This document shows, piece by piece, positions 1-38,639 of a stretch of 38,639 bases of DNA (the first letter of the stretch is position 1; the number at the start of each line of letters is the position of its first letter). Position numbers and translations under genes: made by a program. The DNA lies in contig JAILFT010000065.1 in NCBI GenBank assembly GCA_024697425.1, forward strand, positions 1 to 38,639, given 5' to 3'. The notes under the pieces were generated by a model. The model had not been told where the DNA came from. It saw only the letters and a list, made by a program, of their open reading frames with translations, and did no database searches. The DNA comes from Butyrivibrio sp. (GTDB taxonomy: Bacteria; Bacillota; Clostridia; Lachnospirales; Lachnospiraceae).

Positions 1-2
1 CC

Positions 3-1151
3 AAGTACGATGCTCTGATCGCGGCAGTTGATCAGGATATAGACCGTGAGGCAAACGGCATCCTGGCAATGGGCCTTGGAGATGATACTTCAGGCGGAGG
101 TGATGGCTCAGGAAGCGGCTCGGGATCGGGAGCAGGCGGAGGTGATGGCTCAGGAAGCGGCTCAGGATCGGGAGCAGGCGGAGCAGGTGGCTCAGGAAGC
201 GGCTCAGGATCAGGAGCAGGCGGAGCCGGTGGCTCGGGCAGCGGCTCGGGCCAGGGAGCAGGAAGCGGATCAGGCTCAGGATCGGGAGCAGGCGGAGCCG
301 GTGGTTCAGGCAGCGGTTCAGGATCAGGTACCGGAACGGGAACCGGAAGCGGTTCGGGTTCAGGAAGCGATCTTGATAAGATGACAGACAAGCTGGTTGA
401 TAAGGCACTTGCAAAACTTGCCGATGACCAGAACGCGGATCTTTCAGGAATTGCCGATGCTCTGGCAGGAGTCGGAGCAGAGGAAGAGCTGGATGAGCTC
501 ATGAAAAAGGCAGCTGATTCAGGAGCATCTGCAAGTACTCTTGCAGGAATTAAGGCAGCTAAGGATTCCCTTAACGCAAATAAGGCAAATCCTGATTCGG
601 ACGCACTTTTAGCCGAGCTGGAATCTCTTTTCGGAAAGAGTCTTGATGATATGGATGAGAATGAACTGGCAGTGGCAGGAGCCACAGTATCCAGACTCTC
701 CAGAATGGGAATTGTTCCCGCCGAGTCTCTTACCAAGAAGATAGTAAACAAGCTGGTAGCTACAAATAACAAGTTTACATATTCACAGTACACACAGAGC
801 AAATCCGTAGAATATATCAATATGGAGACCATCTCCAACTGTACCAATTACAGATATTTCTACGATGATTCAAAGGCAACGGCCACGATGACAAAGGGAT
901 CCAGGATATATATCTTCAAGCGCGGATCCGATCAGATGTACAAACAGAGCACAGACTCTGAGGCTGAGAAAATGGCCAACAAGATAGTCTATTCCGGAAG
1001 AGTATATATTTCGGAGGACGACGCAAAGACCTACTTTGGATGCGAAGCTGAATACGCATACAAGACAGATTATGCAATATGCCTCACAGCTCCAAAGCAG
1101 ACAGCAGTAGAAGAATACACCAAAGCACTTTCAGATTTCTTCAAAGAATAG
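3..1151 (+). CDS. 3' part of a Gly/Ser-rich linker protein in the CIS operon (5' end outside window)
   Basis: The reading frame is open from base 3, so the start lies upstream; 382 codons are visible. After about 28 residues ending GLGDDTSGGG comes a roughly 90-residue Gly-Ser tract, then a helical, Lys/Asp/Ala-rich stretch, then a C-terminal region of about 110 residues with a beta-type pattern (IYIFKRGS, GRVYISEDDAKTYFGC). That last part resembles the stalk domain of copper amine oxidase-like proteins found in Firmicutes surface proteins, but the match is by eye and weak. The stop is 11 bases before the Pvc16-like gene, so it is probably co-transcribed with the CIS. No function is assigned; a flexible linker joining two domains is what the sequence shows. 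Confidence 0.7.
   Translation, partial: KYDALIAAVDQDIDREANGILAMGLGDDTSGGGDGSGSGSGSGAGGGDGSGSGSGSGAGGAGGSGSGSGSGAGGAGGSGSGSGQGAGSGSGSGSGAGGAGGSGSGSGSGTGTGTGSGSGSGSDLDKMTDKLVDKALAKLADDQNADLSGIADALAGVGAEEELDELMKKAADSGASASTLAGIKAAKDSLNANKANPDSDALLAELESLFGKSLDDMDENELAVAGATVSRLSRMGIVPAESLTKKIVNKLVATNNKFTYSQYTQSKSVEYINMETISNCTNYRYFYDDSKATATMTKGSRIYIFKRGSDQMYKQSTDSEAEKMANKIVYSGRVYISEDDAKTYFGCEAEYAYKTDYAICLTAPKQTAVEEYTKALSDFFKE
94..368 (+). repeat. Gly-Ser coding tandem repeat, about 42-bp period
   Basis: Imperfect copies of a unit encoding GGDGSGSGSGSGAG or GGAGGSGSGSGSGAG follow each other. Silent differences between copies (ggctcgggatcg versus ggctcaggatcg) show that the peptide composition is kept while the DNA drifts. 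It encodes a flexible hydrophilic linker. A shorter Gly-Ser linker of the same style lies near 30515-30570 in the large surface protein. Confidence 0.85.
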
Positions 1152-1162
1152 AGGAAAGAGAA

Positions 1163-1753
1163 ATGGCAGAATATCCGATTATATCAGATGTAAGTCAGTT
1201 TATTGTAGAGACACTGCGAAAGAAAATGTGCCCGGAACCGATACCCTCACCCAACAACATCGAGGTATCATCTCCGCTTTCGCAGGATGTTGACTACCTC
1301 GTGGGGGTTTACCTCTACGACATCAGAGAGGATGTCGAGGTAACAGGCCCCAGATACATTCAAAGGGGCAGGGCACAGATTACCAAACCGCCAAGACCAT
1401 ATGCTCTATATTATATGGTTTTTATCAACGGATCAGGCCAGATGGGCCTAAAAGATCTGGATATGCAAAAAATCATTGGGAAAATAGCGCAGATAGTGAA
1501 CGATAACAGTTCCGTCCTTCCCAGTGAGCTCCAATCCTGGCTCGATACGCAGGAACCTCCGATAGTACTGTCTCAGGCGAAGATAAGTCTGGAGGAAAAG
1601 GTAAGGGTGTGGCAGGCCATCAACAAGCCATATCAGATGAGTCTGTTTTACAGGGCGGCTCCCGTATACCTGTCCAGCGCAGAGACCATCGATACACCTC
1701 GTGTATCCGATGCGAGCTTCGAAATTGGAGTAACAGGTGAAGAAAGGGGGTAA
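1163..1753 (+). CDS. DUF4255 / Pvc16-type CIS terminator protein
   Basis: This 196-residue protein matches the DUF4255 (Pvc16 N-terminal) family by pattern: an N-terminal helix after YPIISDVSQFIVETL, the strand VDYLVGVYLYDIREDVE, a proline segment PPRPYALYYMVFI, and the late motif VWQAINKPYQMSLFYRAAPVYLSS. In Pvc/Afp particles this protein caps the distal end of tube and sheath. The chosen ATG follows GAGGAAAGAG at good spacing and lies 11 bases after the upstream stop; the frame also runs 28 codons further upstream into the previous gene, which is not likely to be translated. Family assignment is confident; the terminator role is inferred from the family. Confidence 0.85.
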   Translation: MAEYPIISDVSQFIVETLRKKMCPEPIPSPNNIEVSSPLSQDVDYLVGVYLYDIREDVEVTGPRYIQRGRAQITKPPRPYALYYMVFINGSGQMGLKDLDMQKIIGKIAQIVNDNSSVLPSELQSWLDTQEPPIVLSQAKISLEEKVRVWQAINKPYQMSLFYRAAPVYLSSAETIDTPRVSDASFEIGVTGEERG

Positions 1754-1763
1754 AAACTAAAAA

Positions 1764-2576
1764 GTGACAGTAGTGATCAGAGCCCAATTATCACTTGCAC
1801 TTCGTCTGGTAGATACCACCACCGGAAGAGAGGTTGAAGAGAGGGGAACAAGCTTTTTCCTCAACGGCAACAGACTTCAGCCAATGTACAAAGGTCCGGG
1901 TATTTTCGTATTCGTGAATATAGGCAGGGAAGACTTTCTTATGCAGATTGACGCTCCCGGATACGATAAGACAGATGTGAAAGTGAACTATGAGGAGCTG
2001 GATCCAAGACTTCCCATGTTAGATGTTTTCCTGATGCCTTCAGAGAAAAATCGCATAGGAGGATCGGTACTTGAAATCAGTGGAACCCTTTCTGAGCTTC
2101 AGTATATCGAGGCGATCAATCTTGATCGTCCGATAGGATTGTTCCACAGCATCACCGAGAAGAAGAACGTTTCCAGAATGACTCTTCTCCCGATGCGACC
2201 TGGGGGCGGATGCAGATTAGACAGTATCCGTTACGCACTTTTATCAGAGACAGGAGAGCGCTATGACTGTTTTGAAGTAAAGGAGCAGGATGCCCCGCTA
2301 AGTATCGTCTTAAAAGATTCTTTTGAGACCGAGCACAAGCTGAACGACAAAATTTACAGGATCATCTACGGCAGAGCCGGACCCGACGGAGCTTTTTCCC
2401 TAAAGGTCAGAGATGATTCGGATCATCTTCCTTACCTGATCCACTTTAAGGTTGGTGAGGATGAGTATTTCAAAACCGCAGATTTTCACCTTGATGCAGG
2501 CCATATGGATCTTTTAAAGGATGCAGCTAAAGTAATACCTATAACCGAAGAAAACAGTGAGGACAGTGAAACATGA
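1764..2576 (+). CDS. CIS-associated protein with carboxypeptidase-regulatory-like N-terminal domain, function unknown
   Basis: The 270-residue protein starts with GTG, 10 bases after the previous stop, with a purine-rich GAAAGGGGG just upstream. Residues 1-90 show a small beta-sandwich pattern (LSLALRLVDTTTGREVEE, then IDAPGYDKTDVKV, then LPMLDVFLMPSEKN) like carboxypeptidase regulatory-like domains. The remainder is beta-rich, with no cysteine pairs of note and no signal peptide. The last four bases overlap the ATG of the PAAR-like gene (ATGA), so the two are translationally coupled. A structural or adaptor role with the DUF4280 protein is an inference; I do not recognise the family. Confidence 0.65.
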   Translation: MTVVIRAQLSLALRLVDTTTGREVEERGTSFFLNGNRLQPMYKGPGIFVFVNIGREDFLMQIDAPGYDKTDVKVNYEELDPRLPMLDVFLMPSEKNRIGGSVLEISGTLSELQYIEAINLDRPIGLFHSITEKKNVSRMTLLPMRPGGGCRLDSIRYALLSETGERYDCFEVKEQDAPLSIVLKDSFETEHKLNDKIYRIIYGRAGPDGAFSLKVRDDSDHLPYLIHFKVGEDEYFKTADFHLDAGHMDLLKDAAKVIPITEENSEDSET

Positions 2577-2962
2577 GTAACCTGGTAGCAGTTTCAGGAA
2601 CGGCAATGTGTACCATGGGAACAGCCCCGGCACCGATAAAGGTTACCAGTCAGCAGAAAGTGCTGACGGAGGGGAAACCCGCAGCAACCATTCAGGATGC
2701 CCAGCCCATGGCGAATATCGGACCTTTCGGAATGTGTACTTCCCTGGCGAATCCTCAGGTGGCAGCGGCCACTGCAGCGGCACTTGGAGTCCTGACTCCT
2801 CAGCCCTGTATACCGGCACCGGCAGGAACCTGGATCCCCACAAAACCGAAGATCCTGGTTGGAGGCAAGCCGTGTCTTTCCAATGACTGCAAACTAGTCT
2901 GCGCATACGCAGGACAGGTTTCCATCACGGTTCCCGGACAGGTTAAGGTTACAGCACAGTAA
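2573..2962 (+). CDS. DUF4280 PAAR-like spike-tip protein
   Basis: This 129-residue protein has the DUF4280 layout: a start MSNLVAVSGTAMCTMGTAPA, a central MANIGPFGMCTSLANP, a cysteine-proline stretch QPCIPAPAGTWIP and a C-terminal KPCLSNDCKLVCAYAGQVSI. DUF4280 proteins are PAAR-like and cap the VgrG/gp5 spike in CIS and T6SS. Conserved Cys residues (CTMG, CTS, PCIP, CLSNDC) may bind a metal. It is coupled to the previous gene by an ATGA overlap and is encoded about 10 kb away from the spike gene it should sit on, beside the sheath. Confidence 0.85.
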   Translation: MSNLVAVSGTAMCTMGTAPAPIKVTSQQKVLTEGKPAATIQDAQPMANIGPFGMCTSLANPQVAAATAAALGVLTPQPCIPAPAGTWIPTKPKILVGGKPCLSNDCKLVCAYAGQVSITVPGQVKVTAQ

Positions 2963-2987
2963 ATCATAAAGAAAAGAGGTAAAGTAT

Positions 2988-4691
2988 ATGGCAGAGTATT
3001 TATCACCGGGCGTATACGTTGAAGAATATGATAACTCCCCCCGGAGTATTGAAGGCGTAGGCACCAGTACAGCAGGATTTGTCGGACTTGCAGAGAAAGG
3101 CCCCATCGAGGGTGCACCTCTTCTTGTAACAAACATGAGAAGCTTCAAGCAGCAGTTTGGCGGCTTCCTTTCAGAGTTTGCTTACGGCGAGTACAGACAT
3201 CTGGCTAACAGTGTACAGCAGTTCTTTGATAACGGCGGAACAAGATGCTATGTAATGCGTGTTGCTCCCAAGGATGCAAAGCCCGCTTCAGCTAAAAAAG
3301 GCTTCCTGACAATTACAGCCTCAAGCCCCGGAGCGTGGGGCAACAAGATACAGGTTAATCTTTCTACCAACAAGAAGAGAAAGATGCAGCTTGTAGAAAA
3401 GACAGACACAGGATTTATTGCAAAATCAACCGATGGCTTCAGAGAGGGAGATCTTGTGGAGTTCGACGGAACCTACACAAAGATCAAGACCATCATCGAC
3501 AGAGAAGTTGTTTTTGAGGAAGAGCTTCCCGATTCTGCTGTTGATACCGATATCATCCCTAAGTCAGTTGTTTATCTTGTAACCACTGATATCTCAATCC
3601 GCTCCGGCGATGATGTTGAGAACTACGGAGAGCTTTCTGTTAATACACAGTCTCCCAAGTTTATCGGATCAAGACTTGCAGGCAGCGACATCGTAAAGGT
3701 TGACGTTACTCCCATGAAGGAAGCAGGAAATCCCGTTTCCGCAATCCTGGGTGAGGATGTTACCGACGGTGTATTCTTCCTTGATGGCGGCAGCGACGGA
3801 TCAGCTTCCAAGATCGACGCAGGAACCTTCATCGGTGAGGATAACGGCCCCGGAAAGAGAACAGGTCTTCAGGCATTTATTGAGAACAACATTGTAAGCA
3901 TGATGGCTATCCCCGGAATCACAATTCCCGAAGTAGTTGTTGCACTTGTATCTCACTGCTCCAACACAAGAAGCAGATTCGCCGTACTGGATATGCCTAA
4001 GGACATGTACAAGACACAGGATCTTATCGGATACAGACAGATGGTTGATTCCACCTATGCAGCTATGTATCACCCCTGGATCCAGGTATTTGACAGAGCC
4101 TCCAACAAGGCAGATTTCATTCCGCCTTCAGGAGCTGTTATGGGTGTTTACTCCAGAACAGATATCGACCGCGGCGTACATAAGGCACCCGCTAATGAAG
4201 TTGTATTCTGTACAGGCCTTTCTGTAAACTACACCAAGGATGAGCAGGATATCCTGAATCCCGAGGGCATCAACCTCATCAGGAATCTTCCCGGACAGGG
4301 AATCCGCATCTGGGGTGCAAGAACAGCTTCCAGCAACAGTGCATTCAAGTATGTCAATGTTCGAAGACTCTTTATCTTCGTCGAAGAGAGTATCAAGGCA
4401 AATACCAACTGGGTTGTATTCGAACCCAACGATCCTACTCTTTGGCAGCGAGTTAATCTCACAATCTCCAACTTCCTTGACGGACTTTGGAGAAACGGAA
4501 TGCTGGCAGGCGAGTCAGCTGCTGACAGCTATTTCGTAGAGATTGGACCTTCTACAATGACAAGAGACGATATCATGAGTGGCAGACTTATCTGTAACGT
4601 AGGTATCGCACCCAGCCGTCCTGCTGAGTTCGTAATCTTCAGAGTTACTCAGCATACATCAGAAGCCGGCGGCGGTGGCGGAGAAGAATAA
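2988..4691 (+). CDS. Contractile sheath protein (Pvc2/Afp2-like)
   Basis: The 567-residue protein begins MAEYLSPGVYVEEYDNSPRS, the standard start of contractile tail sheath proteins, and ends with the sheath C-terminal domain (FEPNDPTLWQRVNLTISNFL, GIAPSRPAEFVIF). Sheath subunits form the helical sleeve that shortens to drive the tube. Pvc and Afp clusters carry several sheath genes; here there is only one, so the sheath should be a homopolymer. It has a good AGAGG ribosome site and lies 25 bases after the PAAR-like gene. The C-terminal tail is Gly/Glu-rich (EAGGGGGEE). Confidence 0.95.
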   Translation: MAEYLSPGVYVEEYDNSPRSIEGVGTSTAGFVGLAEKGPIEGAPLLVTNMRSFKQQFGGFLSEFAYGEYRHLANSVQQFFDNGGTRCYVMRVAPKDAKPASAKKGFLTITASSPGAWGNKIQVNLSTNKKRKMQLVEKTDTGFIAKSTDGFREGDLVEFDGTYTKIKTIIDREVVFEEELPDSAVDTDIIPKSVVYLVTTDISIRSGDDVENYGELSVNTQSPKFIGSRLAGSDIVKVDVTPMKEAGNPVSAILGEDVTDGVFFLDGGSDGSASKIDAGTFIGEDNGPGKRTGLQAFIENNIVSMMAIPGITIPEVVVALVSHCSNTRSRFAVLDMPKDMYKTQDLIGYRQMVDSTYAAMYHPWIQVFDRASNKADFIPPSGAVMGVYSRTDIDRGVHKAPANEVVFCTGLSVNYTKDEQDILNPEGINLIRNLPGQGIRIWGARTASSNSAFKYVNVRRLFIFVEESIKANTNWVVFEPNDPTLWQRVNLTISNFLDGLWRNGMLAGESAADSYFVEIGPSTMTRDDIMSGRLICNVGIAPSRPAEFVIFRVTQHTSEAGGGGGEE

Positions 4692-4750
4692 ACCGCAAAC
4701 CTAAAGAAGGATCCGAATACAATACTTAACTAAGAAAGGAGTCATAGAAT

Positions 4751-5251
4751 ATGGCTACTGGAGCATATGATAACGGTAAACAATCAGCTTATCCGTTAAC
4801 CAAAATGAACTTCCTGGTGACGGTTGATTCTGTCGCAGGAACTGCAGCTTTCTCAGAGGTTACAGGAATTGAGGCAACTGTAGATGTAATTGAATTCAGA
4901 CAGGGTAACTCAGGTTCACTGGCACCCGTAAAGATGCCCGGACTTGTTAAACACGGAAACGTAACTCTCAAGATGGGATATATCATTTCAAGTCCCTTCA
5001 AGACATGGGTTATGGAGTGTGTCAGCGAGATGCGTGGCCAGATCCCTCGTCAGAATGTTACCATCGAGCTCATCGATATTAACTCCGGTGCTCCCACAGC
5101 ACTTGTAGAGTCATCTGTAGGTGCAAGACAGTGGACACTGACCAATGCATGGGTAACCAAGTATACAGCTCCCGATCTTGATGCAAAGAACAGTGATGTT
5201 GCCATTGAGACAGTTGAGATTGCATACGAAGAGCTGGTAATCCCCAACTAA
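4751..5251 (+). CDS. Inner tube protein (gp19/Pvc1-like)
   Basis: The 166-residue protein matches the T4 gp19-like tube family: YPLTKMNFLVTVDSVAGTAAFSEVTGI, then MPGLVKHGNVTLKMGYI, and the late segment WTLTNAWVTKYTAPDLDAKNSDVAIETVEIAYE. It stacks as hexameric rings inside the sheath. AAAGGAG lies 9 bases before the ATG. A 59-base spacer separates it from the sheath gene and a hairpin follows its stop; both are plausible places for setting a higher level of this abundant subunit. Confidence 0.95.
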   Translation: MATGAYDNGKQSAYPLTKMNFLVTVDSVAGTAAFSEVTGIEATVDVIEFRQGNSGSLAPVKMPGLVKHGNVTLKMGYIISSPFKTWVMECVSEMRGQIPRQNVTIELIDINSGAPTALVESSVGARQWTLTNAWVTKYTAPDLDAKNSDVAIETVEIAYEELVIPN

Positions 5252-5271
5252 TTCAATATTGTTTATTTTTC

Positions 5272-5299
5272 GGGCGCAGGAGCTTTGGCTCCTGTACCC
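5272..5299 (+). terminator. Hairpin downstream of tube gene (attenuator or mRNA stabiliser)
   Basis: CAGGAGC (5277-5283), loop TTTG and GCTCCTG (5288-5294) form a perfect 7-bp stem; GGG (5272-5274) and CCC (5297-5299) can extend it across a 2x2 internal loop. No T-run follows, so a full intrinsic terminator is unlikely. A partial stop or protection of the upstream sheath-tube mRNA fits better. Confidence 0.5.
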
Positions 5300-5345
5300 T
5301 TTAAAGTAAATAATACAGATACCACAAATCAACCAGGAGGGAAGT

Positions 5346-5708
5346 ATGGAAACAATTTATGAGTTCACATTACCAAAGGGATATATGGATTCTCAGGGGG
5401 AACTGCACAGAAGAGGCAGAATGAGACTTGCAACGGCAGGAGACGAGATATCAGCCACAAGAGACCCCAGAGTATTGGCCAACCCATCTTATCTGACCAT
5501 AGTTATCTTAAGTAAAGTTGTAACAGAGCTTGAGGGTATGGAGTCCGTTACAGCAACCACCATAGAACAGCTCTTTACCGCAGACCTTGCATATCTTCAG
5601 GATATGTATCAGAGGATAAACGATGTGGAGCCTCCCACAATGCAGTGCATATGCCCCGATTGCGGAAGAGCCTTTGAGGTACCGCTAAATTTTACACAGG
5701 AGGGTTAA
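5346..5708 (+). CDS. Tail assembly chaperone-like protein (PF12322/T4 baseplate-protein-like), short product
   Basis: The 120-residue cytosolic protein follows a strong CAGGAGGG site. Features are an N-terminal strand YEFTLPKGYMDSQGELHR, the phrase RMRLATAGDEIS, helices LVIL/LSKVVTELEGM-like in the middle, and a C-terminal zinc-ribbon half MQCICPDCGRAFEV. In CIS operons a protein of this layout follows the tube gene, and in phages this slot holds the tail assembly chaperone that guides tube building around the tape measure. Near its 3' end, at 5687-5693, there is a canonical -1 slippery heptamer in the correct phase, allowing a longer product of about 190 residues that continues into the DUF6760 segment. 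The family name is moderately sure. Confidence 0.75.
   Translation: METIYEFTLPKGYMDSQGELHRRGRMRLATAGDEISATRDPRVLANPSYLTIVILSKVVTELEGMESVTATTIEQLFTADLAYLQDMYQRINDVEPPTMQCICPDCGRAFEVPLNFTQEG
5687..5693 (+). promoter_or_regulatory. Putative -1 ribosomal frameshift site A AAT TTT
   Basis: In the zero frame the ribosome reads AAT (5688-5690) and TTT (5691-5693), preceded by A5687, so the heptamer fits X XXY YYZ exactly. A -1 slip gives AAA and TTT, then TAC ACA GGA GGG and on into DUF6760. The zero-frame stop follows at 5706-5708. Possible stimulators are a Shine-Dalgarno-like AGGAGGG just downstream (5698-5704) and a nested stem, ACAGG (5696-5700) with CCTGT (5728-5732) enclosing ATCC/GGAT (5715-5718/5722-5725). 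Confidence 0.65.
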
Positions 5709-5917
5709 GACTTTATCCAAAGGATGACCTGTACAGGGAGATGAGTTTTATCTCATACTACTTCCACTGGAGTCAGGATGAAGTCATGGCCCTTGACCAT
5801 GCATCCAGACGAAGGTGGTGCAGCGAGATATCATCCATCAACAAGAGCCTTAGTCCCTCAAAAAAGACCAAGGAAAAGAGTATCCTTGATATGAAAGCTA
5901 CAAGATCAAAAATGTAG
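5693..5917 (+). CDS. DUF6760-like segment, probably the C-terminal half of a frameshift fusion with the chaperone-like gene
   Basis: In the -1 frame, codons from 5693 to 5914 encode about 74 residues including YPKDDLYREMSFISYYFHW, then DEVMALDHASRRRWCSEI, the hallmark of DUF6760 proteins of CIS clusters. Family-like sequence begins upstream (GGLRLYPKDD) of the only ATG (5741), and no ATG, GTG or TTG occurs in frame between the stop at 5675 and 5741. The alternatives are CTG at 5729 and ATG at 5741; the latter has AGGGAG touching the start codon, poor spacing. This argues that the segment is made by -1 slippage, giving one protein of 116 + 74 residues. If instead it starts at 5741 it would be a 58-residue protein lacking the conserved N-terminal part. 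Confidence 0.75.
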   Translation, partial: YTGGLRLYPKDDLYREMSFISYYFHWSQDEVMALDHASRRRWCSEISSINKSLSPSKKTKEKSILDMKATRSKM

Positions 5918-5952
5918 ATGGCTTTTTCCCCTGAAGCCACGAGGTAGTGCCT

Positions 5953-7842
5953 ATGCCAAGACGGTATATTTACAGAGATGAAAAAGATAAATGGAATCTG
6001 AATGCCAAGGCTGATGATGCCTATAACGGCGGTGAGGCTACAGTCCTTGCCAATACCGATTTCGACGCCATTTATAATCCCATACCGGCCTTTAACTTTG
6101 TAATGGAAGTTGAAGGTCTGTATTTCCTGCCTATAAAAACTGTAAGGGCATTCACCAAGGAAAACGAGTTTGAATACATAAGAGAGGGCGGCGTCAACGA
6201 TTATATCCACTTAAAGAGAAAGCCGATCTCCAAGCCCTTTACCTTCCAGATAGAAAGATATATAGGAACCGAGAGATTCCTGGATCCCCTGGCTCTTGGT
6301 ACGGAACTGATACTTCCGCTTGTTCTTTACGTTTACAGACATAAGGCAAGGGCAGGACTTACAGCTTCCGCTCCCGCCTGGCCTGCAAGAGTGTATACCT
6401 TCATGGGCTGCACCGTAATGAGCAAGGAATACGGAGAGCTGAACGCTGAAAAGTCCGGACTTCTTACCGAGACCACCACCATAGCCTACAGAGAGCTTGG
6501 CGTTATCAACAACGGTATTCAGTCCATCTCAGAGCAGGAAGAGTGGAATCCTGAGAATTACAAGGATAAGGATGGCCCCGGATATATCAACAGATATGCG
6601 GCATTTTCACCTAATGATGACAAGGCCGCCAGCACTTACTGGTACGAGTGGAAACCTGACAAAGAAGGCATTCTTCATATGCAGATGAAGGATAAGGCTG
6701 CATACAAGTTCAAGTCATCCTTTGATCCGGAGGATAAGACCACCCACAGAGGAAAGCTTTCACTTATCGATCAGGATGAGAAGAACAAACCATATGAAGT
6801 GGAGGAAGTAGACGGAAAGCCGACTCTTGTAAGAAACAAGAAGCATGACCTTACCAGACCGCAGTACGAACTAAATAAGGATAAGAGTACACCTAAGTAC
6901 GCCGCAACGGCCTTTATAGACAAGAATGCCAATACACCCATCTACAAAGAGGTTAAGGGAGAAGATGGTCTTAAACATCTGAAAAGAGACGATCAAGCTA
7001 AGATCAATAAAGAGCCATGGGACGGAACAGGCAATAATGTCAAAACCAAGTGGGCCAAGCAGGCTGCAAATGATAAGAATAGTGTTTATGACGTAACAAC
7101 CACTGACGGTGTCAGAACCGTAAAGAGAAAAGAAAGCGATACCTCTGACTTTAATGCCGGTGCTTACAGCATGAAAAGGGATAAAACCAAGAAACTCAGA
7201 GGTCAGCTTGCTACTAATAGTTCTGATAAGGCTGTGGTAAGAGAGGCTTACAAAATCGAGAATGGAGCAACCGCAAAGCACGCCACACAATCCAGTATAG
7301 ATAAAGCAGGTAAAACCTACACCGTAACCACAGAGGACGGCGTAAAGACAGTTAAAAGAACCGACAGTGAGAAGATCAACAAGCCCGCTTATTCCTATGC
7401 GACTGATAAGGCAACCACTAAATATGCCCAGACTTCACCCAGAGACGGTGAAAAGGCAGTTGTAAGAGATCCCTACAGCATCAAGGATGGAGCAACAGCC
7501 AAGCATGCTCAGAGCCCTGCCAACAATTCGGATAAGGCAGTTGCAAGAAATCCTTACAGCATAAAAGACGGAGCAAAAGTGAAGCATGCCGTAGAATCAC
7601 CTACGGATGCCGATAGTGCCGAGGCCAGGAATCCCTACAGCATAAGCGAGGGTGCCAAGGCCAAATACGCAGTTACTTCTCCAAAGGATTCAGAGAAGGC
7701 CCAGGCGCGGCTGCCTTATGGCATATCAGAGGGCCCCAAGGCCAAATACGCGGTTACTTCTCCTAAAGATTCGGAGAAAGCACCCCCTGTCACCTGGCCA
7801 CCTACACGCCGTGCACTTATGGCGGATAATCTTAAGAAATAA
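5953..7842 (+). CDS. Second tube-like protein (Pvc5/gp19-like) with a long repetitive C-terminal extension
   Basis: ATG 5953 is chosen because GAGGT (5941-5945) is well spaced from it and too close to the in-frame GTG at 5947; this gives 629 residues. Residues 1-190 resemble tube/Pvc5-type proteins (NPIPAFNFVMEVEGLYFLPI, then FTFQIERYIGTERFLDPLALG, and YTFMGCTVMSKEYGELNAEK). In Pvc/Afp the Pvc5 ring joins tube and hub. The remaining 430 residues are unusual: a Lys/Asp/Thr-rich region with four copies of a Y-x-V-x(3-4)-DG-x(2)-TVKR-like motif (near 6795, 6943, 7087, 7318), then copies of a 26-28-residue unit built on NPYSIKDGAKAKHA. No signal peptide or membrane helix is visible. The N-terminal call is fairly sure; the extension is unexplained. 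Confidence 0.75.
   Translation: MPRRYIYRDEKDKWNLNAKADDAYNGGEATVLANTDFDAIYNPIPAFNFVMEVEGLYFLPIKTVRAFTKENEFEYIREGGVNDYIHLKRKPISKPFTFQIERYIGTERFLDPLALGTELILPLVLYVYRHKARAGLTASAPAWPARVYTFMGCTVMSKEYGELNAEKSGLLTETTTIAYRELGVINNGIQSISEQEEWNPENYKDKDGPGYINRYAAFSPNDDKAASTYWYEWKPDKEGILHMQMKDKAAYKFKSSFDPEDKTTHRGKLSLIDQDEKNKPYEVEEVDGKPTLVRNKKHDLTRPQYELNKDKSTPKYAATAFIDKNANTPIYKEVKGEDGLKHLKRDDQAKINKEPWDGTGNNVKTKWAKQAANDKNSVYDVTTTDGVRTVKRKESDTSDFNAGAYSMKRDKTKKLRGQLATNSSDKAVVREAYKIENGATAKHATQSSIDKAGKTYTVTTEDGVKTVKRTDSEKINKPAYSYATDKATTKYAQTSPRDGEKAVVRDPYSIKDGATAKHAQSPANNSDKAVARNPYSIKDGAKVKHAVESPTDADSAEARNPYSISEGAKAKYAVTSPKDSEKAQARLPYGISEGPKAKYAVTSPKDSEKAPPVTWPPTRRALMADNLKK
7447..7782 (+). repeat. Tandem 26-28-residue repeats in the tube-like protein
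   Basis: Successive units read EKAVVRDPYSIKDGATAKHA, DKAVARNPYSIKDGAKVKHA, DSAEARNPYSISEGAKAKYA and EKAQARLPYGISEGPKAKYA, with a more degenerate copy starting near 7225. The last two full units are close even in DNA: GCCAAATACGC recurs at 7660 and 7741, 81 bases apart, with only a few changes around it, suggesting recent duplication. Confidence 0.85.
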
Positions 7843-7858
7843 AGGACACAAATAACAG

Positions 7859-10327
7859 ATGCTTACTATTTCCGCACCCATTGAGGTGAAGGCAAAAAGT
7901 ACATACATAAGAGATCCGGAGGCTTTTTATCACAGAATAAAGGGCAACTACTCCCTGATGGAGACTCATATCGGGGAGGAGGATCTTTTACATATAGCGG
8001 CCACACCTCCGGAGATCTACATTCAGGAGGGTGAGGGGATCACAAGCATTTTTTCCCAGTCCCAGAGGAACGAGACAAATATCAACAAGGTAAATATTCT
8101 CAACAACGTCCTCAACAGGATCGTTACCTCGGCAGATGTAAATCTTACCTATCAGGACAGAGTATTTATCACGGATGCGCTATACAAGCTTGGGGTAAGG
8201 GATGACAGAAGGTTCATGAAGGCTTTCTACAGGATCGCCGATGAAACCAGAAACACCAACACTCTCATCAATCTCTACCTGGAAAGAGGCGGAGAACTGA
8301 GGGAACTTATAGAGGAGATCCAGACAAGGAACGTAAGGACCAGTTCTTCTGAGAGATTGGAAAAAGAAACATCAAGGACCGAAAATCTTTCGGAAGCAGT
8401 ATATGACAGGCTTCGCACCAGAGAGATCAGGGACATTGTCTCAAACTTCGAGCAGACGGGAGAAGTTAATGAGACTCAGATAGATCAGCATTACGATGAG
8501 ACAAATCTCACTCAGGCAGAGATGAGTGTAAGGCAGGAGACTGATATCTCACAGGAAGTCGAAAACATCGTGGAGAATCTTGTGGACAACAGTGTTTCAC
8601 GGGAGAGCACTTCACAGACCAGTGTAAATGAGACTGTAAACAATCAGCAAAACAGGACTGAGATAACCGGAGGGTCCGTCACTGAGAATATCAGCCAGTC
8701 ACAGACTTCTTTAAGCTCGCAGCAGAGCGTAACCAATGAGGAGAGCAACTTCCTCTACAATACAATAATGAGAAGGCTGCAGACCGGTGCCATCTACCAG
8801 ATAGTCTCCAACTTCAACAGGACTGTTGAGGCCAACGAGGTGGATGCAAGGGAATTCTCAATTGCAGATCAGAGCTACACCGCACAGCAGGTTCTTTTAT
8901 CCGTATTAAGACAAAGGGCCGGTGTTGGAACTACGAACCTTACCTTCCTCAACGAGAATACCTATGAGGAGTCCATTGAAAATGAGGAGAACCTCACCAG
9001 CAGCGTAAGAAATGAGCTTACTTCCGCGGTTCTCATGGATATGGTCAAAAATCTGTTCCACACAGCTTTTGACAGGTTCTATACCAACAATGAGACCTTC
9101 TACAGATTTGAAGACACCTTTTTCAAGGCATCGGACCAGACATTCCTTCGTCTTGTGGGGGGACCGACAACAGAGTTTGTGACAAGGTCGGAACTTAACG
9201 AGAATTATGAGGAGGAGAACAGCCGCCTCGTGCAAAACGAGATAGAGATCCTGGAGACAACCCAGACCGGCGAGATGACGGAGGAGGAAGTACAAAAGCT
9301 CACAGAGACCGTCAATGCCATAAACGTTCAGAACGAGAGAAGACGACTTGAGTTTGTAAAGCTTATAGAGCAGACAAGAACCAGGGAGCATGGAAGCGAG
9401 CCTTCGATGGGAATGTCCCAGACCAGAGAAGACGCCGCGCTTGCCCTTACAAATCCCGAGAAGCTCAAGGAAAGGCTTGCCGAGAGACAGGTCAGAAGGC
9501 AGCAGAGAAGAAGCCAGATCCTTACAGAGCTTCGGACCATCATTCCTGATGAGTCCATGGAAATCTACCAGTTTCTCGAGCAGTACTACCAGGGTGACAA
9601 CAGTGTTGTGAACAATAATTACATAAGACCTGCTGAGGTGGGAGAGCTGATATATGACATCCAGGCAGCCGAAACTCCGGAAAAGCCTCAGAGCACAGTG
9701 GTTCGTCCCGTGGATGCGGAAACTGAGGAGTTCCTTAAGTCCGTAAAAAGAGCCAGAGAGGAAGAAAAGGCTCCGGCTGTGGAACGAGAGCGGGGAATGA
9801 CTCCTTCGGAGGTGATTCGAAGACAGGCTGCAGGTAAGGCTCAGGGAACGGGTGAGCTTATACATAACATCCCCGCGATGGAGACATCACCTGAAGGTCA
9901 GAGCACTGTGGTACGACCAAGGGATGCCGAGACTAAGGCATTTCTTCAATCCGTTAAAAGAGCCAGAGAAGAAAAAGCAGCTCCGGCTACGAGAAGAGAA
10001 CAGGTCGAGATGCCACGGGTCGAGACCATTCACAGACAGAGCGAGAGCCTCACTACAGAGGAGCTGAACGAACAGCTCAGTGAAATGGAAACAAATCTAC
10101 AGAAGCAGATAAACAGGACGGTACAGACACAGAGCGTAACAGAAAACCACGTGGTGAACCAGACCAGCGTGGAGACCACCAACACCAGACAGGTGAGCCT
10201 GTCGGCAAGGGATGTGGAACAGCTTGTGGAGAACGAGATAAAGAGCAAGATGAATTCTCTTACAGGCCAGGTAATGAATAAGATTGAAAGACAGATGCGC
10301 AACGAGAAAATGAGGCGCGGTTATTAA
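7859..10327 (+). CDS. Large coiled-coil protein, probable tape measure or baseplate-linked structural protein
   Basis: This 822-residue protein is hydrophilic, rich in Glu, Gln, Asn, Arg, Ser and Thr, and mostly predicted helical with heptad-like stretches (SEAVYDRLRTREIRDIVSNF and LYNTIMRRLQTGAIYQIVSNF are related internal segments). A 70-residue tandem duplication lies near the C terminus. It has no enzyme motif. By position it sits between the chaperone-like pair and the Pvc7/hub genes, where phages encode the tape measure; a fully helical 822-residue chain would span roughly 120 nm. Pvc14-type hydrophobic segments are not obvious, so the tape-measure call is an inference. AAAGGA lies 12 bases before the ATG. 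Confidence 0.5.
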   Translation: MLTISAPIEVKAKSTYIRDPEAFYHRIKGNYSLMETHIGEEDLLHIAATPPEIYIQEGEGITSIFSQSQRNETNINKVNILNNVLNRIVTSADVNLTYQDRVFITDALYKLGVRDDRRFMKAFYRIADETRNTNTLINLYLERGGELRELIEEIQTRNVRTSSSERLEKETSRTENLSEAVYDRLRTREIRDIVSNFEQTGEVNETQIDQHYDETNLTQAEMSVRQETDISQEVENIVENLVDNSVSRESTSQTSVNETVNNQQNRTEITGGSVTENISQSQTSLSSQQSVTNEESNFLYNTIMRRLQTGAIYQIVSNFNRTVEANEVDAREFSIADQSYTAQQVLLSVLRQRAGVGTTNLTFLNENTYEESIENEENLTSSVRNELTSAVLMDMVKNLFHTAFDRFYTNNETFYRFEDTFFKASDQTFLRLVGGPTTEFVTRSELNENYEEENSRLVQNEIEILETTQTGEMTEEEVQKLTETVNAINVQNERRRLEFVKLIEQTRTREHGSEPSMGMSQTREDAALALTNPEKLKERLAERQVRRQQRRSQILTELRTIIPDESMEIYQFLEQYYQGDNSVVNNNYIRPAEVGELIYDIQAAETPEKPQSTVVRPVDAETEEFLKSVKRAREEEKAPAVERERGMTPSEVIRRQAAGKAQGTGELIHNIPAMETSPEGQSTVVRPRDAETKAFLQSVKRAREEKAAPATRREQVEMPRVETIHRQSESLTTEELNEQLSEMETNLQKQINRTVQTQSVTENHVVNQTSVETTNTRQVSLSARDVEQLVENEIKSKMNSLTGQVMNKIERQMRNEKMRRGY
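9640..10040 (+). repeat. Direct duplication of about 70 codons near the 3' end of the coiled-coil gene
   Basis: Copy 1 begins GELIYDIQAAETPEKPQSTV (about 9640) and copy 2 begins GELIHNIPAMETSPEGQSTV (about 9850). Both continue with VVRPxDAETxxFLxSVKRAREE and a Pro/Ala/Arg-rich spacer. The offset is 210 bases. Confidence 0.85.
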
Positions 10328-10344
10328 GGAAAGGAGGATAGACT

Positions 10345-11277
10345 ATGGCAGCAGGCGGAGCACTGGCAAATGCAGGAAAAAGTGCGAAGGGTCTGTTTAC
10401 TGACGGAGCCGCCGATAAGGCTATCCTGTATATTTATCTCACGGATCTTAGCAGAAAAAGTTCAACACAGGCCGAGTCAGAGACGGATTTTGAAACAGAG
10501 ATGAAGGCCCTTAATTCAATGCAGAAGGATCTTCTTAAGACCATCAAAAAGAGTCTTGGGGGAACCATAAAAGACGGCCTTGTGGATCTTGGAAAGGGCA
10601 TTGCGAATACTTTTACCCCGGGAATCAACTCGGCGGATAAAATCGGTGAGCTGGATAAAGAGCACCCCAGTTTTGTGAAGTTTCCGGTTCAGTACAATCC
10701 CGCAACCATAAATCTTTACTCTGTAAACGGTAAGGTACAGTCAAGAAGAGGCGAAGAGGGAATAGACAAACTGGATGTGTACAAATTCTCCGGTAAGAGC
10801 AAACTCTCTTTTGACCTTATATTTGATGACTGTGACAATATGAATGCCTTCGGGCTTAATGAGCTTTCAAACGCCAACCTTACAAGCCTGGCCAATAAGG
10901 GTATGGATACTCTTCAGCACGGAGGAAACACCTACTCCGTAAGAAAGAAGATGGATGCCATCATGAGTCTTTTATCCTCATCGGCTACCCAGCAGGTGGT
11001 ATTCTACTGGGCCAACATGGCATTTCGAGGCACCATCACCGACGTTGGAAACAGATTTACAATGTTTAATCCTCAGGGACATCCCATCAGAGGAGAGATG
11101 CACCTTGAACTTACCCAGGATAAGGCCAATCAGGATCTTAAGTATGATGAGCAGTACTGGGACGACGCTTTCCAGAGAGTATTCAAGGAGAAGAAAGCGG
11201 GATTTGAAGGTGTATCAGCAACAGCAACCGGCTTTGACAAAATAACAAACAATAACTTTATCAGTTTGGGAATTTGA
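10345..11277 (+). CDS. CIS tube-initiator-like protein (Pvc7 N-terminal domain family), copy 1
   Basis: The 310-residue protein carries the CIS_tube-type core PSFVKFPVQYNPATINLYS, then KLSFDLIFDDCD, VVFYWANMAFRGTITDVGNRF and TMFNPQGHPIRGEMHLELTQ. Members sit between the tube and the spike hub (Pvc7/Afp7, gp53-like). Most known members end in a LysM domain that touches peptidoglycan or the spike; this one has none, ending instead in a short tail. The N-terminal 105 residues are Ala/Lys/Ser-rich and appear specific to this copy. GAAAGGAGG precedes the ATG. Confidence 0.8.
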   Translation: MAAGGALANAGKSAKGLFTDGAADKAILYIYLTDLSRKSSTQAESETDFETEMKALNSMQKDLLKTIKKSLGGTIKDGLVDLGKGIANTFTPGINSADKIGELDKEHPSFVKFPVQYNPATINLYSVNGKVQSRRGEEGIDKLDVYKFSGKSKLSFDLIFDDCDNMNAFGLNELSNANLTSLANKGMDTLQHGGNTYSVRKKMDAIMSLLSSSATQQVVFYWANMAFRGTITDVGNRFTMFNPQGHPIRGEMHLELTQDKANQDLKYDEQYWDDAFQRVFKEKKAGFEGVSATATGFDKITNNNFISLGI

Positions 11278-11291
11278 TTTAGGAGAGAATT

Positions 11292-12194
11292 ATGCCTTTA
11301 AATCAGGAAGAAGCAACAGGTCTTGCGGCGAGCGCAAAAAATGCGGCCGATTCTCTGGCAGGCTTTACTGAAAAAGCTGTTCTGGAGATTGCGGACGTCA
11401 CAGACGTCAAGATTAAAAAGCAGGAAGCCCCTAAACCGACAGCCAATAAGTTTTCCATCGGTGATATAGGCAGCTTTAATCTTGATGCTGTAACAAGTTT
11501 TGCCTCATCTTTGACGGGACTTACTGCGGACAAGGGGTTTGAGCTATACGGCGATATTAAAAGATACAGGTTTACCGTGCAGTTTAATCCCGATGAGCTC
11601 TATATCAACGGCTACGGCGGTGAGGAGCTGCCTATCCAGAAATACCGTACCGATGAAGACCTGGAAAATATTAAAAAGAGAAGGAACGGACAGAAAGTTG
11701 AACAGGATCCGAACCACATAAGAGGCGGTTCCACAATGGCTGCCGCCAACACCCGTATAGAAATGAGTGTTAAGCTGGTTCTGGATAAGTCCAATCCTCA
11801 GGATGCCTTTTATTATGATAAGTTCAACCTGAACCTTACCAATGTCACTCAGGGCGTTGGAAGAGCCATAAAAACAGGTATTAAGGGAAACTACACTTCG
11901 ATACAGCCCGAAGTAGAGGCACTGACGGCTATAGTTCGAAATGACCAGCGAAGGCTTCTTCGTTTTATCTGGGGCGACATGGTATACGAGGGAATCCTGA
12001 ACACGGTCAATGCCCAGTACGTGATGTTCAACGTAAACGGTGAGCCCTGCAGAGCTTTTGTTACACTGGGTATGGTTCTCTATGACAGTGAGACCGCAGG
12101 TGCCAATACCGACATCTGGCAGCAGGAATATCAGACTGACTTCTACAGCATGGCGAATCCGGCTGCAGGCCTTGCGCCTAAAATATCTATCTAA
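11292..12194 (+). CDS. CIS tube-initiator-like protein (Pvc7 family), copy 2
   Basis: This 300-residue paralogue of the preceding gene contains RYRFTVQFNPDELYINGYGG, then TRIEMSVKLVLDKSNPQDAF, LRFIWGDMVYEGILNTVNA, QYVMFNVNGEPCRAFVTLGM. The order of motifs is the same as in its neighbour, at low identity. It lacks a LysM domain. The N-terminal 90 residues differ and may be disordered. Gene spacing of 14 bases and an AGGAGAG site indicate co-expression. Two consecutive copies suggest a two-layer or heteromeric adaptor ring between tube and hub, which is inference. Confidence 0.75.
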   Translation: MPLNQEEATGLAASAKNAADSLAGFTEKAVLEIADVTDVKIKKQEAPKPTANKFSIGDIGSFNLDAVTSFASSLTGLTADKGFELYGDIKRYRFTVQFNPDELYINGYGGEELPIQKYRTDEDLENIKKRRNGQKVEQDPNHIRGGSTMAAANTRIEMSVKLVLDKSNPQDAFYYDKFNLNLTNVTQGVGRAIKTGIKGNYTSIQPEVEALTAIVRNDQRRLLRFIWGDMVYEGILNTVNAQYVMFNVNGEPCRAFVTLGMVLYDSETAGANTDIWQQEYQTDFYSMANPAAGLAPKISI

Positions 12195-12207
12195 AGGAAC
12201 TTAAACG

Positions 12208-13374
12208 ATGGCTTCTATCGATCTTGATCAACTATATACAAAATATGAGGGCTTTTACAAACCTGTCGCCATAGTGGAGCTTGGCGGCCAGGATATCGAG
12301 GAGCACAAGAAGCACAAGGTCAATGCTGTTGATATAACCGTGAGCCTCACCAGTGATCTTAAAGCCTCCATGGCGACATTCCTTCTGGTGAACACCTATG
12401 ATACCAACAACGGGTATTTCAGAAGCAAGGAACTTAAGAAATTCATTTCCCTTGGTACGGACGTGACAATCTATATGGGGCATGCCTCCTCGGTCACAGA
12501 GGTGTTTAAGGGATATATAGCCGCAGTTGACTTCAGATATGATTTTGATGCTCCCTCGGAAGCCGGCATCATGATAACCGCCATGGATGTAAAGGGCATA
12601 ATGATGGCCAATAATTACACCAAGAGACTGCAGGCCAATTACTATTCGGACGCGGTAAAAGAGATACTGGATCAGCAGGTTTATCAGAAGCTGAAGGAAA
12701 ACGGTACCATAAAGGATATAACCATAGCGGATACCCCCGATAAGCCCGGTGGCGGAGCGGCTCCCGGAGCTCCGGGCGGCGGAAACACTGATATCAGGAT
12801 AGAGATGGTTGCGGAAAGCGACTATGACTTTGTGGTGAGAGTAGCCAAGAAGTTTAATTACGAGTTTTTTACCCTGGGCGGGAATGTGGCCTTCAGAAAG
12901 GCCAAGCTCAACACCCAGCCTCTGGCGGAGATAAAGCCCGGATATGCCATAGTATCCTATAATGTGGGCTATGATATCACCGGAGTTGTGGGGGAAGTAA
13001 AGGTAAGAACTCTGGATATCGGAAAAGGGACCAGAATAGAGTCCAAAAAGAAAAATGCAAATAAGTTTTCTCTGGGATCGAAGGCAAAACCCCTTATTTC
13101 ATCCCAGGCCTATGTATATATAGATTCCAGCATAGAAACACAGCAGGATGCGGAAAACAGAGCTGAGTACATTCTGGAAGACATATCCTACAGACTGGGG
13201 CATCTTAGGATGATGCTCAGGGGAATGCCAGAATTTGTTCCCGGAAGATTTATCACCCTCAAGGATTTCGGTGATGCTGTTTCCAATAATTATTACATTA
13301 CCGATGTGACCCATGAGTATATGGCGGGGGGCAAATACTACACAATTATTGAGGGCAAGGCATCAACCCTGTAA
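12208..13374 (+). CDS. gp27-like hub protein (VgrG N-terminal / phage late control D family)
   Basis: The 388-residue protein has the alternating beta-barrel pattern of gp27/gpD: VNAVDITVSLTSDLKASMATF, FISLGTDVTIYMGH, VFKGYIAAVDFRYDF, a GIMITAMDVKGIMMANNYTK segment, then DIRIEMVAESDYDFVVRVAKKFNYEFF with GGNVAFRKAK, and near the end YRLGHLRMMLRGMPEFVPGR. It forms the trimeric adapter from sixfold tube to threefold spike. A Gly/Pro-rich linker (GGGAAPGAPGGG) lies near residue 190. In Pvc8 and VgrG the hub and spike are fused; here they are two adjacent genes. Confidence 0.85.
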   Translation: MASIDLDQLYTKYEGFYKPVAIVELGGQDIEEHKKHKVNAVDITVSLTSDLKASMATFLLVNTYDTNNGYFRSKELKKFISLGTDVTIYMGHASSVTEVFKGYIAAVDFRYDFDAPSEAGIMITAMDVKGIMMANNYTKRLQANYYSDAVKEILDQQVYQKLKENGTIKDITIADTPDKPGGGAAPGAPGGGNTDIRIEMVAESDYDFVVRVAKKFNYEFFTLGGNVAFRKAKLNTQPLAEIKPGYAIVSYNVGYDITGVVGEVKVRTLDIGKGTRIESKKKNANKFSLGSKAKPLISSQAYVYIDSSIETQQDAENRAEYILEDISYRLGHLRMMLRGMPEFVPGRFITLKDFGDAVSNNYYITDVTHEYMAGGKYYTIIEGKASTL

Positions 13375-13393
13375 AGGGATTTTGGAGGAGACA

Positions 13394-14206
13394 ATGCCGA
13401 TTTTTGATTATGTGGATGACGTTGCAAGGCGTCAGATGGAAAAGACCCAGATGGGTGAAAATCGAATAAGCGGTGTCATGGTTGCCCAGGTTGTCAAGAA
13501 CTACGACCAGGACAGACAGGGGTTCGTCCAGGTTGACATCAACACCAGAGATTACAGCGAGAACAGGCTGGTGTGGGCGAGAATGGCATTCCCTTACGGC
13601 GGTACCAAGTGGGGAGATTACTTTGTCCCTGAGATAGGGGATCAGGTGCTGGTGGTTTTTGAACAGGGTAATATCGAGAGGGCCTTTATCATAGGGGCTG
13701 TACCCAAGAACAATTCTTCCTTCGTCAAAGGAGCCTTTGATGAGAAGAACAAGATAAAGAGAATAACAACAAGGAACGGCAATACCATTACCATTATCGA
13801 CAATCCCGAGGGAGACGGAGAAAACGACAAGATAACGGTCCATACCTCCCAGTCCCTTCACAAGGTGGAGATCGACAATGAAAAGAAAAAGATCCTTATC
13901 TCGGATAAGGACAGCGAAAACAAGATCGAGATGAAGACCGAGAACGGTCAGATGGAGATCTGGGCCAAGCAGAAACTCACCATCAAGGTGGGAGATAACA
14001 TAAAGCTTATCATGAACGGCAGTAACGGAACTGTGACCTTAGAGTCCAACAAGCTCAAGATCTCAGAGAATGACTCAGCGGAGATCAAGGCCAACAGCAG
14101 ACTTACCATAGAGGGCGGAAATGCCACAGTTCAGGGCAATTCAACACTGAACCTTAAGAGCAGCGGTCCGGTGGCTGTTGACGGAACACCTATAAAGCTT
14201 GGATGA
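13394..14206 (+). CDS. gp5-like spike protein (OB fold plus beta-helix)
   Basis: ATG 13394 follows GGAGGAG directly upstream and gives 270 residues; the frame runs further into the hub gene but without a ribosome site. Residues 20-110 form the gp5 OB fold (GVMVAQVVKNYDQDRQGFVQ, then LVWARMAFPYGGTKWGDYFV, PEIGDQVLVVFEQGNIERAF). The rest is a beta-helix of short repeating strands with alternating charged and aliphatic residues (KVEIDNEKKKILISDK, NGTVTLESNKLKISEN, ANSRLTIEGGNATVQG). This is the needle that carries the PAAR-like tip. No lysozyme domain is inserted. Confidence 0.9.
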   Translation: MPIFDYVDDVARRQMEKTQMGENRISGVMVAQVVKNYDQDRQGFVQVDINTRDYSENRLVWARMAFPYGGTKWGDYFVPEIGDQVLVVFEQGNIERAFIIGAVPKNNSSFVKGAFDEKNKIKRITTRNGNTITIIDNPEGDGENDKITVHTSQSLHKVEIDNEKKKILISDKDSENKIEMKTENGQMEIWAKQKLTIKVGDNIKLIMNGSNGTVTLESNKLKISENDSAEIKANSRLTIEGGNATVQGNSTLNLKSSGPVAVDGTPIKLG

Positions 14207-14224
14207 TGAGCACGGAGGAAATAC

Positions 14225-14680
14225 ATGGAACAATCATTTTTGGGCACGGGAGTGGCTTTTCCGCCACAGATTGATCCCGCCACAGGCAGATTCAAGATGT
14301 CAAGCGGGTCCCAGAGTGTAAAAGAATCAATATACATAATTCTCATGACGCAGGTCACTGAGAGAATCACAAGACCCGGATTCGGAACAGAAACGGCATC
14401 CTATGTTTTCATGGATACATCACTTACCGAGCTGACCATCATGCGAAGAGATCTGACCAGTGCCATTCTTCGGCAGGAGCCAAGAGTAAGTGAGGTAAAT
14501 ATATCAACGGATATGCAGGCCCAGCAGGGATATATAATGATCAACGTTGACTACACCCTGGCAGCCAATAATCAGAGAGACAATCTGGTATTTCCTTTCT
14601 ACCTCAACGCTGAACCGGAGCCTGATGATGTAGAAGAGTACTATGAACCGGAAATAATTGATACGGAAGAAGACTACTGA
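14225..14680 (+). CDS. gp25-like baseplate wedge protein (Pvc9-like)
   Basis: The 151-residue protein has the gp25/lysozyme-like wedge signature: VKESIYIILMTQVTERITRP, GFGTETASYVF, the helix LTIMRRDLTSAILRQEPRVSE and strands VNISTDMQ, GYIMINVDYTL. It links sheath initiation to the baseplate wedge. The C-terminal tail is strongly acidic (EPEPDDVEEYYEPEIIDTEE). Its TGA overlaps the next ATG by one base (TGATG), so gp25 and the large wedge protein are translationally coupled, as expected for direct partners. Confidence 0.9.
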   Translation: MEQSFLGTGVAFPPQIDPATGRFKMSSGSQSVKESIYIILMTQVTERITRPGFGTETASYVFMDTSLTELTIMRRDLTSAILRQEPRVSEVNISTDMQAQQGYIMINVDYTLAANNQRDNLVFPFYLNAEPEPDDVEEYYEPEIIDTEEDY

Positions 14681-17600
14681 TGACTAATGCTTTCAGACCT
14701 CAAAGTGTTGAGGACATCGAGAACAAAATAGAGAAGCTCAGAAAGAGCTATACTCCCGAGTGGAAGTTCGACAGGGAAAATCCCGATGCCGGCTCCGTGA
14801 TAGCTCAGGTCTTTGCACGGCAGACCGTTGAGAACAACATGCTCATGAGCCAGATGCCCGAGCGCTATCACATGGAATTCGTGAACATGCTTGATGCCAC
14901 CCTGCGCCCTGCACAGCCTGCAGCCAGCATGGTTATCTTCAATTACGGACAGGCAGGCCTTATGGGAACCCAGGTGCCAAAGGGAACAAGGCTTACGGCT
15001 GATTCAGACACCACCGAATCGGGATTTGTGGTATTCGAGACAGAGAGAAACCTCTATGTCACGGACGCGCAGATTAAAAGTGTCTTTGCCACCGATGCCG
15101 AGAACGGCACCATTTCTCCCATATTCGGAGATATTAAGACACCTGACATCATCACAGGTGACATCAGTTACACCGCAGATGATGAGGATTTTACCGAGGA
15201 TTTTATGCAGGCTGAGGAAGAAGAGGAAGAAGAGGAGCTTGAACCCTCCTATATTGTTCCTCCTTTCACTTTGTTTGGCGAAAAGAGCAATGTGGGAGTA
15301 AGTGTATTTACCATTTACGAGCAAAGGCTCTTTGACGGTATAGATGAGCCTATTTATATAAGGTTTGAAGGCGCACAGGATGTCATAGACAGAATTGCCC
15401 AAAAAGATCTTGTTTTCAAATATTACTCCAGGAAGGGCTTTAAGACATTTGATAAAGTGAAGCTCCTTGAGGATGGTAAGACCTTCATGCTGATAAAGAA
15501 GGACAAGCAGCAGAAGGTTACCATAGGTGATAAGGAATACGGTGTTGTTATCCTTGAAAGCCGTAAGATCATGACAGACTCCCTGGAGATTGAGGGAATA
15601 ACTCTTTCCGCAGGCGGTGAGTCAAGAAGCCCTGAGTACGTGGGAGACGGAATGCAGGAGCTGGATACCGGAAAGTTCAATCCTTTTACAGAAGAACTTG
15701 CGGTATTTAACGAGTGCTATATAGGTAACGACCCCTGCTTTGCCAAGGCAGGAGCCAGGATAACTCTTAAGTTTAAGACCAACTATCACGAGAACAACCT
15801 TCGTATAAGTGCCGAGGAGGAAGAGGCTGAGCTTGCCATAATAAAGAGAAAGCCAAGAAAGACCCCCTATGACAATCCGGCACAGGCTAAGGTTGATGAA
15901 GTGACTCTTGAGTACTTCAATGGCATAGGCTGGAAAAAGATAAAGTGTGACTCTGAGTACTCCGGAATGTTTGAAAGCTGCGAGGAGGGAGACTACAGCT
16001 TAAGCTTTATATGTCCCGAGGACTGGTCAAGATCCGAGTCCGGCCCCTACAGCGGCAGATGCCTCAGGATGAGGATAGTTAAGTCGGCCAACTGCTATAT
16101 GCGTCCGGCAATTCACACCTATCCCACCATTGTTGGACTCAAGATTTCCTATTCCTATGAGGGAAAATTTACGAATCCCGCACGTATAGAGAGAATAGGC
16201 GGAACAAAGAAGGAAGATATCACTGCAAAGTTATATGATAATGAGCCCTTTACCATCCTTTCCGGAATTGATTATCACGAGGATGCGGTTTACATAGGCC
16301 TTGACAGAAAGATGACCGAAGGACCTGTGAGTATTTATTTCCAGCTCTCGGACATCAACAATCAGAGCGGCGTAAAGGTAAGGATGGAATACAGCACAGC
16401 AAGCGGCTTTTCCGAGATGAGGTTCACGGACCTTACCGAGAACTTTACAAGATCCGGAACAGTGATGTTCATGCCCCCTGCTGATATGGCAGAGAAGGCT
16501 CTTGAAGGCAACAAGCTTTACTGGATACGTATACTTCGTGCCAAATCCCAGAAGGACGATAAGGATGCGTTCCTTCCAAGGATAGCAAGACTGTGTCTCA
16601 ATGCGGTGGTAGTGACCAACGTACAGACCTCTGAAGAAAGAGATTACTATATTGACGATATTGTTCCGAATCTGAAGATGCCTCTTGGAGCCGATAACAT
16701 ACTTGATGCGGAAGTCTGGGTCAATGAGATCGGCTATACCAGAAAAGAGGAGATGGAAAGGCTTCTTGAAGAAAGCCCTGAAACAGTAAGGGCCGAATAT
16801 GATTTCCTGGGAAGGATATCCGCCTTTTATGTACTCTGGAAGGAAGTCGACAACTTTGCCGATGCACCGGACAAGAGGTGCTACCGCATAGACAGAATGA
16901 CCGGAAATATCATGTTCTCCGACGGTGCCAAGTGCGATATGCCAAGAGTTACCGACGATGTGGCTTTCAAAGCAAGAATACGATCCACCGACGGTGAGGA
17001 AGGAAACTTAAGCGAAGGCGAAATCGTGGGAATAATAGGATCCGCACCTTATATTGACACGGTATTTAACCCCATAAGATCTCACGGAGGAACAAACCTT
17101 GAGACCATAGACCACGCGCTTCTTCGCTGCGCGGGTATCATGAACTCCAGATATAAGCTGGTATCCGAAAGAGACTACGAGAGATTCTGTCTTGAGTTTT
17201 CCGACAGTATAGACAGAGCCAGGATCGTGGTGGGAGATAGGATAGACGGAAGCTACAATCCCAGCGACATCTCAGTTGTTCTTCTTATGAAGGACTATGC
17301 TGACGGAGCTTTCTCTTTTCACAGAATATCCGCAAGGCTTAAGAGGGAGATGCTCAAAAACTGCGAAGTCACCATTTCCCAGGATAACCTGCATATGGTG
17401 GAGCCGATATTTGTGGACATCTCCGTATGTGTATGGGCTCTGGTCATGGATATGGATGACTCCTTTGAGGTCCAGAACGAGGTGAAGACGGTTCTTTCGG
17501 ATTATCTTAGCCCCGTAAGGAGCTCCGACAATGACGGCTGGGAGATCGGAAGTCTTCCCAAGGAATCTCAGATACTTATGAGGCTGGGTGTTTTAAGAAG

Positions 17601-17745
17601 CCGCACCGTTATCCAGAGGATCACCATGATAGGTCATTATATTGATTCCTTCGGTGAACACGAGATGGATACCAGAGAAATAGAGGTTACACCCTTTATG
17701 GTGCCCAGAAACGGACAGCATAAGGTTATTATTACTAACAAGTAA
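14680..17745 (+). CDS. Large baseplate J-like wedge protein (Pvc11/gp6-like)
   Basis: This 1021-residue protein starts with a helix (VEDIENKIEKLRKSYTPEW) and FDRENPDAGSVIAQVFARQT, then PAASMVIFNYGQAGLMGTQV with PKGTRLTA, typical of Pvc11-type proteins. The baseplate J core is C-terminal: VSERDYERFCLEFSDSIDRA, ISVVLLMKDYADGAF, RLKREMLKNCEVTI, IFVDISVCVWALV. An acidic insertion near residue 175 (QAEEEEEEEELEPS) and long beta-rich inserts make it bigger than many relatives. It should form the ring of wedges around the hub together with the next gene. No alternative role seems likely. Confidence 0.85.
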   Translation: MTNAFRPQSVEDIENKIEKLRKSYTPEWKFDRENPDAGSVIAQVFARQTVENNMLMSQMPERYHMEFVNMLDATLRPAQPAASMVIFNYGQAGLMGTQVPKGTRLTADSDTTESGFVVFETERNLYVTDAQIKSVFATDAENGTISPIFGDIKTPDIITGDISYTADDEDFTEDFMQAEEEEEEEELEPSYIVPPFTLFGEKSNVGVSVFTIYEQRLFDGIDEPIYIRFEGAQDVIDRIAQKDLVFKYYSRKGFKTFDKVKLLEDGKTFMLIKKDKQQKVTIGDKEYGVVILESRKIMTDSLEIEGITLSAGGESRSPEYVGDGMQELDTGKFNPFTEELAVFNECYIGNDPCFAKAGARITLKFKTNYHENNLRISAEEEEAELAIIKRKPRKTPYDNPAQAKVDEVTLEYFNGIGWKKIKCDSEYSGMFESCEEGDYSLSFICPEDWSRSESGPYSGRCLRMRIVKSANCYMRPAIHTYPTIVGLKISYSYEGKFTNPARIERIGGTKKEDITAKLYDNEPFTILSGIDYHEDAVYIGLDRKMTEGPVSIYFQLSDINNQSGVKVRMEYSTASGFSEMRFTDLTENFTRSGTVMFMPPADMAEKALEGNKLYWIRILRAKSQKDDKDAFLPRIARLCLNAVVVTNVQTSEERDYYIDDIVPNLKMPLGADNILDAEVWVNEIGYTRKEEMERLLEESPETVRAEYDFLGRISAFYVLWKEVDNFADAPDKRCYRIDRMTGNIMFSDGAKCDMPRVTDDVAFKARIRSTDGEEGNLSEGEIVGIIGSAPYIDTVFNPIRSHGGTNLETIDHALLRCAGIMNSRYKLVSERDYERFCLEFSDSIDRARIVVGDRIDGSYNPSDISVVLLMKDYADGAFSFHRISARLKREMLKNCEVTISQDNLHMVEPIFVDISVCVWALVMDMDDSFEVQNEVKTVLSDYLSPVRSSDNDGWEIGSLPKESQILMRLGVLRSRTVIQRITMIGHYIDSFGEHEMDTREIEVTPFMVPRNGQHKVIITNK

Positions 17746-17756
17746 GGTACAAAAGT

Positions 17757-19853
17757 ATGCTAAGAGTTGATGAACTGAAAAACAGGACCTATGAGGAGAG
17801 GATGGAGGACGTCTACAGAGAACTCCCCATAAGATCCTCAGAGTGGACCAACTACAACGCATCGGATCCGGGAATAACCATTCTGGAAAACCTGACAGCT
17901 TTCTCTGCCCTTCAGGGCGCGGAGATCGTGACTTTAAGCTACAGGGCAAAAATGGCTCTGCTTAAGATGGCAGGTTTTATTCCGCAGCGTGGAAAGTGCT
18001 CGAAGGTTCTTTTATCATCAGATCATATTGCAGAAAAGACTCTTTTAAAGGCGGGGGAGAGATTCCACCTTGGGGACCTGATATTCGAGACCAACAAAGA
18101 GGTGAATATCGGAGTGTCAAAGCTCCTTGGAGTCTTTGCTGGGGAGGGTGATGAATACAGGGATGTAAGCTTTGTCCTGGACAGAGAGATAAGCGTTCCC
18201 GCCAGATTCTTCGGCGAGCAGCCCAAGAAAGGCAACAGCGTATACTTCATATTCGACAATGATCCGTCTTCGTTAAAAGAGCTGATCTTCTATGTGAAGG
18301 TGATTGAGAAGGCCACAAGAAACAAGACCCAGGACAGAACAGAGCATATATTTGCGGACCTTAAGTGGGAATGCTTTACCGATACGGGATTTACCGAGAT
18401 AAATGTCAGGGACTTTACCTGTGCTTTCCTTCAGAGCGGAGAGATAAGATTTTCACTTCCCAAGGAGGGCCTTGCAAAATTCGGGGATACTCCGGTAGAA
18501 GGCTACTGCATAAGAGCAACCCTCACCAGAGCCGAGTACGATATTGTGCCCAGGGTCACCAATGTTTACGGATTCCTGTTTGAGGTGTGGCAGAAGGACA
18601 CAAAGGCCTTTTCCCAGGCCTTCGGAAGAAATGATTCCATCACCGTAACCTCGCCCATTGGCAGCGAGCAGGTTTACTATCTGGTATTCGGCAAGGAAGA
18701 GAAGGGCTCTTCCTACAGAAGATATGATCTTGTTCCGGAACCGGGGCAGAAGGGAAGGTACTGTATATACAAGGATCACCGTGACGGCAGAGTGACTTTC
18801 TCTTTTGACAAAGAGGAATTTGGGTACGCTCCCATAAAGACCAAGGACTGCGTCAGAGTCATAATCTACAGCGAAGATGTGATGAGGCGCTACAACGTCG
18901 GCAAGGTCATCGGATATGATGATCAGGAAATAGATATACCCAGCAGTAACATCGTTCATGAGTCGTTCTTCCTGATTGCCAGGAGAAAGACCCATGACGG
19001 ATTTATTTATGATTTTGTAAGGCCCGAGAAGAAGGGCGAGGGAGCTCTTTATTATCATCTTCTCGAGGGAGAAGGAAGGATCATTATCGAGGATCCCGGC
19101 GACTTTATAGATGCGGATCTGTTCATGGGAAGTGTTGCCGAGAACAGCGGCCCAAGAGGAAATATCAGCGAGGGCAACATGCTCTTTATCGACAATAACA
19201 GTATTCCGGACGGATTCTACAATCCGGGGCCGGGAACAGGCGGGTCCTTCAGAGAGAGCCTTGAGCAGGTAAAGGACAGATTCATCAGGGATGTGAGGAC
19301 ACCCTACAGGGCAGTCACCGCTTCGGATTACGAGTACATCGTAAAGACGACACCGGGGCTTTGCATCAAAAAGGCCAGAGCCTCTATGAATGACAACACC
19401 AACCTGGTAAATGTGGTGGTACTTCCGGATTCCGATGAAAGATTTCCTAAGCTTTCCAGGATTTATACCGATAAGATAGAACAGAGGCTTAAGGAAAGGC
19501 ACCTTCTCACAGCAGACTTTAAGATAATAAAACCTTCCTTTGCGGCAATAGGCGTTAAATGCACGGTTTATGTCAAGAAGCATTTTACCGACTGCCGCCG
19601 TCAGATAGAGGAGAGGATACGCAGCAAGATAGACTATATAGACTCGGAGCACAATTTTGGCGACAAGCTTATGTTTGAGGACGTTTTCCACGCTATAGAG
19701 GATCTTTCCTGCGTAGAATATGTATATGACCTGTCACTTCACTCGGAAAACGGAAAACTGGCTCAGATGAGGGAATATGACATATATCCCAGATTCGACT
19801 GCCTGTGTTACCCGGGAGAAATAATCATAGAACTGGTCACATCTGACAAATAA
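17757..19853 (+). CDS. Second baseplate J-like wedge protein (Pvc11/Pvc12-like)
   Basis: The 698-residue protein opens MLRVDELKNRTYEERMEDVY, with SSEWTNYNASDPGITILENL and the helix LEALSALQGAEIV-like region that is common to Pvc11/Pvc12 proteins. Its C-terminal part has the baseplate J core: VRTPYRAVTASDYEYIVKTT, PGLCIKKARASMNDNTNLVN, then IYTDKIEQRLKERHLLTADF and IGVKCTVYVKKHFTDCRRQI. It is a paralogue of the preceding wedge gene at low identity, and the pair probably forms the heteromeric wedge seen in gp6/gp7-type baseplates. Only 11 bases separate the genes. Confidence 0.8.
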   Translation: MLRVDELKNRTYEERMEDVYRELPIRSSEWTNYNASDPGITILENLTAFSALQGAEIVTLSYRAKMALLKMAGFIPQRGKCSKVLLSSDHIAEKTLLKAGERFHLGDLIFETNKEVNIGVSKLLGVFAGEGDEYRDVSFVLDREISVPARFFGEQPKKGNSVYFIFDNDPSSLKELIFYVKVIEKATRNKTQDRTEHIFADLKWECFTDTGFTEINVRDFTCAFLQSGEIRFSLPKEGLAKFGDTPVEGYCIRATLTRAEYDIVPRVTNVYGFLFEVWQKDTKAFSQAFGRNDSITVTSPIGSEQVYYLVFGKEEKGSSYRRYDLVPEPGQKGRYCIYKDHRDGRVTFSFDKEEFGYAPIKTKDCVRVIIYSEDVMRRYNVGKVIGYDDQEIDIPSSNIVHESFFLIARRKTHDGFIYDFVRPEKKGEGALYYHLLEGEGRIIIEDPGDFIDADLFMGSVAENSGPRGNISEGNMLFIDNNSIPDGFYNPGPGTGGSFRESLEQVKDRFIRDVRTPYRAVTASDYEYIVKTTPGLCIKKARASMNDNTNLVNVVVLPDSDERFPKLSRIYTDKIEQRLKERHLLTADFKIIKPSFAAIGVKCTVYVKKHFTDCRRQIEERIRSKIDYIDSEHNFGDKLMFEDVFHAIEDLSCVEYVYDLSLHSENGKLAQMREYDIYPRFDCLCYPGEIIIELVTSDK

Positions 19854-19874
19854 ACACCCCGGAGCTGATGGATA

Positions 19875-20933
19875 ATGGCTAATGATATTTGGTATTCAAT
19901 TAGGAATAACAGAATAAAACAGGGCTGTATAGGAGGCTTTAACCTGGAAAACGACAATACCCTTGTGGTTGATGAGTCCCAGAGGGACCATTTCGCTTTC
20001 TTGAAGCCTATAGACGGTGTAGTAGACGACTCCGAATGGGGACGTCTTTCCTGCAACCTCCTTTTGCCGGAAGAAATGGTGTGTTATATTTATGTTATAG
20101 CATTTAATACGCTAGATATTGTAGTGGGCGAGGGACAGAGTCTAGACCTTGATGAGTATCTTTGTGATGGAACGGTAAGTGCATTTGATAAGGTATCCTT
20201 TTTATCGGGTATGGGAGCCAAAAGATTTGTAAATACCGATGATTTTCTTCTGTATGATATCACGGGAAGATTTCTGTTTGTGGCCGTAGAGATGCTTGGA
20301 ACCGGAAAGGGTTCCATCGGAAAGATCAGAGTAGGAGCAAGAGGTGATAATTTCATGGGAGCATTCCCTGAAATTTACAGACAGCGCGGAGGCTTCTTCC
20401 ACAGATATATGTCTATCTTCTCCAGCATCTACAATGACATCAGCGATCAGAACGAGAAGCTCTATGAGATGCTTGATCTTGATAAGTGCTCCGCCGATCT
20501 TCTTGAGATGTACGGCTCATGGTTCGGTATTGACCTTAAGGGCGGCTTCCTTCCGGAGGACGTTCTAAGGACCATTGTAAAAGAGGCATATCAGCTCAAC
20601 AGGATGAAGGGCACAAAGTGGGTCATTGAGAGGATCCTTCAGATCGTCCTGGGTCATGATGCAATCCTTCTGGAGAACAGACTTCAGGAGGGCGGTGTCT
20701 TTGACGTTACGATCCTCATAAACAGGAAGCTGACGGAGGAACTAAGGCATCAGCTCACCTTCCTTCTTGATCAGTTCAAGCCCATAAGGACCAGGATAAG
20801 ACTCCTTCAGATGGAAAAAGAGGCTGTTATGGACGGCAACAGTTATCTTGACCTTAACGCTACAATCCCTACAGAAAAGCACGTTGTGCTTGATGAAGAG
20901 GCTCTCTACGACGGTGCTATAACACTAAAGTGA
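19875..20933 (+). CDS. Tail protein I-like baseplate component
   Basis: The 352-residue protein has a beta-rich N-terminal half (YSIRNNRIKQGCIGGFNLEN; VCYIYVIAFNTLDIVVGEGQ; LLYDITGRFLFVAVEML) and a C-terminal half with the phage tail protein I pattern: AFPEIYRQRGGFFHRYMSIF, DISDQNEKLYEMLDLDKC, LLEMYGSWFGIDL, LRTIVKEAYQLNRMKGTKWV and IERILQIVLG. Tail protein I domains close the wedge outer edge and often anchor fibres. GGAG lies ten bases before the ATG. No fibre gene follows, which is notable. Confidence 0.8.
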   Translation: MANDIWYSIRNNRIKQGCIGGFNLENDNTLVVDESQRDHFAFLKPIDGVVDDSEWGRLSCNLLLPEEMVCYIYVIAFNTLDIVVGEGQSLDLDEYLCDGTVSAFDKVSFLSGMGAKRFVNTDDFLLYDITGRFLFVAVEMLGTGKGSIGKIRVGARGDNFMGAFPEIYRQRGGFFHRYMSIFSSIYNDISDQNEKLYEMLDLDKCSADLLEMYGSWFGIDLKGGFLPEDVLRTIVKEAYQLNRMKGTKWVIERILQIVLGHDAILLENRLQEGGVFDVTILINRKLTEELRHQLTFLLDQFKPIRTRIRLLQMEKEAVMDGNSYLDLNATIPTEKHVVLDEEALYDGAITLK

Positions 20934-20951
20934 GTTTATGGAGAAAAAGAA

Positions 20952-21251
20952 ATGACGATTGATGAAACCAGAAGCGCTGACAAGCTTCAGTTGAATGTCC
21001 ATGGAAAAGTGGATGCCAACTCTTCTCCGGAGCTTCAGAATGAGATCCTGAAAGCATTCCAGAAGTGTCCCAGCATAATATTGAACCTGCAGGATGTTCC
21101 CTACATCTCCAGTGCAGGACTGAGGGCACTGCTCATAGGACAGAAAACTGCCGGATCCAAGGGCGGTAAGTTCCTGATCATAAATGCTTCAGAGTCTGTT
21201 GTTGAAGTTCTTCGGGTGACCGGACTTCAGAAAGTTCTGAGTGTACAATGA
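20952..21251 (+). CDS. STAS-domain protein (SpoIIAA/anti-anti-sigma-like)
   Basis: The 99-residue single-domain protein follows the STAS fold pattern: strand KLQLNVHGKVDANSSPELQN, strand SIILNLQDVPYISSAGLRAL, helix, strand GKFLIINASESVVEVLRVTG, and LQKVLSV. The SSAGL motif around residue 55 holds the serine that is phosphorylated in partner-switching antagonists. Its stop codon overlaps the ATG of the ABC ATPase (ATGA), a coupling that suggests a physical pair, as in MlaB-MlaF where a STAS protein binds the ABC ATPase. Both readings (partner switching or ABC cofactor) are inference; the fold assignment is solid. Confidence 0.9.
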   Translation: MTIDETRSADKLQLNVHGKVDANSSPELQNEILKAFQKCPSIILNLQDVPYISSAGLRALLIGQKTAGSKGGKFLIINASESVVEVLRVTGLQKVLSVQ

Positions 21252-21904
21252 TTCTTTTTTCTCATGTGACTAAAAGTTATGAAACAGAAGACGGAAAGAC
21301 TCTTGTTTACAGGGATTTTTCGGAGGAAATCGCAGATGGGGAGTTTGTGGTTCTGACCGGGGCAAGCGGATCCGGGAAGACCACACTTATCAGGATGCTT
21401 CTTAAGGAAGTAGAACCTGATTCGGGGACTATTACTGTTGACGGAAAGGACATCGGAAAGATCACCCAGAGGGACATCCCCTTTTACAGAAGGGGGATAG
21501 GGGTTATCTTTCAGGATTTCAAGCTGATCCAGAACAAGAGCGTATATGACAACCTTGTCCTGGCAATCCTGGCTACGGGAGGCTCCTATGCAGGGGTTGA
21601 GAAAAAGATAGTCAATGTGCTCACCATGCTTGGGATAGATAATCTTCACAAGAGATTCCCCAGGGAACTGTCCGGAGGAGAACAGCAGAAGGTGTGCCTT
21701 GCCAGGGCTATCATCAATAACCCTAAGATACTTCTTGTGGACGAGCCCACGGGAAATCTTGATCCCACATCATCAATAGAGATAAACAGGCTTCTTGACG
21801 TTGTAAACGCTCAGGGCATCACTGTTGTGATGGCAAGCCATGACATAGAAGCAGCTCTTTCAGAAGGAAGACGCAGAATAGATCTGGACAACATTAACTG
21901 TTAG
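21248..21904 (+). CDS. FtsE-like ABC transporter ATP-binding protein without a permease gene
   Basis: All ABC ATPase motifs are intact in 218 residues: Walker A GASGSGKT (38-45), Q-loop FQDFKLI, signature LSGGEQQ, Walker B ILLVDEPTG, and H-loop MASHD. The start MILFSHVTKSYE, the GKDIGKI region and the overall length are FtsE-like. FtsE normally pairs with FtsX to switch on cell-wall hydrolases. No FtsX-type or other four-helix permease lies nearby; the adjacent membrane protein has only two helices. It is coupled to the STAS gene by overlap and has little ribosome site of its own. The odd setting inside a CIS operon suggests a dedicated energised switch. Confidence 0.9.
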   Translation: MILFSHVTKSYETEDGKTLVYRDFSEEIADGEFVVLTGASGSGKTTLIRMLLKEVEPDSGTITVDGKDIGKITQRDIPFYRRGIGVIFQDFKLIQNKSVYDNLVLAILATGGSYAGVEKKIVNVLTMLGIDNLHKRFPRELSGGEQQKVCLARAIINNPKILLVDEPTGNLDPTSSIEINRLLDVVNAQGITVVMASHDIEAALSEGRRRIDLDNINC

Positions 21905-21919
21905 AGGGGGATTTTGGGA

Positions 21920-22798
21920 ATGTCGAGGAAACAGGTTGTTTCACTAATCTTATCGTGTATGTTCTATGCACTCACTATCGTAGGATTTTTCTTTTTCAGC
22001 GTAACGCTGATCATTATTGTGTTCTTATGCTTTTCACTGTCTATCACCAACTTTGCCTATCAGTGCTATCAGGTGCACAACGATTATACGGGAGCAGAGC
22101 ATCTTCAGCAGGAGATCGGTATCCTGAATGCCGAGAAGAACAAGCTGGAGATGGATTATGAGACCCTTATAAAGGCCAAGGACAAGGAACTGGAAAAGAG
22201 ACAGGAAAGCATTGATGAGCTTACCGAGGAACTTGGCAAGACCAAAAAGGCCCTTGGAGATATGACCACCAGGACCAGTGAGCTTTCAGAGCAGGTGCAG
22301 ACCAGGGACAACGAGTATGAGTCCCTTCTTCCTCCCGATGACGACGATGACAAGGCTACCATAGATATCATAGAAGTAGCCAAAAAAGCCATCAGTGAGC
22401 TGGCAGATGAAGCAAGGAAGGTGGGGCTTCGGATCAACATATCCAGCGCTTCCGACAGACTTATGGTCAACGCCTCCGCCAAAAGGATCCTCATCATGTT
22501 CAGGAATATCATTGATAATTCCATCAAGTACATGCAGAGGGAAGGAACCCTTGTCATCACCATCTCAGCCATTGACGATGACATTTTCATAGTTCTCAAG
22601 GATACAGGCAAAGGCCTTCCTGAGAACGAGACCAAACATATCTTTGAACTTAACTTCCAGGGCTCCAACCGCATAAGCGGAAACGGCCTCGGACTTACCC
22701 AGGCAAAGGCCATTGTTGAGCACTACGGCGGAACCATTTACGCCAGAAGCCCTCAGGGCAACGGAATGGGCATATATATCCAGCTGCCCACCACATAA
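21920..22798 (+). CDS. Membrane coiled-coil protein with histidine-kinase-type ATPase domain, no histidine domain
   Basis: ATG 21920 lies nine bases after GAGGGGG; the protein has 292 residues. Two hydrophobic helices occupy about residues 7-48 with a very short turn between them. A coiled coil of about 80 residues follows (EIGILNAEKNKLEMDYETLI, then KELEKRQESIDELTEELGKT), then an acidic hinge PPDDDDDK. The HATPase_c domain fills 150-292: N box MFRNIIDNSIKYM, G1 LKDTGKGLPENE, F box and G2 SGNGLGLTQAKAIVEHYGGT. There is no DHp helix with a phosphoacceptor histidine and no response regulator nearby. It may therefore use ATP binding as a switch, or phosphorylate a partner such as the STAS protein; both are conjecture. 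Confidence 0.8.
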   Translation: MSRKQVVSLILSCMFYALTIVGFFFFSVTLIIIVFLCFSLSITNFAYQCYQVHNDYTGAEHLQQEIGILNAEKNKLEMDYETLIKAKDKELEKRQESIDELTEELGKTKKALGDMTTRTSELSEQVQTRDNEYESLLPPDDDDDKATIDIIEVAKKAISELADEARKVGLRINISSASDRLMVNASAKRILIMFRNIIDNSIKYMQREGTLVITISAIDDDIFIVLKDTGKGLPENETKHIFELNFQGSNRISGNGLGLTQAKAIVEHYGGTIYARSPQGNGMGIYIQLPTT

Positions 22799-22807
22799 GG
22801 AGGAGTC

Positions 22808-23485
22808 ATGAAAAATAATCAGAGGGTATTCATCTTCTTGTTTGTATTCTTTTTTGTTGTTGCTGTGGGCGGAATGCTGGGATTTGCAGGAAAGAGCTCA
22901 GCTCTTGATAAGACCAGGAATTCCATCGGAGCAAAGACTGCGGTTCTTGATCAGACCATAACCGCCACTCTTACTGACGAGGAGCTGGCTATGGATGAGG
23001 AGGAAACCGAAGCAGAGCCGGTTGAGGCAGAAATAGTTGTTCAGGAACAGGAGCCTGAGGTTGAGATAATTGAGATCCCCCAGGATCAGATCACTGTGGA
23101 TGAGACCGGAGAAGATGCCGCCCAGGCTGATGCCGATGAGGCAAAAGAGACAGAGCAGGCGAAAGAAGATGCTGAAGAAGAAACTGACGGATCCGGCGTT
23201 CGCTATTTTAAGTTTACGGTTGCCACCAGCATCCATGTTCTTAACGTAAGAAGGCAGCCCACCATCGAATCAAAGGCGGAGTATCAGCTCAATATCGGAA
23301 CAGGCGGCTATGTATTAAAGCCCGGCAATGACTGGTGTTATATCGAATCCGATCAGGGTTACAGAGGATACTGCTCGACGGAGTATCTGGATATTACCGA
23401 GATGACAGCTGAGGAGTTCCCGGAGCAGCTTCGTGATGAGGTTGAAATGCCCGACGAGGAGCTGTCAGGCGCATTCAACAGTTAG
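22808..23485 (+). CDS. Membrane-anchored extracytoplasmic SH3b-domain protein
   Basis: The 225-residue protein starts after a near-perfect AAGGAGGAG site. A short positive N terminus (MKNNQR) and a hydrophobic helix (about 7-30) act as signal anchor. Residues 55-135 form an extremely acidic Glu/Asp/Ala/Gln linker. Residues 140-200 match a bacterial SH3 domain: SIHVLNVRRQPTIESKAEYQ, LNIGTGGYVLKPGNDWCYIE, GYRGYCSTEYL. SH3b domains commonly bind peptidoglycan or peptide bridges. With the helix and long spacer it is suited to reach from membrane to wall, perhaps to dock the CIS at the envelope. Confidence 0.85.
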   Translation: MKNNQRVFIFLFVFFFVVAVGGMLGFAGKSSALDKTRNSIGAKTAVLDQTITATLTDEELAMDEEETEAEPVEAEIVVQEQEPEVEIIEIPQDQITVDETGEDAAQADADEAKETEQAKEDAEEETDGSGVRYFKFTVATSIHVLNVRRQPTIESKAEYQLNIGTGGYVLKPGNDWCYIESDQGYRGYCSTEYLDITEMTAEEFPEQLRDEVEMPDEELSGAFNS

Positions 23486-23508
23486 TTTTCTGTTTGGAGG
23501 AAGGGGTA

Positions 23509-23745
23509 ATGAGAGACTACCTCGATGATAAGCTTTCAAAGAAAAACATTAAGGATGAAGAGAGAAAAAAGAATCCTCCCGTGAATGACGACGAGGAGGA
23601 AGAAACATATCTTTATGATATCAGAAAGCCCATGGAATTCATAAATGAGAGCACAACCGGAGTCTTTGACATAACCAAACAGACCGGGCTCAATACCGCC
23701 AAAAGTGTCTTTGACAAGGGTGCTGTATTTAAAACGGGGCTATGA
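23509..23745 (+). CDS. Small acidic protein of unknown function between SH3b protein and ATPase
   Basis: ATG 23509 sits after GGAGGAAGGGG; an in-frame TTG at 23494 lacks a site of its own. The product of 78 residues has a charged N terminus (MRDYLDDKLSKKNIKDEERK), an acidic run (NDDEEEETYLYD) and a C-terminal part with regular TK/GL pattern (GVFDITKQTGLNTAKSVFDK, then GAVFKTGL). No membrane helix or known motif is seen. It lies 12 bases before the AAA+ ATPase gene, so a small adaptor for that enzyme is a reasonable guess. Confidence 0.7.
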   Translation: MRDYLDDKLSKKNIKDEERKKNPPVNDDEEEETYLYDIRKPMEFINESTTGVFDITKQTGLNTAKSVFDKGAVFKTGL

Positions 23746-23757
23746 TGAGGTGCATAG

Positions 23758-26205
23758 ATGGGAAGCTACGAAGACGGTTCAAGGGATAAGCCATTTAAGA
23801 GCTATAACGAGTACATGCAGTATATCTTTGACTGCGTTAACGGATGTCTTGATGCCTATATATCCAAGATGAAGGTCACCTTTGCCAACGGCGAGGGAGG
23901 CTATAAAAACGTGCTTTATCCGGATATCGAGCTGGCAGGAGATGCCTGTAAGAACAGACTGTCCGCTTCCTACAAGGAAAGACTGGGAGTTGCGGAGGAG
24001 GGATCTTCCGGGACGGACACAGCTCTTTTGACCGAGGAAAAGGATGGTTCTGCCAAAGAAAGCGATGATGAGGATGATCTGTTCTCACTGTTCGGCAGCG
24101 GCAATTCTGACTCAGAAAGCAGCAGTGACGATGACGATGATGAGATCGACAACGACCTGATGGCACTTCTTGGAAGCTTTGCCGCCGATAACCCGGTGGA
24201 CGAAGAAGTGGTGGAAGAGTCCAGGGTCTGGGATGTCATTGAAGAGGACACAAAGGTCCCTGTTATAGAGAGGCTGCGGATAATAGACGAGAGGGCTGAG
24301 GCAACCATTGAAAACGGCATCAGTCTGCCCTTCTATGAACTCTGCAAGAGACTTAATTTCGAACCCTTTACCAAGTTCTGTTTTGCCTGCGGAATCCTGT
24401 CTTCCACACAGACGGATTATGCCGGCGTTTTCCATATCATAAACGAGAACGGAGCTCTTTCGGCTCCCACAATAGAATCTGCCGCCAAAGTATTTTTTGG
24501 CTCTGCCTATTCCATAACAGGAGCCTACGGCGACATGTCAGCCTGTCTTGAGCAGCTTCTTCCGGTGCTTCCTTTGCAGGTGCAGGGCAGCATGCCATTT
24601 TCAACAGTTGTTTCCCCTGACAAGAGAATGATCGATTTTCTGTTTGGCCGTGATCCTCTGCTTCTTGATGAGAATTACAGCCGATTTATCAGCATGCTCA
24701 CCGATGACAAGGAGCTTGATCCTGTTATGGCAAACCAGGGAAGGCTGGATGCCATGAGAATCTCCTACAATGACGGTGTCAGGATCTTTTATTACTACGG
24801 TGACGATGGCAGCGGAAGAAGGTTCTTTGTTAAGCACTTTTGCAGAGAGAAGGGCCTTAAGGCCATCACCATCAACTGTAAAAAACTTTTCAACTACGAC
24901 TTCCAGTTTGTGGAGAGAGCTCTCTGGTCCGTTACAAGAGAGTGCATCCTGGCTAAGGCCTGCTGCTGTCTTACCGAGCTGACCTTCAGAGAAGAGGAAA
25001 AGGAGAAGTTCTTCGGTTACATGGATCTTGCTTTTTCCAAGCTCACGGAAAAAGACATTCTGGTATTTGCCATGAGTAAGCTCTTTATAGACTTCAGAGA
25101 GGTCACCAAGAGCCAGTTTACAGACCTTGAGCTTCCGGCTCCCGATACAGGCGAAAGACTTACCTGCTGGGAGTATTTTGCCAAGAGCTTTGATCTTGCT
25201 GAGGATGTGGACCTTCTTGAGATGTCCACCAAGTTCATTTTCACCGCAGGTAAGATCCATGATGCTCTTATTAAGGCCAAATCCCTGTCAAACATGGACA
25301 ATGAGGAGAAGATATCCAGGGCCAGCCTCTTTAAGGGCTGCAATGCCCAGATGAGTTCCGAGCTGTCCCAGAAGGCCACCAGAGTAGAGGCCAAGTTCGG
25401 CTTTGACGATATCGTTATGAACGATGACCAGAGGGAGACCATAACCCATGCCATCGAGCAGATGACCTACAGAAAGCAGGTCTACGAGTCCTGGAACTAT
25501 ACCAGGAAGTATCCTTACGGCCGAGGACTTACGGTTCTTTTGTTTGGTGCTCCCGGTACCGGTAAATCCATGATGGCTCAGGTTATTGCCCATGAGCTTA
25601 ACCTTGAGCTGTACAGAGTTGATATTTCCAAGGTTGTAGACAAGTACGTGGGTGAAACCGAGAAATCCCTGTCAATGATATTCAGAGAGGCCAAAAAATG
25701 TAACGTCGTACTGTTCTTTGACGAGTGCGATACCATCTTTGCGAAGCGTTCCGATGACGGCGGCTCCAATCAGGCATCCGCCAACAACAAGACGGCTCTT
25801 TTGCTTCAGGAAATGGAAGCTTACGACGGAGTCTGCGTTCTGGCCACCAACTACAAGCACAACATCGACCCAGCGTTTTTCAGACGTATGAAATACATCG
25901 TCGAGTTCCAGTTCCCGAATGTGGATACCAGAGAGATGCTGTGGAGGACCACAATTCCCAAGGATACACCTCTTGGAGACGATGTGGATATCAGATTCCT
26001 GGCAGAGAAGTTCGAGTTTGCCGGAGGTAATATCAAGAACTGTATCCTTAATGCGGCTTTCCTTGCGGCAGCAGATCCTACCGCCAACGGCCAGGTCTGC
26101 ATGAGACATTACCTCAATGCCATCAAGTACGAGTTTGTCAAGGTGGGTAAGGTATTTACCAAGTCGGATTTCGAGCCCTACGCCGAGGAGGTCGGACTTG
26201 CATAA
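23758..26205 (+). CDS. AAA+ ATPase of the CIS (Pvc15-like)
   Basis: This 815-residue protein carries a classic AAA module at its C-terminal end: Walker A FGAPGTGKSMMAQVIAHEL (near residue 597), Walker B VVLFFDECDTIFAKR (near 652), sensor 1 VLATNYKHN, and arginine-finger region FFRRMKYIVEFQFP. The N-terminal 550 residues include a Ser/Asp/Glu-rich disordered patch (around 105-125) and a long helical region. CIS clusters nearly always contain such an ATPase (Pvc15/Afp15), which is thought to help assembly or cargo loading. GAGGTG is well spaced before the ATG. It is the last gene before a leader region with hairpins. Confidence 0.9.
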   Translation: MGSYEDGSRDKPFKSYNEYMQYIFDCVNGCLDAYISKMKVTFANGEGGYKNVLYPDIELAGDACKNRLSASYKERLGVAEEGSSGTDTALLTEEKDGSAKESDDEDDLFSLFGSGNSDSESSSDDDDDEIDNDLMALLGSFAADNPVDEEVVEESRVWDVIEEDTKVPVIERLRIIDERAEATIENGISLPFYELCKRLNFEPFTKFCFACGILSSTQTDYAGVFHIINENGALSAPTIESAAKVFFGSAYSITGAYGDMSACLEQLLPVLPLQVQGSMPFSTVVSPDKRMIDFLFGRDPLLLDENYSRFISMLTDDKELDPVMANQGRLDAMRISYNDGVRIFYYYGDDGSGRRFFVKHFCREKGLKAITINCKKLFNYDFQFVERALWSVTRECILAKACCCLTELTFREEEKEKFFGYMDLAFSKLTEKDILVFAMSKLFIDFREVTKSQFTDLELPAPDTGERLTCWEYFAKSFDLAEDVDLLEMSTKFIFTAGKIHDALIKAKSLSNMDNEEKISRASLFKGCNAQMSSELSQKATRVEAKFGFDDIVMNDDQRETITHAIEQMTYRKQVYESWNYTRKYPYGRGLTVLLFGAPGTGKSMMAQVIAHELNLELYRVDISKVVDKYVGETEKSLSMIFREAKKCNVVLFFDECDTIFAKRSDDGGSNQASANNKTALLLQEMEAYDGVCVLATNYKHNIDPAFFRRMKYIVEFQFPNVDTREMLWRTTIPKDTPLGDDVDIRFLAEKFEFAGGNIKNCILNAAFLAAADPTANGQVCMRHYLNAIKYEFVKVGKVFTKSDFEPYAEEVGLA

Positions 26206-26217
26206 ATGTGAGGTATC

Positions 26218-26240
26218 ATCTGCCTTTTTCACCGGCAGAT
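26218..26240 (+). terminator. Hairpin after the ATPase gene, no U-tail
   Basis: ATCTGCC (26218-26224) and GGCAGAT (26234-26240) form a perfect 7-bp stem with a 9-base loop. The following bases (TCGTATAAAG) lack a T-run. It may stabilise or trim the 3' end of the CIS mRNA rather than terminate transcription by itself. Confidence 0.4.
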
Positions 26241-26270
26241 TCGTATAAAGATATAGATTAAAAATGCCGA

Positions 26271-26276
26271 TATAAT
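26271..26276 (+). promoter_or_regulatory. Candidate -10 box TATAAT upstream of the surface-protein unit
   Basis: A perfect TATAAT lies about 95 bases before the surface protein's ATG, in A/T-rich DNA. No good -35 box is seen 16-18 bases upstream (AAGATA at 17). If it is used, the transcript would begin near 26283 and include the hairpin and U-run that follow. Confidence 0.4.
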
Positions 26277-26309
26277 ACGAGAGAATATACACTTTTAGAC
26301 TGAAATTTA

Positions 26310-26345
26310 AGGCTGCCGGGAACCCGACGGCTTATTGGTCTTTTT
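26310..26345 (+). terminator. Terminator-like hairpin with U-run in the leader of the surface-protein gene
   Basis: AGGCTGCCGG (26310-26319) pairs with CCGACGGCTT (26324-26333) with one mismatch (C26316/A26327), two G-U pairs and loop GAAC. TCTTTTT ends at 26345, shortly after. It could end the CIS operon or, since a -10 box lies upstream and the next gene only 25 bases downstream, act as an attenuator for the surface protein. Confidence 0.5.
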
Positions 26346-26370
26346 CCGGAAAGATTATGAGGGGAACGTT

Positions 26371-29300
26371 ATGAAAGTGAATCTGAGGAAGAAGTTTAAT
26401 AATCTTAAAGCAGGGGCAAAGAGAATATTTATCGGGATGCTTATCCTGTGCCTTATTTGTACGGCATCGGGAATAGGGACCATATTTGCATATGCTGATG
26501 AGCCGGATCCAATTGTAGCTGAGCCGGAGCCCACAGATCCCACGGAGCCCACAGACCCTGCGGAGCCCACAGATCCCACAGAGCCCACAGAGCCCACAGA
26601 GCCCACAGAACCCACAGAACCCACAGAACCCACAGAACCCACGGACCCTACGGATCCCACAGATCCTACGGATCCCACGGACCCTACAGAACCCACGGAC
26701 CCCACAGATCCTACAGATCCCACAGACCCGGAAGATCCTGAAAATCCTGTAGAACCGGCAGACCCTGCAGAGGGAGAGGGCGGGGAAGAAATCGATTATC
26801 TGTACAGACCTAATGACATCGGTGTCACACATACCAAGTATCATTATGACGCTGATGGAAACGAGATAATAGATGATGAGAATGAAGCCTGCGAGATCAA
26901 TGAGGAGGGCATCTGTGAAAAATGTCATGCCCTGAAGCCGCAAGAAGAAGACCCGGCGCTGGTGGGTATTGCACCGACTATCAGTGATGACGACCTCAAG
27001 ACAAAGATATTCGGGTATTTCTTTTCTGTCGTACCTGCTACAAGTGCTCTGACCTACAACGGAGAAGATCAGGTACTGATGACTTATGATAATTTGTCGT
27101 ATTCAGATAAGGAAACCGCTATAGGTAATTATAAGTTTAGGGCGATAAGTCAGATGCAGATAAATGGAGCACTTGCCGGAACGGATGATCCTACTGTATA
27201 TAGAAAGGATGCAGATACATATAATCTGACTCTCACAGCACAACTGCATTACGAGAAAAATCAACTTGATTCTGGGTTTATGGAAGTAAGCACGACTTAC
27301 ACGATTACCATCGATAAGATTCCCATTACTGACGACAGTATTTCAAAAACTTTCAAGAACGGACTTGTTTCCGGAGGAGAGCAGTATACCGTTGACTATA
27401 TCCAGTCAGATGCAGAAGAGGATAGCTTCAGAGATCCTTTGAATTTCGTGTTAAGCGGTCATAGTCTTACTAAAGATACCGATTACACCATATCCGAAAA
27501 CCTATGGAGCAGTGATGATTATCCGGAAGCCGGCAAGGGTTATTACCTGACTTACACAGGAACAGGTAACTTTACAGGTACAATAGTTGTCGACATCACA
27601 GTTCCATATACAACTATTCCGGATATGATTTATACCGGACCTGTAGAAGATAATGTAATGTACATCCAGACTGAAGTCTCTGCCCCGGCCGGTTATGAGA
27701 TGTTCTCAGAGCTCCCCAATCCTAAAGGCAGTGCTTCTCCGGGAACCATAACAGCCAATGATATCGGAAACAACAGTGTAACTTTTTACATGAGAAAATC
27801 GGGCACCACAAATTCCTATAAGAGGACTGTTACTTTTAATATTTCTCCGATATCTCTTGCTTCAACCTTTGTTACATATGGCCCGTTTAATGATGGAATA
27901 TCCTCAGAAGACGGAACTACCATTGATTATAATAATTCCAGAGAGAGCAGTTTTACCGATCCGATTAACGTAAAGGCAGTTGTAGGAGATCAAACATATG
28001 ATCTTACTGCAGGAGAAAGCTATACGGTATCCAATGACCTTCCCGCTGATTTACTTAAAGCAGGGGAAACCTATCATATCACTCTTACCGGAATTGAGCC
28101 CTATACAGGTACCAAGGAAATACCGGTATCGGTAAAAGAACCTGCACTTCAGTTCAGCAGTGACAGTATAAACTGGGGAGACAATCAGGGACATTATGAC
28201 AGAGAGGTATATATTAAGGCATCTGAAAGGGATAAATATGATATAAGTACGACAACTGACGGGTCGGTACCTTTTAGCGGAACGGTTCACATTGATACAG
28301 CGTATGAAGAAGAAAGCCTTAACCTATACCTTAAGGTAAAGGATAGTAATAATCCCGGAAGAATAATAGGGACTTCTGCCGAAGTGACAGTTGGTGTTGA
28401 CATCAGTGACCCAAGAGTAAGTGCTGCCATTTCCGAAAATGTGATTTATACGCCGGAATCTTCCGGGGAGTCGTGCATAGATATCACAAAGCTTCTTGGA
28501 ACAGATTATTCCGGTACCGTAAGCCTTAAGTACAATGACGGAACACTGCAGGAGAACCTTGTAGCGGGAACCCATTATGAACTGGTTAATCCCGTTATTA
28601 CAGAACCTGCATCTGTATCCGAAGATGGTACAACCTATTTTCTGACCGTAAAAGGTCTTCCTTCCGGTGGATTTATCGGGGAGAGAAAAATCGGAGTTGT
28701 TGTACCTTCAAAGAAGCTTCTTTTTGACGGAAGTGAAAAAGCAGATGACTCTGTATATATTAATCACGTGGCAATAAAAGTGGCTGACTCCGGATATTCA
28801 ATAGGCCTTACTGCCAGTGATCTGGGTGAGTCAGTAACCTATGATAAGGCAGGTAATAATCAGACAGTAACTGTTTATATAAGAAATACCGGTGAAGGTG
28901 GTCACATCAGCAAGCAGACTATTACAGGACTTAATGTAAGCAAGCCTGAATTGCTGTATGCCGGAAAGCCCACCATGTCCGACTTCTACGAGATATCCGT
29001 AGAGCTGAGCGCTAATCTATACGATATTGTGAAAGTCGTGGAGGCAGACGGAACTTCCGCCACACCGGATAATCCAACAGGTGACGGAACCTTCTCAAAC
29101 GGCAAGTACACAAGAACTAAAGAGGGAACAGACCAGTCTTTTACCGTATATGTTCGTTACAAGGATTCGGATGAAAGTGTTGATCCTATCGCCATAGAAG
29201 TTACAGGACTGAATATCTATCCCGGTGGCTATACGGATTTGAATCTCAGATACAACGGAGAGCTTGCAAGAAAGCCCTGGTATAATGCCAACGTCAGTAT

Positions 29301-31467
29301 CACTGCTGACGGTTACGATGTTGCGGAGTATGAATCCACCTCTTACAAGAGCAGTTATGTAGTAAAGGATGAAGGAAAGAATAAAGTTGACCTTTCTTTC
29401 CGGTTCAGAAATGATACTGCCCGCGTTGAGTCTGTAAGAGATATTGAGATCAACATTGACAAGACTCCCGGCACCGGAAGGATCAAGGTAGGTGACTACA
29501 CCAGCAGCTCTTTTGTATCATCGGATGATCTGGCAAAGGCCTTTGACAGCGCCGAAGAGATTACTATTTCGGGAGAGGACGCCCTCTCAGGAGTGGATTA
29601 CATCAGATACTTCCTTACCGACACCTATTACGAGGACGTAGCTGCTCTTAAGGCCGCTGTTCCTCCTACCTCGGAGTCGACGCAGTGGAAGACCTACAGC
29701 GATGACAGCAAGCCGACACTCGTAGAGAACAAAAAGAATTATCTCTACGCCATCACCTATGACAAGGCCGGAAACAGCACGTTTATTTCCTCCGGCAAGC
29801 TTGCCTGCTCAACAGCAAAGGCAACAGGCGAGATAAAGGTGGGTAAGTACTCAAGTAAGAAGTTCCAGACTTCCGACACCAATGCCATGTATGTCAACAA
29901 GCCTCAGAAGGTTGCCATAACAGCAAGTACCGAGGGCATGGAAATCGAGAAGATCGAATACTACATCAGTGACACCTACTATTCTTCCTCTGAGGAGGTT
30001 GAGGCAGGAATCAGGGACAGAAGCTCCAGCTGGAGAACCTATTCCGCAAGCGCACAGCCTGAGACCACCCTCAAGGAAAAGAAGAATTATGTATACGCAA
30101 GGATAACCGACGGAGCAGGTAATTATACTTATCTCTCCACAGCCGCAGTTGTATATGACACAGTGGCACCTAAGCTTACCACCTACAAGGCTGTACGTTC
30201 CGACACCGGTACCGGTGCTACGGTTGCCTTTGCAGGATCGGATGACCTTTCCGGAATCAACAGATTCAAGATCGTTGTCAGGGAAAAGACCTCCGATAAT
30301 ATGACGCCTCCCGACAAGAATTACATGATGGATATGGGTGGCTTCATAGAAGTTGGCAGTTCAGACGGAAAAGAGGCAGTGGCTTCCTATGATGTTAAAG
30401 ACCTTGAAGCCGGCAAGACCTATATGCTCTACTTTGCAGCTGTAGACAGAGCAGGCAATATAAGCAATGTCAAGCAGCAGGAACTCAAAGCAGGCAGCGA
30501 GCAGGCAGCAGGAAGCGGTTCAGGTTCAGGCTCAGGCAGCTCCGGCTCCGGTTCGGGCTCGGGTGGCCTTACTCCTGCACCAAACGGAATAGCAGGTTCA
30601 GGCCCTATAACCAAGACCCCGGGCAATATCCCTTCCAAGACTCCTGCGACTCCGACTACGGCAGAGAGGATTGCCGGAACTACCATCAACAGAGAGCCAT
30701 ATATTGCCGAGGCTACAGGAAATGTCAGGATTGGTGAAATAGAGACTTCAGGCTGGAACAGGATATCCCATGAAGTCAAAGTTGCCGATAAAGGCGCACA
30801 GCTTGAAGTGGAGATGAGCGGTACCTCCAATGTATCGGGAGAGCTCTTTTCCGCAATGAAGGAAAGGGATGTTACCACGAGACTTCGTATGGCAGAAGGT
30901 GTGAAGTGGGAGATCACCTCATCGGATGTTGCCGATGCCTCTGCATCCAATATTGACCTTGGAGTAAAACTCGGAAGTAAGGCAATTCCTTCCGGTGTTA
31001 TACAGCAGCTTTCAGGCTCATATCCTCATGTGGAGTTCTCCATAAACCATGAGGGAGACTTTGGATTTACCGCTACCATCATCGTTCCGGTGGGAGCATC
31101 AAACAGCGGCAAGTACGCGACTTTGTACCGCTATGATGCTGATGCAAGAACAGCTACGGTTGAGGGAAATACCACGGTTGATGATCTTGGATATGCAAGA
31201 TTCCCTATGACCCATGCATCTGAGTACACGGTGGTGATCACCACGGATAAACTCCTGGCAGCAGCTGATACACCTTCCGATGTGGAGGAAGGAACCGTGA
31301 TCCCGACAAATGACACTGTAAGGCTCAGACTTACCGATATATTTGCCTTCAGAGGCGATGTTCGCGTGTGGCTGTTCTTTATAGCATTCCTGAGTGCAGT
31401 TGCCTGCCTGATCATACTGTTTTTGCCGCAGCTTCAGAGAAAAGACGATTCAGGGGATGAACTTTAA
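26371..31467 (+). CDS. Large membrane-anchored surface protein with Pro-Thr-Asp/Glu repeat and Ig-like domains
   Basis: ATG 26371 follows GAGGGGA; an in-frame TTG at 26335 overlaps the terminator and is rejected. The 1698-residue product has a signal peptide (positive MKVNLRKKFNNLKAGAKR, hydrophobic core, likely cut after AYA near residue 42), about 27 tripeptides of the (E/D)PT type, a CEICEKC-like pair of cysteines, and many beta-sandwich repeats typical of adhesive surface proteins (IDKIPITDDSIS, GYYLTYTGTGNFTG, VAPKLTTYKAVRSDTGTGAT). A Gly-Ser linker precedes a C-terminal domain and a membrane helix (about 1666-1686) with a short charged tail (LQRKDDSGDEL). There is no LPXTG. It projects from the cell; whether it serves the CIS is unknown. 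Confidence 0.85.
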   Translation: MKVNLRKKFNNLKAGAKRIFIGMLILCLICTASGIGTIFAYADEPDPIVAEPEPTDPTEPTDPAEPTDPTEPTEPTEPTEPTEPTEPTEPTDPTDPTDPTDPTDPTEPTDPTDPTDPTDPEDPENPVEPADPAEGEGGEEIDYLYRPNDIGVTHTKYHYDADGNEIIDDENEACEINEEGICEKCHALKPQEEDPALVGIAPTISDDDLKTKIFGYFFSVVPATSALTYNGEDQVLMTYDNLSYSDKETAIGNYKFRAISQMQINGALAGTDDPTVYRKDADTYNLTLTAQLHYEKNQLDSGFMEVSTTYTITIDKIPITDDSISKTFKNGLVSGGEQYTVDYIQSDAEEDSFRDPLNFVLSGHSLTKDTDYTISENLWSSDDYPEAGKGYYLTYTGTGNFTGTIVVDITVPYTTIPDMIYTGPVEDNVMYIQTEVSAPAGYEMFSELPNPKGSASPGTITANDIGNNSVTFYMRKSGTTNSYKRTVTFNISPISLASTFVTYGPFNDGISSEDGTTIDYNNSRESSFTDPINVKAVVGDQTYDLTAGESYTVSNDLPADLLKAGETYHITLTGIEPYTGTKEIPVSVKEPALQFSSDSINWGDNQGHYDREVYIKASERDKYDISTTTDGSVPFSGTVHIDTAYEEESLNLYLKVKDSNNPGRIIGTSAEVTVGVDISDPRVSAAISENVIYTPESSGESCIDITKLLGTDYSGTVSLKYNDGTLQENLVAGTHYELVNPVITEPASVSEDGTTYFLTVKGLPSGGFIGERKIGVVVPSKKLLFDGSEKADDSVYINHVAIKVADSGYSIGLTASDLGESVTYDKAGNNQTVTVYIRNTGEGGHISKQTITGLNVSKPELLYAGKPTMSDFYEISVELSANLYDIVKVVEADGTSATPDNPTGDGTFSNGKYTRTKEGTDQSFTVYVRYKDSDESVDPIAIEVTGLNIYPGGYTDLNLRYNGELARKPWYNANVSITADGYDVAEYESTSYKSSYVVKDEGKNKVDLSFRFRNDTARVESVRDIEINIDKTPGTGRIKVGDYTSSSFVSSDDLAKAFDSAEEITISGEDALSGVDYIRYFLTDTYYEDVAALKAAVPPTSESTQWKTYSDDSKPTLVENKKNYLYAITYDKAGNSTFISSGKLACSTAKATGEIKVGKYSSKKFQTSDTNAMYVNKPQKVAITASTEGMEIEKIEYYISDTYYSSSEEVEAGIRDRSSSWRTYSASAQPETTLKEKKNYVYARITDGAGNYTYLSTAAVVYDTVAPKLTTYKAVRSDTGTGATVAFAGSDDLSGINRFKIVVREKTSDNMTPPDKNYMMDMGGFIEVGSSDGKEAVASYDVKDLEAGKTYMLYFAAVDRAGNISNVKQQELKAGSEQAAGSGSGSGSGSSGSGSGSGGLTPAPNGIAGSGPITKTPGNIPSKTPATPTTAERIAGTTINREPYIAEATGNVRIGEIETSGWNRISHEVKVADKGAQLEVEMSGTSNVSGELFSAMKERDVTTRLRMAEGVKWEITSSDVADASASNIDLGVKLGSKAIPSGVIQQLSGSYPHVEFSINHEGDFGFTATIIVPVGASNSGKYATLYRYDADARTATVEGNTTVDDLGYARFPMTHASEYTVVITTDKLLAAADTPSDVEEGTVIPTNDTVRLRLTDIFAFRGDVRVWLFFIAFLSAVACLIILFLPQLQRKDDSGDEL
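26527..26772 (+). repeat. Tripeptide-coding repeat, (E/D)PT array, 9-bp period
   Basis: About 27 consecutive units such as gagcccaca, gatcccacg and gaaccc aca encode EPT or DPT with occasional A, E or N replacements at the end. It forms a rigid extended acidic stalk just after the signal peptide. The homogeneous block of EPT units in the middle suggests slippage and copy-number change. Confidence 0.9.
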
Positions 31468-32342
31468 TGGCTTACATAGAAGAAATAATACCCGGTAATC
31501 TACAGGCTTTCGACTTACTTATTCCGGATGTTCTGAAAAAAGAGTCCGTTTTACATGGGGGCTTTCACTTCTACGGAATAAGTGAGTCAGATGAAGCCGT
31601 CGGGTGCGTTATAACCGAAGACAGAGCGGATACCGCACAGATCCGTTACCTGTACATTGCTCCTTTTCTTCGGGGCAGCGGGGTAATGGATCAGATGCTC
31701 ATGACTCTTTTCCTGGAGCTTAGAGAAAGCGGCTACGGGAAAGTGGCCATGGATTATATCCCCGGTGAATATGAGGTGCTCACTCATATGTCCAGGCGTT
31801 TGGGTTTTACAGAAGACAGGATGGACCTTTCTTTTTTCAGATTTAAAGCTGAGGACATAAAAAAGTGCGCGGTTGCCTCCTATGATCCCAGGGGAATAAT
31901 CCGTATGAAATATCTGCCGGAAGACAAGAAAGAAAGGCTTTTTAAGATGATCGATAAAAGCTTTTCTTTTTATGATTTTAATTTGCCGGGAAGAGGCGAC
32001 ATCCTTCCCTACAGCATGGTATATCTGGAATCCGAACAGCCCAGGGGAGCGCTTATTGTTCAGAGCCCCAGTATTTCCGTCCTGCCAGCCACGGAGGACA
32101 TAAAGAGATTCCCGGAACCCGGATCTCTTGATCTTACTTTGTTCTTTGTCGGGACCACAACACTGAAGGCGCCGCTGTATCTTTTGAGCGGTCTGTGCCG
32201 CGTCATCCGGAAAGAGATCGATGACAAAGTCATCATGACCGGATACTTCCCGGAAGGCCATGTATCAAGGCTTCTGGAGGGAACCCTCGGTATCAGAGGA
32301 AGCCATGAGGTCAGAGCGACACTGAATCTGTCAACTATTTAG
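31467..32342 (+). CDS. GNAT-family acetyltransferase-like protein
   Basis: Residues 1-130 of 291 follow the GNAT fold: HFYGISESDEAVGCVITEDR, then IRYLYIAPFLRGSGVMDQML with MTLFLELRESGYGKVAMDYI. The acetyl-CoA loop reads RGSGVM, so the last Gly/Ala of the usual Q/R-x-x-G-x-G/A is replaced by Met. The C-terminal half (PRGIIRMKYLPEDKKERLF, then LTLFFVGTTTLKAPLYLLSG) may be a second, degenerate GNAT-like domain. Its ATG overlaps the TAA of the surface-protein gene (TAATG), so the two are coupled. A substrate cannot be read from sequence. Cofactor binding looks possible but not certain. Confidence 0.7.
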   Translation: MAYIEEIIPGNLQAFDLLIPDVLKKESVLHGGFHFYGISESDEAVGCVITEDRADTAQIRYLYIAPFLRGSGVMDQMLMTLFLELRESGYGKVAMDYIPGEYEVLTHMSRRLGFTEDRMDLSFFRFKAEDIKKCAVASYDPRGIIRMKYLPEDKKERLFKMIDKSFSFYDFNLPGRGDILPYSMVYLESEQPRGALIVQSPSISVLPATEDIKRFPEPGSLDLTLFFVGTTTLKAPLYLLSGLCRVIRKEIDDKVIMTGYFPEGHVSRLLEGTLGIRGSHEVRATLNLSTI

Positions 32343-32352
32343 GAGGGGCATT

Positions 32353-34971
32353 ATGATACCTCGTTTTGAAGAACAAAAAAGAAGACAGGCCTCCGTTTTT
32401 AAGGACAATGCTATCATACAGGACAGAAATCAGCGGATCAGTTCTGACTTTGCGGAAGGCAGAGTCGAGTATGAGGAAAGCTTCATTCAAAGTGAAGCAG
32501 ATCTTCAGCATCAGTTTTACCTGGACTATACCGAAAAATGGGGACAAAAATCAGAGGGGCAGCAGATAACTCCCTCCAACTATGTGCGCCCGGAAGAGGC
32601 TGTTATCCATAACCAGAATCTTGGTTATAAAGACCGCTATAGAAGAAGGAAACTGGCTACGGGCTTTAAGGATATGTGGAATGGTAAGCTTAAAGACCTG
32701 AATCAGGCCAACCATCAGGAGCCTGTTTACGGGCTTAAACTTTCCGACAAGCCGGGAACCTATGCTTTTGACATCATGAAAAGCACCGTCAGACTTGGAT
32801 ATATAGAGCTTGCAAAAAAATCCATCATGGAAGATGCACAGCAGGGCGTCGCAGTGGATCCTCTTTTTACCAAGTATGAAAAAGAATTCCTGTCTCTTGC
32901 ACCGCCTCTTGTAATCTCGGGTGGTGATGAGATGACCGGAAATGTTCAGATGACACGAGCTTCCATCGATGCCTTTACGGCTTTCATGAAAAAGGCCATG
33001 GCAAAACCGGTGGAAGCCATAAAGGACGCAGCGCTGGACGCTCTGTACTCCTTTGGCTCAATCCCTGAGAACCTTCTTTCGGAGCATGCAGTACCCCAGA
33101 AGATAGATGAGCTGAAACTCCTGAAGGACAAGTATAAAGCTGTGGCAATGCTCTTTGAAAAAAAGGGCAGTGAGGATGAGATCACAAAGGCTTTTTTGAA
33201 AATGTCCAAGGACAAGGAGCTTGTTCCAAGAGATAACCTTGAAGTTGCGAAGTACGTCTATAAGTCCATTGATAAGGACATGAGATATGCCTTTGAGCAT
33301 TACGGAGTAGATTTTAAGAATGACGGGTCACTTCTTGACCTGGAGAATCTTGATAATGCCCACATCAGAAAGACCGGCGGCCAGACAAAGGCTCTGATTT
33401 CCGGCCTTAAGAAGAATGCCAAAACCAAGCAGATTGCAGGAGCTGATGAATATTGGGACAATCAGTCCAAGAAGCTTATCTCCAAGGATGATCCCAACCC
33501 TGATAAGCCCCGGAAGAAGGTCTTTAAGGACAGCTATAACATTGCGGGAAGTATCAATGCCCTCAATAAAAACAGCAGAAGCAAGGTGGAAGATGACGGC
33601 AACAAGGCGCTGTTTGACCAACTGTGCGAGAGCGGCAACAAGATAGCTCTGGCCATCAGTGATATAGATAAAGAACTTTCAGACGCGGAAGATATCGAAG
33701 AGAGAAGAAAGGCAGACCTTCTGCTTCGCCCGGAGATGAAGGGAAGGATCACCAAATATCTTGACAAGAGACGCCAGCAGCAGCTGGATCTTATGGACAG
33801 AGCGGCCGGTGTCATCAATGCCTTAAAACACCTTGCAGGAGAAGGCGAGCTTGATCCCAACGGCAATCAGGTGCTTAAACAGCTCAGATATCAGGAGGCG
33901 GAAAAGAAGCGCAAAAGGCCGGGAAATAATAACAATAACGATAATATCGAAAATATTGTGGAGAGAGACATTTTTGTTCTTTCCATGCGCACGAGGACCT
34001 TTGCAGACGTAAGGAATGCTCTTTTTGAGAAGTTTGCAAATGACGTGAACATCGGAGTTTTGAGAGCTCTTTTGAATTCTCAGGATGCTTCAAAGCAGTT
34101 TGACCTTCTGACTCTGGATAAAGTTGATCTGATGACAAAGTCACTTGATGAAGTGCGTGCGGCTTTTGAGCAGGCACTGTCCGGAAACGAAGCCATCGCC
34201 CTGTATGAAAATACGGTACTTGAGGTTCAGGAAACCACCAAGAATCTCTATGACAAACTAAGCAAAGACGGTTACAGTGCACTGTCGCTAAAAGACAGGG
34301 CAGAGCTTGCAGAAGAATTCTCAAAGCTCAGGGCCAGAAGATATGCCCTGGCAAGGCTTAAAACCCAGAAAGGTATTGCCAACAGCACCTTTGATGCCCT
34401 GATGAAAGCCGGAAAAAGTGCTCAGGAGCTTCTTGCTTTAAAGAACAATGAGATATTGACCAACGCCAGGTTTAAAGCTCTTTCCGATCACATGGAACTT
34501 ATCCGAACAAGAAGACTTAAGGCGGCAGCCAGGGACGGAGTTCTTGATATCAACCTCCTTGAAGGAAACGAGCAGCTTAAGGTGGCAGCTCTTTTGGAGG
34601 GGAAAAACGGTAACGCTTCAGCAGCAAGCTTTTTTGAAAAAAAGGAAACTGCCGCCAGGAAGACACTGATAGCCCACCTTGGAGAGCTTTCTGCCCTTAC
34701 AGTCAGAAACGAAATGGCCGGCAACATGCTTCTTGGTCTTGGAGAATACGGCCCTGTCTTGAGAGAGGAAAGGCTTGATGATGAGGATGATCTTGAGCAT
34801 GAGCCTCCTATAGAAGTTGAAATTAAGGAAACCGACAAGAAGAAGATGAAGAGAGTTTCAGACTCCTTCAACAGGCTGAAAGAAGATGTGCATCTTGAGG
34901 GTGATCCCGCAGTCAGCAAGAACAAGGAAGCACCTCTTCGCCGTAAATCCAAGATGAAAATTGACGATTGA
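32353..34971 (+). CDS. 872-residue helical hydrophilic protein, function unknown
   Basis: A strong AGGAGGGG precedes the ATG, 10 bases after the GNAT stop. The product is soluble-looking: Lys/Glu/Asp/Leu-rich, largely helical, with no signal peptide or membrane helix. The first 70 residues are polar and possibly disordered (MIPRFEEQKRRQASVFKDNA). Long helices carry the rest (IDAFTAFMKKAMAKPVEAIK, IKDAALDALYSFGSIPE, ADVRNALFEKFANDVNIGVL) and an Asn-rich hinge (NNNNNDNIENIVE) lies near residue 525. The C-terminal 40 residues are basic (PLRRKSKMKIDD). I recognise no toxin or enzyme motif. Being the last gene after the CIS and surface genes, it could be cargo, a cytosolic scaffold or a partner of the GNAT protein. 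Confidence 0.7.
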   Translation: MIPRFEEQKRRQASVFKDNAIIQDRNQRISSDFAEGRVEYEESFIQSEADLQHQFYLDYTEKWGQKSEGQQITPSNYVRPEEAVIHNQNLGYKDRYRRRKLATGFKDMWNGKLKDLNQANHQEPVYGLKLSDKPGTYAFDIMKSTVRLGYIELAKKSIMEDAQQGVAVDPLFTKYEKEFLSLAPPLVISGGDEMTGNVQMTRASIDAFTAFMKKAMAKPVEAIKDAALDALYSFGSIPENLLSEHAVPQKIDELKLLKDKYKAVAMLFEKKGSEDEITKAFLKMSKDKELVPRDNLEVAKYVYKSIDKDMRYAFEHYGVDFKNDGSLLDLENLDNAHIRKTGGQTKALISGLKKNAKTKQIAGADEYWDNQSKKLISKDDPNPDKPRKKVFKDSYNIAGSINALNKNSRSKVEDDGNKALFDQLCESGNKIALAISDIDKELSDAEDIEERRKADLLLRPEMKGRITKYLDKRRQQQLDLMDRAAGVINALKHLAGEGELDPNGNQVLKQLRYQEAEKKRKRPGNNNNNDNIENIVERDIFVLSMRTRTFADVRNALFEKFANDVNIGVLRALLNSQDASKQFDLLTLDKVDLMTKSLDEVRAAFEQALSGNEAIALYENTVLEVQETTKNLYDKLSKDGYSALSLKDRAELAEEFSKLRARRYALARLKTQKGIANSTFDALMKAGKSAQELLALKNNEILTNARFKALSDHMELIRTRRLKAAARDGVLDINLLEGNEQLKVAALLEGKNGNASAASFFEKKETAARKTLIAHLGELSALTVRNEMAGNMLLGLGEYGPVLREERLDDEDDLEHEPPIEVEIKETDKKKMKRVSDSFNRLKEDVHLEGDPAVSKNKEAPLRRKSKMKIDD

Positions 34972-34982
34972 GACAGCCTTTT

Positions 34983-35003
34983 GAAAAAAAATTACTTTTT
35001 TTC
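34983..35003 (+). terminator. A/T hairpin after the 872-residue gene, weak intrinsic terminator
   Basis: G plus an A-run (34984-34991), loop TTAC and TTTTTTTC (34996-35003) form a symmetrical stem closed by one G-C pair. It lies 12 bases after the stop codon and would read as A-tract then U-tract, compatible with termination in either direction, though weak in GC. Confidence 0.4.
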
Positions 35004-35054
35004 TGCCACAGGTCATCCTTCTTTCGTATATATAAGCAAAGAGATGAAAACATA

Positions 35055-35083
35055 CTTAAACCATTGGTGCAAAGTAGTATAAT
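35055..35083 (+). promoter_or_regulatory. Candidate promoter for the peptide-phosphatase pair
   Basis: TATAAT (35078-35083) lies 24 bases before ATG 35107. The best -35 match at 16-17 bases is weak (TTAAAC, 35056-35061). An AT-rich tract with a run of TATATA (35029-35034) is upstream and may help. Transcription would begin close to the GCAGGAGG ribosome site. Confidence 0.5.
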
Positions 35084-35106
35084 AAAATCAGCAGGAGGAC
35101 AATGAC

Positions 35107-35292
35107 ATGAAGGCAGAGAATAATATTAAGGAAGCAGCAAACACTACAGCAGAGGCTGCAAAGAAAGTGATCGTTAACGACGAAGAGCTTAATAAGACCA
35201 CAGGCGGTAGGGGTGTTGCGGTTACACTCGCTTACAGCGATGATGAGAAGAACACCGGAAACGGCACTATTTATGGAAATAACAAAGTATAA
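35107..35292 (+). CDS. Small peptide with bacteriocin-type double-glycine leader
   Basis: The 61-residue product has an N-terminal segment MKAENNIKEAANTTAEAAKK and then IVNDEELNKTTGG, closely like the DEEL-x(2)-V-x-GG leaders of bacteriocin-type signal sequences cut by C39 peptidase transporters. Cleavage after GG (residue 34) would release a 27-residue peptide beginning RGVAVTLAYS with Gly/Asn-rich end [10 protein letters not shown] and no cysteine. GCAGGAGG precedes the ATG. The 3' end overlaps the phosphatase start by 20 bases. No C39 transporter lies in the window. Thr in place of the usual Val before GG is a mild deviation. Confidence 0.7.
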   Translation: MKAENNIKEAANTTAEAAKKVIVNDEELNKTTGGRGVAVTLAYSDDEKNTGNGTIYGNNKV

Positions 35293-36982
35293 GACGGAAA
35301 CCAAAAAGAAATCACTTAAGAGGGTGGCGCGCAACGCCATCCTCTTTGGCGCGTTTGCATTCCTTATTATGACTGTGGCCGTTGAAGGAATCCTGTTTAT
35401 TTTCCCTACTCTTCAGAACTATAAAAGAGAGATGATACATGAGGGGGACTACGCATATTCTCTTATCGGACAGGAGTACGTGGAAGAGATATATAAGGAG
35501 GTAAAAGAGGTATATTATTCAGTCCCCGACGATATTAAAGCGGACAGATTTTCCGATGAGTTTAAAAGCTACCTTATACCTATTATAGATGACGATTTTC
35601 TTGCTGCCAGAGAGATACTTGTCAAATGCCGCAAAGCAACAAAAATCGGTAATATCACCTTTACTTTTTTTGATGAGGATAAAGAAAGCCTGGTATTTGT
35701 CCTGGACGGAAACGTGGGAGAAAAGGCCTATCTTCCCGGGCAGTATATCAACAATAAAGTCGGCACCATTGATTCTCTGGATACCATTAATAAGATCATG
35801 CGTTCTGACTGGTATATGCACGTTACCTATGGTAAGGCCAACGGTTTCGAAGCTACCAATTACGAAGGTATCTACGATACTGAAGGAAATCTTATAGGTT
35901 ATATATCCATAACCATCAGCATCAACGCTTTCGTAAAACAGATCCTTCTGTTCCTTTCCATATATATTCCCATAATGCTTGTGCTGATTCTTTTCCTTGC
36001 ATTCAGAGCTAACACAGAAGCCAACAAGAGGCTTATCAATCCGATAAATTCCCTTGCCCGGGCTGCAAGGCAGTACACTGCTCTGGATAAAAACGGAGAG
36101 GGCGCAAATACAAAGGTCTTTCAGGATCTCAATATCAGCACCAATGATGAGATCGAGGAGCTTTGGGACACCATGGTGGAGATGGAAGACGATGTGTCCA
36201 ATGCCATGAAGAAGATCAGAGAATCCGCAGCCAAAGAAGAGAGAATGGCGACGGAGCTGGAGCTGGCAAAGAGCATACAGCTGTCTGCCCTTCCTTCTAA
36301 TTTTGATGACTTTGATGAGGATACAAGATTTGATATCTATGCCCTTATGACTCCCGCCAAGGAAGTGGGAGGAGATTTCTATGACTTCTTTATGATAGAC
36401 AAAGACCATCTTTGTATGGTTATTGCCGATGTATCAGGTAAGGGTGTGCCGGCAGCTCTTTTCATGATGAACAGCAAGACCCTCATTAAGAACAGGACAC
36501 TCCAGGGAGGAAAGCCTTCTGAAATACTCAGCTTTGTAAATGACGGAATCTGTGAGGACAATATAAACGAGATGTTTGTCACAGTGTGGCTGGGAATCCT
36601 GACCTTAAGTACGGGAGAAGTTATAGCCGCCAATGCCGGCCATGAATATCCTTTTATCACAGATGAGAATGGCAGATATGAGCTTTTTACGGAACCTCAC
36701 GGAGTGGTAGTAGGGGCTTTCGGAGGCCTGAAGTACGAAGATTATACTTTTACACTTAATAAGGGAGACAGACTGTTTGTCTATACAGACGGTGTTCCCG
36801 AAGCCCAGAACAGAAAAGAAGAATTTTTTGGCCGTGACAGGATCATAGATACGCTGAACAGGCATTTGGAGGAGAAACCGGAAGAGCTGATCACATCCGT
36901 AAAGGAAGAGATTGATCGGTTTGAAGACGGTGCCCTCCAGTTTGATGATATTACAATGCTAAATATTACCTATTATGGATAA
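35273..36982 (+). CDS. Membrane PP2C-type (SpoIIE-like) serine phosphatase with sensor region and HAMP domain
   Basis: ATG 35273 is chosen because it gives a short basic cytosolic tail followed directly by a membrane helix; no good site supports upstream ATGs, so translation is likely coupled to the peptide gene. The 569 residues read: helix 1 (20-43), extracytoplasmic region (44-215), helix 2 (218-240), HAMP (241-325, with [15 protein letters not shown]), then PP2C from about 328. Phosphatase motifs are present: [51 protein letters not shown] and LQFDDITML, with metal-binding aspartates kept. Such enzymes dephosphorylate STAS-domain proteins; a STAS gene lies 14 kb upstream. Confidence 0.9.
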
Positions 36983-36990
36983 AAAATGTA

Positions 36991-37019
36991 TTGACGCGAC
37001 TAATTGCCTATGTTATAGT
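36991..37019 (+). promoter_or_regulatory. Strong promoter for the rpmG-secE-nusG unit
   Basis: TTGACG (36991-36996), a 17-base spacer and TATAGT (37014-37019), preceded by TGT for an extended -10. This is close to the sigma-A consensus, and the transcript would start near 37026. Confidence 0.85.
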
Positions 37020-37052
37020 AGACAAGCGACAAGAAACACATGTCTTTTTTTT
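37020..37052 (+). terminator. Short stem followed by eight T, possible terminator or early attenuator
   Basis: AGACA (37020-37024) can pair with TGTCT (37041-37045), followed by T-run 37045-37052. The stem is only 5 bp with a 16-base loop, so termination would be weak. It could end readthrough from the phosphatase gene; the mRNA start of the rpmG promoter falls inside it. Confidence 0.25.
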
Positions 37053-37107
37053 ATGCCAAAAATTGAGTATTAGTAAATCTAATATAATTACGCACGGAGG
37101 TGAAATA

Positions 37108-37257
37108 ATGCGTACAAGAATCACATTAGCATGCACAGATTGCAAGAACCGTAACTATGATACAACCAAGGATAAGAAGACACATCCCGACCGTATCGAG
37201 ATGAAGAAGTACTGCCCTTTCTGCAAGAAGCATACTGTACATAAGGAAACCAAGTAA
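37108..37257 (+). CDS. rpmG: 50S ribosomal protein L33
   Basis: The 49-residue protein [20 protein letters not shown] ends with [16 protein letters not shown]. The two CxxC pairs mark the zinc-binding (C+) form. GGAGGTGA lies before ATG 37108; the frame opens further upstream at 36991, but that region holds the promoter. Same order with secE and nusG as in other Firmicutes. Confidence 0.95.
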
Positions 37258-37289
37258 TTTTTGTCCCTGATCAGGAGGTACATTCTAAC

Positions 37290-37490
37290 ATGAATGAGAG
37301 CAAGATGAGCACTTTTTTCAAAGGTGTTAAGGCAGAATTCAATAAGATCATATGGCCCACAAGAGAGGACATTATCAAGCAGACTACCGCTGTTGTAGTT
37401 GTTTCTGCTATTACTTGTGCGCTGATCGCTGTACTGGATATCGGGTTTGAGACAGGAATGAACTTCCTTACATCCGGTTTCTTTAAATAA
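37290..37490 (+). CDS. secE: Preprotein translocase subunit SecE
   Basis: The 66-residue protein has the SecE signature: KGVKAEFNKIIWPTREDIIK followed by one membrane helix (TTAVVVVSAITCALIAVLDI). It braces SecY in the membrane translocase. AGGAGGT precedes the ATG, and it lies between rpmG and nusG as usual. Confidence 0.95.
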   Translation: MNESKMSTFFKGVKAEFNKIIWPTREDIIKQTTAVVVVSAITCALIAVLDIGFETGMNFLTSGFFK

Positions 37491-37501
37491 AAGGAGATAA
37501 T

Positions 37502-38158
37502 ATGTCAGAAGAAATGGAAATGAATCTCGAGCAGGCTGCCGAGAATTCTGCCGAGGTAGTATCTGATGAGGTATTATCAGAAACAGATGCTCCTGTTGAA
37601 GCAGAAGCTACAGCTGCAGAGGAATCAGGTGACAATGAGAATGTTCATTGGTACGTTGTCCATACATATTCCGGATATGAGAACAAGGTAAAAGCCAATC
37701 TTGAGAAGACCATTGAGAACAGACATCTTCAGAATCAAATCCTTGAGGTAAGAGTGCCTCTTCAGGATGTGGTTGAGGTCAAGAACGGTGCCCGTAAGAA
37801 TGTTCAGAGAAAAATGTTCCCCGGATATGTTCTTGTTAACATGGATATGAACGATGAGACCTGGTACGTTGTTCGTAACACACGTGGCGTTACAGGATTC
37901 GTTGGACCGGGAAGCAAGCCGGTTCCCCTTACAGATGCAGAGATCAAGAATCTTGGCATCAACACCAAGAACGTTATTACAGCAGACTTCGGCGTAGGCG
38001 ATGAGATCGCTGTCGTTGCCGGTGTCTGGAAAGATACTACAGGAGTTGTTCAGAGGATGGATCTTGGCAAGCAGACAGCTATCATCAATGTTGATCTGTT
38101 TGGACGTGAGACTCCCGTTGAGATCAGCTTCGCAGAAGTAAGAAAGATTGATTCATAA
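37502..38158 (+). CDS. nusG: Transcription elongation/antitermination factor NusG
   Basis: The 218-residue protein has an acidic N-terminal extension of about 45 residues (AENSAEVVSDEVLSETDAPV), then the NGN domain (HWYVVHTYSGYENKVKANLE, RKMFPGYVLVNMDM, WYVVRNTRGVTGFVG) and the C-terminal KOW domain (GDEIAVVAGVWKDTTGVVQR). It binds RNA polymerase. AAAGGAG precedes ATG 37502. The acidic extension is longer than in E. coli NusG. Confidence 0.95.
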   Translation: MSEEMEMNLEQAAENSAEVVSDEVLSETDAPVEAEATAAEESGDNENVHWYVVHTYSGYENKVKANLEKTIENRHLQNQILEVRVPLQDVVEVKNGARKNVQRKMFPGYVLVNMDMNDETWYVVRNTRGVTGFVGPGSKPVPLTDAEIKNLGINTKNVITADFGVGDEIAVVAGVWKDTTGVVQRMDLGKQTAIINVDLFGRETPVEISFAEVRKIDS

Positions 38159-38173
38159 CTAATCTGGTATTTA

Positions 38174-38340
38174 GGCACGTGAGTGCTTAGATATATAGCC
38201 TGCATTGCAGGCATGTAACCGCTGAGTGGGAGCAACACTCAAAATGCTCTTTGAGCATTTTGTTAGTGTTGCCCCTGCGATAGGTTCCAGCCGAGGTCTT
38301 TTCGAGGCTGTCGAACCGAACCGCTGGGAGCAGCATTAAC
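38174..38340 (+). promoter_or_regulatory. Structured RNA leader before rplK (candidate ribosomal-protein leader/attenuator)
   Basis: Four stems lie in this gap: GCAC/GTGC (38174-38185); GCCTGC/GCAGGC near 38199-38213; a long hairpin 38228-38275 (GCAACACT plus CAAAATGCTC, loop TTT, GAGCATTTTG, TT bulge, AGTGTTGC, extended by GGG/CCC across a bulged A); and GGTTC/GAACC with AGCC/GGCT and two side-by-side G-A mismatches (38283-38317). The phrase CCGCTG..GGGAGCA occurs before the long hairpin and again at 38321-38333. L1 or L11 autoregulation, or termination at the U-rich arm, is possible. Confidence 0.6.
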
Positions 38341-38385
38341 GCGAGAATTGTTGCGTCCGACCACATATTTTCAGGAGGTGCCATA

Positions 38386-38639
38386 ATGGCAAAGAAAGTC
38401 GAAGGATATATTAAGTTACAGATCCAGGCTGGTAAAGCAACACCAGCACCACCTGTTGGACCCGCACTTGGTCAGCACGGTGTAAACATTGTTGAATTCA
38501 CAAAGCAGTTCAACGCACAGACAGCAGATAAGGGTGACGTTATCATCCCTGTTGTTATCACAGTTTATGCAGACAGAAGTTTCACATTCATCACAAAGAC
38601 TCCACCTGCTGCAGTTCTTCTTAAGAAGGCAGCTAAGAT
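38386..38639 (+). CDS. rplK: 50S ribosomal protein L11 (3' end outside window)
   Basis: The first 84 codons are present: [20 protein letters not shown], then [20 protein letters not shown] and [20 protein letters not shown], which is L11 without doubt. AGGAGGTG precedes ATG 38386. L11 lies in the GTPase-associated centre of the 50S subunit. Confidence 0.98.

Follow-up and report, generated by a model that had tools for sequence, protein, structure and literature searches.

Genomic context

The window (the whole stretch of Butyrivibrio sp. DNA analysed here, 38,639 nt) carries a CIS gene cluster. The cluster includes genes for a Pvc16-like protein, a DUF4280/PAAR-like protein, the sheath, the tube, a chaperone-like protein and DUF6760. 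Its further genes code for two CIS_tube proteins, a VgrG-related protein (below the cut-off), a baseplate V protein, gp25, two baseplate J proteins, Tail_P2_I and an AAA ATPase. The features relevant to the present analysis are listed below in window coordinates.

2988-4691, plus strand: CIS sheath (Phage_sheath_1, E 3.6e-18)
4751-5251, plus strand: CIS inner tube, gp19-like (Phage_T4_gp19, E 6.9e-32)
5346-5708, plus strand: tail-assembly-chaperone-like gene, frame 0, 120 amino acids, stop codon TAA at 5706-5708, C-terminal CPxC..EV motif
5687-5693, plus strand: slippery heptamer A AAT TTT (from the sequence and from its conservation in its class and in its own family)
5678-5917, plus strand: open region of the -1 frame encoding DUF6760 (PF20546), related to P2 GpE' (from Pfam, profile comparison and coding constraint)
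5346-5917, plus strand: predicted frameshift product, 116 codons of frame 0 followed by 74 of the -1 frame, 190 amino acids
5698-5704, plus strand: AGGAGGG, Shine-Dalgarno-like, followed by no start codon and present in only part of the relatives
5741-5743, plus strand: first ATG of the -1 frame, within the conserved DUF6760 region and directly abutted by a purine run
5947-7842, plus strand: second tube-like protein with a long repetitive C-terminal part (Phage_T4_gp19, E 2.5e-4, below the cut-off)
7859-10327, plus strand: long protein, probable tape measure judging from position and composition

The initial annotation had located the junction of the chaperone and DUF6760 genes directly after the tube gene and ahead of the probable tape measure. 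The pair does lie between these two, with the qualification that the second tube-like gene (5947-7842) precedes the probable tape measure. This second tube-like protein is closed by many near-repeats of the KAKYAVTSPKDSEKA type (7100-7842), an uncommon feature in a tube protein. Further downstream, past the CIS cluster, the window encodes a surface-like protein of 1710 residues with a long stretch of EPTDPT-type repeats (26335-31467).

Identity of the two proteins

The chaperone-like protein matches PHROG 508, 'tail assembly chaperone' (E 1.9e-8), as do 17 of the 18 members of its alignment. Its AF2 model (pLDDT 86.5) has seven fold matches in BFVD at E <= 0.001, named as baseplate, baseplate hub assembly, uncharacterised or unnamed proteins; FS-gp41 of phage Mu (P0DJY4) comes at rank 18 (TM 0.56, E 5.1e-3). 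The chaperone role is thus putative and assigned from PHROG 508 and gene position, because the top fold matches are not chaperones. The Pfam family Gp41_Mu is weakly matched by eight of the 18 relatives (best E 0.01), the window's own protein giving no match, and a profile comparison with P2 gpE reached a probability of 0.1, below the best shuffle.

For DUF6760, profile alignment by hhalign with the P2-like GpE' family (PF06528) covered 39 columns at a probability of 92.3 (P 5.4e-7), and its score of 34.3 exceeds 18.3, the highest value among 100 column shuffles. When single sequences were scanned with Pfam, PF06528 appeared in one of nine DUF6760 members (E 0.01, below the cut-off) and gave no match to the window's sequence. 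By profile comparison, then, the domain with which P2 extends gpE through a -1 shift is a relative of DUF6760. Its predicted model is helical only (mean pLDDT 74), and fold searches with it returned nothing significant. DUF6760 itself was not found in the viral contigs and phage records searched; the PHROG families 10636 and 1756 show weak matches to some of its members. The BFVD proteins A0A8S5QRT9 and A0A8S5QR30, from the uncultured phage Myoviridae sp. ctgXL3, are the second-ranked fold match, at E 2.9e-7 for the chaperone and at E 0.31 (not significant) for DUF6760; according to the predicted folds, this virus may carry a chaperone/DUF6760 pair.

Another small CIS protein considered for DUF6760 was the spike plug Cis6, whose gene is located between cis5 and cis7. 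DUF6760 sits between two tube genes, and a PDB sequence search with it matched no chain of a CIS. Cis6 (Alg6/Afp6/Pvc6) has one strand and one C-terminal helix according to the accessible parts of PMC8894135 and PMC8894136, whereas DUF6760 is predicted to be helical only, and on these three grounds Cis6 was set aside as the leading identity.

Reading frames at the junction

The chaperone codons at 5685-5693 are CTA AAT TTT, so that the heptamer A AAT TTT (5687-5693) falls into X XXY YYZ phase. Preceded by TGA at 5675-5677, the -1 frame is open from 5678 to 5914 (79 codons) and ends with TAG at 5915-5917; it contains no ATG, GTG or TTG upstream of the ATG at 5741. The Pfam match to DUF6760 (E 3.8e-17) begins at residue 11 of the -1 frame, position 5708, which is 33 bases before that ATG. 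Direct reading therefore agrees with the initial annotation on the exact slippery phase, on the start-free open frame and on family-like sequence ahead of the first ATG. The proposed product lengths of 120 and about 190 residues are also recovered (116 + 74 residues upon a slip).

As a background set we used the window and nine related loci of 4.8-12 kb, with 115 ORFs and 40,792 codons. In-phase AAATTTT occurs 18 times in this set, 10 of them within the last ten codons of an ORF; these ten would be the ten chaperone genes of the ten sources. In a 10-codon overlap, chance alone would give 0.004 occurrences of AAATTTT and 0.08 of any canonical heptamer. The genome contains a single copy of the exact 21-base junction sequence.

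Distribution of the pair and frame offset across loci

Genomes were searched with the DUF6760 Pfam model, in sets that partly overlap. Matches were found in 14 of 61 genomes of relatives, 16 of 391 of the class and 24 of 299 of the family. For sets taken by phylum, they were found in 16 of 246 (Streptomyces), 6 of 349 (Trinickia, three over the cut-off), 13 of 117 (Nostoc) and 10 of 196 (Methanosarcina). Eleven genomes were reached via the loci themselves and all match, necessarily so. A protein-pattern scan of species genomes confirmed at least 575 places, of which 80 were kept. Both genes were located by profile in all loci and 13 duplicates were collapsed, giving 176 distinct loci with both genes. 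Two loci with weak matches in very long ORFs (L028, L143) and the phage loci L195-L206 were left out before counting, and three loci lacking a chaperone partner (L134, L142, L144) were excluded from the counts.

DUF6760 lies in the -1 frame relative to the chaperone gene in 171 of the 176 loci, in the +1 frame in three (L101, L154, L157) and in frame 0 in two (L027, L136); these loci are related and hence are not independent observations. L101 carries a run of four G in place of the five of its relatives, which may be a sequencing error. At L027 the two genes share a frame with a TAG between them, an arrangement compatible with read-through, decay or an assembly error. The -1 offset proves little on its own, because overlapping starts such as ATGA also give -1.

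Conservation of the putative slip site

In the window's own family, which was not selected for the site, AAATTTT is present in 36 of 37 loci, the window included, and the remaining locus (L183) carries another canonical heptamer, TTTTTTG. The heptamer is accordingly conserved across the loci of this family, a check that the initial annotation had proposed for CIS clusters. The wider AAATTTT class (51 loci) is defined by the site itself, and the unselected figure is that of the own family. In all 51 loci of the class, the site codons are AAT and TTT and the preceding codon ends in A. The residue before AAT is valine (18), leucine (17) or isoleucine (16), encoded by GTA (18), ATA (16), CTA (13) or TTA (4).

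In the same genes, codons ending in A make up 15% of leucine, 26% of isoleucine and 26% of valine codons, AAT 70% of asparagine codons and TTT 86% of phenylalanine codons. From this codon usage the full site would be expected in 6.9 of the 51 loci, versus 51 in this site-defined class. Pairs of loci with the same residue also have the same codon in a fraction of 1.0 at both site codons and 0.87 at the preceding codon, where the differences are TTA versus CTA. Over 29 codons further upstream, this fraction ranges from 0.23 to 0.93 with a median of 0.50. As far as codon comparison can tell, the slip site is conserved beyond what the protein requires, and its synonymous positions are frozen, unlike those of its neighbours.

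Other lineages have other sites at the same place: TTTTTTG or TTTTTTA in 35 loci, GGGAAAN in nine and a GGGGGAR-type site in 65, leaving 11 of the 171 loci at -1 with no strong slip site. The TTTTTTN-class loci are mostly from Paenibacillus and Cohnella among the named ones. The codon before their site is TCT in 12 loci; TCT accounts for six of the 79 serine codons in those genes.

A Shine-Dalgarno-like stimulator upstream of the site appears weakly enriched, which is no more than suggestive. Of 42 glutamate codons at the FEV position, 34 are GAG rather than GAA, against a background of 55%. The mean duplex energy is -5.8 versus -3.6, with 22% of the control windows equally strong.

Start codons and coding constraint of the -1 frame

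From the slip site to the first codon of the DUF6760 core, the -1 frame is free of ATG, GTG and TTG in 47 of the 51 AAATTTT-class loci, the core's first codon itself being excluded as a possible start. The absence of a start codon, the second feature that the initial annotation had asked to be followed across clusters, is therefore conserved. The same interval is start-free in 34 of 35 TTTTTTN and 44 of 65 GGGGGAR loci; an ATG or GTG is found there in five of the nine GGGAAAN loci.

A start codon near or after the upstream stop occurs in 31 of the 160 loci with a strong site, versus eight of the 11 without one (Fisher P 0.0004, which is indicative because the loci are related). Separate or mixed expression is thus possible in these 31 loci. 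The pattern named in the initial annotation as contrary to frameshifting, an own start without a heptamer, is confined to the minority of eight loci, which includes two loci of Brevibacillus and four of the Streptomyces phylum. In L082, L083, L103, L133, L135, L138 and L139 the slip site has seemingly been lost and an overlapping ATG gained for DUF6760.

Constraint on the -1 frame was measured in 28 equally spaced loci, over the nine codons that lead from the upstream stop into the DUF6760 core. Identity by codon position is 0.81/0.86/0.44 in the -1 frame. Single-base codon differences, counted as synonymous to non-synonymous, are 1182:537 in this frame, 159:1741 in frame 0 and 117:1584 in the remaining frame. 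The nine-codon stretch is start-free in 24 of the 28 loci, its third-last column being ATG in two and TTG in two. By these measures, protein-coding constraint acts on the -1 frame before any start codon is reached. Within the overlap, the first codon after the slip encodes T, M, L, S or I in frame 0 and Y in 43 of 51 loci in the -1 frame. At the third and fourth codons, the frame-0 constraint is stronger than that of the -1 frame, which dual coding allows but does not prove.

These data bear on two explanations in which DUF6760 is made separately. The first is a 58-residue protein started at ATG 5741 by translational coupling, the heptamer being a coincidence. That ATG is present with purines just upstream, and overlapping starts exist in some lineages, in eight of the 11 loci that lack a strong site (e.g. 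L082 and L083, with ATGA behind GGAGGG, and L133, L135, L138 and L139). Starting at 5741, however, would cut off the conserved YPxxxLYRE, a part that is constrained in the -1 frame and at which the Pfam match begins. There is no spacing between the purine run and the ATG, and the frozen synonymous sites of the heptamer are left unexplained. We regard this explanation as improbable.

The second would be non-canonical initiation behind AGGAGGG (5698-5704), for example at codon 5711. AGGAGGG is a strong Shine-Dalgarno match, and the codon about 7 nt further on is suitably spaced and is CTG in 12 of 28 relatives. In the remaining 16, however, it is CTT (12), CTC (3) or GTT (1), none of them a usual start codon; the AGGAGGG-like string is missing in some relatives (e.g. 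L017 and L019), and the invariant heptamer again finds no explanation. Initiation of this kind is very improbable.

Downstream RNA structure in the GGGGGAR class

The 65 loci of the GGGGGAR class have G GGG GAR or GGGGGGA in place of the other heptamers. On G GGG GAR, full re-pairing is open to the glycine tRNA of the P site only. When the 60 nt downstream were compared with shuffles, this class gave a mean z of -2.87, with 86% of values below -1. No downstream structure was seen by the same measure in the window's AAATTTT class (mean z -0.35), in the TTTTTTN class (-0.29) or in the GGGAAAN class (-0.59). The slippage efficiency in the window's class may consequently be low.

The structure of the GGGGGAR class is a 7+5 bp stem-loop within the codons for G-Y-P-x-x-x-L-Y-E-E-V-A (e.g. 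L096:3027-3062). It is found in archaea, cyanobacteria, Nitrospira and Firmicutes, and six loci scanned against Rfam gave no match to it. The spacer between the seven-base site and the stem measures 5 nt in 37 of the 65 loci and 8 nt in 14; in the other 14, no such stem was found by pattern.

Stem statistics were calculated on 49 of the 65 loci. Seven loci with a 36-nt stem identical to that of another were left out, the eight loci L125-L132 of the Streptomyces phylum were counted apart, and L137 lacks the motif. In the 49 loci, 87.4% of the cells are paired, versus 26-61% in slid versions. Paired cells changed on both sides number 21, versus 6.1 in shuffles (0/500), and the covariation is 0.202, versus 0.149 in shuffles (0/500). 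Further pair types number 16, versus 14.4 in shuffles (68/500). RNAalifold by itself predicts five pairs, of the lower stem only. Synonymous recodings match the stability of the natural sequence in no more than 5% of cases in 41 of the 49 loci. The valine codon within the stem is GTA in 38 of the 49 loci, against a background of 21%.

L125-L132 carry, at the corresponding position behind GGGGGAA or a G-run, an inverted repeat of another kind with ten pairs, ACGTACGCN...N'GCGTACGT. It is 91.3% paired, with one pair changed on both sides, and at most 5% of recodings are equally stable in seven of the eight loci, L125 being the exception. An overlapping GTG or ATG is also present in seven of the eight, and a frameshift and an own start may coexist there.

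Transcriptional rather than ribosomal slippage, in which a homopolymer shifts the mRNA, is as improbable as non-canonical initiation: the TTTTTTG and GGGGGA classes do hold runs of five or six, but A3T4 is shorter than the runs known for polymerase slippage, the slip sites are in exact ribosomal phase, and in 51 of the 65 GGGGGAR loci the stem-loop follows the site at 5 or 8 nt, a distance that fits ribosomal -1 sites.

Proposed mechanism and comparison with phages

From the reading frames, the missing start codon, the frozen site, the coding constraint and the relationship to GpE', we infer that programmed -1 slippage on A AAT TTT very probably makes a chaperone-DUF6760 fusion, the CIS counterpart of P2 gpE/gpE+E'. 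The chaperone gene and DUF6760 would form one expression unit for two proteins, operating in the manner of lambda gpG/gpGT. Most ribosomes would stop at 5706 and yield the 120-residue tail-assembly chaperone. Some would slip one base back on A AAT TTT, where the Asn tRNA in the P site and the Phe tRNA in the A site would re-pair with AAA TTT, and would continue into DUF6760 to give the 190-residue fusion. As for the predicted roles, coating of the tape measure probably falls to the short form. In the minor form, the DUF6760 tail would probably recruit tube subunits, upon which the tube would polymerise to length.

A close known counterpart is phage P2, which shares the contractile machine and the order of sheath, tube, chaperone with -1 extension and tape measure (FI-FII-E/E+E'-T). 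The P2 record annotates the -1 shift, and P2 and ten P2-like phages all have the E' frame at -1 and an in-phase six-T heptamer. The P2 site is T TTT TTG, and the 35 TTTTTTN-class loci use the same TTTTTTG or TTTTTTA. The window differs from P2 in its site (A AAT TTT), in the second tube gene before the probable tape measure, in its CIS genes and in a chaperone part unrelated to gpE by profile. With Mu FS-gp41, the chaperone part shares a weak likeness in sequence (in the eight relatives matching Gp41_Mu) and in predicted fold, whereas the window's own chaperone has no Gp41_Mu match. Together with the relationship of DUF6760 to P2 GpE', this likeness strengthens the analogy with phage tail chaperones drawn in the initial annotation.

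The slip site of lambda is G GGA AAG, which is also found in L056 (Trinickia) and L140 (same phylum). The lambda system further shares with the window the two products, here predicted, of a pair between tube and tape measure; it differs in belonging to a virus rather than to a CIS. According to the accessible part of PMC5009743, lambda gpG and gpGT are made in a fixed ratio from one gene between the tube and tape measure genes, and gpGT recruits tube subunits to the chaperone-coated tape measure.

The initial annotation knew of no such frameshift described for CIS, and the open-licence literature on CIS, tail chaperones and tailocins does not contradict it: in the parts accessible, none is described in papers including PMC8718954, PMC8528098, PMC3711429, PMC10885494, PMC5009743, PMC8894135, PMC8894136, PMC11566945, PMC12210884, PMC3091744 and PMC11915804. 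A search of the same kind of literature for DUF6760 found no paper. Frameshifting in the chaperone genes of tailed phages is known and widespread; our results support as new its occurrence in the cellular CIS of both bacteria and archaea, where the signals follow two designs.

More broadly, we think it likely, with less assurance than for the window itself, that the chaperone-DUF6760 -1 fusion is ancestral and general in bacterial and archaeal CIS and is selected at the level of mRNA. One design would be an unstructured tandem-slippage heptamer (A AAT TTT, T TTT TTR or G GGA AAN), the other a weaker P-site G GGG GAR with a covarying stem-loop, the signals being read by both kinds of ribosome. 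The proposed frameshift in itself would add a recoding step to CIS assembly, and DUF6760, a domain of unknown function, would gain a likely function as the counterpart of P2 gpE'. Bacterial and archaeal ribosomes alike seem to read this one cellular frameshift. Lineages in which a heptamer and a G-run with a stem-loop have naturally replaced one another constitute a ready comparative set for the requirements of -1 sites.

A fusion without its own start codon also has a practical consequence, since annotators would miss, truncate or mis-start DUF6760. In three public plasmid records its annotation begins at ATA in Nostoc (L189:9007), at ATT in Pseudanabaena (L194:3007) and at a TTG inside the domain in Rhodococcus (L192:4061). 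In a Haloferax plasmid record, the annotated DUF6760 gene overlaps the preceding gene by four bases.
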